DNA of 64,000 nt from NCBI GenBank assembly GCA_900095095.1, contig FMBT01000358.1:175361-239360 (forward strand). Direction: 5' to 3'. The translations under genes were made by a program, and so were the position numbers. Shown here piece by piece: positions 1 to 64,000 of the stretch. The DNA comes from Fragilariopsis cylindrus CCMP1102 (taxonomy: Eukaryota > Bacillariophyta > Bacillariophyceae > Bacillariales > Bacillariaceae). Every line of letters starts with the position of its first letter. The stretch's first letter is position 1. The notes beneath the pieces were generated by a model that saw nothing but the letters and a program-made list of their open reading frames with translations, searched no databases and was not told where the DNA came from.

Positions 1-806
1 AGTTTGTTCATTGTTGTGCATCTGCTGCGCGTTCGAAATTCTGTAGCATGAGCACATTCCTCATTTTCTTTCGGGTATGCATGACTCAGAAAACTTCCGG
101 CTGGCGAAAGGGTTCAATTCTCGTCATTCCACGTGGATTTATTGGAACTTTTTCTTTTTCTACATGACCAGATCATTTATTTTTGATGGCCTATTTCTTC
201 CTTGTGAATTCTTTTGTTATACTTTGAAGTATTCTTTCGGTTACAACTATGTATGTTACCAGTACAAAGTGTATACTGTACACAAAATTTGGGCGAATCT
301 ATGGTATGACATGGAGTATAGATAGATAGAAATTGCCGGAACTAAAGACTTTATTTAGGTCATGAGTCATGAGTTGCACAGGACTGGACCATGGTACATT
401 TGGTTGGAGTGAGTCCATCAAACCCAGATTTTGAATTGGGTGGTGCTAACAAATCAGGTAGATGATCTCATTTTTTATTCTTGTTCAGCTGTACTTTATT
501 TAAGAAATCAGATCTATTTTCCCATCTATTTACACAATGAAGCTAGTTCCTATCCACTGCATTGCCTACACCTCCATTTATTTGATCAGACTATTAGCTA
601 GTGAGTTGTACTTGACACATCAAGCTGACAGAAATTGCAGATTAAGTTTTCTCCCTCTAGCTAACTGTAAATAAAACTGAGAAAGAGAAAATGAATGATC
701 CTCGTAGTTGGGAGCCCTCTCTAACCATCATACCGCACGACTTCAATGTTTAAGACAGATTAAAAAATTATTTGATGTTCACTACACAACCGTTTTAAGT
801 TAAGTA
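1..806. other. Intergenic sequence, no supported gene
   Basis: No frame here shows a conserved motif. The longest open stretch (77-325, +) is aromatic-rich and looks random. The segment lies downstream of the asparaginyl-tRNA synthetase gene, so its right end probably holds that gene's 3' untranslated region. Confidence 0.5.
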
Positions 807-2631
807 TTAAAATTCTGCGTGACCAGGATACCTAGGAAAGGCGATCGCTTCTCTAATATTCTCCATACCGCAAACATACGTCACTAGTCGTTCAAATCCA
901 AGACCGTACCCAGAATGAGGAACGGACCCAAACCTGCGAAGATCCAGGTACCACCAATAATCATCAGGGTCGAGATCTTGCTCTTTCATTTTATCCAACA
1001 AAGTGTCGAGCCTTTCTTCTCTTTGACTTCCACCGACCAATTCTCCTACACCAGGAACCAATAAATCCATGGCATTCACTGTTTCTCCGCCGTCTTCGTC
1101 GTTATCCCTCATGTAAAATGCTTTGATTGATTTCGGATAGTTATAGACAAACACTGCACTGTCGAACTTAGTCTCTGCGAGCCAACGTTCGTGTTCAGTT
1201 GACAGATCAGTCCCGAATTCGACTTCCGGAAATTGCCATTTGGATGGGTCCTTTGCAATTTCTTCTTGCAAATATTTAATAGCATCGCGATATGATATTC
1301 GTACAAAGGGCTGAGCAACTAGTTTTTCTAATCGAGCAATCAGTCCCTTATCATAGAATTTTCCGAAAAAAGTTAAATCTTCCTGACAGTTGTCCAACAC
1401 GTGCTTGACAACAAATTTTAACATTTGTTCGGCATTTTCCATCGCAGAATCTAAATCAGCAAAGGCCATTTCTGGTTCAACCATGTGGAATTCAGCTAAG
1501 TGACGTGTTGTTTGTGAATTTTCCGCTCGAAATGTTGGTCCAAATGTGTAGATGTCACCCATGGCAGATGCGTAGGTTTCTCCTCCTAGTTGTCCACTGA
1601 CGGTTAAGTAAGCTGGCTTCCCAAAAAAATCTTGACTCGAATCTACAATATCTGTTGTATCTTTTCCATCTTCAGTCTTGACCAATGGAAGTGATGACGC
1701 ATTATCTATGTCAAGAGTTGTAACACGAAATAGCTCTCCTGCCCCTTCGCAATCGGAGGCCGTGATCAAAGGAGTTTGCACGTAAACAAACCCAGTTTCC
1801 TGGAAAAATGCATGGATGGAACCCGCAAGTTGCGAGCGAACCCGCGCAACAGCCGCTATGGTGTTTGTTCGAGGACGCAAATGAGCTAATGTTCTAAGAT
1901 ATTCCAACGAGTGACGTTTTTTTGCTAGTGGGTATGTATCCCCAGGACATTCTCCAACAACACGAAGCTTGGTAGCTGCTACTTCAACTGTTTGCTTGCC
2001 CCCCTGTGACTTAACTAGAGGACCTTCAACAACAACGGAACAACCAGTGGTAACACGTGCTAGTTCTAGAAAGTAGAACAAAATAATCAAAAAAAACTAC
2101 CATGAGTGAACATATTTTATCTTGCGATACATTTTTTAGGATCAATTATTACACAAGCAAATATGCGTACCCTTTTTAGTTTCTTCGTCAATATCATCAA
2201 ACGACAATACGCATTGTATACCTTCATATTGGAACCATCGTTGACTTCGACAAAGGCCAGGTCTTCTGTTTTCGTATAGTTCTTACCCATCCCTTTATGA
2301 GAACAGGATTTCCATCTGTTGATTCTTTGGCATCTACAGCCTTGACTCGGGGTATAATAATAGACCCAGTTGATGCGGAAGCTGAAGTGCTGGTGCTCAT
2401 CTGGAGTGACGTTATTGATGACTGACTTTCACGAAGATAGGGATAGTTGTTGGTAGAAATATCCTTCACCGATGAGTGCATAGTTCTAGAACTCATAGCT
2501 GTAGTATCGATGTAAGAAAAAGATGCAACAAAACATCTCTGACGAAGCGTTGCCGATTTGGAAATCAAGGACGTCATGACAACCCAAACAACAACGGCAG
2601 ACCGAAGAAAAGAAAAGTGTGGTCGGAACAT
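807..2631 (-). CDS. NARS: Asparaginyl-tRNA synthetase, organelle-type presequence, two frame breaks
   Basis: Class II aminoacyl-tRNA synthetase that charges tRNA-Asn. Two exons are visible, 2171-2631 and 807-2065, separated by a 105-nt GTACGC...CTAG phase-1 intron (2066-2170). Exon 1 holds a hydrophobic leader ([11 protein letters not shown]) followed by CFVASFS, which could be a plastid or dual-targeting presequence, and then the OB-fold anticodon-binding domain ([16 protein letters not shown]). Exon 2 holds the catalytic core: the motif 1 region ([19 protein letters not shown]), motif 2 ([17 protein letters not shown]) and motif 3 ([13 protein letters not shown]), ending [10 protein letters not shown] as expected for AsnRS. 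The OB-fold is interrupted twice, near 2258-2264 and 2226-2231. At each point one missing base moves the conserved reading to another frame. The family call is firm. Whether the breaks are real or sequence errors is open. The ATG at 2631 is the first in frame. Confidence 0.9.
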
Positions 2632-3136
2632 GTGATATCTCTCCTTTTTTCCCCGGTGAAGATTAAAGATCTTTCGTTCGTTTCTTCCGTTGTGGTATCC
2701 ACTTCTAGCTAGTCGTTATTGACGACGACAACAACAAAAGATAGATATCGGAAAATGAATACGTTGTGGTATGAGGAGGAGGAGGCAATACATAAATAAA
2801 TAAATGAAGAATAAAGGATCAATGATGTATGGTATGTGTGACGGTAAAACGTCGTACGTAGCGTTGTCGCGCGGTATGCGCGAGGCTGTACAGCATTGCA
2901 TTATTTTATACAGTATATTCAATATTACATGTTCAAATAAATGTACTATTTACCAACTTTAATCCCGCACGACTTAATACAATTTTAAAAGTTCAAATCA
3001 CAAAAGCAATATTGTTTGTATTCTAACGTTACTCGACAACAGCAAGTTACTAGTAATGGGACAATACTAGTATGGCTGCCGCCCCCCACAAAACACTAAC
3101 ACTGGAAAAGTCGATCTAAAAAACCAAGACATAATC
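2632..3136. promoter_or_regulatory. Divergent intergenic region between AsnRS (-) and the SDR gene (+)
   Basis: This 505-bp spacer separates two start codons that point away from each other, so it should hold both promoters. I see AT-rich stretches and a GAGGAGGAGG run near 2774, but no motif I can name with confidence. Confidence 0.4.
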
Positions 3137-4335
3137 ATGATATTATCTTCCCCGCCAAAGAATCCTGGATTCGAAACAGCCGAAGCCGGCTGCAACGCCC
3201 TAGTAACTGGCTCCAGTGGATTTGCCGGTGCTCGATTGGTCGAAATGTTGTTGGAAAGAGGAGCGAAGACCGTCATCGCATTTGATATCGTAACTCCTGA
3301 TGCGGTTCTACAGGAGCGGTTTAAAGACGTCCAGAAAAAGACAGGAGGAAAGATTATTACATTGTCACAAACTGAAGGGGATCTCTGCAGTGATGCTGCT
3401 GTCGATGCTGCATTCCAAAAAGTTCCCAAGTTAGATGTTGTTTTCCACATTGCAGCATTGGTGGGACCGTTTCATAAAGAAAAACTCTATTGGGACGTCA
3501 ACTACCACGGGACTTTGCGAATCATCGATGGCTGTAAGAAATACAAAGTGAATAAATTGGTCTATTCATCGAGTCCTTCGACTCGATTTACGGGAGGAGA
3601 TGTTGAGGGATTATCTGAAGATGAAATGCCCATCCCAGACAAATTCGTTGCATTGTATGCAGAAACTAAAGCGAAAGGAGAGAAGGCTGTGAGTCAGGCC
3701 TGTTCGACACTCTACTTACGGTATCCGTTGCTCCCCATCAACTATACGGCCCGTACGATACTCTTTTCCTTCCCAAGCTTCTCGAGGCGGCCGGATCTGG
3801 GAAGTTGAGAATCTTTGGTAAGGGCCAGAATAAAATTAGTCTTTGTCATATTGACAATTATTGCGTTGGGTTACTCTGTGGAGCAGATTCACTCTACAGA
3901 GGCAGTCCCACTTTATCCAACTTCTATGTCGTTACAGATGATGGACCACAATATTTCTGGAAGACGATCAATCAGGCAGGCGTTGCTATGGGATTCGTCG
4001 ACTTGGAGACAAAGTTTCATCTACCTGTGTGGCTGCTTTACTCTGTTGCATATTTTTGCAATTTTTTGACATTTTTGACTGGGAAACAATTCAAACTGAA
4101 ACCCTTTACCGTTAAGATGTTGATTATTCATCGCTATTTCAACATTAAGAACGCAAGACGGGATTTGCAATACAAGCCGCTTATTTCTTTTGACAAGGGA
4201 TGGCCTGACACTATTGAATGGTTTAGAATCAATTGGTTACCTGATTACAAGCAATGGGTGCCAAAGAGCTATGAGAAGATCCGTAATATTGTATATATCG
4301 ATCTTAATAATATTATAGAAACACCCATACTGTAG
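3137..4335 (+). CDS. 3-beta-hydroxysteroid/sterol-4-carboxylate 3-dehydrogenase-like SDR, one frame break
   Basis: Extended short-chain dehydrogenase related to NSDHL/ERG26, which oxidises and decarboxylates C4-carboxylated sterol intermediates at the ER membrane. Seen directly: a Rossmann nucleotide motif TGSSGFAG near the N-terminus, the substrate-loop motif FHIAALVGPF, SSSPSTRF, and the catalytic YAETK (YxxxK). A C-terminal half carries FGKGQNKISLCHIDN, a hydrophobic stretch (WLLYSVAYFCNFLTFL) that may anchor it to membrane, and a family-typical tail. The reading frame changes near 3701-3706. Upstream it runs through QACS. Downstream the conserved VAPHQLYGPYD and LPKLLEAA lie in the next frame, so one base is missing. 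The substrate is inferred from family. Another 3-beta-HSD/isomerase-type activity is possible. Confidence 0.8.
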
Positions 4336-5654
4336 AATCGTATTTTAATTTTGCGAAACCAAATATAGAGCTTTCAAGTATTTCTTAACTTTCCGTGATC
4401 TTCGATTTCGGAATAAGAAGAGAAGAGGCTGCGGTCATTCACTATATTATTTTGCTTGTGGAACTCACGAGTATCGTAACTTTTTTTTTTTTTCTGGAAA
4501 GTGGGGCTTTAACTCTACCTAGAATTATATATTTCATCGGAGTCACAACGCCTTTCCAAAACAGATGTACCGTGTTCCCCTTTTGCACTCTATTGAATAC
4601 AGTACGATACGCAGAACAAACATAATTAGTTGTCGCCGATGGAAACAACAGTTTATATGGATATTTTTCGTTCCGATATTCAATATCACTTGATGCTAAA
4701 ATTGAATGAATTTGCTATTATCACTCGCTTGATCAATTGCTCCAAATCACAGTATGGGAAAAAGATAATTCAAGAGTAGTTATATTTAAAACTATTCTAT
4801 TTGAGAATGCACCAAGAGAAGGTTAGGCATGTAATGAACGAGTCTGTTGTCATTACATTATGTAGAGTAGTTGGTGGATTGCTATCTTCGACATCTTCCA
4901 GAAATACTAGACTTTGTCTTCGGATATGGAATCTATCAATCTGTTCTTCAGAAGTCGTTTGTCTGTATTACTCTTACATCATCGGTTCGTGTCCAACTAT
5001 TCATTTTCCGTGTTTTAGAAGAAAAGAGAAAGTTGGTACTTTTTATAGGCAGGTATCAGAGGAACTTGCCGATTGCTTATGCTTGATGGACATTCTTGAT
5101 ACACCCATTCTACAGGATTTACGCCGTGTCACATCAACATAATGTAATATGTTCATAAATTATAGTCTAATCCATCACCCAGAAATGGATCAATTAACGG
5201 ATTTAATTGACAAGTTTGAAAACGAATCAAAGGTTTCCTACCCCCCAATAGGTGATTGGATGTTATTAGACATAAGTATTTGCAAGCCCCAGGTTATTGA
5301 TAATGAAATGAAATCCACATTAACAACAGACGAATTTGTTATGAAACCAGAAGCTGTTACAGAAACCACTACTGCAGATACTACGTTTGGATCCCCTATC
5401 ATGAGTATACCCACCAAACAGGCGCCTGTACCAGTAACCTGAAGTGTCAAAACATATCTGTAACATAATCTGGTAATTTATACCACCCTACATCTTATGA
5501 TATATACAGTACAAGGAAACAAAAGCAGCACGACGATAACAGTAAAATTGAAGAAAGAATGAAACTTAGTAGTCTAGTCTTAAAAAGTAAAAGTTATACG
5601 TATTGATTATATTACCATGGACCAATTGTTTTCCTTTTCAGTTGTCTAATATCT
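4336..5654. other. Intergenic region with one weak open frame
   Basis: About 1.3 kb between two convergent genes. A 97-codon frame at 5149-5442 (+) gives a hydrophilic Thr-rich peptide that I do not recognise. It lies in the same frame as an open stretch at 4801-5142 and is separated from it by a TAA. There are no conserved motifs, and codon use does not resemble the neighbouring genes. It could be untranslated sequence or a decayed gene. Confidence 0.3.
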
Positions 5655-6251
5655 TTAGATGGCATTCTTATCAGCATCGGGAGCTGGGCCTGTACTTTCA
5701 CTTCCACCAGTCTTATAATGACGAGAGATGACACCCAAAGTCGGATGAAACACAAGCCAATTGGGTGGGTAATCATCCTCATTCAAAAAAGCGGGTTCCA
5801 GCGGTTTTAGCCCATTAACAGATGTGGCTGACGAAGTAGTATTGATTACAGGAGATTCCACTTTTTTCATAGTCATCAAAGGTGGAGGTGGCCCGTAGGA
5901 TAAAATCCGCTTACCACGTTGGAGAAAATTGCGATTGCCGCTGCGTCCTTTATCACTATTTTGCATGTGGATTGAGTCTACCTGCGGGAACGGATTCTGT
6001 GCATAGTTTCCAACACTTCGAATAAGCTCACGCGATATTTGATAATATCCTCGTATAATATCTGCAAGGTTGAGAATCAAATTGAAGAATGTTTGTTTGA
6101 TTCCTTCATCCAGTGCTATGTAGACAAAACTTGAGACATTCGATCGGAATTGCAGGAGCACAATGACCAGCACAGCCACTATCATCCCATAATTAGGTCT
6201 AGAAATCACATCCCATACGACTGACAACATGCTTAAATACCTGTCGTTCAT
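5655..6251 (-). CDS. Small membrane protein of unknown function
   Basis: A 198-residue protein from the ATG at 6251. The open frame runs further upstream, but without an ATG. One clear membrane segment (GMIVAVLVIVLLQF) lies near residues 22-35, followed by an amphipathic region, a basic linker (GRSGNRNFLQRGKR), a proline stretch (GPPPPLM) and a C-terminal motif PPNWLVFHPTLGVISRHY that looks structured. I recognise no family. An additional upstream exon is possible, because a TTTTGTGCAG acceptor-like sequence precedes the frame at about 6320. It is convergent with the SDR gene and divergent from ALG5. Confidence 0.55.
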   Translation of the reverse strand: MNDRYLSMLSVVWDVISRPNYGMIVAVLVIVLLQFRSNVSSFVYIALDEGIKQTFFNLILNLADIIRGYYQISRELIRSVGNYAQNPFPQVDSIHMQNSDKGRSGNRNFLQRGKRILSYGPPPPLMTMKKVESPVINTTSSATSVNGLKPLEPAFLNEDDYPPNWLVFHPTLGVISRHYKTGGSESTGPAPDADKNAI

Positions 6252-6841
6252 TTTATTGTTACGATTGTGTTCGAATGATGTTTCGTAGTTGTCGTTGTAG
6301 GTTTGCGACCAAATTTGACTGCACAAAATTTCTCGTTTTTATTAGGATTATTACGACTCTTGGGTTATATTAACCCGATCAGTAGATGGTAGGAGTGGAT
6401 CGGTAGTTTTCGTGTCCACCATCGTAATGGTGATGGAATAATTCCTATTTTTTTTTGAAGTACGAGACTGATTCCCGTATTGTGCTCATCGTCGGTGTGA
6501 TGTTCGAATGTGGTAAGAAGGTTGAAAGCAGGTACTCTCACTGTAAAATAGTCAAGTAGGTAGGTAGGATTGAATGCATTCTTAAGTTTCAAAGTTCATA
6601 ATAGCGGTACTAGGCGGGACTGGACTGGATTGAATTAATAGTTTTTAAATTTATATTTATTAGATTTAAATTGTTATTTGGAAATCGAATAAGGTAGGTA
6701 CAGTAGGCAAATTTAACAGATGATTATTACCTTAAGTCATAAGGTTACTGCTACTATCACGAATCATTCATACGTATTCAATAGTCGTCAACGAAACCGC
6801 AAAGAGGACATATCTTCGTTGAGGTAAAAACATACAATACG

Positions 6842-7965
6842 ATGCTGCCGTTACTTGAGTTCATACCTTCCATCCTAGTTACTGCCGTGGTCACTTTCGG
6901 ATTTCTTTGGATATTATATCCAGCTTGGGTGGTGCTAGTGGCAGATATATTGGAATGGGATGTTGAAGAGCTATCGTTGGCTGATACACAACGGCCTCAA
7001 CCGCCACTTCTCTCGTTGATAATTCCGGCATATAACGAACAGGACCGAATCCCTATTATGATACGAGAGTCGTTCGAATATCTTACATCAGAACGAGGTA
7101 AAACGTTGATACAACAATTGCAATCATGTTCCAAAATGATGCCATCCAATGATAATTCTCTGAAAGAACAGAAACAATCAGAGGAAATGCAACCTGTAAT
7201 AGAATGGTTAATTGTCAACGATGGGTCGAATGATTCAACTTGTGACATAGTACGGGAAACGTACACTAGTATACCATCTGATTCTACATCAATAGGGTGG
7301 AAATGGAAAATTGTGTCTCTAAAACGAAACGCCGGTAAAGGAGCAGCTGTAAAGACGGGGATGATCTAGCTGAAGGAACGTTTCATCTAATGGTAGATGC
7401 TGATGGTGCCACAGAATTTGGTAATGGTTTAGAAAATCTGACACGAGAATTGTATTCAACCATACAAAAAAGGCAAATAATTGTATCCAAGAAAGAAAAT
7501 AACGAGGAACGTAGTATTGCGAATGTGAAAGATTCGATGATTGCAGTATTTGGGTCACGAGCGCACTTAGAAAAAAAGTCTACGGTTCAAAGATCCATGG
7601 TGCGGACAATATTGATGAAGGGATTTCACTTTTTCGTGAGTATATTTGTTTCAACGAAAGTACAAGATACTCAATGCGGCTTCAAACTTTTTACCCAATC
7701 AGCGAGCTGTTTAGTTTTCAAGAATCTACATCTGCGGCGATGGGCATTTGATACAGAGATTATTTTGTTATGCGATAAACAAGACATCGACATTCTTGAG
7801 GTGGCTGTACCGTGGTGTGAAGTTGACGGATCCAAACTCGGTACATCGAAATTAGCACTAGCACTTGTTTCGATTTCAATGCTAAGAGATATGATTTGTG
7901 TGCGGGCTTGCTACACGTTTGGCATATGGAAGATCAAAAATGGATTATCATCAAGTCAGGAATAA
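6842..7965 (+). CDS. ALG5: Dolichyl-phosphate beta-glucosyltransferase, one frame break
   Basis: GT2-family enzyme that transfers glucose from UDP-glucose to dolichyl phosphate at the ER. The product donates the terminal glucoses of the N-glycan precursor. Order: an N-terminal membrane anchor (residues about 5-30), then LSLIIPAYNEQDRIP, the GT2 signature IVNDGSNDST, NAGKGAAVKTG, the metal-binding LMVDADGATEF, a DTQCGFKLF motif, and RRWAFDTEI, all typical of ALG5. The frame breaks near 7355-7363, right after AAVKTG. The conserved continuation (DLAEGTFHLMVDADG) is in the next frame, as if one base were missing from a G-run (ACGGGGATGATC). No intron boundary explains it. The ATG at 6842 is the first in frame. 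Confidence 0.88.
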
Positions 7966-8106
7966 AACTACTATTACATTTGGAGGTTACTTTGAGGATA
8001 TAATATTTCAACTTTAATTTTCAATCGACTAATTCTGTTCATCCCCATTTTTCGAATTTATAACACTATAAATTAAGCTGACATTGATTTTTTTCGTGTT
8101 TTATTT

Positions 8107-9312
8107 TCATCTTCTCTTCCGTGAGAATCGAAAAAGTTTTTGCCATTTCCTTTTTCTATTGTTTCTTTTCTCGTCGAATTCTGCAATTTGATCCCGAGTT
8201 ATATCGAGATCTTGTCTCAATCTTACGTTTTTGCTAAATAATCCCCGATTCTCGTCTACTATTCCTTCCATTGCCAGTCGCATAATCTTGACTTGTAAAC
8301 GACTTCGTTGCAATTGTTTCGTGATATCATCCGACTCTTTTTTTATCTTTTCCTCTCTCTTTTCTGCTGCTTCCACTGCAGCAGTGGCAATTTCCACTTG
8401 CTCATTACTTTTCTCTATTATAGTATCGGATTCCGATAAGAGGATATCCTTCTCCGAAGATATCACATCAATTTTGATTTTGTATTCATCTATAATCTTT
8501 TTATGTTTATCTTTGAGGGTTTCCATTTCCTTTTTAACTCGTAATGTTTCCTCATTTTCGTTTACCTCCTTTAAGCGTACATATTCATGTTGTTCTATAC
8601 GTCGTTGCTCTAGTTGTGTTGCTACATCTTCTTGGAGTGATTCAATAGTTTTCTTGCTGGTTATCGACCTGGTAGTTAATTCGGAAGATAATTCATCGAT
8701 TTCTTTTTGTTTCTTCTCAAGCTGATCCTCCAAATGAACTACGTTATTATCGTATTCGTTCTTAATCTTATCCAAACGACCATCGGAAAGATCCGAGAGT
8801 ACATTGTTCTGTTCTTCATATTCTCGATCTCTCCTTGCTTGTATCTGTTCAAGACTGCTAGCGTGCTTTTTCTCAATTTTTAGAAATTCATTTTGAAAGT
8901 CTTTGATCTTCTCTTCTTGGATCATAGTGGTCTGCCTTGATTCATCGAGTTCCTTACCAAGACTTTGGAGGCTCTCTTCGTAGACCCTGCTAGTGTTTTC
9001 TGTTTTATCCTGTAATTGTTTCTGACGAGCATCCATTTCCTTAACTACATCCTGCAAGATAGATAATTTTCCTTCTAACAAATCACTACTCGTAGACGAT
9101 GCGGTGCTGGATAACGGAAAGTATGGTCTGATTCGTTGCTGTGATTGAACACGTTTCCGACATCGAAGTAGGAATTTCGACTGAGACATGGTATTGGCAA
9201 CGAAGGCATCATTTTGAAAAGCATCGGTTTGATATGTCACTGATGTGACAACGATAGCGACAACAACATACCAGACCCCAAACAACATCCCAAAGTATTC
9301 AAAAGACCCCAT
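8107..9312 (-). CDS. Coiled-coil protein with plastid-type presequence
   Basis: 401 residues from the ATG at 9312. The frame extends 20 codons upstream, but only from a TTG. The N-terminus is a signal-peptide-like segment (MLFGVWYVVVAIVVTSV) followed by TDAF and then DAFVAN, resembling the A-F cleavage motif of diatom plastid presequences. From about residue 80 to 370 it is almost entirely charged heptad coiled coil, rich in E, K, D and Q. The C-terminus is strongly basic (KRKWQKLFRFSRKRR). There is no enzymatic motif. A structural or tethering role is possible but not shown. It converges with ALG5 and diverges from the dehydrogenase gene. Confidence 0.65.
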   Translation of the reverse strand: MGSFEYFGMLFGVWYVVVAIVVTSVTYQTDAFQNDAFVANTMSQSKFLLRCRKRVQSQQRIRPYFPLSSTASSTSSDLLEGKLSILQDVVKEMDARQKQLQDKTENTSRVYEESLQSLGKELDESRQTTMIQEEKIKDFQNEFLKIEKKHASSLEQIQARRDREYEEQNNVLSDLSDGRLDKIKNEYDNNVVHLEDQLEKKQKEIDELSSELTTRSITSKKTIESLQEDVATQLEQRRIEQHEYVRLKEVNENEETLRVKKEMETLKDKHKKIIDEYKIKIDVISSEKDILLSESDTIIEKSNEQVEIATAAVEAAEKREEKIKKESDDITKQLQRSRLQVKIMRLAMEGIVDENRGLFSKNVRLRQDLDITRDQIAEFDEKRNNRKRKWQKLFRFSRKRR

Positions 9313-9742
9313 GAGAAAAAGAATGAAGTCTGGAGATAAATGCTTAAATGCAACGCCTTCTTTGCATTCCAAAAATGTTCAGTAATCGTTCGGATGGTAC
9401 AAGAATACTTTCACTTGTAGAGCTATGGTATGGATTAGTGTATTTACTTTGTTAACAATTTATTGCCCTTTTTTTGGGTGATGGCTCGATGCATGATGCA
9501 TGCATTATTGATCTGATAAATGATGATATACTGTAAAACATTTTTTAGATCCGCGTCTGAACATCGTCAGAGTCCCGCTGTTTTTTAGCCTTTTCCGACA
9601 AAGCTACGACTAAATTATCTTATTCAAAGATGCGTGTAAAGTGGCCCACAGCAACACCACCACCCAACACAAATACATCTGTGCATCATATTTGTTTGAG
9701 AAAGAGAGAAAATAATAGAGAAAATCCAACACACAAAAATAG

Positions 9743-9798
9743 ACAGAAAGAAAGAAAGAAAGAAGAGAGAGAGAGAGAGAGAGGGAGAGAGGGGAAGG
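9743..9798. repeat. GAAA/GA purine microsatellite
   Basis: An (AAAG)n tract running into (GA)n and G-rich purine sequence, all purine on the + strand. It lies about 90 bp before the ATG of the dehydrogenase at 9890, so it is probably in that gene's promoter or 5' leader. Confidence 0.8.
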
Positions 9799-9889
9799 GG
9801 ATTGTATCTTACTTCTTGCTTACATTCGAACTTGGCGTTGATTGTACTTGTGAATATTTGATCTTGATTGCACCATTAACAATCTCGTG

Positions 9890-11100
9890 ATGACATCGTC
9901 TGTTCCGCCACCACCGCTGGACGATCCCGAGCAAACAGATCCTATGTTTTGTCCCCCACTGAAATGGGGTATTTTGGGGTGTGGCCGAGTATCTCACGAC
10001 TTTTCGCAAGCCTTGAAACACCTACCAACCCAATCTGTCGTTGCCTGCTCAGCAAGAAGTGCTGACAGTGCTGAAAAGTTTGCCGAAAAACACAAGATCG
10101 GAAAACACTATGGAAGCTACGACGAAATGCTAAAGGATCCGGAGGTGGAGATCGTTTACGTTGGGAATATTCATAATTCAAGAAAAGAAATTGGAGAAAA
10201 ATGTCTCATGCATTCAAAACATGTCCTCCTTGAAAAGCCCTTTGCCTGCTCCGTCAAGGACGGAAAATATCTCATCTCTTTAGCTAAGGAAAGGAATTTG
10301 TTCATAATGGAAGGAATGTGGACGCGATTTTTCCCCGCTGTTCAGAAGGCACGAGATCTAGCTATGGGAAGCGATAAAGTTTTGGGACAGATAGCCACAG
10401 TCTATTCAGATTTTAACTTCAATGCAGCTGATTCAGACGCATATCCGTCATCCTTTTTATACCAACGAAAACTCGGTGGCGGAGCAAATCTTTTGGTTGC
10501 ACCATACCCTATAGCTGCTGCATCTATGTTCTTTGACGGTCGAATGCCAGAAGATATCAAAGCCGTTGGTCAGGTTGATAAAGAAATGGAAATTGATCTC
10601 CAAGCAGCTGTCGTTTTATCGTTCTCTCCTACAGACACAAAAAAAGCTACGATGGGAACAGACAACGAGGATGATAGTACAGGCAATGTATACCCGAAGC
10701 TACCTGGTTCAGGAGTTGCAATGCTTAGCTATGGCTTCCTCTGCGAAACTCCCGAAGAGACTGTAGTTGTTGGATCTAAGGGTCGAATGAAGATTGGTTC
10801 TCCCGGACATTGTCCCACTATGCTATCAATTGATTTGAAAGCTGACGGACGAGGAATTTAGGTAAGACACTTAATTTTGAATATCCTCTACCTGAAGATA
10901 CGAAAGAAATCATTGATTCTGGTGGATACTTCTATCCAAATAGCGCAGGTTTCCTTTACGAGGCGGCAGCTGTCGCAAGATGTATTGCATCCGGCAAACG
11001 TGAAGCTCCCCAATTTACTTTGGAGGAGACAATGCTTAATTTAAGAGTCATTGAAGAGATTCGAAATCAATTGGGAGTCAAAGCATTCGACGAAGACTGA
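9890..11100 (+). CDS. Gfo/Idh/MocA-family NAD(P)-dependent oxidoreductase, one frame break
   Basis: Resembles trans-1,2-dihydrobenzene-1,2-diol/D-xylose dehydrogenases. The N-terminal Rossmann fold shows WGILGCGRVSHDF, then the family's VLLEKPFACS motif with the conserved Lys, MEGMWTRFFPAV, the glycine-rich KLGGGAN and APYPIAAASMFF of the C-terminal domain. The ATG at 9890 is preferred over an upstream GTG. At 10855-10863 the frame ends in TAG after DGRGI. In the next frame the protein continues without a gap through GKTLNFEYPLP, FLYEAAAVARC and a family-typical tail, stopping at 11100. One extra base in the ATTTAGG run would join them. The sequence AG/GTAAG at the break looks like a splice donor, but coding continues immediately, so an intron is unlikely. 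The sugar or diol substrate cannot be told. Confidence 0.82.
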
Positions 11101-11139
11101 AGGATCGTATATAGATAGATGATAACGTTATCACCAACG

Positions 11140-11158
11140 AATATATATATATATATAT
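11140..11158. repeat. (AT)n microsatellite
   Basis: An AT dinucleotide run in the 266-bp gap between the convergent dehydrogenase and amino-acid transporter genes. No other feature is visible in that gap. Confidence 0.7.
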
Positions 11159-11366
11159 GTTACAACAAAGCATTTCTATGTATTCTGACTTGCAGTACAA
11201 AAGTTTTGATGTTTGATAGCAGCATAAAAAATAATTGGACAAGATGATTTTCCTTTTGATAATCGTCCCTATCAAACATGATGCGCGTGGCTAGCCTAAC
11301 TCTGTATGTATTTGTAATTCTTATAATACCCCATTTTGATAATACCATAATAATTGATATCATTAT

Positions 11367-13064
11367 TTATGTGCCTGCGAACCAGGTTGTTATGATAGTT
11401 GTCAGTGAACCAATAAGTAACATCGACAAATCACAAATTCGTGACCATATAGGAAAGTCTAGTCCTCCAGGCCCATCGTAATATCCTTGACGAAGCAACA
11501 ACCAATGTAGACCTGGTGGGACAACGAAGCTGACCATGGAAACTGCGAAACTTCCAGCAAATGCTAAAATTGATACAAAACTAGGAAGCTCTGAGGCAAT
11601 AAGAACAGTACATAACAAGATACAAGTCCGGATGATAATCATTAGTTTCTTTGATTTTGTTTGACCGTCCTCGTTGTTCAATATTTTTCCTTCTATGATT
11701 TCGGCACAGGGAACAATTAGCAATGGAGTGCCTGCCATGGTTGTAATGATCATTGCCAAGCGTGTTGTAGTAGCTAACATCCCATGAGAAGGGATCTCAG
11801 ATAATAGATCTTGTTCGATATTTGGAAAAATATACAAAAAAGACACTCCAATGATGACGTAACATACTCCTACAAGTGACATTGATATCATAGCCACTTT
11901 TTGAAGTTTTTCGGGTTCTGCCATCGACTCTCGGTAGTTGAAGGTAAGTGGGACCACTCCAAAACTAAAAACCACACAACCGAACCATTTTGAAATGCCC
12001 TCGATGCCATTATGTGGAAATAAGCTGAACGGGTTGCTGTTGTTATTTTCGAAACCGTCGCTTTCGCCATTGATAACGACATCGATATCATTACTATTGT
12101 TGTTTTCGTATCCACTGATACCATAAAAAGCAATGACAAGCATTGAAAATCCTAGAATAATGAGACCTAAACGACTCAGTTTCGATAGAGCCGACATATC
12201 ATCAACGATACACAACGGTACCAGAAGAAATCCGAGAATGATCGCATCAATCATTTTCCTTCCTGTAGTGAAAGGTGTTGATTCTGCAAACGTCAGAATG
12301 GCTACTTCAAATGCGATACATATGAAGAGGAGTAGCATAAGCATCATCAAGTCAATAGTCCAAAGTCCAGATTTACCCAGTGCATACCATCCAAGTTTAG
12401 AAAATGAACTGGTTCCGATTGGAGGTGGTAGTCTTTCTCTCATAAGTGTTCTCGACATTATCATATCACTCTTACTATGTCCAAAAACACTAATACTCTG
12501 TCTTGTTAATGTTTTAGGTGTTAATTCGACATCGATATTGTCACTAGGGGAATCAGCTAAACGAACCAAATATTCGAGTGAATCACAAAGTAGTTTCATA
12601 CAATAGACGTTCCAAAGGGGAATCAAAAACATCCCAGAAATGAATAACAATAACCCTCCTTGTTTGCAAGCATATGGAAGAGCTAATATCCCAGTGCCAG
12701 CTTTTTGTTTTGTTTTGTTTTGGTGGGTAGGTAGAGGTAGGTAGTATTCGTATTTGGTGAAAAAGGCAAAGAAAAAATCGAGTAAGCGACGCAAAGGAAC
12801 ATTAGAATAAAACACCAATATTCATGCCTTTCTCAATGCATGCATCAAATAGAAAAACAACGAATGTATTATTTTATCATCTATATTCTTCTTACCAGCA
12901 GTTTTCGACATATTGATACCGACGTTTAATAACGATGCTGTCCCTTTGTGGGCCTCTGGACCAAGTTCTTTTGCAATGGAACTAACGCGTTTCATTTTAC
13001 TTTTATGATATCTTCCATATTTTTGATTGCCAGATACGAGCGGCATAGATTCATGGGGTGACAT
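11367..13064 (-). CDS. Amino acid/auxin permease (AAAP, SLC38-like) transporter
   Basis: A polytopic membrane protein of 500 residues in two exons (12896-13064 and 11367-12700), with a 195-nt GTAAGA...AAAAAG intron. Splicing in phase 1 rebuilds the AAAP signature NMSKTA/AGTGILALPYACKQGG, which supports the junction. About ten hydrophobic segments follow, including LLFISGMFLIPLWNVYC, the WTIDLMMLMLLLFICIAFEV region and VLIASELPSFVSILAFAGS. A helix after GCVVFSFGVVPLTFNYRESM matches the region of TM5-6 in this family. A large hydrophilic loop with ELTPKTLTRQ sits between early helices. Function: proton- or sodium-coupled amino-acid movement at plasma or vacuolar membrane. Substrate is not predictable. 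A TTGAT repeat lies just upstream of the start. Confidence 0.82.
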
Positions 13065-13105
13065 TTTGTTATTTGTCGTCGCCGTCGCTGTTGTACGAAG
13101 TTTTC

Positions 13106-13135
13106 TTGATTTGATTTGATTTGATTTGATTTGAT
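13106..13135. repeat. Six TTGAT pentanucleotide repeats
   Basis: Perfect TTGAT x6, followed by a degenerate GATTG-rich tail to about 13180. It sits 42 bp upstream of the transporter ATG, so on the sense strand the leader would carry ATCAA repeats. Confidence 0.85.
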
Positions 13136-13803
13136 CGATTGATGATTGGTCGATTGTTTGATTGTTTGAATGTTTGATATACTACCTGTTATTTCTTATC
13201 TTCTTTCTCAAAACAAAAAACTGTCAGTGAGAATTCCCATAGTATTGCTATTCGATTGCTAGTAAATTTTTGTGTGTATGGTCTGCTTTTTTGTCTTCAT
13301 GCATTAATTGGATACTCCCATCAGCAATAATAGAACTAGATATTAATTGTTCGATTGATCATACGGCAGATAGAACGAATACGAAAGTGAAAGAAGGGGT
13401 AAGTTAGTGCGCAGATTGATGTTCCGATCGAGTACTTCTTAATTTTTCGAGATTCGTATGAAAACTTCTTAAAAACAAAACCATCAGTGTAGAAAATCAA
13501 AACATCTTCGTGAACTGGGAAGCGCAATGTGGTAATACGCGCACGCGAAAGTCGCGCTGTAGCGCGTTTTTGTTAAGTAGAAAAGCTATGTTTTGAGTGA
13601 GCATGATTGAATATTGATTGAATGAATCAATCGTAGGCTGTTAGAAAAAATATTATCATCGGTAATCAAATTTAAAATTCTTTTTCTGTTGGCTTGTTGG
13701 GTTTTCATTTTATCTTCGATCTTCGATTCTCACAAAGCACAAAGCAAACTTCGTCATCTCAAGTCAACAAATAAGCAACAACATCCTCCACAAAAAGGGC
13801 AAA
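13136..13803. promoter_or_regulatory. Divergent promoter region, transporter (-) and CRAL-TRIO gene (+)
   Basis: About 670 bp between two divergent starts. A CG-rich patch (GCGCACGCG...GTCGCGCTGTAGCGCG, about 13538-13565) contrasts with the AT-rich surroundings. There is no convincing ORF. Confidence 0.35.
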
Positions 13804-15444
13804 ATGACAAATCTGAAGGATGAAGCGGTCCATCTTCGTCGTCGATGTGTTCTTGAATCTTCGTCGTCATCGTCGTCGTCGTCGTCATCCGTCGCTACTA
13901 CTGGTAGAGTGAGAGTAGTACCAACAATCAGCAAGACTGTGTCGTCTATCAAACCCTTTTTACTTGGATTCGTCGTTGCGGTGATACTTATTGGGTTCGC
14001 GACATTAACGTCGATTTACACTTTTTGCAATGGATATAATACTGCTCCTCTATTACCGTCGCCCATGAATAATGATGGCAATGCAGTATCTACGTCTGTT
14101 TGTAAATTAAAGGAAGAAAAAGAAGAGAGAAAAGAGTATGGAACGAGTAGTCGTCTACAGAGGAGGTGGTGGCGTAAGCTGTTTTCAAAAAAGAAGAAAA
14201 AGGTACATCCAGTAGTTTGTGATGAGACAGTCCTACCACAGCTCCAGTTAGATCAACAGAGTTGTGTTTGTCACCTAATCTGGGAATCATTTGGATATGA
14301 TACCGATTTTGGTGTTATTGATACAGGAGGAGCAAATACTTTTTTAGAATCCGAGATACAACAGCAGCAGCCTCATACTTCATTGCAATTCCCATCGGCA
14401 TTCACAGAAGAAAGTATCCAGTTGACAGAACAACAAAAGGATCAAGTCAGACAAATGGCAAAAGACACATTGGAATCGATTCCAGAATTCGAACGACGAA
14501 TATCAGCTGTACCTTGGGGTGGAAAACAACAAAAACATCAGGAGGAAAATTTCGCCACAGTTTCTTCTTATTACGAGTGGTATGCTCACAAGATGACGAA
14601 AAAAGAACGTGGTACAAGTAGTATTAGCGCTCCTCTCGATCAAATTGATGGTGGGAATTTGTTTTCTTCGTATCTCCGTATCATGAAATGGCCGAAAGAT
14701 CTTGATGATGTCAACTTTCCATTCAAACTATGCAGAGCAAAGAAGAAGATCGAAGGTGGAGGATGTGATGCAAGTGCAGCTATCCTACATACGTTGGAAT
14801 TTCGAGAAAGATATAAACCTTGGCTGGTCACTCCTAGTATTAAGAAAGCAAATAGCGAGGGTCTCATTTACCAACGTGGCTTTAGCCCGCCCTATTCAGA
14901 AGATGAAAATGGGAGCCATGCGATTGTTGTCATTCGTCTTTCACGTAGAGTCCCGGCAGATGACAAGGATGGTATATATTTTACTCGTGCAATGATAAGG
15001 GAATTCGACCGAGCTGTTGCGGCTTCATTGCAACGATCCAATGGTAGGGTAGGAAAATTTAATGCTGTAGTAGACGGAAAAGATCTTACCTGGAGTAAGA
15101 TGCCAAGTATTGGGACTGTAAAAGGCATTATCGCAATACTTCAAGACCACTTTGCCGACAGATTGGGTGTTGTGGTGGTGGTCAACGTTGGTGGTCCAAT
15201 ATGCGAAATTCTACTCAAGATTTTCGTTTCACTAATTACCGAGGAAGTGCGTAACAAGATTGTTATGCTTCCACATGATCAAAACGAACAAATGGCAGTA
15301 CTAGAAACTATACTTGGGAAGGAAAATATCCCCATCTGGTTGGGTGGTGTGGATAATTATATATTTCAGGTGGATGAGCATTATGCTAACAATAAAGTTA
15401 GTATTGATGATGAAGCTTTGGATTACTTGGCTACTATGCCTTGA
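13804..15444 (+). CDS. Membrane-anchored CRAL-TRIO (SEC14-like) domain protein
   Basis: 546 residues in a single exon. The N-terminus has a serine run (residues about 19-31) encoded by TCG repeats, then one strong membrane segment (FLLGFVVAVILIGFATLTS, about 52-70) and a basic stretch (KLFSKKKKKVH). The C-terminal ~200 residues match a CRAL-TRIO lipid-binding fold: YQRGFSPPYSEDENGSHAIV, IRLSRRVPADDKDGIYFTRA, FNAVVDGKDLTWSKMPSI, LVVVVNVGGPICEI-type beta strand with the following helix, VRNKIVMLPHD and IPIWLGGVD. The family binds phosphoinositides or other hydrophobic ligands. The anchor places it on an endomembrane or the plasma membrane, with the lipid-binding domain on one face. The fusion of an anchor with CRAL-TRIO differs from soluble SEC14. 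The exact ligand is unknown. Confidence 0.75.
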   Translation: MTNLKDEAVHLRRRCVLESSSSSSSSSSSVATTGRVRVVPTISKTVSSIKPFLLGFVVAVILIGFATLTSIYTFCNGYNTAPLLPSPMNNDGNAVSTSVCKLKEEKEERKEYGTSSRLQRRWWRKLFSKKKKKVHPVVCDETVLPQLQLDQQSCVCHLIWESFGYDTDFGVIDTGGANTFLESEIQQQQPHTSLQFPSAFTEESIQLTEQQKDQVRQMAKDTLESIPEFERRISAVPWGGKQQKHQEENFATVSSYYEWYAHKMTKKERGTSSISAPLDQIDGGNLFSSYLRIMKWPKDLDDVNFPFKLCRAKKKIEGGGCDASAAILHTLEFRERYKPWLVTPSIKKANSEGLIYQRGFSPPYSEDENGSHAIVVIRLSRRVPADDKDGIYFTRAMIREFDRAVAASLQRSNGRVGKFNAVVDGKDLTWSKMPSIGTVKGIIAILQDHFADRLGVVVVVNVGGPICEILLKIFVSLITEEVRNKIVMLPHDQNEQMAVLETILGKENIPIWLGGVDNYIFQVDEHYANNKVSIDDEALDYLATMP

Positions 15445-15921
15445 TATTCCTGATATGATTTGTAGTTGATAATTGCTCAGCTTGTTATCCTCGAAACAAC
15501 GAGTTCGCGATAATCAACACAGCCAGCTTATCTTTCTGTGATCGCGGTAAAAGAAAGAATGAATATCCTTTACTGCAAGCTCCAGCGAGTGTTGTCATTT
15601 CTCGCCAGTGCAATTCGATCCGTATCTTTTACCTGGCTCATTTTTTCTTGGGAATGCCAGCGTGTTCATTCGGCTCGGCTCTGGTGATGAGTTATCTGCT
15701 TTCAGAGACTGCGAAGAGCTTTTTTCCATTGCTTGTATGTGGCTTGTCGCTTTGGAGATCCATCAGGGAAAGCCAGCAAGTTAAAAAAGTTATGTAGAAA
15801 CAATAAAATTATACCGATCCTATTATTGGCACAGAACATATAAAGTCACGTTTTAAAGGCAATAAGATTAAGGGATAAAGAGATGGATAATCTATTTAAT
15901 CGATTTTTAATTAGAATGTAT
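15445..15921. other. Intergenic sequence between convergent genes
   Basis: About 480 bp without a supported frame. It probably consists of two 3' untranslated regions. No repeat was recognised. Confidence 0.5.
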
Positions 15922-17631
15922 TCAGTGCACGTTGGGTGCTGCACCATTCTCACTAAGTAAGCTTATATTATCTTCATCTTTCATTTCATCTAGTAACGAA
16001 TTGACTTGAAAAGTTTCATTCTCATCTTCGCGCACAAAGCTATAATACCTATATTCGTCAGCTCCTCCAGGAAACAAATGCTTTCTCTGTTTTCCTGAAT
16101 GATCATAGATCGCCTTGTTTGTCATGATGTGTCTCTTCACGCAGTCGCCATCTAAGCCAGCAAAATGGGCGTACTTCAAGCATGCATCCCCTGATTGTAA
16201 AATTAGAAGAAGGGCGACAATGTTGAATGAGAGATGTAGAGATAGGGAAAGACACAAAGAGGAAGGAAGACAACAAGGGCGGAGAAGTTTAAACGTCGTA
16301 CATTGTAACGGTCCAAGATAATGGGTCTCCTGTATTCTACCAGGTTTGTTGGGTCCACCGCTATTCGCATCATTTTCAGCACTTTCCATTCTTTCATGTA
16401 GGTGGGGAAGATGCCAAGATGTCGAGGAAGAATCACGGACCAGTTGCGACACAATAGCTTCCGCTTGAAGCTCAAAGAAAGGAAAGGGTACCACACTATG
16501 TTGAAGACCAATAAATGCTAAAGAAGGGTACCTTGCATGCCATAGCTGTTCATATAACGGTTTGACTCTTCTTTCACCTGGTACTGCTGAAAAATCCAAG
16601 TTAGAGTGCTCGTTAATGAATGGAAATTGATAATCGTACCCAGTGCATAAAATTATTACATCAACTTTAGGTGTATCATTGCACGTTGAACCAAATGATA
16701 TCCTTGAATTCGAGAGCACTTCAGACGTTCTTGGGACCCAAAAAACATTTCCCTCTGAGATCGGTTCTCCTTCAATTAAGTCAGGACACGTTGTATCCGA
16801 CAAATAGACTTTGTTTGCGTGACGGGAAATTTCTCTTGCTAAATCGGATCCACTAGCTCGGCCTCCAATGCATAGAACGTTTTGGTCCTTGAAGATAAAT
16901 GGATCGTCATATTCAATACTATGGTAAACTTTCCCCTCAAACGTTTCGATGCCAGGAATAGTCGACTTGGCCTTTGCTGCGTAATGGCCATTGCAAACGA
17001 TAACGGAATCGAATATTCCGGAATGTGTTGTTACTTTCTCGCAATTGTTAGATCTGACCGACTCCTCCCACTTTAACTTAATTTGAGGCCAAGATGAAGG
17101 ATCCTTTTCACCTTTCTTTTCCTCGTCCGTAACAATTTCTAATTGTGTCACAGTGGACTTAAACTGAATCAAATCTTCCAAATCCATGGCCTTCGCATAC
17201 CGTGATAAATAATTCTTAACCTCGCCGTGAGTAACAAAACTTTGTGTTTTGCCATCACCACCCCACGGGAATTCACGAAAAGCCATGAGTTCTCGTGGGA
17301 GGTTCGTCTTCAGTCCACGGTACATTGGTCGTGATTTAGAATTTGGTTGGTAGGACCACACTCCGCCCATGTCATCTTTTTCAAGAATTAGTGGTTTGAT
17401 TCCATTTCTTTTTAGAATTCTAGCTGTGACAAGTCCAGCCGCTCCTGAACCAATTACTGCTACCTTCAGTTGGGACGCTGATGCTGCACTACTAGCTGTC
17501 GTCGATGCAAGACTCATCTTACTAAACTGGGATTCGCGCAAAGCTTGATTGATTTTAGTGCTAGTTTCAAAGGAATGGGAAGAATGAAATATCGTCAAAA
17601 TTAGGAGGAAGGGAAAGCGTAAATAGATCAT
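15922..17631 (-). CDS. Flavin-containing monooxygenase with in-frame intron
   Basis: Class B flavoprotein monooxygenase that oxidises soft nucleophiles (N or S) using FAD and NADPH. Motifs in order: a secretory-type leader (YLRFPFLLILTIFHSSHSF), the FAD-binding AVIGSGAAGLVTARIL, the FMO-identifying FEGKVYHSIEYDDP, the NADPH-binding CIGGRASGSD, and LCTGYDYQFPF near the C-terminal third. The whole 1,710 nt is open, but 16191-16301 has GTACGA...TCAG ends and encodes a low-complexity insert (CLSLSLHLSF). Removing these 111 nt joins YLGPLQ to WDACLKYAHFAGL and gives 532 residues, typical for the family. The intron is a multiple of three and stop-free. Retention would add 37 residues. The leader suggests ER or plastid targeting. 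Substrate unknown. Confidence 0.87.
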   Translation of the reverse strand: MIYLRFPFLLILTIFHSSHSFETSTKINQALRESQFSKMSLASTTASSAASASQLKVAVIGSGAAGLVTARILKRNGIKPLILEKDDMGGVWSYQPNSKSRPMYRGLKTNLPRELMAFREFPWGGDGKTQSFVTHGEVKNYLSRYAKAMDLEDLIQFKSTVTQLEIVTDEEKKGEKDPSSWPQIKLKWEESVRSNNCEKVTTHSGIFDSVIVCNGHYAAKAKSTIPGIETFEGKVYHSIEYDDPFIFKDQNVLCIGGRASGSDLAREISRHANKVYLSDTTCPDLIEGEPISEGNVFWVPRTSEVLSNSRISFGSTCNDTPKVDVIILCTGYDYQFPFINEHSNLDFSAVPGERRVKPLYEQLWHARYPSLAFIGLQHSVVPFPFFELQAEAIVSQLVRDSSSTSWHLPHLHERMESAENDANSGGPNKPGRIQETHYLGPLQCTTFKLLRPCCLPSSLCLSLSLHLSFNIVALLLILQSGDACLKYAHFAGLDGDCVKRHIMTNKAIYDHSGKQRKHLFPGGADEYRYYSFVREDENETFQVNSLLDEMKDEDNISLLSENGAAPNVH

Positions 17632-18184
17632 CAGCTTGCATCAGAGCGGGCTGTTATATTAAGACTGATGATTGTCGGCAATCTACTAAGAGATAGCGGG
17701 AATGCAAGGATATCGTTTCTGACGGAAAAGGGACCGCTGTTTAAACGGAAATAAGAAAGGAGTTTTAAGTAGAAGAATGTAAATACGAAAGGAGGGAATA
17801 AGCAGAAAAGAGAACTGCTGACTAAAACGCGAAGATAAACAACGTCGACACAAAGAAAAACAAATTTTTATTCGACGGCAAGACGAGTCACACTTTGGCC
17901 GCCGCCAATCATTTTTCTATTGAAGTTTTTCGGTTTAACAAACTTCTTTTTACAAAAATCGCGCCTCTAAAAATATTTAACTATTCTCTTCAATACGGTA
18001 ATGTATGATACAATTAAAATTTGTTGTTAGGCCTTCCTTGTGAGAATCGAATTGCCAATACAATACTACGACACCGCATTACAACCAGAACAACTTGTAC
18101 AGTAACTTGATAAATTGACCCAGCTAGAAACTCCCCAATTTACGCAACAATAATTAGAACGATAAAAAAGTCGCAATCTGAATC
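17632..18184. promoter_or_regulatory. Bidirectional promoter region, FMO (-) and UTP7 (+)
   Basis: 553 bp between divergent ATGs, including a short GC-rich stretch (TGGCCGCCGCC, about 17897) in an otherwise AT-rich spacer. No canonical element can be named. Confidence 0.4.
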
Positions 18185-19939
18185 ATGACAAACGACGATG
18201 ATCTCGGAACTTTGGGAGTCTCCCGTGGGATGACAGAAAAAGCTGCCAACCAAAGACTCGACGAGCTTCAACAGAAGAAACGTTCGTCATCTGACAAAGC
18301 GGTGATTGCCAAGTACAATGTAGATCGACAACAAAAGGACCGCATTTGTCAAGTAGAAAATGACACTGCTGTAGCAGATAGTCAAATGAACGGATATCAG
18401 AAACGTTCTATACAAAAACGGATGAATCGAAAGGACAAGTCGGTTCGGTCCAAACTCCAAGTTTATAAGACCCGACGATACGAAGCAGCCGTTGCCGCCG
18501 CAGATGCACAAATTATTTTGAATACAGAACAAGCTGGATTTATCGAGGCTGAGCACGAAATGGAGTACACGTCGAGTCTTTCACAGGTAGAACTCAAACG
18601 CAACCACCTCGATGAAAATACCGCTAGACATATTTACGATCTGACTTTGCCATCCGGACCATACGGGTGTAAATTTGATCGTTCGGGTCGATATTCCATA
18701 GTATACGGACAACGAGGACATCTAGCAATAATGGATGCCCATAATCTTAACCTACACACAGAATTCAATGTCCGAGAGCGAGTGCGGGATGCTTGCTTTT
18801 TGCATAATTTCAGCTTATTAGCGGTAGCGCAAACCAACCACGTTTACATCTACGACGATACGGGAGCTGAGGTACACAAATTGAGTGATCATCACGATCC
18901 TATGGCATTAGAATTTTTACCATATCATTGGCTGCTGGCTTCCATAGGTCGGACAGGGCATCTCATATATCAGGATACGTCGACGGGAGGAGTCGTCTCT
19001 CAGCAACGGACGAAGTTGGGACCATGTCGTGTCCTTCGTCAAAATCCTTCAAATGCCGTTATTAATTTGGGACACTCCAATGGTACAGTTACACTATGGT
19101 CACCATCATCCAATCAATATTTAGCCAAAATGCACTGTCACAAGGGTTCACCGATAACGTCTATGGCTGTTGACATTAGTGGAAACTACATGGCTACTGG
19201 CGGTGCCGATAGACAAGTCAAGATATGGGACTTGAGAAAATTTCAATGCACTCATAGTTATTTCAGTATAGCTGGAATACCTACTTCCTTAGATATCTCT
19301 CAGCGCGGTGTTTTGGGTGTAGGCCATGCAGGTCATGCCACTTTATGGTCTCCGGAAGCTTTATTGAAAAAAGTAAAAGAGCCATACATGCGACATTCTG
19401 TTCCGGCTTGTGGTCCTGTCGAAACTCTTCGGTTCCGACCTTTTGAAGATGTTTGTACCATTGGACATGCAAAGGGTGTGGCGTCTATTGTTATTCCTGG
19501 ATCGGGAGAACCGAACTTAGATACGACCGAATACAATTTGAATCCCTTCCAAGACAAAAAACAACGACGCGAGGCGGAAGTGCGGGCTCTCCTTGATAAA
19601 CTGGATCATGGTATGATTACATTAGACCCGAATGCAATTGGGGGTATGGAAGAAAGCACTCCAGAGGTTCGGAACGAACGATTAAGGGATATCCAAGAAG
19701 AGGCAAATGCTCATAAAAAAATAAAAAAACAAGCTACCAAGAAAAGAGGAAAGAGTAAGATTCAAACACAGTTAAGACGGAAGCAACGGAATGTTATCGA
19801 TGAACAAGTTGCTAAGCTAAGAGAAGCAAGGGAGAAAGAAAAGGAGGCAGTAGCTGCTAATTTAGAAGGCAATGTCCCATCATCCTCATCCTCAAAAGTA
19901 TCAACTACAACTCCGACTGCATTAAAGAGATTTTTTTAG
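18185..19939 (+). CDS. UTP7: U3 snoRNP/SSU processome WD40 protein UTP7 (WDR46/BING4)
   Basis: 584 residues, single exon, no frame breaks. It acts in the nucleolar small-subunit processome during 18S rRNA maturation. The N-terminal ~130 residues are basic and helical. WD40 repeats follow from about residue 150 to 400 (YGCKFDRSGRYSIVYGQRGH, HKGSPITSMAVDISGNYMAT, GGADRQVKIWDLRKF). The BING4-specific C-terminal domain is clear: PYMRHSVPACGPVETLRFRP, CTIGHAKGVASIVIPGSGEP, EYNLNPFQDKKQRREAEVR. The tail is Lys/Arg-rich and suits nucleolar retention (KKIKKQATKKRGKSK). Length and order match the family. It shares a divergent promoter with the FMO gene. Confidence 0.95.
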   Translation: MTNDDDLGTLGVSRGMTEKAANQRLDELQQKKRSSSDKAVIAKYNVDRQQKDRICQVENDTAVADSQMNGYQKRSIQKRMNRKDKSVRSKLQVYKTRRYEAAVAAADAQIILNTEQAGFIEAEHEMEYTSSLSQVELKRNHLDENTARHIYDLTLPSGPYGCKFDRSGRYSIVYGQRGHLAIMDAHNLNLHTEFNVRERVRDACFLHNFSLLAVAQTNHVYIYDDTGAEVHKLSDHHDPMALEFLPYHWLLASIGRTGHLIYQDTSTGGVVSQQRTKLGPCRVLRQNPSNAVINLGHSNGTVTLWSPSSNQYLAKMHCHKGSPITSMAVDISGNYMATGGADRQVKIWDLRKFQCTHSYFSIAGIPTSLDISQRGVLGVGHAGHATLWSPEALLKKVKEPYMRHSVPACGPVETLRFRPFEDVCTIGHAKGVASIVIPGSGEPNLDTTEYNLNPFQDKKQRREAEVRALLDKLDHGMITLDPNAIGGMEESTPEVRNERLRDIQEEANAHKKIKKQATKKRGKSKIQTQLRRKQRNVIDEQVAKLREAREKEKEAVAANLEGNVPSSSSSKVSTTTPTALKRFF

Positions 19940-20207
19940 AACCCAGATACATTTTGGGTGTTACAACTTGGCCAAATTAATCTCTCTCGCTATCGTGCCA
20001 GCGCAACGACAGGGGTAATGATTGCAATTGATTATTACTGATGGTTCCATGACTGTATATAAGACAAACTTTCAAAAGACTGTATACTTTACCGCCTATA
20101 ACAGGTTACGGTATTAATCGTATTAATCAAAAAATGCAAACCGCTAGCTATATTAGTAATACACGTACGTAGTGCCTATACATACTCACTTGCTACTGCT
20201 GTACCAG

Positions 20208-20700
20208 TTATGACAGATCTAAGATCTTGACAACTTTTGGCTCTGTTTCAAATGACCGTAGGAGTGACTCGGTTATCAACTTCTTGGCAGCTTTTTTATC
20301 TGTTGCCTCCACCTGAAGGCACATCACAGGATCGTGTAGTGACTTTCGTAGTAGGAAGAACCCTCCATCTTTTCCTGTAGACACACGGATTCCCTCCAAA
20401 TTTTTACGATCCACGGATCATTCTAGCTGCTCGTCGGAATGAGTTTCAATATCAAGTGCCACTAGATCAAAAAGACGAATTACACTTTCCAAGTTTTCAT
20501 CCTTGCCTGTTAATCGAAACTCGACCACTTCGTCCAATTCCTGGAGATTTGAGATAAGATGTAGAAGAGACGCTATTGAATTGGATTCTGTCCGTTGACT
20601 TTCCTGTGCCAATAATCCTAAAAACTTTGGGGCAATGAACGTGCCGTCGTCCAGGAAATCCTTTTCTTTTACTGAGTTCGTTTTTGTTGCTACCGATCGT
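20208..20700 (-). pseudogene. Truncated phosphohexomutase (phosphoglucomutase/phosphomannomutase) relic
   Basis: Only the C-terminal part of an alpha-D-phosphohexomutase is present. It contains the domain III end (KEKDFLDDGTFIAPKFLGLL) and, after a variable stretch, the domain IV phosphate-binding loop and tail (LEGIRVSTGKDGGFFLLRKS, LHDPVMCLQVEATDKKAAKK). The wording LEGIRVS...FFLLRxSLHDPV is closest to the plant/algal plastid branch of the superfamily. An in-frame TGA at 20418-20420 separates the two parts. No catalytic phosphoserine domain (I) or metal-binding domain (II) can be found upstream. The fragment lies downstream of UTP7, tail to tail. It is most simply a dead partial copy. A functional short protein is unlikely. 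Confidence 0.7.
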
Positions 20701-20785
20701 TGGCACGAGCATTGGGGGGATTACATTATGTCTTTCGAAGAAACCAGATTGTTGAAACTTTAGAACAATTTGATTAGCTAATCAA

Positions 20786-20805
20786 TCACGAATGAACATT
20801 CGTGA
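20786..20805. repeat. Short perfect inverted repeat
   Basis: TCACGAATG-AA-CATTCGTGA, nine-base arms with a two-base centre, immediately beyond the upstream end of the phosphohexomutase relic. Confidence 0.5.
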
Positions 20806-21931
20806 ACCGGGATTCAACTTTTTCCAATGCGTTCATTAGGGATTTCAACTTTTTCCAATGTTTCATGGAGATTTAGGAAATGTCTGTGGATATATTGAGC
20901 ATTTGAAAGATTTGGAACCATCTGATCTAGATAATGTATCAGACCCTTGAGTTCCTTGCATGGTAGTAGGACTGTGTCAGTTAGTGTTCTGTAAGAAGTA
21001 TAGGCCAGAACATTTTCAAATGATACTGCTTGTTACTTAGACATGCAAGGCAATGTGTTGATTTCAATCCATTAGATGTGTGCCTTTGTTGCCACAATAA
21101 AGGCAGAGGATCAAGAATTAGAACAATGTCAGATTTCAACATTGACTTGGCTGTTACATTACTGTACCTGAGCTTTGTTCCATCATCCAATCCAAGATTG
21201 GAACCCAAGTAGATTGTTTGTTGTTAAAGCATAGATGGTGGTAGTGGTGGTGGTGGAGGGGGGGGGGGGGGCATCATCATTCTACATAGAATTTATACAT
21301 AGGTTGAGACCGGACTGGCAGCAAGGTGACAAGTGTGACTTAAGTTAGTTGTTTGGTGTGTAATGTTTTGTATCAAAAAAAGGCATACAATGTTCTGCTA
21401 AACAAGACCTAGAGAAAATATGCAGACCAAATTGTTATTGATTACTCATATGATCTTATTGCTGGTGATGATTACTTATGGACCATATTATTCTTCCAAA
21501 TAATGCCAAAATGGGTGGGGTGTGGGAGTCATCATTGTGTTTCATTCATTCGAATGTGGAATGTATCAACAACATCAAAAGCAACAGAGATAATACTAAA
21601 AGGAGCATACTTGCTTCAATTAGACAGGAAGCACAATCAATCCGTTCCATTAAAAATATGATGTGTTCTTGCAATGTAATGAGAAGATACATGGTATTCA
21701 ACAGCAAACGAAAAGCAAAAGCCTTACAGTATTATTTTGTGTTTGTTTGCTTTTGCTTTTGCTTTACCCCCGCGCTCCCACCGCACACCCGCCCTCATGA
21801 ATATTTTTGCCGACCGTGAAGAGTGAAGAAAAAACATTAAATTTGCCCCTCGTACACACGTTATTACGCACGATCAACTTTTTCACACAAAACGTTCTCA
21901 TAACATTGCTTTTGTACAAAGAAGAACCACC
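20806..21931. other. Intergenic region with poly(G) run
   Basis: It contains two near copies of TTCAACTTTTTCCAATG (around 20814 and 20845), a GTGGTG tract running into 14 consecutive G (21258-21271), and AT-rich sequence. A 113-codon frame at 21478-21819 has no recognisable features. The right end is the likely promoter of the gene at 21932. Confidence 0.45.
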
Positions 21932-23989
21932 ATGAAAACTTCGGCTGATATTTCCTGGACGTCTTCTGTTGCTCATCCATCAGGTGATGATTCCTCTGTG
22001 GAACACAAAAACTCATCGTCCCGTCGCAGCTTGCAACTAGCCGAAGATGCTTCTATCAATATGAACGATGGCGATGGCGATGGCGATGGCAATGGCGGCG
22101 ACCGTAATGATAGTGGAACCGACGGTTCGTCGTTTCCACCTCAGAATTCTGTATCGAAATCATTTTCCAGTACTAGTAACATGACCATTACCGCTAATAA
22201 TACCAATAGTGATAGCAACAAAAAACGCCGCATTGGAGAACAAATGTCGTCGACGAAAGCGTCTTCTTCTCATCCTTCTTCTTCTTGGCAAGATTTTTGC
22301 CGTAAGGGAGCTCGATTCAAAATATTGCTGGACGACGCACTCGTAAAGGTTGCATCATCGGCTATAGATCCTTCCTCTTCCCAACAACAAAAACAACAAC
22401 AACAATCGTCGGAAGAAGGAGAAGATGTAGGTGTATTGTTGAACGCGAGAGTCGATGTCAATAAAAATAATACTAACGGATCCAATCGTCTTCTTCAAAA
22501 GATATTCGAAGGAAAGCAGATCGAATGTCTACTTTTGCAACAAAAAGTTGACTCCCAACACTCGGAAATGACTCAACTTCAAGCGATCGTCGACGATTTG
22601 AGAGAAAGTAAGATGCAACAGGCAGCAGCCGAAACACGTATTCGAATTGCGTTAAAACAAGCATCTCAGAATGCAACCACTGCAAGGTAAGTAACGAAAA
22701 TGATATGATGCGTTTGACGTGAATATATTATCGTACTTTCTCCTATTTTCTTTTAAGCTAACAGCAACCTTGTAATTTATTCTTTTAAATCTTCCTCAAT
22801 ACGAAATTATAGGGAGGAAGCAAACGAGGCGGAAGCGAATGCAGCCGCACTTGTCGCAAAAGTTGAAGCTTTTGAAACAGTCGTCGTAGAAACCAAACGC
22901 GCATCGATGCTCTTACTAAAGGAACAGGAAGAGATTGGGGTTGGTGTAGAGGGAATGGAACGAGAATTCGTTCAAGCACAAGCTGATTTGGCACGGTCCA
23001 ATGCGAATAAACAGAAGATGCAACAGGAGCAACGCAAGCTGAACCGACGTCTTTTGCGTATGAAGGATCGTATGGATGACGCCCAGGACAGTCTCGAGCA
23101 CGAACAGAATGAGAAACTTCTCGTCGTACGAAAGTCCAAGGAGCTTGAAGCAACGTTACAGATCCAAGAAGATCGATCTAAGCGACTTCAAGACGAGTTG
23201 AATTCTACGCAGGCGTTGCTAGTGGAAGCAACGTCCTCATTTGCCGAGTCACGTGCATCTTTCGATGGTTGCAAACAGGCATTGGATCGTATGTCGGAAG
23301 CCAACCAGCATCTTCATCAACAACTACAAGAAAGTCAGACTATGTTGCAGAAAGAGAAAGCATCACACCAATTAGAGTTGACCCGTACACTAAAAGATTA
23401 TCAAGCGACACTACTTCAGGTGAATGATCAAAAGGATCTATTCCAGAAACTCAAGTTGGAGAAATTAGCGGGCGACAAGGAAAAGAAGTCCCTCTCCTCA
23501 AAAATTTGTTCACTTGAAAGACGTTTACAGGACTCTACAAATCTAATTACAACTCCTTCGGTGTTTCCTTCTACTCCCAAGAATAATAGTAATAATAATA
23601 ATACCGTAGGTACCGCGAATGACACTATCAATAGTATCAGAGGTGGTACTAGTAACGACGAAGGGAGCAACCGTCAGCATTCCAATACAGGTCGTGGCTT
23701 TACCATTCCCCGTCTTGGTGGAAAGGAAAATGAATCTACGTCGATGAAATGCGCCATTTGTAGAGCGTCGAGTAGTGGCTTGATGAGAAAATGTCAGTGT
23801 GGACGGAAGGATTGTTTCCATCGTGCTCATGCTACGTGTTGTAACCGCATCTCAAGTCACACGCCGTCTTTTGGACAATTATTGGTACTGTGCTCGACAA
23901 CTGGAGTATCGTCATCATCAAGCAATAACATGGGATCTTCCAATCCCACAGCTATCACCCCGAAAAAAATGAAGATCTCATATTCCTGA
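21932..23989 (+). CDS. Coiled-coil protein with C-terminal Cys/His cluster
   Basis: 643 residues in two exons, 21932-22686 and 22813-23989, with a 126-nt GTAAGT...ATAG intron. The phase-2 splice keeps a continuous helix (NATTA/REEANEAEA). The N-terminal ~120 residues are Ser/Thr/Asn/Gly-rich, with a DGDGDGDG run. A coiled coil runs from about 185 to 460. The last ~100 residues carry a putative zinc-binding cluster: CAICRASSSG, then LMRKCQCGRKDCFHRAHATCC. This spacing resembles the extended-PHD (HC5HC2H-like) half-finger. ATG context CCACCATGA is good. No named orthologue recognised. A nuclear or chromatin-linked scaffold is a guess from the finger-like cluster only. Confidence 0.7.
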
Positions 23990-25095
23990 TGACATGCAAT
24001 ACACGTGTTTTGCATTTTGTATTGTTTCGTACGTATACACGATACTTTCATTTCCTTTTCATTCTCGAAGATTTGCAATTTGCTAGTTGGAATCAAGACA
24101 ATCAACTTCGACAGGTTGAGTAGAGTTCGCAAGCCAGCATAATGTTCTTTCATAGTTTAATCATTGATTGTATACCAGTACAACATAGTTTAGTCCCCAC
24201 CCCCCAATAGTGTTTACTGCTGAATTTAAAACGACATGTTCCAAAGAAAAATACTTCGTCTAAACATGTCTGCTAATTCTATTTTTACCTCTTTGCATTA
24301 GATATTATTATATTGTGGTCCTTTAGTTAGAAAAAAATCTAAAATACCTATCAATTTCCTCCAAAAACTCCCTGTGGGTTATAAAAACATGATGATGGAA
24401 TACTTCCGTGGTAAATTATCAATTTTTGACAGGAATGAAACGATGAACATTATTTTCAGGTTTCAGTGGTCGTACTGGAAACGATATCAATGCTTGTTAT
24501 TGAATCAATAACCGTCATCAACAAACAATGACTAAGATTTCAAGACACATACCACTGCAGATTACAAGCAGCGGCAGAAGTATTTCAATTTTTTTAGAGA
24601 GTTTCATACTTTTGATATGTTTATATATAGTAAAATACCGGAAATAGCATACAGTTGTATAATGGCTGTAACAATATTCTGAGATAAATCTTAATATTCC
24701 ATTAAGAATAGATAGCGTTGCAATATAACATAGTAATATATCAAACAACAAAAATACGTGGAAGAAGGGACGCTTCCACAGAGGAAATGGTTTTGCAAAT
24801 CAGTAGTAATAAATGATTATTATACTAGCTAGATGACAGAGACAATGTCGATTCAGTATGTCAGGATGCTGCGAGGATATTTATCTCTGCAGACAAAAAA
24901 TATGCCTACAGTATAACGAAATATTAAGGAGAAAAAAAAAGCTGAATGGAGCTAGTACAGTAATCTATCTATGATGTGTGATGATATTAAGATATCTAGT
25001 CATAATAATCAATTATTCAGAAAGCGTTGTCTGTCATTTTTTTTCTTTCTTTCTTCAACTTCAGATTGTTACCTCTTCTTTTTGTTTTTGTTTAT
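23990..25095. other. Intergenic sequence between convergent genes
   Basis: About 1.1 kb, strongly AT-rich, with several short A/T runs and no supported frame or repeat. Confidence 0.5.
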
Positions 25096-25704
25096 TTAGT
25101 ATTTCGTAGGACTAACTTGGTCCATAACTGGTTTTAACGTCATTACAACAAACGGCAACCGTAGAGGCTCAAAACACTCGTTCACGACGAGAGCCAATCC
25201 CATTTTCCCGAACTGAGGATCAACTTTATCGCCCAACGACCAATTCATATATGTATCAATATTATCCAACAGAGACATCGCATCAAACCCAAAGACGTCA
25301 ATTCCAATATAAATAGAGACGCCCATCGTCGTCCAAACAGACCAATAATAGACGAAAAGAGGGAAGCCATAATTCCTTACCAATTCCTTGTACCTGCCAC
25401 TCCACGTGTATCGTTCTCCATTATTTATTCCACGAAGAGTTTCTAGCTTTGAAATTTCGCGATTGAGGGACCGCAATTCCGTTTCCTTTTCTTCGGGAGA
25501 TAAGTGGGAACACCGAGCTTTTTCCTTCTCTTCTTCTTCTATGGTCATGGGGGTGTAATATCGACGATTGTTGTTGTGAATGCGGATACCATAATTACCA
25601 AACAAACTGTTACCGTTCGCAGATAATGACGAGAAGGTTGGTATTCTCGTCCGAACTGTTTGAGATGTTTTCCTACCAAATATCACAGCCGCTGAACGTA
25701 TCAT
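25096..25704 (-). CDS. FAM210/DUF1279-like mitochondrial membrane protein
   Basis: 202 residues, single exon. The N-terminus is basic and Ser/Arg-rich without acidic residues for about 50 positions (IRSAAVIFGRKTSQTVRTR, RRYYTP), as in a mitochondrial transit peptide. A charged coiled segment precedes the DUF1279 domain: YKELVRNYGFPLFVYYW and SVWTTMGVSIYIGIDVFG, with one membrane helix. It ends with NWSLGDKVDPQFGKMGLALV and a LRLPFVVMTLKPVMDQ tail. The family (FAM210A/B in animals) sits in the inner mitochondrial membrane and affects mitochondrial translation and metabolism. Molecular activity is undefined. It diverges from the cyclophilin gene. Confidence 0.75.
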   Translation of the reverse strand: MIRSAAVIFGRKTSQTVRTRIPTFSSLSANGNSLFGNYGIRIHNNNRRYYTPMTIEEEEKEKARCSHLSPEEKETELRSLNREISKLETLRGINNGERYTWSGRYKELVRNYGFPLFVYYWSVWTTMGVSIYIGIDVFGFDAMSLLDNIDTYMNWSLGDKVDPQFGKMGLALVVNECFEPLRLPFVVMTLKPVMDQVSPTKY

Positions 25705-26131
25705 GATAAATATTCTCCCTCTAATCTTTCTTGTTATTGACTTCGTTTGTTACGCTGCTTGATTCTACTTGTATTTTGTACAGTTTTATGTTGAATGTTG
25801 ATGTGTCGTCGAGATGTTGCTGATTAAAGTCAGTCCATTGTTAGGGGGGGGGACTCAAGCCACCCTCGAATCCTCAATCTCCCTTCCCCCAGAATTTAGC
25901 TCGCGCCATAAATCTACTGCAATAGGACAGACATTATAAAACATAAAAAATATAATAGACTTAATTTTTAAATATCAAAGGCATACAAGTCGTAAAACAT
26001 AAAACACATATTATATTGTAAAAGAAGATATCGGCATTCATCTTATTACATTCGACATTCCATACAAACAACAATTTGTCCTCAGGGAAGTTTTATTTAA
26101 ATTAAGCAAAGACGAAAGAAAGTACAATATC

Positions 26132-27319
26132 ATGGGATGTGCAAGTAGCTCACCTCAAGACTCGATTGTTGCTGGGAATCGAAGTGACAATCCATTTGTG
26201 TTCTTTGAAATAGAGATAGGTGGTCGTAAAGTTGGTAGAATCGAAATTGAATTGCGAGCCGATGTTGTACCCAAGACTGCTGAAAACTTTCGTTGCTTGT
26301 AAGGATTGAATAATTTCGTTTCGTTTCTGAAACCGTTCATATATGGATATGGATATGGATATGGATACATATTTATATGTACTCATCGTGTTGGCGTTCG
26401 TCGAAGATTTCTTTTTTCTTACACTCGTTATTTTAATATACACATAACACACATTTGCAGGTGTACTGGAGAGAAAGGAAAGGGAAAGTATGTGACACAA
26501 AAAATACATGTAGTATAGATATATACGGTTGAAAGTCTTGTATCTGTAATCGTATATGCGTTATCATCCTCGTCAACATTATTCCAACGTGCGTGTACTT
26601 ACTTTTTATGCTCTCAATGATTCAATCTCATTTTCAAATCGAACTACAGAAGTGGAGTACCACTATCGTACAAAGGCTCGTCATTTCATAGGGGTAGGTA
26701 AATTTCCTAATAATGCTTCACTATAGTATAATATAATATACAATTATTATTCCATGATGGATTCTTTTTTTATCAAATTTACTCATCTTGATTTTTCTTC
26801 CTTTTCTTATTTGGATTTGACTTTTTTCTTAAAACAGTGATTCCAGGTTGGTCAAAAATATAATATGGGTATGGTATATCATCGTACAGTATCTTCACAT
26901 TGGCATATTCTCACTCCGTTGCATATTTTATTGTTGTTGTTGTTGTTGTTGTTGCTATTCTTCTTCAGGATTCATGTGTCAAGGTTAGTAAAAAAGAATA
27001 AAGTCTTCGTGGAATGAATCAATCAAACGGTAACGTCGTTAGGTACAAATGGTAGCAATAATGTGCACATGATTCTGGATTAATATCTTTTCCTTTTTAT
27101 TCGACTTTTTTTCTAATTCCTACACTAGGCGGAGATTTTACCAACCACAACGGAACGGGAGGAGAAGGTATATGGGGTGAAAAATGGAAAGATGAGAACT
27201 TTGAATTAATTCATACCGGACCAGGAATTCTAAGTAAGTATTAGAAAATCGGGTTTGGAGGCATGTTATATCATCGTACAATATCATCACATTAGCAGGC
27301 TCTCACTCAGCTCCATATT

Positions 27320-27351
<32 letters not shown>

Positions 27352-27559
27352 AATAATAGGTATGGCGAATGCTGGAGCAAACACCAATGGGTCTCAATTC
27401 TTTCTTTGTACGGAGCAGACATCGTGGCTTGATGGAAAGCATGTCGTATTTGGTGCAGTAACCAAGGGATTGGAGGTTGTAAGAGAGATTGAGAAGTTTG
27501 GAAGTAGTTCAGGCAAAACGAAGAAAAAGGTTGTGATTGTTGATTGTGGGGAAATTTGA
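26132..27559 (+). CDS. Cyclophilin-type peptidyl-prolyl isomerase with N-myristoylation motif, seven exons
   Basis: 188 residues in seven exons: 26132-26298, 26461-26487, 26650-26693, 26838-26846, 26969-26983, 27129-27233 and 27360-27559. All introns are GT-AG (162, 162, 144, 122, 145, 126 nt). The lengths sum to an exact reading frame and rebuild the cyclophilin core: [83 protein letters not shown]. The catalytic Arg (FHR), Gln (CQGG), Phe (QFF) and Trp/His (WLDGKH) are all present. The start MGCASSS fits N-myristoylation plus palmitoylation, unusual for this soluble family, and predicts membrane tethering. Exons of 27, 9 and 15 nt are extreme, and introns 4 and 6 share sequence (see findings). 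The splice model is inferred from conservation. Confidence 0.9.
26868..26955 (+). repeat. Intron 4 copy of a shared intronic sequence
   Basis: Within cyclophilin intron 4. It shares TATATCATCGTACA, TCACATT, TCTCACTC and CATATTTT in order with intron 6, and both end in a TTG-triplet run. Confidence 0.75.
27259..27350 (+). repeat. Intron 6 copy of a shared intronic sequence
   Basis: Partner of the 26868-26955 segment, in the same orientation, with the same block order and ending in a (TTG)n/(GTT)n run close to the acceptor. Confidence 0.75.
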
Positions 27560-28150
27560 TATACTTACACCGATATTTGTATCTATTTAGTAAGAGCTAG
27601 TTAGCGGGAAATCTATCTTTGAATACCATACCTACCCCATTTATCAAGGATTGTTCATCTCTACAAATTAATTCGATGCATACACTTGTACTGTACTAGC
27701 TAGTAAAGGGCTAATATCTATATCGCAACACTATCGTTGTAGCAAAGAAAATAATAATTGACTATGAATATAAATGAATTAGTGATCAATATTATTCGCT
27801 ACATTTTTTTTAACCAACAAAACTGTTCAATCGATTAATTTTCTTTTATTCTCGAGGTCTGGACAATAGATATACTTACATATTATGTCGTCCATATGAC
27901 TCTACAACTCGTTGGAATACCTTTCTTTAAAATTCAATCAAATGCCAATTCAATCTTGAATGCTTATCAATACCGATATAGTGAGGAAGTTTTTCGACGA
28001 AACGTTCGCAGTTATGATAAAGATATCATGTGAAATATTGAAATATTCCATCAATTAAGGAAGAAAAAGACCCTAAATTCCATGTTAAATATGACGTTTC
28101 GTTTTCCTTAAACAAACTAGATGTAAAGTAAGACAAATGCAGAATACCCG
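27560..28150. other. Intergenic sequence between convergent genes
   Basis: About 590 bp, AT-rich. No open frame with conserved features and no repeat seen. Confidence 0.5.
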
Positions 28151-29024
28151 CTATGATGATGGAGTATCGACGGTACCCTCCGCCCTCTTTCGACGAACAT
28201 CCCAATTAAAGATCCGTGTCATGCTTACTTCGGATGTAACAATTTGATCTCGTACAAAGCCTAGATCATCCTTGACGCTTATAAATTCCTTACGGGCTGA
28301 TTCTAGATTTTGCGTTAAGAAGTCAGCGGCCTCATCATATGTGTATTCCAACATCACATTAGCACCAAGCCAAAGATTGACTATACCAATCGACGTATCA
28401 ACTTCAGCCTTACCGTATACATTATCGGCTAAATTGTAACGTGTTGTAACAGATTCTCCACCCTCTTTCTTCGATTGAAGATTCTTTACAAGAGCTAAAG
28501 ATTTTTCAATATCAGGAATTTTTAGGTCGTAATTTTGTCCTTTACAAAGAAACAAAGAAACAAACAAAACATATGTAGAGAAAGTCATAAGAAAGCGTAT
28601 TTGAGTACATTGTACATATGTAATATGGATGAGATGATACACCGGTGCGTATCAACGGATGCATTGATGAACATAAGCGAAGGGTGAAAATAATCTAATA
28701 ACAAGTGCTGTGCATTAACTCAAAAATGTGAAGACATATTTTTCCTTTTCTTTCAGACAACGTACTTTTTTGTGTCAAACTGGTTTCAAACGTTTTAAAT
28801 TTGGAATGCAATTCCGAGTAAGCTCCTATAAGAAGTTCAGCAGAGGCCGGTGGGGTGAAAGAATTTGAAAATACGTCTACATCATCAATAAATTTTACAT
28901 TAGGGATCCCTCGATCATTTTCACCGTCCGTGATAGAAAGTAAAGATATAGAATTGTCCGTATCTGTATCGATGTTTTCAGTTGTGGCTATTTTCTTAGA
29001 GACATCGTCTTCGGATTGTGACAT
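28151..29024 (-). CDS. VBP1: Prefoldin subunit 3 (VBP1/PAC10)
   Basis: Alpha-class prefoldin subunit of the cytosolic hexamer that hands nascent actin and tubulin to the chaperonin CCT. Two exons: 28766-29024 and 28151-28539, with a 226-nt GTACGT...AAAG intron. This donor, not the later GT at the end of the open frame, gives a continuous first helix (FETSLTQK/RQNYDLKIPDIEKSL), matching the family. The body shows the two coiled-coil helices around the beta hairpin: TRYNLADNVYGKAEV, VNLWLGANVMLEYTYDEA, and the C-terminal helix ending FNWDVRRKR, a hallmark of subunit 3. 215 residues. The N-terminal ~60 residues are acidic and low in conservation. Confidence 0.9.
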
Positions 29025-29176
29025 GTTTGCGTATAGTTGAATTTGTCAGAGGTAGAAAGTATAGAACAGCAGAAGGAAGAGAGACTTTTGCTTTCGGCAC
29101 AGGATAGAGGAATATGCGTCGAAAGTGTGTGTGTGTGAGTGTGTTGTGAGTTGCGTAAATGATAAGTCAGTATGTA

Positions 29177-30620
29177 TGTTGGGGTAAGACACGAGTAACT
29201 AGGGAATGACTGACCAAGGACAGACCAAATATTTCAATTGCACATGAATGGAAATACACGGGAATATTGGTAAGATTGTTGCTGGCGCGAGTGGGCGTCT
29301 AAGTTCATTGCGTGGAAAAGTACCCCCCCCCCCCCCCCAGCTCTATTTATTTGTGTGTAGCAGTAGAGAATGAGAGAGAGAGGAGAATGAGAGAGAGAGA
29401 GATTCTTAATCTAAAAATAAATATTTGAAAATAGCGTTAAGTACCCTAACTACATATTTTTAGCACAGGATTTTGCCCAGGTTTCTACGCGTTCTACTGC
29501 TGTTTTTAGTTGTTTCTGGTTTTATTTTGATTTTCTCACCCACTAGTGAAAAAGTGAAACAACATAACCGACTCGTTTTGACTACTTGGATTAATAATAA
29601 AAAAAGTGTTGAACTTAGTCGAATACTACAATGGAGAATCATGTTACGGAACACCTTCAACATGATTAAATATTTCAACTACACATGAAGTAGCAAGTAT
29701 GGCAATACCTCTTTGAACGATTCATACCACTAATTATGTTGCAACGGAGAATCATGTTACGGAAACACCGTCAACACGATCAAATATTTCAATTTACATG
29801 GAGAAGCAAGTACGGAAAAATCTAAAGTATCCCAACCGCGATCTTAAATTTTGATTACACATGAAAACCTTCCAGATTTTCATTTGCCTCAAGTCATTGA
29901 ATACACGCGAAATAATGATAAGACTACAACAGAAATTCACTCAAGCTTGGTCAAAAATTTCAGATGCACATGAATTGAAATACACAGGAATGAATGTGCC
30001 TACTCCTATTAGTAATGAGGATACTATCAAGAACAACAAAAGCTTCTGCTCACAATATTTGCAAATGGTCTTGAAAATAACAAGCAAAAGCTTCTGCTCA
30101 CAATATTTGCAAACAGGCTTGGAAATAACAACAAACGAAGTCAACAACAATAATGGTACATTCAACAACATTATGCAATTATTATTGCACCCAATCATAC
30201 CAGTTCACCCTTTTATTGAATATCATCAACCTGAACCTGAACCACCACCATTTAATTCTTATTCACTTTTATCTTTTTTTTTATTCATTGGAAAGACAAA
30301 ACAAAAGGTGGTACTATTTATCTTGAAATCCCTTATTAAAAACAACAACAGTGAAACTCTGAGCTACATCAACAATATTATAACAGTACTGACACACCAT
30401 GTATGGTCCAGTTCATCCTTTTCTGCTCCACTTCCAGATCCTAAATTCTTACAGATTCATATCAATCATACACATCTCACTTATACTAAAATAAATTTGT
30501 TTATACCAGAATTTAGATTCTGGAAGTGTGGGGAAGTGTAGGGGTAAGACATGAGGCACTAGTAAATGAACACTAGTACGAGTGGACTTGTACAGGGCTG
30601 ACCAAGGACATACCATGTAT
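29177..30620. repeat. Array of diverged direct repeats, possible transposon remnant
   Basis: Several related blocks recur in the same orientation. GGGGTAAGACA(C/T)GAG... with TGACCAAGGACA... occurs at about 29181 and again at 30541. ATTTCA..TGCACATGAAT.GAAATACAC.GGAAT occurs at about 29231 and 29957. GGAGAATCATGTTACGGA...AAATATTTCAA occurs at about 29633 and 29746. A 16-base poly(C) lies at 29323-29338, next to GA-rich sequence. The outer pair is 1.36 kb apart. No transposase or reverse transcriptase is visible, so this is a decayed repeat region at best. Confidence 0.5.
30037..30132 (+). repeat. Tandem duplication of 48 bp
   Basis: Two adjacent copies (30037-30084 and 30085-30132), each starting CAAAAGCTTCTGCTCACAAT. 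They lie inside an open but low-complexity frame (29861-30541) that I do not accept as a gene. Confidence 0.8.
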
Positions 30621-31358
30621 ACCACCACTAATGAGCAACTAAGCTCACACTTCTGATAAATAACTGTTTACATACGTTCATAGCTTAGAAGTCTTCAGTC
30701 TAGGAGTGAACTTAGGTAGCTAGCTAGACACATTTCCATCCTCTACAAAAACTATAATTCATCTGCGTTTGTTACTATATTATTGATAAAGTTCCATTCA
30801 TACAGGCAATAGTAATTTTTTGAGGTATAGTATAGCACCAATAATTGTGTGTTGTTCTTTGATACATTTACACTCATTTACAATCCTTCTTGTGTTTGTA
30901 GTAAGGACAGCATATATAGGAATGCCATCAGCAGTAATTGAAATCACCACAAACAATGATAAAACAAGGATGCAGGATGCACATTATTTATGGATAATAT
31001 GCATGGTTTGCTGAAGATCAGCCAAGCAACAGCCAAAACACATCACCATTATCCCAACTATTATATGTCCAGTTGGATCAGTACGATTTATTGCCAATGA
31101 AATCAACACATGGTAATAATTGGCATTCAAATCAAAATAATTCTATTGATATCTTTCAATGGTAATTATCATCATTTTCAACCAATTCAATTCAATTCAA
31201 TTTATCTAGAGATACCGTACGATATCTACGAATTTGAGAATGTTGAGAACCAATTTTAAGATTAAATTCTGATATATTAAATGTATGATTTTTACTATGA
31301 TCTGAAAAACACAAAGGTACACCTACAGCATGTACTCTTTTCCCACAAACAAACACTA

Positions 31359-31400
<42 letters not shown>

Positions 31401-31458
31401 CCAATCTTCGACATAATTAAACAAATATTTGACTAGAAAGTGACGCTGTGCCTCGTGG
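30621..31458. other. Intergenic sequence with (AT)n microsatellite
   Basis: AT-rich sequence with an (AT)16 run at 31363-31394 and a TTCAA/CAATT cluster near 31187. No gene supported. The right end is the 3' flank of the two-pore channel gene. Confidence 0.5.
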
Positions 31459-34400
31459 CTATATTTCGACATCGCTGCTGTTAGTACGAGTGAATAAATT
31501 TCGCAACGCTGCTCGTTCATCAACTTCGATATCCATGTGCCTTGGTTTGATACGGGCGATGTATATACTTTGGACACCAGTTTGCGTTCCTGTGACAGTG
31601 GATGCATCGAAAACACCTCGAGCTCCTTTGAGCATTGCTTCGCCTTCAACATTTTCTTCCCAACCAAGTCGTTGGACAAGCGTCTTCATCTGTTGAAAAT
31701 AGGCATTGATTATAAAAGAAGTCACGACGTTGCTAAGAACAATAACTCCCATGAGATGAAAACAGAAAAAGAAGATCCTGACCCACTTTGCTCCAGTGAC
31801 ATATTCAAAGCCAATTTCACATTCTGTCCAATTGTTGACAACCACCAGATTAAAGAGAACATTCATACCGCTGACCATGTCATTAAAATTATTAGCCCAG
31901 TACTTATTATCAACAAAGTCGTCAGCTTCCAAAAGGGCATACGAAAGAGGATTTTTCGGATCTCGCGTAATCACTAAAATAAGAATATGCACACAACAAA
32001 GTACGCAATAAGTTTCTGGTTTCAGTAAGACGTGCATTGGTTACAATAGAAGTGAGGAGTAGAGGGTAGTCAGCACAGACTACTTACATCCACCATAAAG
32101 GAGTACCCCCATTGACGCGAAAAAATATTCGACGAAGAAAAGAATCATGAATACACTGCTCGCAGCAGGGATAATATCAATCGTAATAGTTCCAAACATT
32201 TGAAAGGCTTTCATAGCAAATAATATACGTCCCAACCGAAGAACTCTTGCCATTACCACGAACTGGATCAGTGCAGAATTGCTATATGCGTTGGGATCTA
32301 CTCAGTGGATTGTGTAGTTAATAAGGGTAAGAGAACGAAATATAAGATAAGTTCAATTTGTTAACATTCAAAAGTAGGCGATTAAACTTACAATATACGT
32401 AAGCCGACGCAAGCACTGCCATTAATGTAATAGAAAAGTCGAACATGTTTCGTGGAGATTCCGAATAACGCTTCCAACCTTCAACCGTTATTTTCAAAAT
32501 AGCTTCCAGTACGTATACTACCGTGAATATAGTTTCCATAAGCTCCCAAATAGTATCAATATATCCATCACTATAATGAGGATCTCTGGTTACATCCTGC
32601 CCTGATAACATTGGGTAGTCCTGAAATGCAATAATCACAGCATTCAACACGAGGACGATGTCAAGAGCGTATTCAAAGCCCTTCGATTTCACAAATTTAC
32701 ACAAGCCTTGGTACCAATTAGATTGGTTTACTCGAGGGAAGCGGACTTCGACGAAGGTAGCATAGTCCGATTTCTTAGCTAAATCTAGAAGAAGAATTTT
32801 ACCGAAGTTTAAAAATTCATCCAGATCTATATCTGATGATCCATCTTTGTCAAGGAACGCAAAAATGATGCTTCTTTCATCTTTAGAAAGTTTTTGAATC
32901 TCGGGAACATCCTGATTCAAAATTAACATAGTAGCCATAACCGATTCGCGGTTGATTGAACCTTTGTTATCGTGGTCCAACATCTTGAAGGCCGTGGTTA
33001 GAAGTTCTTTCGATAATACGGCTCGAGATAACCTCCGTTCTGCAATACTTTCGTCATATCTGTAGAAAAATAGATAGTCATAGTAATGTGTTGCAAGCCG
33101 ATTAGACTTGGACCGTTAGAAATACAGAAGTACGACAGGGGAAGGTATCGAATAGAACCATAAAGTAATCCAAAATTCGGTAAATAGTTAACTTACGAGT
33201 TAACTGTAACAGCCAGAATCAGATTCATCAAGTAAAAGAAGGAGATAACCATGAAACTTATGAAATATAAGGCTGTCAAACGACTTTCATTGTAGGAGGG
33301 CATCATGACATCAGGGTAGTTTGCCGTAGTTACGCAAATCCAAAGGGTCCTGCGCAGCAACATCACAAACAAAAGAAATATACACCAGTAAGAATGATGT
33401 TGGATCATTGTTTAGTCGTCAACTTTTTTATCTTCCTACACTCACCATACGGCCTCTAATAAATTTTGAAAACCCTCGTTACCTTGCGGTGAATCATAGA
33501 AAATAATTACTCCAAACCATGCATAAAAGATGATTATAATGGCTATCAGAGATTGAAAAGGTAAGCCATCGAATTTAAAAATAGCAATAGATGGCAATGC
33601 AGGACCTACGAATCTCGACTGTGACTTGCCTCTTCGTTGATGGCCAAGGTAGCTACTGGTGATAACTTGATAACTTACCTAGCATTGTCAGAATGTAAGC
33701 CATTTCAGGAATCTATAATAACAATAGAGATGGCAATACATGAGTCTTAGTAGTAATATGGCTCTTCTTTAATGATAGCAGAGACAATGATTGGGTGATA
33801 ACTTACCATTTTTAGAAGAGTCCAGAGTTCTTTTTGAAAGTTACGCAGATGGCTTCCGAGAATCAGCATGCGAAAAATGGGGTTCAATACTGTATTGTCA
33901 ACAAGGACACCTGTCAATAGACAAGCAAGGATGAACAACCGAAACGAATGAATGCGTCTTTTATATCCAGGGTAGAAAAAAAGACGAAAAGTAAAACCGT
34001 CATCGCCCTTATAATAACAATAGACGACAATACATGAGTCTTAATTGAAATAATATGGCTCTTCGTTGATATAATGATAGGTTCAATAACGCACCATTTT
34101 AAGGATCAAAAATAGTAAAATAGTAAAAATACAGATCAATTCGACATATTTGGACTGTGAAACAGTCAACCACATCGCATCTGCGTTGGGATAATAATCT
34201 TGATTTTCTTCTCCATCAGCTGCGGTCCCTTTTGCGTTTAAAATAACCATACAGTCTCCATAATCGCTAAGGCTATTATTTAAGTTGTTTCTAGCAATTT
34301 TCAGATCCGAATCTCTACACCACTGTGGTGGCTCTATGAATGATAAAATAAAGAGGACCCAATTGGCTCCATAAAGCAGTCGTTTGACCCAGCTGTAAGC

Positions 34401-34742
34401 GACCAGTCGACCACAAACGAAGCTAATTGTGTTTCGAAGAATTGTATGTGTGTCATCTGTGTCTTCTGTATTGTAGGGATCATAGAATCCATCGTAAGGA
34501 GCATCCTGGTATCCCAAAACTGCATCTCGAATAAAAAAGGCTGCAGGACCAACACCTAACTTTTGGGCCTGTTGTCGCTCTTTTGACGAAAATGATTTCA
34601 TCATCTTGCGATACATCTTGTCCGAGAAGTTTCGCATGGACGAAGTTTTGTAAGCATTCAAACCGTCTTCGGGCCCCACACCCACGGCCGATCCGTTTGA
34701 GTCCCTTCTAAGGAGGGGGCTCGATTCTTCGGTCACTGTCAT
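31459..34742 (-). CDS. TPC1: Two-pore cation channel with EF-hands (TPC1-like), eight exons
   Basis: 862 residues. Exons: 34095-34742, 33807-34007, 33679-33712, 33446-33605, 33197-33349, 32392-33059, 32088-32297 and 31459-31973. All introns are GT-AG (87, 94, 73, 95, 137, 94, 114 nt) and the frame closes exactly. Two six-helix domains are joined by two EF-hands, as in plant vacuolar TPC1. Domain I has S1 near residue 122 (LYGANWVLFILSF), S2 LICIFTILLFLIL, and the filter TTANYPDVMMPSYN. The EF-hands are DHDNKGSINRE and DKDGSSDIDLDEF. Domain II has an S4-like segment with arginines (ARVLRLGRILFAMKAF), the filter LVVVNNWTE, and S6 LSNVVTSFIINAYF. Function: voltage- and Ca-sensitive cation release from an endomembrane store. 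Ion selectivity is not predictable here. Introns 1, 2 and partly 3 are related in sequence. Confidence 0.92.
33606..33678 (-). repeat. TPC intron 3, partial member of an intragenic intron family
   Basis: It starts GTAAGTTATCA like intron 2 and contains ATCAACGAAGAGGCA, close to intron 1 (ATCAACGAAGAGCCA). The 3' half differs. Confidence 0.55.
33713..33806 (-). repeat. TPC intron 2, copy related to intron 1
   Basis: On the coding strand it contains GAAGAGCCATATTA, then TAAGACTCATGTATTG and CTATTGTTATTATA before the acceptor. All three blocks occur in the same order in intron 1. Confidence 0.85.
34008..34094 (-). repeat. TPC intron 1, copy related to intron 2
   Basis: Coding-strand blocks GAAGAGCCATATTA, TAAGACTCATGTATTG and CTATTGTTATTATA, ending AAG at the acceptor. 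It is related to intron 2 along nearly its whole length, with a roughly 10-nt indel near the 5' end. Confidence 0.85.
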
Positions 34743-34743
34743 G

Positions 34744-34777
<34 letters not shown>
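34744..34777. repeat. (TTGA)n tetranucleotide tract
   Basis: About eight TTGA units directly before the two-pore channel ATG. On the sense strand this is an AATC-type repeat in the 5' leader. Confidence 0.85.
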
Positions 34778-36163
34778 ATCTTGAAAGTTGAAAGATATAA
34801 TCTATTGTGATTCGGAATCGTGACACTCAACACTGTTCAGTATGAGAATTCGATTGATAAGTGATTTTTTCGAGAAATGAAGATTTTTATTGAATATATT
34901 CTATTTATGTCGGAAAAATAATACAGACGTTTCAATCGTCGGAGTATTACGCGTCCAAATCAGTCCGCCAAATCGCATCTCTTCGCGATTTGCGATTTGG
35001 CTTAAGCCCTTTGATAAGCGTGTCAAGACCGAATAACCGTCAACCAATTCAAAGCAAAACTAACCGTTAGGGTTGGATTCGCGATGAATTTGGGTTTTTT
35101 GTTTTTTTTTGTCTTTTTCTCTCTTCTTTCTAGCTTAACAAAAAGTTCGTAAAGTTTTTTCTGCTTGAGTGCTGTTAGCCACTAGTGGCTAAGATGTCAA
35201 AGGATTACTGGAAAAATTTACTGGAAAAGTGAGACAGGGATACATTCTCTTGCATCACTGCTCTATCTCTAATAGTTTGTTCCTTTTATATAAAATGAAT
35301 ATTGTCTCTTCTTCTTGCTGCTGTTATTGTTCATCCATCCAATTGCGCATTGCATTGTTAAGTGGGCATGTTTGACATATAAGGCTGGCTATGTGACTAT
35401 TGCTGAACACCGATAAAATCAAGCTAGTCGTATGGAAATATGTGATTTGAGCTATTGAATGACAATAAAGTACCACTCAGTAGTCATAGTCACTAGATAA
35501 TACAGGAAGAGAGAGAATACAATGCAAATAGTCAAGGAAAACATCACACTCTCTCACAATCTCAAAGAATAAGAAAGATTGTGTAGGCAAATATAGAATG
35601 GTAAATAAGCACCAGATAAGTTTGCCAAAGATGCTATTGCATATTTTATCTGATTTCAATAAGACAAGACTTGTTGATAAGAAGAGATGTTGTGTGTCTT
35701 GTGCACAGCCAAAACTCAAAACTCCGTTTATTATACGAGTAGCGGCATTTGAATTTCACTGGTCGCTCATTCCCATAGGATAGAAATTTCCTTGATTGAG
35801 CAGGCGCAGGCGACTCGCTAAAAAATTATTTTGCGTCGAAAACAAACTGTGATTCATTTTTAATTATGCTACGTTGTTTTACAACGCTTAACCGCCGTAG
35901 AGTTTTTCACTGGAAGAAAATTCTATTGTAGAGCAACTAATCGATTACTAAATACTCCAACGAATCATCTAACAACAACGTATCATTATTATTTCAGTCG
36001 TTATCTTAACGAAAACACTAGCTACTACGATATTAACTACGATATTAAAAAATTCATTACCCAGAAGAAGGACTGTGGCAAGCAAACGTTTTGTCGAGAA
36101 GAGCAAATAGTCTGTAAAACGAAAACGGCATCGCATAATAGCAGCATTGCACCGATAAAAAGA
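34778..36163. promoter_or_regulatory. Long divergent intergenic region, TPC (-) and ferric reductase-like (+)
   Basis: About 1.4 kb between divergent starts. It holds an 11-bp perfect inverted repeat (GCCAAATCGCA at 34967-34977, TGCGATTTGGC at 34991-35001) and a T-rich stretch near 35096-35160. No conserved ORF. Confidence 0.4.
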
Positions 36164-38873
36164 ATGTGGACAGCAGCAGAACATCCAGATTGTGACAGAG
36201 ATGGTCTCCCTCGGCGGGATCCTTTCGAAACTAGAACCTCAGATGATAATTCCGAAGAAGGTGACAACGACACTGATGAAACCGATTCATCCAATTCTTC
36301 TAATCAGAGCGTATTCAGGAAGGCTCGAAAGCATCTAAATCCTTCAGGATTCTTTCGATGGATAATATACCTATACGCACAACGGAAGTTGAATATATTC
36401 TTTTTCATTCATTTCACGAGCACAATGGTTATCTGGATACATTTTGCGTTCGTCAAATTCGAAGAACAAGCTGAAAAAGTGCCTGAGGGTGCTCATCGAT
36501 ATTGGTTGAAGCGTTTAGTCCCACCTATTGAGTTTGGTTCCATGCATGCGATTCTATTTCAAATGGCATTGATTCCTATAACGATGTGTAGATGTTCCAT
36601 TTCGGCACTTGCGGGATCGGTTGTCAACAAAGTTATTCCTCTGAATCGCTCTCTGGCTATACACATTCATCTTGGCTATACCATGATAACAATAGTCTTC
36701 TTTGCTACCATTTTCTTCTTCTTCTTCTTCGGATTACTTTGTTCGGAAGGGGAACAAGCCTTTTGCGATAAGTTCACGATGGAGATCATGATAACTGGCT
36801 ATTGTATACTTGGAACCCTACTTATCATCGGTCTTACCTCCCATTTTCGTCATCGGATTCCGTACGAAGTATTCTATGCTATCCATCACGTTGTCTTCCT
36901 AATGTATATCATAACCATCGCGCACACACTTGACATGGAACAACGAAGTGGAAGAAGTCAACGAAGTCAAACCTTCAAATGGTTCTCTTCAACTCTTCTA
37001 TACTACTTTTGTGATCGCATTGCGATGCATATGAATCATCGATACGATACCAAGCTAGTTGGTTCTTCCGTCGTTTGGGGAAGCAATGGTTCTAAATTGG
37101 TCATCTTGAAAGTTCGTCGACCCTCTCTATTCCAGTTTAAGTCTGGTCAGTATGCATACCTTCGTGTCGGTGCAATCAATAATCAGTGGCATCCGTTCTC
37201 AATTGCATCCTGTCCAGAGTCATCTCACCTTGAATTCTACATTGAAGTGTATGAGGGAAAAGCTTGGACAAAACAACTATGGGATATGTTATATGATGAA
37301 TCCGGTTCGGATAAAACTGAGGCTTTCGATATAAACGTGGAACTTATTGGTCCATATGGAACTTCCTTGTGTCACAGTCAAACTTACTCCCATATTTTGG
37401 CAATTGGAGCGGGAACGGGTGTCGTTCCAATCTTGAGTATGTACAAGGAACATATGCATAATCTATTTCGACTCGACCCCAAGAAATTCTTTGTTGAACT
37501 AAAGGAAAGTGATCGGAAACTTCGTCGAATAGAGCGTGCCGAAGAAGCGCGAAAAGGATCATTGATACAACAATTATCTCGTCTGATTTGTCGAAACGAT
37601 TCATCTAATCGCCGTCCAATGAACAAAGCTATGATCGAAATGAGCTTAGAGGAGACTAACCAGAGTGCTACTAGTGCAACTTTGCATATATACGGAACTG
37701 TCCTCCTTTCCCTTCTTCCTGTTATTGGGGTTACATTATTTGCCCTTATGGTCTCCTGGAGCACTATGCCTATTACAGTTCACACCTCGTTGGTGGTCTT
37801 TTTGAAGTACGTGATTTGAATGCTTTTTATCTGGTGGAATGAAATCACATCATTTAAAATCTCTAACTTACCTGTTTTTTTCTTCTCCTTCATCATATAG
37901 GTATTTCACAATCTTTTTTCAGGCGTGTTTTGCAGCTGTTGCCACTGTTTTCTGGAATGTCGATGGTATTCTCACGTATGTTGATGTTGTGTTTGTTATA
38001 ATCAGCCCATTCGCTGACTGGTACTGGATTAAAATCTGTCACAATTTCGGAAAATTTGGACCAAACGACATCATATTATTTTCTCTTTTAATCTGGTATA
38101 TGATTGGAAGACTTTGGGTAAAGGCCGTAGCTCCGCATCATTCTGCACGGTACCGCGCAATGGATAATACTCGAGCTGGGAAGATTGATAGGCTCAACTT
38201 TTTGTGGACGACTCGTTCTGCTTCTCAAGTATCCGAAATTTTACCAGATATTCTCACTTTATGGGACTTACTAGTTGACAAGTGGGGTTTACAGTACGCT
38301 CGACAAGTGTGCAACATCTCTATTTACGTCACAGACCCGAACGAGGTATCTTGTGCTTTACTACGGAAAGAATACGAAGATAGTGAATTCTTTCATAGTG
38401 GTGGAATCAAATTTGAAAGACCAAACATCCTAAAAGTTATAGAAGACCACAATATCGAATTAATAAGTACTCGGGCTAATTCTCATTCTTTATTGGCATT
38501 TTGCGGTGCTCCAGATCTAGCCCGCGAAATCCACTATAATAAGATATCGAACGACATGATCACAGCAATGACTGGCCATTGTCGGTCACACATTATGGAC
38601 TATGTGTCCGAAAGCTATGGTGGAAAAAAGGCTGTAGCACCACCTGATAAAAAAATGACACAAGAAGAAAGTAGTATCAGCCTGGAAATTGATGACGACG
38701 ACGATACTTGCGTCGAGGTTCAACTCTTGACAAACAGAAAGACCGTATCATATCTCAAAGATAGCTCTATGGCATTATGCAGTATGAGTTTTCCAGATAT
38801 TGAACCTAATCACAGTGACATTTTCAGAAGAGTCGAAATTTTGACGGGCGATGCATGGGACGATTCCTGCTAA
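36164..38873 (+). CDS. Ferric reductase/NADPH oxidase-like flavocytochrome with extra membrane segments
   Basis: 871 residues in two exons (36164-37806, 37901-38873; 94-nt GTACGT...ATAG intron, giving VVFLK/YFTIFFQ). An acidic N-terminus precedes a ferric-reductase-like heme domain with paired histidines in helices (AIHIHLGYTM, HHVVFLMYIITIAHT). The FAD-binding domain shows QWHPFSIASCPE and ELIGPYGTS, and the NAD(P) motif is AIGAGTGVVPILSMYKEH. After about 90 residues of basic linker the chain re-enters the membrane about four times (IYGTVLLSLLPVIGVTLFAL, YVDVVFVIISPFADWYWI, IILFSLLIWYMIGRLW). It then resumes the C-terminal reductase part (LISTRANSHSLLAFCGAP). The role is transmembrane electron transfer from cytosolic NAD(P)H, for iron reduction or superoxide formation. 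The two cannot be told apart here. Confidence 0.83.
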
Positions 38874-39388
38874 ATAATACAAGGAATGTTTAGACTCGAA
38901 AACCATAAGTGTCTGGATATTCTTTCATGTTTCATAATCGAAGACAATTAGAATTCTAATGTCATAAAACATTTCATAATTTATATTAGAAAATAGACGT
39001 CGGCACATCTGCTTCCGACGCCATTATATATCAACAATTCATATCAACGGGAATTTGGTACCTGGTTTATCCAAAACTTATGCATCAAATAATAGTAATA
39101 ATAATTCATAAAATTAATCCATTTTAAGTTACACTATAGTTGATGCAAGATATTCTTTATGACATCATATGCGTATCAATGATATGCTCATCTTATTTAT
39201 AGCTCATATTATCAGACCACCTCATGTTAGTTGGTAGGTACTAAATTAGTCATTTGATGGGCAATGCATTACCTCTGTGTGGTATTCCCATATATAATTC
39301 GAACTTTTGCATGTACAGTATTTAACTATTAGGCTAAGCAAATAAGCTGACTATTATCCTCGTACATGGTACCATTATCAGTAGCAAG
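38874..39388. other. Intergenic sequence between convergent genes
   Basis: About 515 bp of AT-rich sequence. Nothing recognised. Confidence 0.5.
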
Positions 39389-40478
39389 TTATTTTGAGTT
39401 ATCTTTGTATCCTTCTCCACCTTCGGCAAGAATTCCGTCGCAATCTACCATTTTACTGATCATAGGTCCTTGTGGTAAGACTTCAATCAAATAGCCATCG
39501 GGGTCTTTAATAAAGGCTAAACCCTTCATCCCACCGGCATTGGGTGTCTTTTTAAAAACACAACCAAGTTTTTTGAATCGATCGCACGCTTCGTACACAC
39601 ACGGGACAGTGATTCCAATGTGCCCGAAACCCCCCTTAATCGTTTCTCCATTTGACGTACCTGTTGAATCTCCATTACCGGTATTATACACAAGCCCATT
39701 TTCACTCTCAGAACCGTAATTATAAGTAAGCTCAATACAACCCGGTAATTTCATACAGTAATCCCATCGTGCATCCTCGCTCTCTGGAATGTTGGCAGAT
39801 TCTACAGGCGCTACAAACTAAAGAGATAGAAGCAATGAGAAAGAAAAAGTTGACAAAGGTGGAAATAGAGAAAGAAATAAGATTCATTATTGATTCATTC
39901 ATGTTGATCATAATCATAATAATCCATATCATTTATTTTTAAAATATGAACATTGCTTACATAAACATTGAATCCCCATTGTGGAAATTCTTTATACATC
40001 AATAATTTGAATCCCAATACATCGCAATAAAATTCAAGAGATTTCACAGGATCCTTGACACGAAACATAGTCTGAAATGGTACAAAAATGAATGAATGAT
40101 TATGATTATTGTAGTGGTGTGAGTTGTGATTACGTAAAGTAAATAATGACGAATTGTAATGCCCTGTTCAATAGCAAAGAATAAGAAGCCCTACCATGTA
40201 TGTGAAAGATATGTATGTCAATGAATTAACTGTACCTGCTGCATAATATAATCCTTGGTTTCTGATGGACGTTCGCCCATCTGGAATCGTGAGACATCTG
40301 GAGTTGTCGTGCTGGTCATCCTTAATAGATTTGATGTTTTTTGGGACGTTGAGCTAGTAGAATAATGGCGTGTACAAGTGACAGCTGATTTAGTGACAAA
40401 GCCGAACGATTGTTTCGAAAGGCCAATGAAAGCTGTTGTTGTTGCTACTGCTGTGAATGATGGTCTAATAAGTTTCAT
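39389..40478 (-). CDS. GLO1: Glyoxalase I (lactoylglutathione lyase), probably organellar
   Basis: Converts the methylglyoxal-glutathione adduct to S-lactoylglutathione. Three exons: 40236-40478, 39961-40071 and 39389-39817, with introns of 164 nt (GTACAG...TCAG) and 143 nt (GTAAGC...TTAG), both phase 0, giving 260 residues. The start is the ATG at 40478. The open frame extends three codons further, but only from TTG. The leader (TAVATTTAFIGLSKQSFGF) fits a plastid or mitochondrial presequence. Core motifs: QQTMFRVKDPVKSLEFYCDV (metal-ligand Gln), YKEFPQWGFNVY, MKLPGCIELTYNYG (ligand Glu), GFGHIGITVPCVYEACDRF (ligand His) and DPDGYLIEVL (ligand Glu). Single-domain, eukaryotic length. A MITE-like element sits 66 bp upstream of its ATG. 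Confidence 0.92.
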
Positions 40479-40543
40479 TATGCACAAACTACAAGAAATG
40501 AGAGATTGTAAAACGAATCTTTTTTCAGCATTATTTTGATCGT

Positions 40544-40774
40544 CGTACTTCCTCCGTGCAACGCTTATTGATACGCGCGCTATGGTTTGAAAATTTAGCG
40601 TGTGTAAAATGACGCTAAAACCTTAAAATATTAAGATCTACTCACAAAATAGAGGGTTAAAGTTACAAGTTTCCCTTATCCTCCTTGCAAATTTCGTCGA
40701 TGAACGCCTTAATTACACGCTAAATTTTCAAACCATAGCGCGCGTGACAATAAGCGTTGCACGGAGGAAGTACG
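40544..40774. mobile_element. MITE-like element with 60-bp terminal inverted repeats
   Basis: The left arm 40544-40603 begins CGTACTTCCTCCGTGCAACG. The right arm 40715-40774 is its reverse complement with only two mismatches in 60 bases, around a 111-bp AT-rich interior with no ORF. The outer end of the right arm (19 bp, 40756-40774) is repeated directly at 40775-40793. No clear target-site duplication was identified. The size (231 bp) and long inverted arms suit a non-autonomous DNA transposon or foldback element. It lies between the divergent starts of glyoxalase I and the gene at 40870. Confidence 0.75.
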
Positions 40775-40869
40775 GTTGCACGGAGGAAGTACTTCAAGTA
40801 CTTCGTATGTATCTTGAATGTTTAATGCATGATTCATTTTTTTAGAGTCTCTACGACGTATTAGATATT

Positions 40870-42331
40870 ATGAACACGATAAGCATCATCATAACGGTCA
40901 CAGTAGTTAGCATTATTCTTGGTCACTGGAGCCTCTTCTGTGAATCATTTTCCAGTGAAAATCCAGTAAAAGTATCAGCTGTTAGCAGAACTTCCTCAAT
41001 CGATCATCAAGAACAGAGAAGAAGACAAGCGTTTTTACCCACGTTAAATGCGCATAATGAACCCTTTCAGGATTGGGCCATAGATACTTCAGGTAGAACC
41101 GATGTTCGAAACCTATTGACACAACGGTCCATTCAATCGTTTATGTTTCTGTGCGTATTTAATCGTAATAATCAATCACTATTGAACAAAAAGAATTAAT
41201 TGTCACTCATTTGGTTTTTTAGTTGCCTCGATGCAATATAATACAGTACATGTTTTTCTGATTACTCTACCATCTCACTTAGTGTTTCTTTTTATCTTTC
41301 TTGATGATAGTTGCGAAGAAATGCGCGATCCGCATTCTGTGAAGTGGATAGAAGACTTTTTAGAGACAAAAAATCTACTTGAATTTCATGGAACTGGTCT
41401 TAACTTTTTGGCAGATGTACGTTGGGATGCTCCCTTATTAGCAATGTTAGATCAGCCAAAGGATCAAATGATTGTCAGCGCAAAACGTCGTGGAGCAGGT
41501 CATGGTGGATGGAGTAAAAATAATCCCTACCTGAAAGAACGGTTTGTGGAGTTTAAGATTAACATCGATCCCGCTTCGTTGACTGATCGAATTCTTGCAG
41601 TCAGAGAACAAATCGGTGCTGAGTGGGTAATCGACTTGGAAATTTTGGGCAGAGCGAATCAACAGATCTTGGAGTCCTACTTTCAGATTGCGAAAGATGA
41701 GAGGAAAAAATTGGACAGTGATATTACGACAACAACGGCATTCGAACGGACAGCCGTGAATGCGGTGAGTGTTCTTTTTCATGTTGTTGTTGTTGTTGTT
41801 GTCGTCGTATTAGCATATGTATTGAACCGCTCATATTCCTTCTCTTTTCTCTAGCTCAATAATCAAACAGCGTTTGGAGCAACTGGCTCGCCATTTCGTA
41901 AGGGAAGTTTCGATCTGCTCTATAACCTTTGTACCCAAGCCAGCATCCACCGACTACTCCACACGTTGAACGAAATGCGAGAGGATTCTAACCGAGAATG
42001 GCTTCGTAATTTTTATATAGAACGCGTTGCTGATTTTTTTGATGGTGATCTGCCTTATGGTAGAGCCGATGACTTTATCGAAGAATTGCTGTTATCAACA
42101 CCATCTATAATTCACAGCGAAGATAGCAAAATTTCACTGATCGATCCATATCGATTGGCGGAACAGATAATAGAAACAAGGAATGATATCGTCTCCGAGT
42201 GGATCGAAGCGATGTCGTCAGTTAATGCTGACCATCAGGATGGGATAAGAAGAATTCTTCTTAACAAACGGATGAGTACATCGGACCAAAGTGGTAGCGG
42301 TAGTAGTACTAGTAGCGAAGGTTTTGAATGA
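40870..42331 (+). CDS. Conserved-looking protein of unknown function, plastid-type presequence
   Basis: 403 residues in three exons: 40870-41150, 41311-41764 and 41855-42331. Introns are 160 nt (GTGCGT...ATAG) and 90 nt (GTGAGT...CTAG), and the frame closes exactly. The leader is a signal peptide (SIIITVTVVSIILGHWSLFC) followed by ESFSSEN, like a diatom plastid presequence. The mature part is mostly helical, with MRDPHSVKWIEDFLE, FHGTGLNFLADVRWDAPLLA, SAKRRGAGHGGWSKNNPYL, ALNNQTAFGATGSPFRKGSF, LHTLNEMREDSNREWLRNFY, and a Ser/Gly tail. The dense Trp/Gly motifs suggest a real folded domain, but I recognise no family. Confidence 0.7.
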
Positions 42332-42529
42332 AAACATATCAAAGTAACGGAGTGAGTAAAATGTATTTTACATACGATAAAGGCATATATGTATCTATTT
42401 AATTGAAGATAGACACGAGTGAGGATGGAGGGAGACGGAATCTGGGACTGGCTTCAAAATAGATATATTCCATTTCAGAAAAATACTTGATTTAGATTCT
42501 ATTAATAAAAAAATTAGAGGTGTGAATAA

Positions 42530-43693
42530 TTATTTCTTGTTGCGTTTGCTTTTCTTTTCTATAAACTTCTTTGCCTCTTCGCGTCCGATAACTCGCATCC
42601 CAGATGCATCGGTAATTTTTTCTACCACTCCTGCATCTTCTAAATTTTTATTCATGATAAGCGCTTGCGATGCAGCCATGCTATCGGCTTGTTCGTACAA
42701 ATCTTTCATTTTTCCAAATATACTCTGGTCTTCTTCCTTAGCAGACGTTTCTTTTGTCTCTTCGTCAACTGTAGCAACGGGTGTTTCTTCCTTGTCCAAA
42801 TCGAGGCTATTATCAGAAGAACCTGATATAGCTGTTGTTGTTGCTGTTGTGGTCGTCGTCGAAATTTTATCGGCATCATCATCCATTACAACTTCAGATA
42901 GAGCTGCTATACGTTTCTTTTCCTTCCCCGATTGTCGCATTTTCTTACTTCTTTTAGCTACTTTTCCGGTATTTTTTTGTTTCTTCTTAGTTCTCTGTTC
43001 ACGTCGACGTTCTAATTCCTCGTAAATCTTTTCGGCATTAAGTCTTTTGGTGTCAAATTCAGCTTCTGCCAATAATCCCGAACCACCTCCGAATAAAAGA
43101 CAGAATACGCCACCGATTTTATTGATAAATAGAAATTTAGATATAGGATTCGCGACTACCCATCTAAAGCCACTCTGTTCTAAGATAGACATATCGAGAG
43201 ACGAGGGGCTATCGGAACGTAATTCCGTAAGAAATCCATTAAACGAAGCAAGACCAATTCCAAAAATTGCAAGTGTAGTGTAGAGTGCTACTCGCTGCCC
43301 ACGATCTTTCGCAGCTTCAGTATTTGCCTCTGCCTTAAAAATTTCTTCTTTCAATTCCTCGGGTATTTTCGATTCGTAAACACTGAGAAATTCTAACAGT
43401 CGATTATGAAGACGCGTATCGCCGATTCGAATGCTGTTACCACGATCATGCTTCAAATTAAATCCTTGCTGTCTCTGTTGTTGCTGCTGCTGTGATCGAT
43501 ATGATCCTATCACTGATGTTGTTATTATTGCTGTTTGGGATCTTGTGGTTTGTTGGTTTGCTGGTACCACAGTAGTTACGAAACCAAAGGACTCATCGAC
43601 ACATTGTCCTAAGAAAACCGTGACGACAAACAACACCGCCTTCAAACACAAATAATTATTGCGACGTCCGCCGCAAAAATAAGAAGATACCAT
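42530..43693 (-). CDS. Putative plastid membrane protein of unknown function
   Basis: 387 residues, single exon. The leader LKAVLFVVTVFLGQCVDESFGF has a hydrophobic core and an SFGF motif as in plastid presequences, then a glutamine run (about residues 68-73). Two probable membrane helices follow (LYTTLAIFGIGLASFNGFL and FLFINKIGGVFCLLFGGGS). A long Lys-rich soluble region (KKKQKNTGKVAKRSKKMR), a Thr-rich linker and a C-terminal helical part come next. No recognised domain. It is convergent with the gene at 40870, and both lead with similar presequences. Confidence 0.65.
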   Translation of the reverse strand: MVSSYFCGGRRNNYLCLKAVLFVVTVFLGQCVDESFGFVTTVVPANQQTTRSQTAIITTSVIGSYRSQQQQQQRQQGFNLKHDRGNSIRIGDTRLHNRLLEFLSVYESKIPEELKEEIFKAEANTEAAKDRGQRVALYTTLAIFGIGLASFNGFLTELRSDSPSSLDMSILEQSGFRWVVANPISKFLFINKIGGVFCLLFGGGSGLLAEAEFDTKRLNAEKIYEELERRREQRTKKKQKNTGKVAKRSKKMRQSGKEKKRIAALSEVVMDDDADKISTTTTTATTTAISGSSDNSLDLDKEETPVATVDEETKETSAKEEDQSIFGKMKDLYEQADSMAASQALIMNKNLEDAGVVEKITDASGMRVIGREEAKKFIEKKSKRNKK

Positions 43694-44171
43694 TTTTGTT
43701 TTTTGAGATGCTCAATGAAAGCAATTGATTATTTCACGGCTACCGTAAAGATTGAATGGAACAACAATGGTTATATCCACAAGAAGAAGAAGACGGAGTT
43801 TCTGATAGCGAATTTGTATGCTGTCAGGGGTAATAATTTCCTGTATGCTGTACGTTTGTTGTTCAAATTAAAATCTAGCAGATCAGCAGCTTGGCTTTTC
43901 GTTATGAACAACGTTGATTGATTGATTGAGCATTGATGGACTCCGATAAGGACGGACTTTAACCCTAGCCTTAATTATCTTTAACCAGCCTGCGCGCCTG
44001 CCGTATGCTCCAAGAAATTCAAAATCCTCTTGATCTTAAAGCTAACTAAATGTAGGAACGTAACAGTAACGTTAGTGTACCTGAAAAACAAAAAGCATTT
44101 AAACAGATGAAAACCATCATTGTTAACAGCGTTAACACACCTGTAACGATCAGTTCATCCACAAATAAATA

Positions 44172-44912
44172 ATGATGCCGAATGAAAGTAATACCGGCGA
44201 AAGCAGTAACTCGGTCGATAGGAAGAATCCTTCGCCTTCGGTTACCGTCAAAAATAGCAATACAAATGCTGCTGCATTTACATCAATAACGTCAACCTAT
44301 GAAAATTATCTTGCCTTGACTGAAAAAGCGCTCCAGAAGAGCCGAGAATCTCTCGACACACGCACTTTGATCCAGTTGGCATATGGTGATGACACTGCAC
44401 ATATTGGGGGGAGTGATATGTTGATAGGCATTCTTGATGGCGTGTTGGAAAAGATAGTCAAAGAAACAGTCCTTCAAGAAGTGAAACGATATGGCACTTC
44501 ATCCCCCAAGCAGCAACAGCAGGAGCAAGACGACGATGCAACAGCGAGGATGACTCCCCAACAACGTCTCAATAAGATCGATCAGGCCGTTTTAGATGTT
44601 ATTGAATGGGAAGCGAGACGAGACCAAATCGAAGGCTTAGATGTCAAGTCTGCACGAGACGCTCTCAATAAGAATCTGTTGCCCGAAGGAGTCTCGATGG
44701 AGGATATGATCACCTATCGTGAACACGAACAAAGACTTAAAGCCCGAACAGCCCTGCAACAAGAATTACAAAGAATAGAAAAAGAAATTTCGGTGTTGAA
44801 AGAAACGCGTACAAAGAAACAAGATAATCTTCGACAGCAATTGGGGCAGGTGGAAAAGGTAGAAAGAGAATTGGAAGCTTCTGCCAATGTCGTTGCCATG
44901 GTCACAACGTGA
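44172..44912 (+). CDS. Helical protein, possibly Nnf1/PMF1-like kinetochore subunit
   Basis: 246 residues, single exon, start ATGATG at 44172. A disordered Ser/Asn N-terminus (about 40 residues) is followed by helices: YENYLALTEKALQKSRESL, MLIGILDGVLEKIVKETVLQ, LNKIDQAVLDVIEWEARRDQ, LPEGVSMEDMITYREHEQR, then a coiled coil to the end. The order of helices, with a loop ending in a ...P.G...D... step before the coiled coil, is reminiscent of Nnf1/PMF1 of the MIS12 complex. That comparison rests on layout, not on a diagnostic motif. A glutamine run (PKQQQQEQ) interrupts the middle. Confidence 0.6.
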   Translation: MMPNESNTGESSNSVDRKNPSPSVTVKNSNTNAAAFTSITSTYENYLALTEKALQKSRESLDTRTLIQLAYGDDTAHIGGSDMLIGILDGVLEKIVKETVLQEVKRYGTSSPKQQQQEQDDDATARMTPQQRLNKIDQAVLDVIEWEARRDQIEGLDVKSARDALNKNLLPEGVSMEDMITYREHEQRLKARTALQQELQRIEKEISVLKETRTKKQDNLRQQLGQVEKVERELEASANVVAMVTT

Positions 44913-46027
44913 CTTCTTGTATAAAGTTGGAAGTATACACAAAGAATCTAGTCAGGGGGTCGTTATCTACTCAGTTACTTTGGAATAGTATGAGCGAGGA
45001 TTATCAAGCTATAATTACTTTGACAATTAATGTATAATATTTAAAGATGACATAAATTATGTTCTTATATACGTCAATCAAATAGTAAACTATTACCCAC
45101 TTGATGTAGCACGCTAGTATGGATTAAAGTCGAAGTCGTATGAAGGTCGCATCAAAAAAGACGGATACCAAGATATAGGATAAATTCTATGACGAGAATA
45201 TTATCTACATAGTATCTTTTATTCTGCGGTAGTTGTAGTAACTTCTATTCTGTTACACCGAGTACACATACATTTATCTCTCTTGACTCGTCTTAGATTT
45301 GTCTATAATCTGGAATATTTTTCATCCACACATCCACTTAGAATAACCAAATGTTTGATGTAATAAAAAGGTGTGTGTGTGTGTTGGGGGGGGGGGGGGG
45401 GGTTAGGATGGTGTTGACTTACATAGGATATATAATAGTAATAGTATACTTTGTAGGGGCAGAAGTGGCGCCTGTAAGCTGAGTCCAATGCTAAAAGAGT
45501 AACAAAAGGAAAAAGGCATCAGTTAGTTGCTGCTATAGTACTACTGCAACCCCCCTGCGCTTACAGTAGCTGCAGAAGATGCATTTTTGAAACATCAAAG
45601 GTGCAAGGAATTGGCTTGTGATTATGGGTTCCCATTGTAAAGTGACAAGATCAAAATAGAGTGTAGTATGGACCAATTCATGGTCAGACACCAAACATAT
45701 CCAGGTTTAAGTTGTAACTTAGTTAAAACTACACACATAAGTTACTGCATAATAACACAGTTGTACTTCCTTAGCTTCTAACCAATTCATCGCGCCAAAA
45801 TAATTCACCATGACGCTTTACTACCGGTAGCAATGATCATGATGTTTGTATTTAACGATGACAAAACTGTTGACAATGACACATTCCGATTTCCAACAGA
45901 AACGAGCGTAATAGCAAGTCTAGTAAAATATTTAGAAAAGAAAGGAAAGGAATATATAAATTGTATTAGGCAGAATCTTACTATTGTCTTACTATATACA
46001 GAGTGTTAACATACATGATCGTAAACC
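44913..46027. other. Intergenic region with (GT)n and poly(G)
   Basis: About 1.1 kb. It contains a (GT)n tract running into 17 consecutive G at 45386-45402. No conserved frame. The right end is the promoter side of the RAD5-like gene. Confidence 0.5.
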
Positions 46028-49000
46028 ATGGCTAGCAACAAAAAACGAGCAGCAGGTGGTGGTGGTTGCAGCACAGAAGGAAGAAGCATAGTGGAAAAAC
46101 TTGATATTTTGCGTTCATTAGGTGTGCCTGTTGTGGAGTCTGATCTTGCTAGATGTCTATCACAATCTGGTTGGAATGTAGAAATAGCTGCTGAAAGATT
46201 AATTACTGGCCAATTTAGACCCTCGAAGAAACCGAACAAGAAAATTAACTCCGACCTCAATATCAATACTAAAGCGAGCACCTCATCATCGCCATCATCA
46301 TCGTCGCCATCGTCATTATCGCCGACTTCAGCATCATTCGGCTCAAACAAGACTCCACGACAAGCAATCACCCGAAAGAAAAGTGACCATCGTAACGTTA
46401 CGCCGTCATCGACTGGATCATTCAGAAAAGCAGAATCGAACATATCTCAGCCGTCACCAAAGCTTCCCAAAACCACGTCGACAAGTAATAGAAGTTGCAA
46501 TGTAACTACTGATCGAATGGGAAAGGAAGGGAACATAGATAATGGTTGTTGGCTCTTATGTCAACGTTGGGTCAGCGATGGTGTGAATCTAAAACGTGAT
46601 GCTAACTGCGAATACCAAGAAGAATTACACGTTCTAGTAGAAACATCATCGGCATCACCAAATAATGGGAGTAGGAATGATAATAGCAACAGTAATCGGT
46701 ATCAGCAAAACAAAACAAATAAAAACAATGACAACAGCCTGAGATTTCGGTCTGGGACGCGTCGTATTGAGGGAAGTTTCCCTCGTTATCTTTCATTGAT
46801 ACTTGGTCCGCTACTTCGAAATCGGCTCGTTATAATAAAGGCTACTACGTTGATGGAAGAACGTCGATTAAATATTGGTTCTCAAGTAGCATTTAGCTTG
46901 TCGGTATGGATTGATCCGATCGAATTCTTCGCCATCTTTGATGATGACAACAGCAACAACAACAACAACAGTAACAATAACAATAACAATAACGATGGGA
47001 AAACGACAAGTACCTCTGAACGTGACAGCAGCAAAGCTATCGGTGCCTCATATTCAAAACAGTTTGTTGCCTCCGCAGCATATTCTGGCGATAACGGTGC
47101 TAGCAAAAATGGTCGAGGTCTAAATAACAATGATTGCAATAACAATAATTGCCGCGAGGCCGCCTTTTTGCTATTGCAATGGGCGCAACATGGAAAGCCA
47201 GAAGTCCAAAACGACAATAATGCGAACAAACAGGCGGTATTGGGATCGGGATTGGGTGATGACGACGACGATGATGACGATGATGACGATGATGACGAGA
47301 ACGAAGAAGACGTCGATATGACGAAGTCCCTCGTCCACAAATCGGCGCTTGATGAGTTGGCTGCCATTCCTGATTGGGCTCAAGGCGTTCTCAGCACCGA
47401 GCGCAACGAAACTACTGGTATCACGAACGACAATGACGATGATGAAAACACAATGGATACACCTTCAGGTTTCAAAGACGGTGTTCAGCTTCGACCGTAC
47501 CAAAAACAGGCTCTATACTGGATGACTCAACGAGAAAAGAAAGTTGGCAGCGGTAGAAGTGAGTTAATTCAACTATTAAAAGAATTAGCCGGTGTAACGA
47601 AGCCAATAGGAGGAGGCGATGACGATGAAGTGACTGTATTAGATACACAAAAGACGATCTGCTGTGATTGCGGTCCCGTCCAGGTCGATACTAATCGGGT
47701 AGAAGCACCCTCGGTTGCTGCTTTTGCGAATAATATGTCGACATCTTTGACGGCGCACCACCACCCATTGTGGGAACAGCGATTTTTATGCAACGACCAA
47801 CAAAAAAAAGCTTTAAGTTTTTTCGTCCAACCTTGTTTTCGAAATGCAGCCGCTGCCCCTCCACCGCCCCCAGCTCCAGCTCGGGGTGGCATTCTTGCTG
47901 ATTCTATGGGCCTGGGAAAAACCGTCCAACTGCTCTCAATGATGCAAGCAGATAAAGAAGATGAAGATGAAAATGAAACTAGCTACTATGGGACACTAGT
48001 TGTAGCGCCCCTATCCCTTCTGCACCAGTGGGAGCAAGAAATAGAAACCAAAACACACCTTACGCACCGAATTCATTATAACGATGGAAAAAAGAAATTA
48101 TGTGTGCGTTATGATAACATCGACGTTGTGTTGACTACCTTTGGGACACTTCAGGCTGAATTTCGAACTCAGCAAAAGCAAAACGAAACGACAGGCAAGC
48201 TCCTATCCAAAATGTGGAAGAGAGTTATTTTGGATGAATGTCACATAATTAAAAATCATCAAACCCTTGTCGCCAAAGCATGTTGTTCGGTTCGCGCAGA
48301 AAGAAGATGGTGTGTTTCAGGAACAATTATTCAGAACTCGCTACATGACCTTTATTCCCTAATACGATTTCTTCGTCACGAACCATTCTGCGAAAAAGCA
48401 TTCTGGAATAACACCATTACCAAGGTAGATTTTTCTGTTGCTTTAGATCGTGTTAAAAAAATAATTTGCCCAATCATGATACGTCGAACGAAAGAGACAC
48501 TTGACAGAAACGGGAAGCCGATTTTAATCCTTCCTGAAATCGAGTAAGTGACTTGACTATTATTTTTCTTCTTCATAGTGTCGTAAAACCATTGCTTAAA
48601 GTCCTTCTGTTTCTTTTTATCTTCTAGCTACAAGTCGGTTACGGTAGAATTTTCTCCAGAGGAAAGACAGTTTTATGAGGCTCTTTACCGGAAATCATTC
48701 GACATTTTCAAAGGTTTCATCCAAGCCGGAAAAGCATCTTCATCTTGGCTCAAGATTTTCTCTTTACTGCATCGACTACGCCAGAGCTGTTCTCACGTTG
48801 CCCTGACAGTAAAGTCACACCTTGATGACGAAGAGTGGACGTCAAATATCGAAAACGAAGCTCCCACGAAAAAAAGAACAAACCAAGACCAAGAGAATGA
48901 TAAAGACTCAATTGATTCATCTTTTCTGGAAGATCTTCATCAAACATTCAAATCGATGCAAAGCAGATCAAATACTGTTAACGACGATTCAAACAATGAG

Positions 49001-50214
49001 TATGTTTCGTCAGTAGCTCAAATGCTCAATAATGCTATTCAAAATGAATCATCAGAGTTAAATGAAGAGTGTCCTATTTGTCTTGACGTCATTGATGTGG
49101 CGACGGAGCCTGTCCTCACCCCGTGCCTTCACATGTTCTGCAAAGGTTGTCTACTGGATTATACGAAGAATGAGAGGCAGAAGAAACTATCAAATACAAA
49201 AACGGTAAATCCAATCTGCTTAAACAGTGGAAACTGCCCTGTTTGCTCTAAAGAAATCGACGATCGAAAGATTCTTCGAATGAAATATTCCAGTAGTGGA
49301 AAGATCCAGACTAGTTTCCTTCATCAACAATATCAAGAAATTTCACCTGAAGATTCCTCTCACAACGAGGAAGATGTAGACGCTAGAAAAACTCTACAGA
49401 CAGCCATTAAAGGATCGAGTAGTTCGAAACTAGCAGCTATTCATAAAGAATTGCAAATTATTTGGGAAAAAGAACCAGGATCAAAAGTGCTGATATTTTC
49501 TCAATTTTTGGGATTCCTAGATATCATACAGAAATCTTTCAAAACGAACAATATTCGCTACTCGCGATTGGATGGGTCCCTGAGCTTGAAGGATAGAATG
49601 AAGGTCCTTCGTGACTTTGGATGTGAATCTCCAGGATCCACCTCGTCTCTGAATTCAAATGCTGGATCGGTTTTGTTGATTAGTATGAAAGCTGGAGGAG
49701 TGGTATGTATATTATATTGTTGTATTGTTGTTGACATTTTCAAATTGTACTGTAGAAATATCATCGAATATTTACTAACTGTCAAATGAACAAACAATGT
49801 TTTTGTATTTGTTTCTTATTAGGGATTGAACCTTGTTGCAGCGAGAAGTGTCTTTATCGTTGGTAAGCAAATACAATATTATATTATAAGGGGTTATATT
49901 CTTAAGTTCTTTATATGCATGCATGACTAACCACATCATCTTTCTTTAACATTTTAAAAGACCCCTGGTGGAATTCCGCCGTTGAAGATCAGTGCGTCGA
50001 CAGAATTCATAGAATTGGCCAAACCGCTGAAAAGATCTACGTTCGGAAGTTTTTTGTGTCGAATAGTATCGAAGAGCGCATTCTTGAGCTACAAAAACGC
50101 AAGAAAAATATAGCCAGTGCCATTTTGTGTGACAAGGGAACTGCAGGAGCGGATGGAATAGGGGCTCGTCCGTCTTTGGAGGATTTCAGAATTCTTTTTG
50201 GAGACTTGACTTGA
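46028..50214 (+). CDS. RAD5: RAD5/HLTF-type SNF2 translocase with HIRAN-like and RING domains
   Basis: 1,294 residues in four exons: 46028-48543, 48628-49702, 49823-49862 and 49961-50214 (introns 84, 120, 98 nt). It is a post-replication repair factor: a RING E3 ligase for PCNA polyubiquitination combined with a fork-reversing ATPase. Order: a UBA-like N-terminus (DILRSLGVPVVESDLARCLS), Ser-rich linker, HIRAN-like module (RRIEGSFPRYLSLILGPLLR, LNIGSQVAFSLSVW), poly-Asn and poly-Asp tracts, then SNF2-N (GGILADSMGLGKTVQLL; VILDECHIIKN). RING (CPICLDVIDV, TPCLHMFCKGCLL, CPVCSKEI) is inserted before the helicase-C half (VLIFSQFLGFLDII, GGVGLNLVAARSVFIVDPWW, RIHRIGQT). This insertion order is diagnostic of the Rad5 group. 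The Walker-A lead reads ADSMGLGKT, where most relatives have an acidic residue at the S. ATG context is ACCATGG. Confidence 0.93.
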
Positions 50215-51133
50215 TCAGCCATTAGGTTCGCGTAGTATAAAGGAAGCTTTTTTAGGGGGGGGGGGGGGGGACTACACACCTTAACCAACAAAATCAAGTG
50301 CAATGCATGCAATGCTATATTTTTGCAGTGTCGCGTCATCAAATGGAAACGATGATGCTTTTTTTACAACTGTTACTCTGTACTTCGGTATTTACTATTC
50401 TATGACATAAAAGATTGATCGAAATCGATGTCTTAACTAGAAAGCACCCATACATCTCTGAGGTCGCGTTAACATTCATCACAATCTAGGCCGTATCCGC
50501 CTAGAACGTGCTTTCCTGGAACTGAAAAACCAATATACTAAACGACGTACTTTGGTGGTCTCATTTTGCTGGTACATCCATAATTATATGATCTACCAGG
50601 GTACTAGATAGACGAGTAACTTATTGTATCTTGCGGCTACTGTACGCACAAAGTATGACGATATGTACTACTAGATAGCACAACGGGGTACGACTGAGTC
50701 ATTTGAGATTATTTTAAGTGCCTTATGATTCTCGATAAAAGTGAGAACGCAAAAAAAAAACATTTTGGAGCGAACCACTTTATGATTTCTGAAGCAGTGG
50801 CCTACAAAAAAATTTACACTAGCAAAAGCATTCCTGTTACTTGATTATGTTATCTGTGTATTGCTAGTTTTCGTATGTAATGGGAATTTGCAATCAGATG
50901 GTTATGGGCGCATTTGCTATCTTATTTGGCCTTAGCTTTAGTAATTTTGGTCAGCGATTTTGAGCAAACACTTAGCCAACGAACAAATAAATATAAATGG
51001 TAACAAATTTACTTCACTGTTGCGTTGTCGATGCAACACTGGCTACTTGTACTATACACAGTAACGTGCATATTTTATTTTACTTGCTTTGTTTGACATA
51101 GTATCATCCATTTCTTTCCTTTTCCCCCTTTCG
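50215..51133. other. Intergenic sequence with poly(G) run
   Basis: It contains 16 consecutive G at 50255-50270, only about 40 bp after the RAD5-like stop codon, so probably in its 3' untranslated region. The rest is AT-rich and carries no supported feature. Confidence 0.5.
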
Positions 51134-51778
51134 TCATTTGAAACTAGAAGGATCGAGATCAATTCCCTTCTGAGAAATAACCCATATGTCTTTCGTATCT
51201 CTATACAATTCGTTGTAGTCGAGACCATACCCTACAATAAAATGGTCAGGTATAGAAAATCCAACATACTTTGCCTTACATTTCTGGGGCACTTTAATAC
51301 GTTTTGAAAGAAGAGAGCAAACTTCCAATGATGCTGGGTTGACCTTTTCCTTCAAGATAGGAATCAAATGGGATAACGTCGTCCCGGTATCTACGATATC
51401 TTCAACTAGAATCACGTGTTTTTCCTTCAGACCTTCCAAATCTTTATCCAAAAGTCCCATCTTCACGTTTCCCGTAGAGCCCATCCCCTCATAGGATGAC
51501 ACTCTTATAAATTCCATACTGTATCCTTGTCGACAATCCTGCAAAGCGTCGAGTAAATGCTGGTAGAAAGGATTTGCTCCTTTCAACACGCAAACTATGA
51601 CAGGTCGACAACCCCGGTAATCTTCATTGATCTGCACTGCTAAGGAGCGCACAACTTCTTTGATTTCTTCCTTGCTAATCATTAGACTGTCGAAATGGCC
51701 TTCATATTCTGTTGGATAAACACAATTCGAAGCATCAAGCTTCCTCGAGTCGTCAGGGATAATTATAGGGTCAACCAT
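51134..51778 (-). CDS. HPRT: Hypoxanthine-guanine phosphoribosyltransferase
   Basis: Purine salvage enzyme making IMP/GMP from base plus PRPP. 214 residues, single exon. The signature type I PRTase motif VILVEDIVDTGTTL (PRPP loop) is intact. Also seen: CVLKGANPFYQHLLDAL (pyrophosphate-binding loop region), the flexible-loop SSYEGMGSTGN with SY, and FSIPDHFIVGYGLDYNELYR (purine-binding, Asp for catalytic metal) with DIWVIS. Length and order match eukaryotic HGPRT. No targeting extension, so cytosolic. The C-terminus (DPSSFK) is not a peroxisomal signal. Confidence 0.95.
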   Translation of the reverse strand: MVDPIIIPDDSRKLDASNCVYPTEYEGHFDSLMISKEEIKEVVRSLAVQINEDYRGCRPVIVCVLKGANPFYQHLLDALQDCRQGYSMEFIRVSSYEGMGSTGNVKMGLLDKDLEGLKEKHVILVEDIVDTGTTLSHLIPILKEKVNPASLEVCSLLSKRIKVPQKCKAKYVGFSIPDHFIVGYGLDYNELYRDTKDIWVISQKGIDLDPSSFK

Positions 51779-53052
51779 GTTTCAATCTACGTTACCACAA
51801 CAACTATTCAAAGTATGCAGGGATTTCATTTGTCTCGAGAAATAATAATTATGATACGATATGATTTTCGAGTTGTCGAGATGTTTGATTTTTTTTATGA
51901 TTCATTTTTTTAAAATCGCGCGCATCTCTTTGATGGTCACGGTACATCATGTTAATGGTTGGACAACTGACGGACGACTAGTGACTTAATGGACAATCTT
52001 AACCTTATTTAACTTGAGCTTTAATTGAATAGAATTACTACCTGGAGAAGCACTAGTGCTTACTCATTAAGAAAGGGGGGAAGGGGGTGGAGGTACGCCC
52101 CGGCGCCGTAGTCGCCAAAGATCGCTGGCTGTTAAAACCAGTCAGTAGCTTACAAAGAGATGCCATTCTCTTAGCTTGTAACATCAGGCCAGTATCATAA
52201 TGCTTAGGTAAGTGAAAAGATGGGTTAGATTATAGATGAATATAATCGGGCTAAACATGAACTCATAGACTGGGGAGGGGATTCTCCATTCATGTCTTTA
52301 GTATAAAACATGGGGGACGTCTGCAACCCCAAATCTTCTAACTTCAATTTCGCCATTAGCAACAATACTTGCGTCATGTTCAAAAAACTTGAACCATTCA
52401 TATGGTATCAACCTCATCTCAATCCAGGGTGGGCGGGCAGGAGAATAAACTTAATACAGTTGATTTTGGTAGATACTTAAACTGATCAGGATAGGATCTT
52501 TAGATCTTATACTACTGACTTTAGTTCGAGGTAGACTTTTGATTAACTCTGATAACAAAGTTGTGGTCCTTTACCATTGTCTTGAGCCAAAGCATATATC
52601 AGAGCGCAACATATTCCTTGGTCCTGCGTCTCTTGTTGTTTGCGCGTTGTCTGCCACTTTCATGTACCTACTAAGCTTGGGCATGTTTGGGCTAATTGCA
52701 TTTTTTTTGAGAAGAACATTTGCTGTTACAGAATAGCAGAAACAAACTTTTGGCCCATTGATTTATTCCTCTTCAAATGTAACAATCATAACATATCAAT
52801 GAGGGTGTAGAACTTGAAGCTATTCCATCTGGGTATTCAAATTTTGCTAAACTTCTACTAAAATAAAAATAGTTCTGCGCTATTTTTGAAAGTTATCAAA
52901 GTTTTTGTACTGGAAAAAGTTGTATCAAAACATACTTTATGTCAGGTATTATACAATTGAATTCTATTATTATTACAGTCTTTTCTTGTTTCTCTCATCT
53001 TCTAGAAATTCCCTTACGGAAAATCCTGTGACCAAATTTGTAATATGAATGT
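51779..53052. other. Intergenic region upstream of HGPRT and downstream of COG4
   Basis: About 1.27 kb. It includes a G-rich patch (AAGAAAGGGGGGAAGGGGGTGG, about 52070-52090) followed by a GC-rich stretch. A 65-codon frame at 52539-52736 starts at TTG and looks random. Nothing else supported. Confidence 0.45.
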
Positions 53053-56000
53053 CTATTCTTCGTCTACTACTTTTAAGAGCTGACTGACAAGATCTGCTTC
53101 GAACTCTACACGCAGGCATAAGTACACTTTGGAATCTTCCATAGACAAATCCCAATTTCCCTTCCGTTTTGAGCTTGATATAAGGTCGAGAACATCCTCT
53201 ACATCGTCTAGGTTCATCAATTTAGCAATCTGCAACAAACGCGATAGGGGTGTGCAAACATTACAGAGTGCAACATTCGACGAATTGAATTCGTTCGAGC
53301 CTAAGCGATCTTTTGCTGTTTGAATACAAAGAAAAAGTACGGTTGACAATATACGAATACCATGTTAGTAAAAAGAAAAAAGGGACTGTTGATAAGACTG
53401 CAACTGCAACTAGCTAGAAGGCAGTGGATACGACAATTGGTGTCACTTACCATAGTGGATTAGATCTCTCATGTCAGAATCTAAACTTAATGCCCCCAAG
53501 GCTGTAAATCGACACTGGAGAGGGAAACAGAAAGGAATTAGAGGATATTGATATAAGGAATTTCATATAGGAACAATAAGATACAAATTGGTTTCAATGT
53601 CTTCAGCCTACCTTTTTCAAAGAAACCTCCAAACGCTTTGAGACTGTCCCAAGGACACCTAACACCAGGTTATCAGCAAGTCGGGGTGCTAAGTGCCGAC
53701 ATAAAGGCACAATAATCTCATCGAGCAACGTGCAAAGACGAGAAACATATGACTCGCTAACTTCTAACAGCTGATAGGCATCCTCGTTTAGATCATAATT
53801 CATGCGAACTGCGTGACGATCATTCGATGTTGTGGTGATAGCTCCCCCACCAATAACAGAAGAAAATCCGCTTGTACCTTGGGGAGCTCCGTGATCACTT
53901 CCAACAGCATCCGTGACAATAGCACGGATGCGAGGTTTCAGTACTGAAATCAAGGATTCCACGGCTTGGTCTGAAGCAAGAGTAAAGGTTTCCGCGACCG
54001 GACTAAAAGACTTCACACACATACGCAATTGTTCCGTCTCATGCGTCTTTGGAGGAAACCCGTTATCGACACTTGTCGCTAGGATTCGTTCCAATTCTTT
54101 CGTATGATGAGCGGCAACCTCTAAATCATTAAATGAGGCACATGCCCATGAAACTCCTTGTTCAATTTTTTGTTGACGTTGCTTATCGTCAATGGCACTT
54201 CCTCCAGCCGCGTGGCCCATTACGGCTTGATGGGCCTGTCGACCTGTGAGACCAAGACTGGCTGCTCCAAAGATACCAGCAGATCCTTCCAGGAGGCCTT
54301 CTCCGGGCTTCAGAGGATTTACACCTAATTCTTCTGCTCGGCGACTTAAATACTGCACTAAGACATCCCTCAGACAATCGGCAAAGTAATTGGTCACAGC
54401 TGAGGCGGTACCGGTGTGACCAGTTGCGAACGCTCTTTGCGCGCCACGACGTGCCGCATACAGGGACGATTCTACTATGGAGGTTTTGAGAGGTCCGTTG
54501 CGGTTGATGGTGCCGGAGGTTCTACCGGTCGCAGTTCCTAGAGAACTGTATTGTCGTGGATCATCGGATAAGATCGCAAATGCTCGTTGCATTGATGCAA
54601 GCAAAAGACTAGACTCAATCGCGGAGTAGAAGCCACCAACTTCAGCAACTTGTTCTTGCAACTTTGTATGAGCTGGTAATATTTCGAGTGGCAAGTATTC
54701 CTTCTCTCCATCAAATAATTCGTCGTCGTCATCGTCTTTTTGATCTTTTTCAGTATCGTCGGTTGGCTTCATCCCTGTCGTCCATTCTCGCCGCTCTCGT
54801 TCCATTCGTTGTTCTTCTTGTTCAGATCGGTGCCTTAATTCTCGAGCTTTATTTACTTCCCGGACTGTGTGTTGAATGAATCGCGTATAAGATTCGGCAT
54901 GTTGCAGACAGAGGACAGATTCTTCCATGGATGCATCAACATCAGCTAGACTGCCCACGTCTGTGGAAAAGCCAGCGTCGTCGAAATTTTCACCATTATG
55001 AGCACCCCCGGAAGCTCCTCCTCCTCCCCCCTCAATGATACCAGATGCTAATCGGGCTTCCAAGACGCTATAGATACGTTGAGCGTTCCGACATGAGCGT
55101 CCCAACTGACGACTCGACACATATTGTTCAAATAGAGGCAGAATAGCGTCTTCGACTTGAATATTTACTAGTTGAACGACGGCCGCATCTCCGTCGGCCC
55201 TATGCAAACAATGTGATACCATAGGCAAATGATGTCGGAGGATTGTGACAGCGACATTATAAACTCTTCCCATTGGAATGTAAGGGGGAGTACGACTATT
55301 TGGTGGGTGCTGTTTGTTGTTTGCGTCGACAGGAACGATCGATTTAGCAGCCTTTTCCAATTCTATCTGTAAAATTCCTTTCATAAAGCGCAGATAGAGA
55401 GTGACCGCTTCCTTTTCATATTGTACCATCGACATCATAGGCGTAAGTTTTCCCAAAGTTTGTAAATCTGAATTTTGTACCGCCTGTTGGTAATCTTTCA
55501 ACAGAGTCGCTCGCAGCGCCTTCTTACTCGATTCCAATTGTGTTACTGTATACTCCCCCGCATACGCCTTCGCCCTTGCAGTCAATCTATGTTTTTGCAT
55601 GAGCATTCCATAGTCCCGAATGGCCGCACTGGCTTGTTCCAATCTCTGAGCCGATAGTGATTGAGCGGCCACATCGCTGGCCTTCCGAAGAAGTAGCGCG
55701 GTTTCAACATCAGTTGCGTTTTGTTCTAGTTCACGTTTCTCCTGTTCCAACTGAATAATTTCTTGTGATGCTTGGGATCCACCGGACGCGATTTTTGTAA
55801 GGGAATTTAGGATGGAATCAGAGCATGCAATGGCCATAGCGACGGGATGTGAATCCGCATCTTGCATATTAGGAAGGCGTTTTAATAAATCCGGAAGATT
55901 ACTGTTGTTATTAATGCCCGATGACAAGGGATCTTCGCTGATTTCGGCGATTAGTTTCCTAGAAAGGTCTACTGCTCTTCCTTTTGAGTTACGTGATAAT

Positions 56001-56101
56001 GCCATAAGAGCCTCATATGGATCATCAAATTCCAATGCTTGCAAAAATGTCTTCGGTATGTTGTTAGGCAGATCATCTTTTGTTTCAACAACATCAGTCA
56101 T
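53053..56101 (-). CDS. COG4: Conserved oligomeric Golgi complex subunit 4
   Basis: 938 residues in three exons: 53612-56101, 53451-53514 and 53053-53315, with introns of 97 nt (GTAGGC...CCAG) and 135 nt (GTAAGT...ACAG). It is a lobe-A subunit of the COG tether that captures intra-Golgi retrograde vesicles. The N-terminal helical bundle includes SDSILNSLTKIASGG and the coiled segment EIIQLEQEKRELEQNATDVE. AIRDYGMLMQKHRLTARAKA, YLRFMKGILQIELEKAAK and FIQHTVREVNKARELRHRSE follow. The C-terminus shows PLSRLLQIAKLMNLDDVEDVL and YLCLRVEFEADLVSQLL, the helix that ends the family. An acidic insert (KDQKDDDDDELFDGEKEY) and a Gly-rich loop (GGGGGASGGAH) are lineage additions. No frame breaks over 2.8 kb. 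It shares a 358-bp divergent promoter with the SNF2 gene at 56460. Confidence 0.85.
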
Positions 56102-56459
56102 GTTGAGAGTCAGAGCGTGAAAAGAGAAATGTTACTTTGCTTACACCGAAGGGTCCTATTAGACTAAAGACTTGCTTGTCGTTGTTGTGATAGTTTTTGG
56201 GAGATACTGGTGTACTAATAGTATTAGAAGGGAGATATTATCATTTATCATGATGTCTTCAAATTAAATTTCCAGAAGGAAATTATTCCGTTGGACCATG
56301 CTTGCATACAGACCTTTGAGACTATTTCTGTCTGGCGTCGTTTTCGCGATTGGGGATCCCGCACGACTGTTAATTTTTTTAATCTTATTTTAAAAAAATT
56401 CAAATGCGAAACAAACAACACAAACCAAGGAACACCGACAAAGCACCTATAATTCAAAG
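56102..56459. promoter_or_regulatory. Bidirectional promoter region, COG4 (-) and SNF2 translocase (+)
   Basis: 358 bp between divergent ATGs. AT-rich with a poly-T/A stretch near 56372-56400. No named motif. Confidence 0.45.
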
Positions 56460-58881
56460 ATGGTATATAATCCCTATGCAAAAAAACGTGCTCGACCAGC
56501 AGAATGGGGTCCTTCGAATCTATTGTCCTCGGCGTCATCAACGGTGAAACCAGTCCCTGTAGCTGCTGTTACTCAATCGAATGTTCCCAATAGCCAACAA
56601 CCAAGGTTAGGATCGTCCGCATCTTCGCATACTTTTGTGAACAAAGGACGCGAAATCCATGGTATCAATGATAGTAGTGGAAGCTTTGATAATGAACAAA
56701 AATCAAGAGCAAATCTAACAAAGAATGATAACGGAAATAATACACAGCATGCACACCCAATGGGCAAACGATACCACAATCCTTATCTGAAAAATGACAG
56801 AAACGGCGTGTCGTCGACGGGATTACAAAGAAGTAGTGGTCAAGTGTTGCACAAAGATACCGCTTCAATACAAAGTAAAGAGTCTTCTCACAAATCTCAT
56901 GTATCAGGACGTGTAGTCGATAGTACTACGATGAACACTACAGCCACTAATAGAACTTCTACTATGTTGCCCTCTAGTATGGCATCGATTCGACCAACAT
57001 CGTGGAAATCTAGTAGTACACGTATTGATGAGAGGCCGAAATCTTTAGTTGGTACGTCGACTTGTAGCGCTTCAAAAGGTATGCAACCTCAAGCAGGTAC
57101 ACAACTTAGAATGCAATCATCTGGGAATAGGACTACTACAAGCACAAATACTAACCACCATCAAATCGGACAAGATGATAGTGTAGTCGGCCGTCTCCCC
57201 CGTGAAATATCCTACACTCCAGACGAGGTTAAGCCTATCCAAGATGAATATCGAATGAAGTTAATTAAGAATGCTAAACTATCGGCTCCTCTCAAGAATG
57301 GTTGGACGTTGTTCCCGCACCAAAAAAAGGCTATCGTTCGCGCACTTACCATGCGACGGATGATCTTAGCACTCGATATGGGACTTGGGAAGACATTGAT
57401 TGGTGCTGTCTGGTCTAAGGCTTTTACGGAAACATTTGGACGAGGCAAGCTAAAAGTATACATAATTTGTCCAGTCTCATTAAAGGAGGAATGGAGAAGA
57501 ACTGCGGTAGACAAGGTTGGTTTGATGGTGCAGGACGAAAAGTCAAAACAAAAAAATAAGAAGTCCACGAAGAATAAGGAAATTGTAACACAAGATAAAA
57601 ATAACGGAGACGATGAATTAGACTTGAAAGTGTCGATTTGTAGCTGGGCGAAAGTTCCAACACAGGTGGAATCTCACATCGAACACTTCGTTGTGTGCTG
57701 CGATGAAGCTCATGCCATGCAATCTACACAAGCGCAACGTACAAAGGACGTACTGAATTTGGTAGATGATAAAAGGTACGCGGGGAAGGAAATCAAATCC
57801 AAGGATCACTATGATAGTCTGCAAGTTTTTTGTCTTGAACATCAAGTGATTTTTAATTAATTCGAAGTTGATGTTTTCGTCTAATCTTTTCTTTTTCTTG
57901 CTTTTTAGATGTGTGGGCCTTCTCTTACTCACGGGCACCCCGATGAAAAATGGTAAGCCGAGTAACCTATTTCCTTTACTGAAAGCGGTCCGTCATCCCT
58001 TAGGAAGGAATCAAAAGGCTTATGAAGCTCATTTTTGTAATGGTATGCTAAAGAATTTTGGTAGAGGAGCTACATGGGATGCAAGTGGTTGTTCAAATTT
58101 AGATCAGCTGAAACAGATGGTCGCATCCAACTTGCTTCACATGACAAAGGAGCAATGCTTGACGGACCTACCGCCAATGACAAACATTTTCCATGATGTT
58201 CCCGTCAGCAGTCGATTCCAAATTCAATATGAACAAGCCATTGTGCATCTAGCCAACATACAAGCTAACTCAAGCAAATTGAGTGACGAGTCGGTTTTAG
58301 GAGCAGTCCAGAGACTTCGAGTTGTATGTGCGTATGCTAAGGTGGAAGCTACAGTTGAACTTGCCAGAACAATCCTCAACAATGAACCCGCAGTCGTGAT
58401 CTTTACGTTTTTCGCTCAAGTTGCGAAGCAAGTCCATTCGAAGCTTGCTGCTAGTGGATGGCCATGTAGTCTTCTAACCGGAGAAACTCCACAAAAGAAA
58501 CGACAAGAACTTGTCGATAACTTTCAAAATGGACTGACCAGTGTATTCGTCTGCACATTTGGCGCTGGAGGTGTAGGTCTCACATTGACGGCAGCATCTA
58601 CTATTGTTCTACTCGATCGTCCCTGGACACCCGGAGAAACTAGACAAGCTGAAGATCGAATTCGAAGAATCGGTCAAGTGAAAAAATGTAAATCATACTG
58701 GATGCGCTCATTCGACCTCGACAAAGAAATCGATGCAACATTGGAATCAAAAAAACAAACCACTAACGCAGTTCTCAATAGAAATGGGAACCAGTCTGCC
58801 ATCGCTGCTCCATCTTGCAAGATCTCGATCAACCGACTGATTCATTCTTTTGTCCTGTCAGAAAATAGGAAGAATTTGTAG
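56460..58881 (+). CDS. SMARCAL1/ZRANB3-like SNF2 annealing helicase
   Basis: 762 residues in two exons, 56460-57775 and 57909-58881 (133-nt GTACGC...TTAG intron; joined VDDKR/CVGLLLLTGTPMKNG). The first ~250 residues are disordered (Ser/Thr/Asn) and carry two similar short motifs, VYNPYAKKRARP and YHNPYLKNDRN. Helicase motifs: TLFPHQKKAI, Walker A ALDMGLGKT, CCDEAHAMQ (DEAH), LLTGTPMKN, the second lobe VVIFTFFAQVAKQVHSKL, FGAGGVGLTLTAASTIVLLD and motif VI AEDRIRRIGQVK. The direct RRIGQ arrangement and short lobe spacing place it in the SMARCAL1/ZRANB3 group, which rewinds RPA-coated DNA and reverses forks. No HARP, NZF or HNH module was seen, so the exact orthologue is uncertain. Confidence 0.83.
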
Positions 58882-59200
58882 CTTTGTGAAAGATGGTTAA
58901 AATTAATTTGAAATTCAAATAGACTTCAATTTGATGAGAAACCATTAGCATGATGCGCACGATAACAAGCGCACATTCTCGAGATTTTATGAATAATTTT
59001 GAAACTCGAATAGTTCTTCCCGTTATTCAATAGTATCGAAAAGTTAAATTAATACATTATTACTCTTTTAGCTGTTTTTTCACAAAAGGAAAAGATGACT
59101 AACCATTCTATATAATTCTAAATAAATGTACATCTAATATTATATACATTTATGAAATCATACTGGTAGGGCTTCCCGACCTCAGAAGAAACGAAAGATG
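58882..59200. other. Short convergent intergenic gap
   Basis: About 320 bp of AT-rich sequence between convergent genes. No feature seen. Confidence 0.5.
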
Positions 59201-60321
59201 TCATCTTTCTAATTTTTTCAAAAAATCTTCATCGCAATTAATTCTTATATTCCGCCGTTGCTTCCGATTTTCTTTCTTTCTAACCCGTCTCGCTCGACTT
59301 ATATTGCTGTTATTGTTGTTCTTGCTATCATTTCTATTGTTATTTTTGTCACGCTTCCCATCGGCTCCTCCTTTTCGAATTCGGGGAGATATTCTTCGCA
59401 TACTGAGATCATTATTTTTCCTTTTTGGTATCTTTTTTGCAACACCTAAAACATACGCTACAATACTTTCCGGCACTCGTACTCTACCCTTACTTTTATC
59501 ATCACTTATTTCTTCTACTCGTAATCTCCGTCCCATAAATTTAACACCGTGGAACCGTATAATAGCGGCCTAAATCGTCATCGTCGTCGTAAAGATAGAG
59601 AAGAGGGATACGAAATAAGGTAATTATGGTGAGAGAAAAAAGGGGACGACAGCAATAGTATTGTTGTACATACAATTATACCACCACAACTTGAACTAAT
59701 TGATGTGTGCAATTGTACGATTTATTTGTACAATATAATATAATATCATATCATACTCACTTCCTTCTCTTCTACTGTTGGAAATGAAACAAATCCATAT
59801 TCCAATGATTGACTATTCGGTCGTCGAGCAACACATGCCGGTACTGATTGTAACGTACTAACTTCACGAAATGTACGTGATAAATCTTCATCTTGTGCAA
59901 ATTCGCATAAATTTCCAACAAAAATCGTCGTATCGAGCATTATGTCAGGAAGAGGAACAAGTTCGTAGCGTTGACCACCCATCAACAATTCTATTTCATC
60001 AGGATCTTGAAGATTACGAACCATCGACAACACAACATTTCCATTTGCTAATTTTGTCGATGATGACAATCCTGTATTTTTGTGCTTCGTCTTTGGAATA
60101 GAAACTGTTTTTGATGGTTTTGTCATTGTTTTTGTCACTGTAGAAATGATTCTTCCCGATATAAAACTATTACATCCGGAGGGAAGCAATAATAATACAC
60201 CCAAGAATAGTAGCATTGTTGATGGTGATGGTGATGTCATTTTTCTAAACGACGACGACGACGATGCCGGCAGTCTTTTTCTGTTGTCTTGTTGCTTATC
60301 TGGATATACCACCATTTTCAT
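59201..60321 (-). CDS. Plastid-type RNA-recognition-motif protein
   Basis: 309 residues if the ATG at 60321 is used, in two exons, 59761-60321 and 59201-59569, with a 191-nt GTGAGT...TTAG phase-0 intron. Splicing joins the RRM: TTIFVGNLCEFAQDEDLSRT (RNP2), SLEYGFVSFPTVEEKE/AAII (RNP1) and RFHGVKFMGRRLRVEEIS. The leader contains MLLFLGVLLLLPSGCNSFISG, a signal peptide with an S-F motif. This fits a plastid presequence best if translation starts at the internal Met near 60240 or 60216. The C-terminal ~90 residues are very basic and Asn-rich (SRARRVRKKENRKQRRNIR), suggesting non-specific RNA binding. The role is probably plastid RNA handling. The target is unknown. Confidence 0.78.
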
Positions 60322-61741
60322 CGTTGGGTTGTCTGTTGTTTAGTTTTGATTTGGTTATATAATTTTAAAAAAGACGAATTCACAAATGACGAGAAACGAA
60401 CAAACTGATAATTGATATAAGGAATACAAAATTCCAATGTAAGTAAATTCTGCTTTCTGACTTTTTTTTATTCTGTCTTCGTGTATCTATGTTTACTCTG
60501 ATTATTTATACCGTAGTGCTATCTTAAAAATAAATGCGATCAAGTTCTGTTCTGTTCTCGTCGTTTTTTTGTTTTTCACAATGAATGATTATAGAGGATT
60601 CGTTAATTTGGTTTCGCTTATAGTTCAACCATATCACTTATATTCGCCTTTCTTCTCTTCGAATCAAACAAAAAGAAAGACGGCAGAGATTCGATTCGTG
60701 AGAATCTTGGTTCTGTTCGATGTGAGTTGAGTGTGCTGAGTGATGATTGGCTTCCTCTTTTGAGTCCTCTTCTGAGCTTTCATGAAGAAATAACAAATCA
60801 TTAAAATAATAAATTCTGATGTTTTTCTGGACTTAATTTGCGGCGCAGATAAAATAGTAATGAGTGACGTGTCACAATCAATGAAAAATATTCTAAAAAT
60901 AATATTCTGTTTTTAATTTGTTTTCTGTCATGAGGAAAGCAACTTTAAAGTACAAAAGTGTGTATAATGTGGTTTAGGTGGTATATAATATGAATAAAAG
61001 TAATGGGCAATGGTTTCATGAGCTTCCTTCCCTTATGATTTGTTTCAAATCCAGACAACATCACACACATCAATCATACTGTCATTGTCTTCAAAAAATC
61101 TTATTGAACAAAGTGCATTTACATGATGTGATGTTACGTAACCCCCCCAACCAGTTTTCATTATTTTTCTATTCTTTTGAAAAACAACTGCAACAACATC
61201 AACAGTATCTGCATGCCCGTATTGACATTTGACATTTTCATTCGGTGCTGATAGACTCGACTCTCTGATTGATTGATTGATTGATTGATTGCTCCAACTA
61301 ATTATGAGAAATGGTGGTATGGTATTTTTGCTTATAGCGTTTGCCATAGCCATAGTATCAATGTCCAACCAGCACAATACCACCAACTCTAACTTACTGT
61401 GCTCAATTCCCTAATTAATTCTACTATGATGATCTTGACTTCCTCTTCCACATTTTCATTTTCGGGTGCATCCCCCTTTTCGATTTTCACCCCCGCACCC
61501 AATTTCACGTTCTTCCACGTCACAACAATCACACCCCCAGAAAAAATATGATTCCTTAGAACTGTGTTGATCATACCATCGTTATTACTCTATTAGCACC
61601 AAGGGTCAAGAGATCAACACAACCGAACAACAATTGCAGTATCTATCGAATAGATGCGATAGTCTAGCTAGTTATTTATCTTAGATCCATTCAGTCCAAA
61701 ACTTTTACCTGTACAAAACAATATCGCAACTATACAACTCC
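60322..61741. promoter_or_regulatory. Long divergent intergenic region with (TTGA)n
   Basis: About 1.4 kb between the RRM gene (-) and the ClpR-like gene (+). It includes a (TTGA)n tract at about 61266-61290. No conserved open frame. Confidence 0.4.
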
Positions 61742-62964
61742 ATGATGTTGAGATTTCAATCCTGTCCGCCGTAGCAGTCGTGATATTTTCGATCCTGCTG
61801 AATGCCGAAAATAACAATAATTGCTGTTCCGCTTTTTCCTTTGCATCGACGGGAGATCCAGTTACAGCAGCAAGTTTGAGTCAAAAGGCCGTAACGAAAG
61901 CATCGAATAATCAATTTATGAGTGCTGGGACTCGAAGAGATACAATCAAAATGCCAAGCCAAAACTCCGATGGTCCCATGGACGGTACGTGTCTGTCTGT
62001 TTTAAAATACCTTGTTTCGTTTCTGTGTTGATTTGATTTGATTTGCACTGGTAAAAAATTCAAAAGTTAGTGCTCTTCTCAATTCATTTTTTAATACATT
62101 TCATGGTACTTATATGCTTTATTATGATGTACGATGTGATGAAAAATTGGACCCATATGATTGACTGAATGCCATGCCGATACAAATGGACTTTTGAAAC
62201 TTCTTACATCTATTTTAGCCTCCTGGTTCAGACTATGCTCAATTTATGGATATTAATTCCGCTATGTATCGGGACCGCACCCTAATGATATCTAGATTCA
62301 TCGATGAAGAGGCCGCGAATGAAATTATCTCCATCCTACTTTGGATGAGACAACAGGATTTCCTACAAGACCATATCCATTTATTTAACGTTCCTGGTGC
62401 TTATTACGTCCATCATTGGCTATTTATGATTTGATTGAACAACCAAACAAACTTGTGAATTGAAACGGTCAATCTAGGTTGTGTACCGGTATGGATCGTT
62501 CTTGTGTGCAGCGGGGACGAAGGGAAAACGATCAGCTATGCCTAATTCTCGATTCTTATTACAACGTATGGGATTAGATCAACCGGTTCGTGGACAAGCA
62601 ACCGACATTGTTTAGAAGTAAAAAACATCAAATGTGGAATGATAGAACCGAAAAGATACTCGCCACGTTGACAGGCCAGCCCATTGAAAAGGTTCAGACC
62701 GATTTGAAACGAGATTTTTATCTAAGTTCCGATGAGGCTGTTCAGTATGGACTAATAGATCAGGTACTATTGCCATCTCCTATGAAACGGGCCGCAAGAG
62801 GTCAAAGTGCAGACTTAGGAATTTCGAAGGTGACGAAGAGCAAAGTATCAAGTAGAGAAGCTAGCGATGGTGTGGTTGGGGTAGTCAACAACAAACTCCA
62901 CCTTCGAATGATAAGCGAAAGGATGACGAGCCAAAAGAGCCAAAAACTAGCAAGTAATAAATAA
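61742..62964 (+). CDS. ClpP-family (ClpR-like) protease subunit, plastid presequence, many frame breaks
   Basis: Homology to ClpP is clear but spread over all three frames. Exon 1 encodes, after an early frame change near 61752, a leader ([16 protein letters not shown]) with CCSAFSF, a classical diatom plastid motif. A GTACGT donor at 61985 and TTTTAG acceptor ending 62217 flank a 233-nt intron. Exon 2 gives [77 protein letters not shown] and [17 protein letters not shown] in order, but with single-base frame changes near 62358, 62387, 62401, 62460, 62478, 62500, 62612 and 62630. The catalytic Ser position reads G (CTGMD versus ASMG) and the His is absent (FLLQRMG), so even the intact protein would be a non-catalytic ClpR-type subunit. 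It may be a pseudogene or a poorly resolved sequence. Confidence 0.75.
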
Positions 62965-63478
62965 AATAAAAAGTAAATAGTTGATATTAATTATTGAAAT
63001 ATCTTGCGTCTCGAATATAAATAAGTATTATTTTAAGCTTCGTAGTCATTTTCTTTCCTCTCTTTTTGTTTCTTTGAAAATATTAAATGAATCGAATCAA
63101 TCGACTTCATGATTCTCCTCTAGCGAGAAAAAGAATACAATTGCGTATAGTATAGTATCTTTTATATGAGTTCGATGCAAATACCAAGCTGCATCGAATT
63201 ATTCCAACATGAAGAGAAAAATGAAAAATATTCAATCTTTTTTAGTTTTTACAGAAAAGTACATACATATCCAGATTATATTATGTAGAAGCCTAACATT
63301 CAGCATCGGTAACAAGCTTCAGAGGATATACAATAATGAATATGAAGCTGTGATCGCATGATCTTGTGGTGAATTGCGTGGTGAATTTTTGCTCTCCCTC
63401 CCCCAAGATAGGATCGGCACCTTTTTTTTGTAGAATATGAATAGGAGATTTTAAAGTTTACATTTTTAAAAAGCAACA
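62965..63478. other. Intergenic sequence between convergent genes
   Basis: About 510 bp of AT-rich sequence. Nothing supported. Confidence 0.5.
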
Positions 63479-64000
63479 TCACTCATCATCATTTCCTAGT
63501 ATAGTTTCTTCCTTCACCATAAGTCCATCTTGTTCCTCATTTTGGATCCCAACGTGTTCGTGTTTGAAAGACTTATGGCAACCATCGATACCACAATTAT
63601 AACGTTTCTCTTCCGGAGGGGGTGCTTGCTTTTGTTGATTGGAAAGCACGAAATCCATGTGAGCTTCCTGCTCGGGCCGGATCATACAGATATCCTGAAT
63701 GGGTGCGTCAGAAAGCAATACGCCTGATCGATCCAACCAATGTCGAACAGCGTGAGGTTCTATGATACCGTCGGTACCAGATGTGAGGCCGAGCAATCTT
63801 GGACAAGCATTAACAACCACACCGTCGCGAATAGCTATCAATGCCGGCATATCTCTATCTGGGTCAAGAATACTGGATGGAAAAGACTTTTGAGCCAAGG
63901 ATGAATCCATCAATAGGACTGATCGGCCTCCACTTCTCAAAAATATAGTACCTGCGCATTCCTTAGCAAGCTCAGTTTCCAAGTAGTAGTCTAAAGATGC
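63479..64000 (-). CDS. C-terminal part of a thioredoxin/phosducin-fold-like protein (runs off the window)
   Basis: The frame is open to the window edge, and its first in-window Met candidate is a TTG, so the true start lies beyond 64000. Visible order: DYYLETELAKECAGTIFLR, SVLLMDSSLAQKSFPSSIL, RDMPALIAIRDGVVVNACPR, EPHAVRHWLDRSGVLL, then a hydrophilic tail (PPPEEKRYNCGIDGCHKSFK). The strand-Pro-strand pattern with a closing helix (MPALIAIRDG ... AVRHWLDRSGVL) resembles the C-terminal half of phosducin-like/thioredoxin folds. CxxxxC...H residues in the tail may form a finger-like cluster, CGIDGCHKSFKHEH. The family call is tentative. Confidence 0.5.
   Translation of the reverse strand, partial: ASLDYYLETELAKECAGTIFLRSGGRSVLLMDSSLAQKSFPSSILDPDRDMPALIAIRDGVVVNACPRLLGLTSGTDGIIEPHAVRHWLDRSGVLLSDAPIQDICMIRPEQEAHMDFVLSNQQKQAPPPEEKRYNCGIDGCHKSFKHEHVGIQNEEQDGLMVKEETILGNDDE

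Follow-up and report, generated by a model that had tools for sequence, protein, structure and literature searches.

Introns of a two-pore channel gene of Fragilariopsis cylindrus resemble one another and were probably multiplied by copying within the gene

Three introns of a two-pore channel (TPC) gene of Fragilariopsis cylindrus CCMP1102 are homologous to each other. Intron 1 resembles intron 2, and intron 3 resembles intron 2 together with the exon that follows it. We consider it probable that these introns were multiplied by local copying within the gene, with intron 3 arising first and intron 1 later. The gene lies in a stretch of 64,000 nucleotides, which was analysed as a whole and is referred to as the window.

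The gene model spans positions 34742 to 31459 on the minus strand and consists of 8 exons encoding 841 amino acids. Among solved structures, the predicted protein matches TPC1 (3.3e-61). Pfam matches comprise Ion_trans (164 bits) and a pair of EF-hand_7 motifs, the latter barely above the cut-off (31.4 vs 30 bits). According to the available text of PMC11085791, the TPCs of diatoms fall into a TPC1 group, which has EF-hands, and a TPC-like group lacking them, and we infer that the gene belongs to the EF-hand-bearing TPC1 group. Eukaryotic TPC relatives were also sought in viral contigs, where none was found. As a separate observation, PF03842 has 27 matches in the assembly (the best with 757 bits), so that silicon transporter genes are present, in line with a diatom. 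The parts of the TPC gene relevant here are as follows.

34095..34742, minus strand: exon 1, 648 nt, 3' end AAAATG (gene model, Pfam, solved TPC1)
34008..34094, minus strand: intron 1, 87 nt, a copy of intron 2 that includes no downstream exon sequence (alignment score 89)
33807..34007, minus strand: exon 2, 201 nt, 3' end AAAATG
33713..33806, minus strand: intron 2, 94 nt, from which introns 1 and 3 are proposed to derive
33679..33712, minus strand: exon 3, 34 nt, 3' end CTAG, encoding the PEMA segment aligned to TPC2
33543..33678, minus strand: intron 3, 136 nt, a duplicate of intron 2 and exon 3 (alignment, tile scan)
33543..33574, minus strand: decayed exon 3 duplicate that closes intron 3 with the predicted acceptor AG
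33446..33542, minus strand: exon 4, 97 nt (gene model, TPC2 alignment)

Introns 1 (87 nt) and 2 (94 nt) contain the blocks GAAGAGCCATATTA, TAAGACTCATGTATTG and CTATTGTTATTATA in the same order on the minus strand, GTAAGTTATCA is common to introns 2 and 3, and ATCAACGAAGAGxCA is common to introns 1 and 3. These blocks, like the AAAATG/GT contexts ending exons 1 and 2, were found as reported in a preliminary description of this DNA, and its claim that the introns are copies of one another was borne out. Local alignment of introns 1 and 2 gave a score of 89, which lies above all of the 1000 dinucleotide shuffles (maximum 48; 0/1000 reach 89). When aligned over their full length, the two introns show 72 matches, 9 mismatches (9 of 81 aligned sites) and 19 gap columns. 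Since they differ to this degree while being identical between the two contigs that carry them, the copies can be called recent in a relative sense only. Introns 4 and 5 were considered as further copies and rejected, as the scores of the 5 comparisons with introns 1 to 3 were reached by 72–694 of 1000 shuffles.

The similarity of introns 1 and 2 extends from end to end without duplicated exons. Their 3' flanks are not similar, the exon after intron 2 having no sequence in common with intron 1, and about 12 nt of similarity were found in the 5' flanks. The 10 nt upstream of the two introns are identical at 8 of 10 positions, a value reached by 6 of the 2517 10-mers of the coding sequence with both sites counted. 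AAAATG occurs three times in the TPC coding sequence, twice at the sites of introns 1 and 2.

The acceptor of intron 3 had been placed at 33606, which proved to be wrong; homology to solved TPCs and pyrimidine content locate it at 33543. With an acceptor at 33606 the reading frame stays open, but 21 extra residues are inserted within S5 of domain I. Using 33543, exons 3 and 4 join as ..LLKMIPEMAYILTMLAIIIIFYAWFG.., which aligns without gaps to TPC2 (PEMA....LAI) and TPC1. The best solved structure over this segment scores 63.0 bits with the 33543 join and 51.9 bits with the 33606 join, and 15 of the 20 nt preceding the AG are pyrimidines at 33543 compared to 9 at 33606. On the strength of this protein homology, the acceptor predicted at 33543 is regarded as established.

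With this correction, intron 3 matches more than intron 2. Its score against intron 2 plus exon 3 is 69, compared to 50 against intron 2 alone (0/1000 shuffles in each case). The alignment to intron 2 plus exon 3 begins at GTAAGTTATCA and extends to the terminal AG; it contains 91 matches and 16 mismatches besides 50 gap columns, indicating an old, gappy relationship. The preliminary description had missed the duplication of intron 2 and exon 3 because of the misplaced acceptor. Its statement that the exons are not duplicated thus fails for exon 3, of which a decayed copy lies in intron 3. No second copy of the 201-nt exon 2 was found in the window by either tile scan or blastn scan. The start of exon 2 was also tried as a duplicated segment and rejected, showing no likeness to exon 3 (5926/10000) and weak likeness to the tail of intron 3 (753/10000).

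The tail of intron 3 (last 32 nt) aligns to exon 3 with a score of 22, which was reached by 4 of 30000 32-mers sampled from the window, where the sample may contain exon 3 and the tail themselves and the start of the tail was picked by eye. Among 32-mers ending in AG the score was reached by 3 of 7026, and by 1 of 1348 after a pyrimidine filter, the tail itself being counted in both. Exon 3 compared to intron 3 alone gives a weak, suggestive match (18/1000 shuffles reach the score), so that support for the exon copy comes from its collinear place behind the intron 2 copy. In the sequence, exon 3 ends in CTAG adjoining GTAAGT, and its copy now ends in ATAG, the acceptor of intron 3. The inner acceptor within the copy has been lost (TATAG to TTTAA). 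The coding copy of exon 3 is taken as the original because it encodes a segment common to other TPCs, as seen from the TPC2 alignment.

A tile scan of the whole window, carried out without gene models, recovers both the pair of introns 1 and 2 and the pair formed by intron 3 and intron 2 plus exon 3 (33552–33642 with 33684–33774). A total of 13 of 1235 tiles scored above 48, the maximum of the reversed-sequence control, which was reached by two control tiles. Five of the 13 belong to TPC introns, two to a pair of introns in a cyclophilin gene, four to a repeat array at 29.2–30.1 kb and two are weak. The weak pairs are AT-rich (26709–26799/27750–27845 with a score of 55; 38905–38991/39877–39972 with a score of 49; control maximum 48). 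The array (29226–30135) is imperfect and non-coding with copies 85% alike, and related clusters were observed on contigs C464 and C638. A blastn scan of the window at E<=1 yielded 7 pairs within 3 kb, including the cyclophilin pair and TPC introns 1 and 2; intron 3 was absent from them.

TPC intron copies are present on two contigs, C760 and C253, the latter region probably representing a second haplotype. No difference between the contigs was observed in introns 1 to 3, and five single-base differences occur in introns 4, 5 and 6. The identity of introns 1 to 3 on both contigs indicates that the intron copies predate the split of the contigs. Contig C253 (locus L002) also carries one extra base in exon 1 at 34251, which splits the exon 1 match there and represents either a broken allele or an assembly error.

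Two distant TPC-like paralogues were found on contig C90 (L082 and L083; identity reaching 36% and 27% in their best-matching stretches), with counterparts on C597. Both are without introns at the positions of introns 2 and 3 (25% and 17% identity in the aligned segment), which is counted in favour of local copying. Near intron 1, one of these two distant paralogues falls short and the other aligns with gaps.

A second intron pair of the same kind was found in the cyclophilin gene, which is likewise counted in favour of local copying.

26132..27559, plus strand: cyclophilin gene, 7 exons, six introns, 187 amino acids (Pfam Pro_isomerase, 159 bits)
26847..26968, plus strand: intron A, 122 nt, copy of intron B, flanked by exons of 9 and 15 nt
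27234..27359, plus strand: intron B, 126 nt, copy of intron A

Introns A and B align with a score of 129 (shuffle maximum 48; 0/300 shuffles; z 18.4; blastn 1.9e-22). The other 14 of the 15 intron pairs of this gene have z values of 2.3 at most, with 11 and 6 of 300 shuffles scoring as high for the next pairs, a1/a2 and a3/a5, respectively. Like the TPC introns, A and B are alike from end to end without 3' exon similarity, and their downstream flanks are unlike. The intron calls are supported by the comparison of the two contigs, since the exons are nearly identical and the introns differ. The micro-exons are located at 26838–26846 (9 nt) and 26969–26983 (15 nt), so that three introns lie within 24 coding bases.

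From the sequence, an order of events, a direction of copying for intron 1, molecular routes and splicing can be proposed. In a first step, an ancestor with intron 2 and without intron 3 would have undergone tandem duplication of the block of intron 2 and exon 3 (128 nt today), placing a second donor, GTAAGT, immediately behind the AG that ends exon 3. The old mRNA could then have been produced in two ways, either with the new donor spliced to the AG closing the second exon 3 copy, or with the donor of intron 2 spliced to the copied acceptor. Retention of both 34-nt exon copies would have caused a frameshift. With decay of the inner acceptor (TATAG to TTTAA), the second exon copy would have become intronic and intron 3 would have been fixed. 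In a second step, the intron alone would have been copied to the exon 1/exon 2 site, giving rise to intron 1; this target bears the same AAAATG as the site before intron 2. At the DNA level, a template switch may have jumped forward on AAAATG, copied intron 2 and returned to exon 2. Counting against this scheme, no microhomology except a G was found at the duplication junction and at the 3' end of intron 1.

Copying within the gene, one of the candidate mechanisms of the preliminary description, is thus supported. For its second step, the main alternative is reverse splicing, in which excised intron 2 would have inserted into its own mRNA at the exon 1/2 site, followed by recombination of the cDNA with the gene, and likewise for cyclophilin introns A and B. 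We regard this as unlikely on balance, though by no means negligible, and intron 3 would still require a duplication. The clean intron ends and the 5'-only flank likeness in both genes suit reverse splicing too: introns 1 and 2 as well as A and B are alike over their full length, 3' exon similarity is absent, and close copies were found in the same gene only. Furthermore, the last 12 nt of the upstream exons are alike in both genes, as expected if the 5' flank guides target choice; a template switch on AAAATG and 5'-exon-guided reverse splicing both account for this likeness at intron 1. Random window positions gave equally good TPC flanks in 24, 156 and 1135 of 20000 cases for lengths of 12, 20 and 35 nt, and equally good cyclophilin flanks in 69, 1806 and 202 of 20000 cases. 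Counting against reverse splicing, the flank signal thus fades with length in both genes at 20 and 35 nt. In addition, cDNA recombination usually removes neighbouring introns, but the cyclophilin gene keeps introns 9 and 15 nt beside A, so that A would have to be the source under reverse splicing. The exon sequence inside intron 3 is also left unexplained. For step 2 we therefore consider the DNA template switch slightly more likely than reverse splicing, because intron 3 shows DNA-level duplication in this gene and no close copies were found elsewhere.

Gene conversion that keeps old, independent introns alike, a further candidate named earlier, is improbable. The introns are 300–400 bp apart, a distance that permits conversion. 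However, the comparison of A and B across the two contigs revealed 31 variable columns; 17 of them separate A from B as fixed differences, and none (0/31) shows a conversion pattern. TPC introns 1 to 3 are invariant between the contigs and thus uninformative in this respect. The copy of exon 3 within intron 3 is not explained by conversion either.

Membership in a dispersed introner family of this genome would be in keeping with the end-to-end likeness of whole introns but is less probable still, and the introner-like transposition suggested previously found no support. In the 67.9-Mb assembly, the two longest blocks, GAAGAGCCATATTA and TAAGACTCATGTATTG, occur exactly at four places each, namely in TPC introns 1 and 2 and their C253 counterparts. 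At E<=10, a query with intron 2 retrieves only this intron, intron 1 and their two counterparts on C253, and an 82-nt query from intron A finds A and B on both contigs only. As the intron 2 query missed intron 3, older copies elsewhere with the divergence of intron 3 would have escaped it as well; at the sensitivity used, there are no other close copies. Instead of four or more similar introns spread over unrelated genes, by which introners are recognised, copies were found in the same gene and on C253 only, with close copies alone being detectable. The near-match GAAGAGCCATAGTA, accounting for 23 of 48 rows of a block search, was rejected as a further copy, since it belongs to an unrelated dispersed repeat in all 13 contexts examined. 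This repeat was observed at loci L007, L008, L009, L011 and others, near locus position 1501. In a local-repeat scan of 61 loci (215025 bases), no intron pair was recognised at the 9 loci examined closely, and the two known pairs reappeared at L084 and L085. These loci are a biased sample unfit for estimating a frequency, as many contain the dispersed repeat and three correspond to the window on C253.

Paralogous snoRNAs occur in introns of one host gene, but a conserved RNA element in each intron, such as a snoRNA, can hardly be what maintains the likeness, as Rfam gave 3 and 1 matches in the two genes, all below threshold and none near the gathering score, folding was worse than in most shuffles for introns 1 (z 1.39), 2 (z 1.85), A (z 2.23) and B (z 1.92), and intron 3 folds only slightly better than shuffles (z -1.10).

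Intron gain by tandem duplication and intron transposition are already known, the former having been shown in vivo; the comparisons made here refer to the available portions of PMC3443670, PMC2891723, PMC4974935, PMC8469720 and PMC9860276. In the potato RdRp gene, an intron was created by a duplication that spanned an intron-exon boundary (PMC4974935). As proposed for TPC intron 3, a tandem duplicate beside an intron became a new intron, most splicing signals are parental and former exon sequence was recruited. However, in potato an exonic signal was recruited as the donor and the acceptor comes from the parent, whereas intron 3 has an inherited donor and would use the terminal AG of the duplicated exon as acceptor, turning an intron and a whole exon into one intron. 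The AGGT exon-duplication model (Rogers; Drosophila cases, PMC2891723) likewise involves a local duplication with AG next to GT and one copy becoming intronic, but its duplicated block is exonic, while the TPC block includes a complete intron. In Arabidopsis TOUCH3 (via PMC4974935) a whole intron was also duplicated inside its gene. There, both flanking exons were duplicated and remain exons, whereas in TPC the copied exon has been absorbed into intron 3 and is missing from intron 1. Transposition by reverse splicing (PMC3443670) shares with introns 1/2 and A/B an exon-free intron copy elsewhere in the gene, the RNA step being putative for these pairs; intron 3 does not fit. Introners resemble each other to their ends (PMC9860276), as do the TPC and cyclophilin pairs, but the latter lie within one gene and no close relatives were found elsewhere. 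The introner survey retained families with four or more introns and excluded pairs from genes with similar protein products (PMC9860276); with these filters, same-gene pairs such as the present ones would be left out of it.

The combination of a parental donor with an exon-end acceptor, the absorption of a whole exon and the occurrence of same-gene copies in two genes within a single window represents a new variant. This donor and acceptor geometry was not met in the available portions of the five papers named above. Same-gene intron copies in diatoms were not found in the titles and abstracts retrieved from an open-licence library, although they may be in print elsewhere.

The birth of spliceosomal introns is a long-standing question, and the source of many intron gains, even recent ones, is untraced (PMC3443670). 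In TPC intron 3 the source is still legible, and the proposed path requires no change of the mRNA. Since a duplicated intron and exon offer two equivalent splice choices, the duplication need not be purged. Rather unlikely, though not negligible, is the wider idea that this diatom routinely multiplies introns within single genes in cis, either by reverse splicing into the own transcript or by template switching guided by the 5' flank. Two genes within one 64-kb window and a target resembling the parent's 5' exon end in both are in line with such routine copying. If it were true, introner surveys would overlook it, since pairs from genes with similar proteins, like families of less than four introns, are filtered out in them. 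Should same-gene copies be common in diatoms, the survey filter would have hidden a class of intron gain that is testable in any annotated diatom genome. On the proposed path, the TPC case would illustrate how a new intron can arise without a change of the protein.
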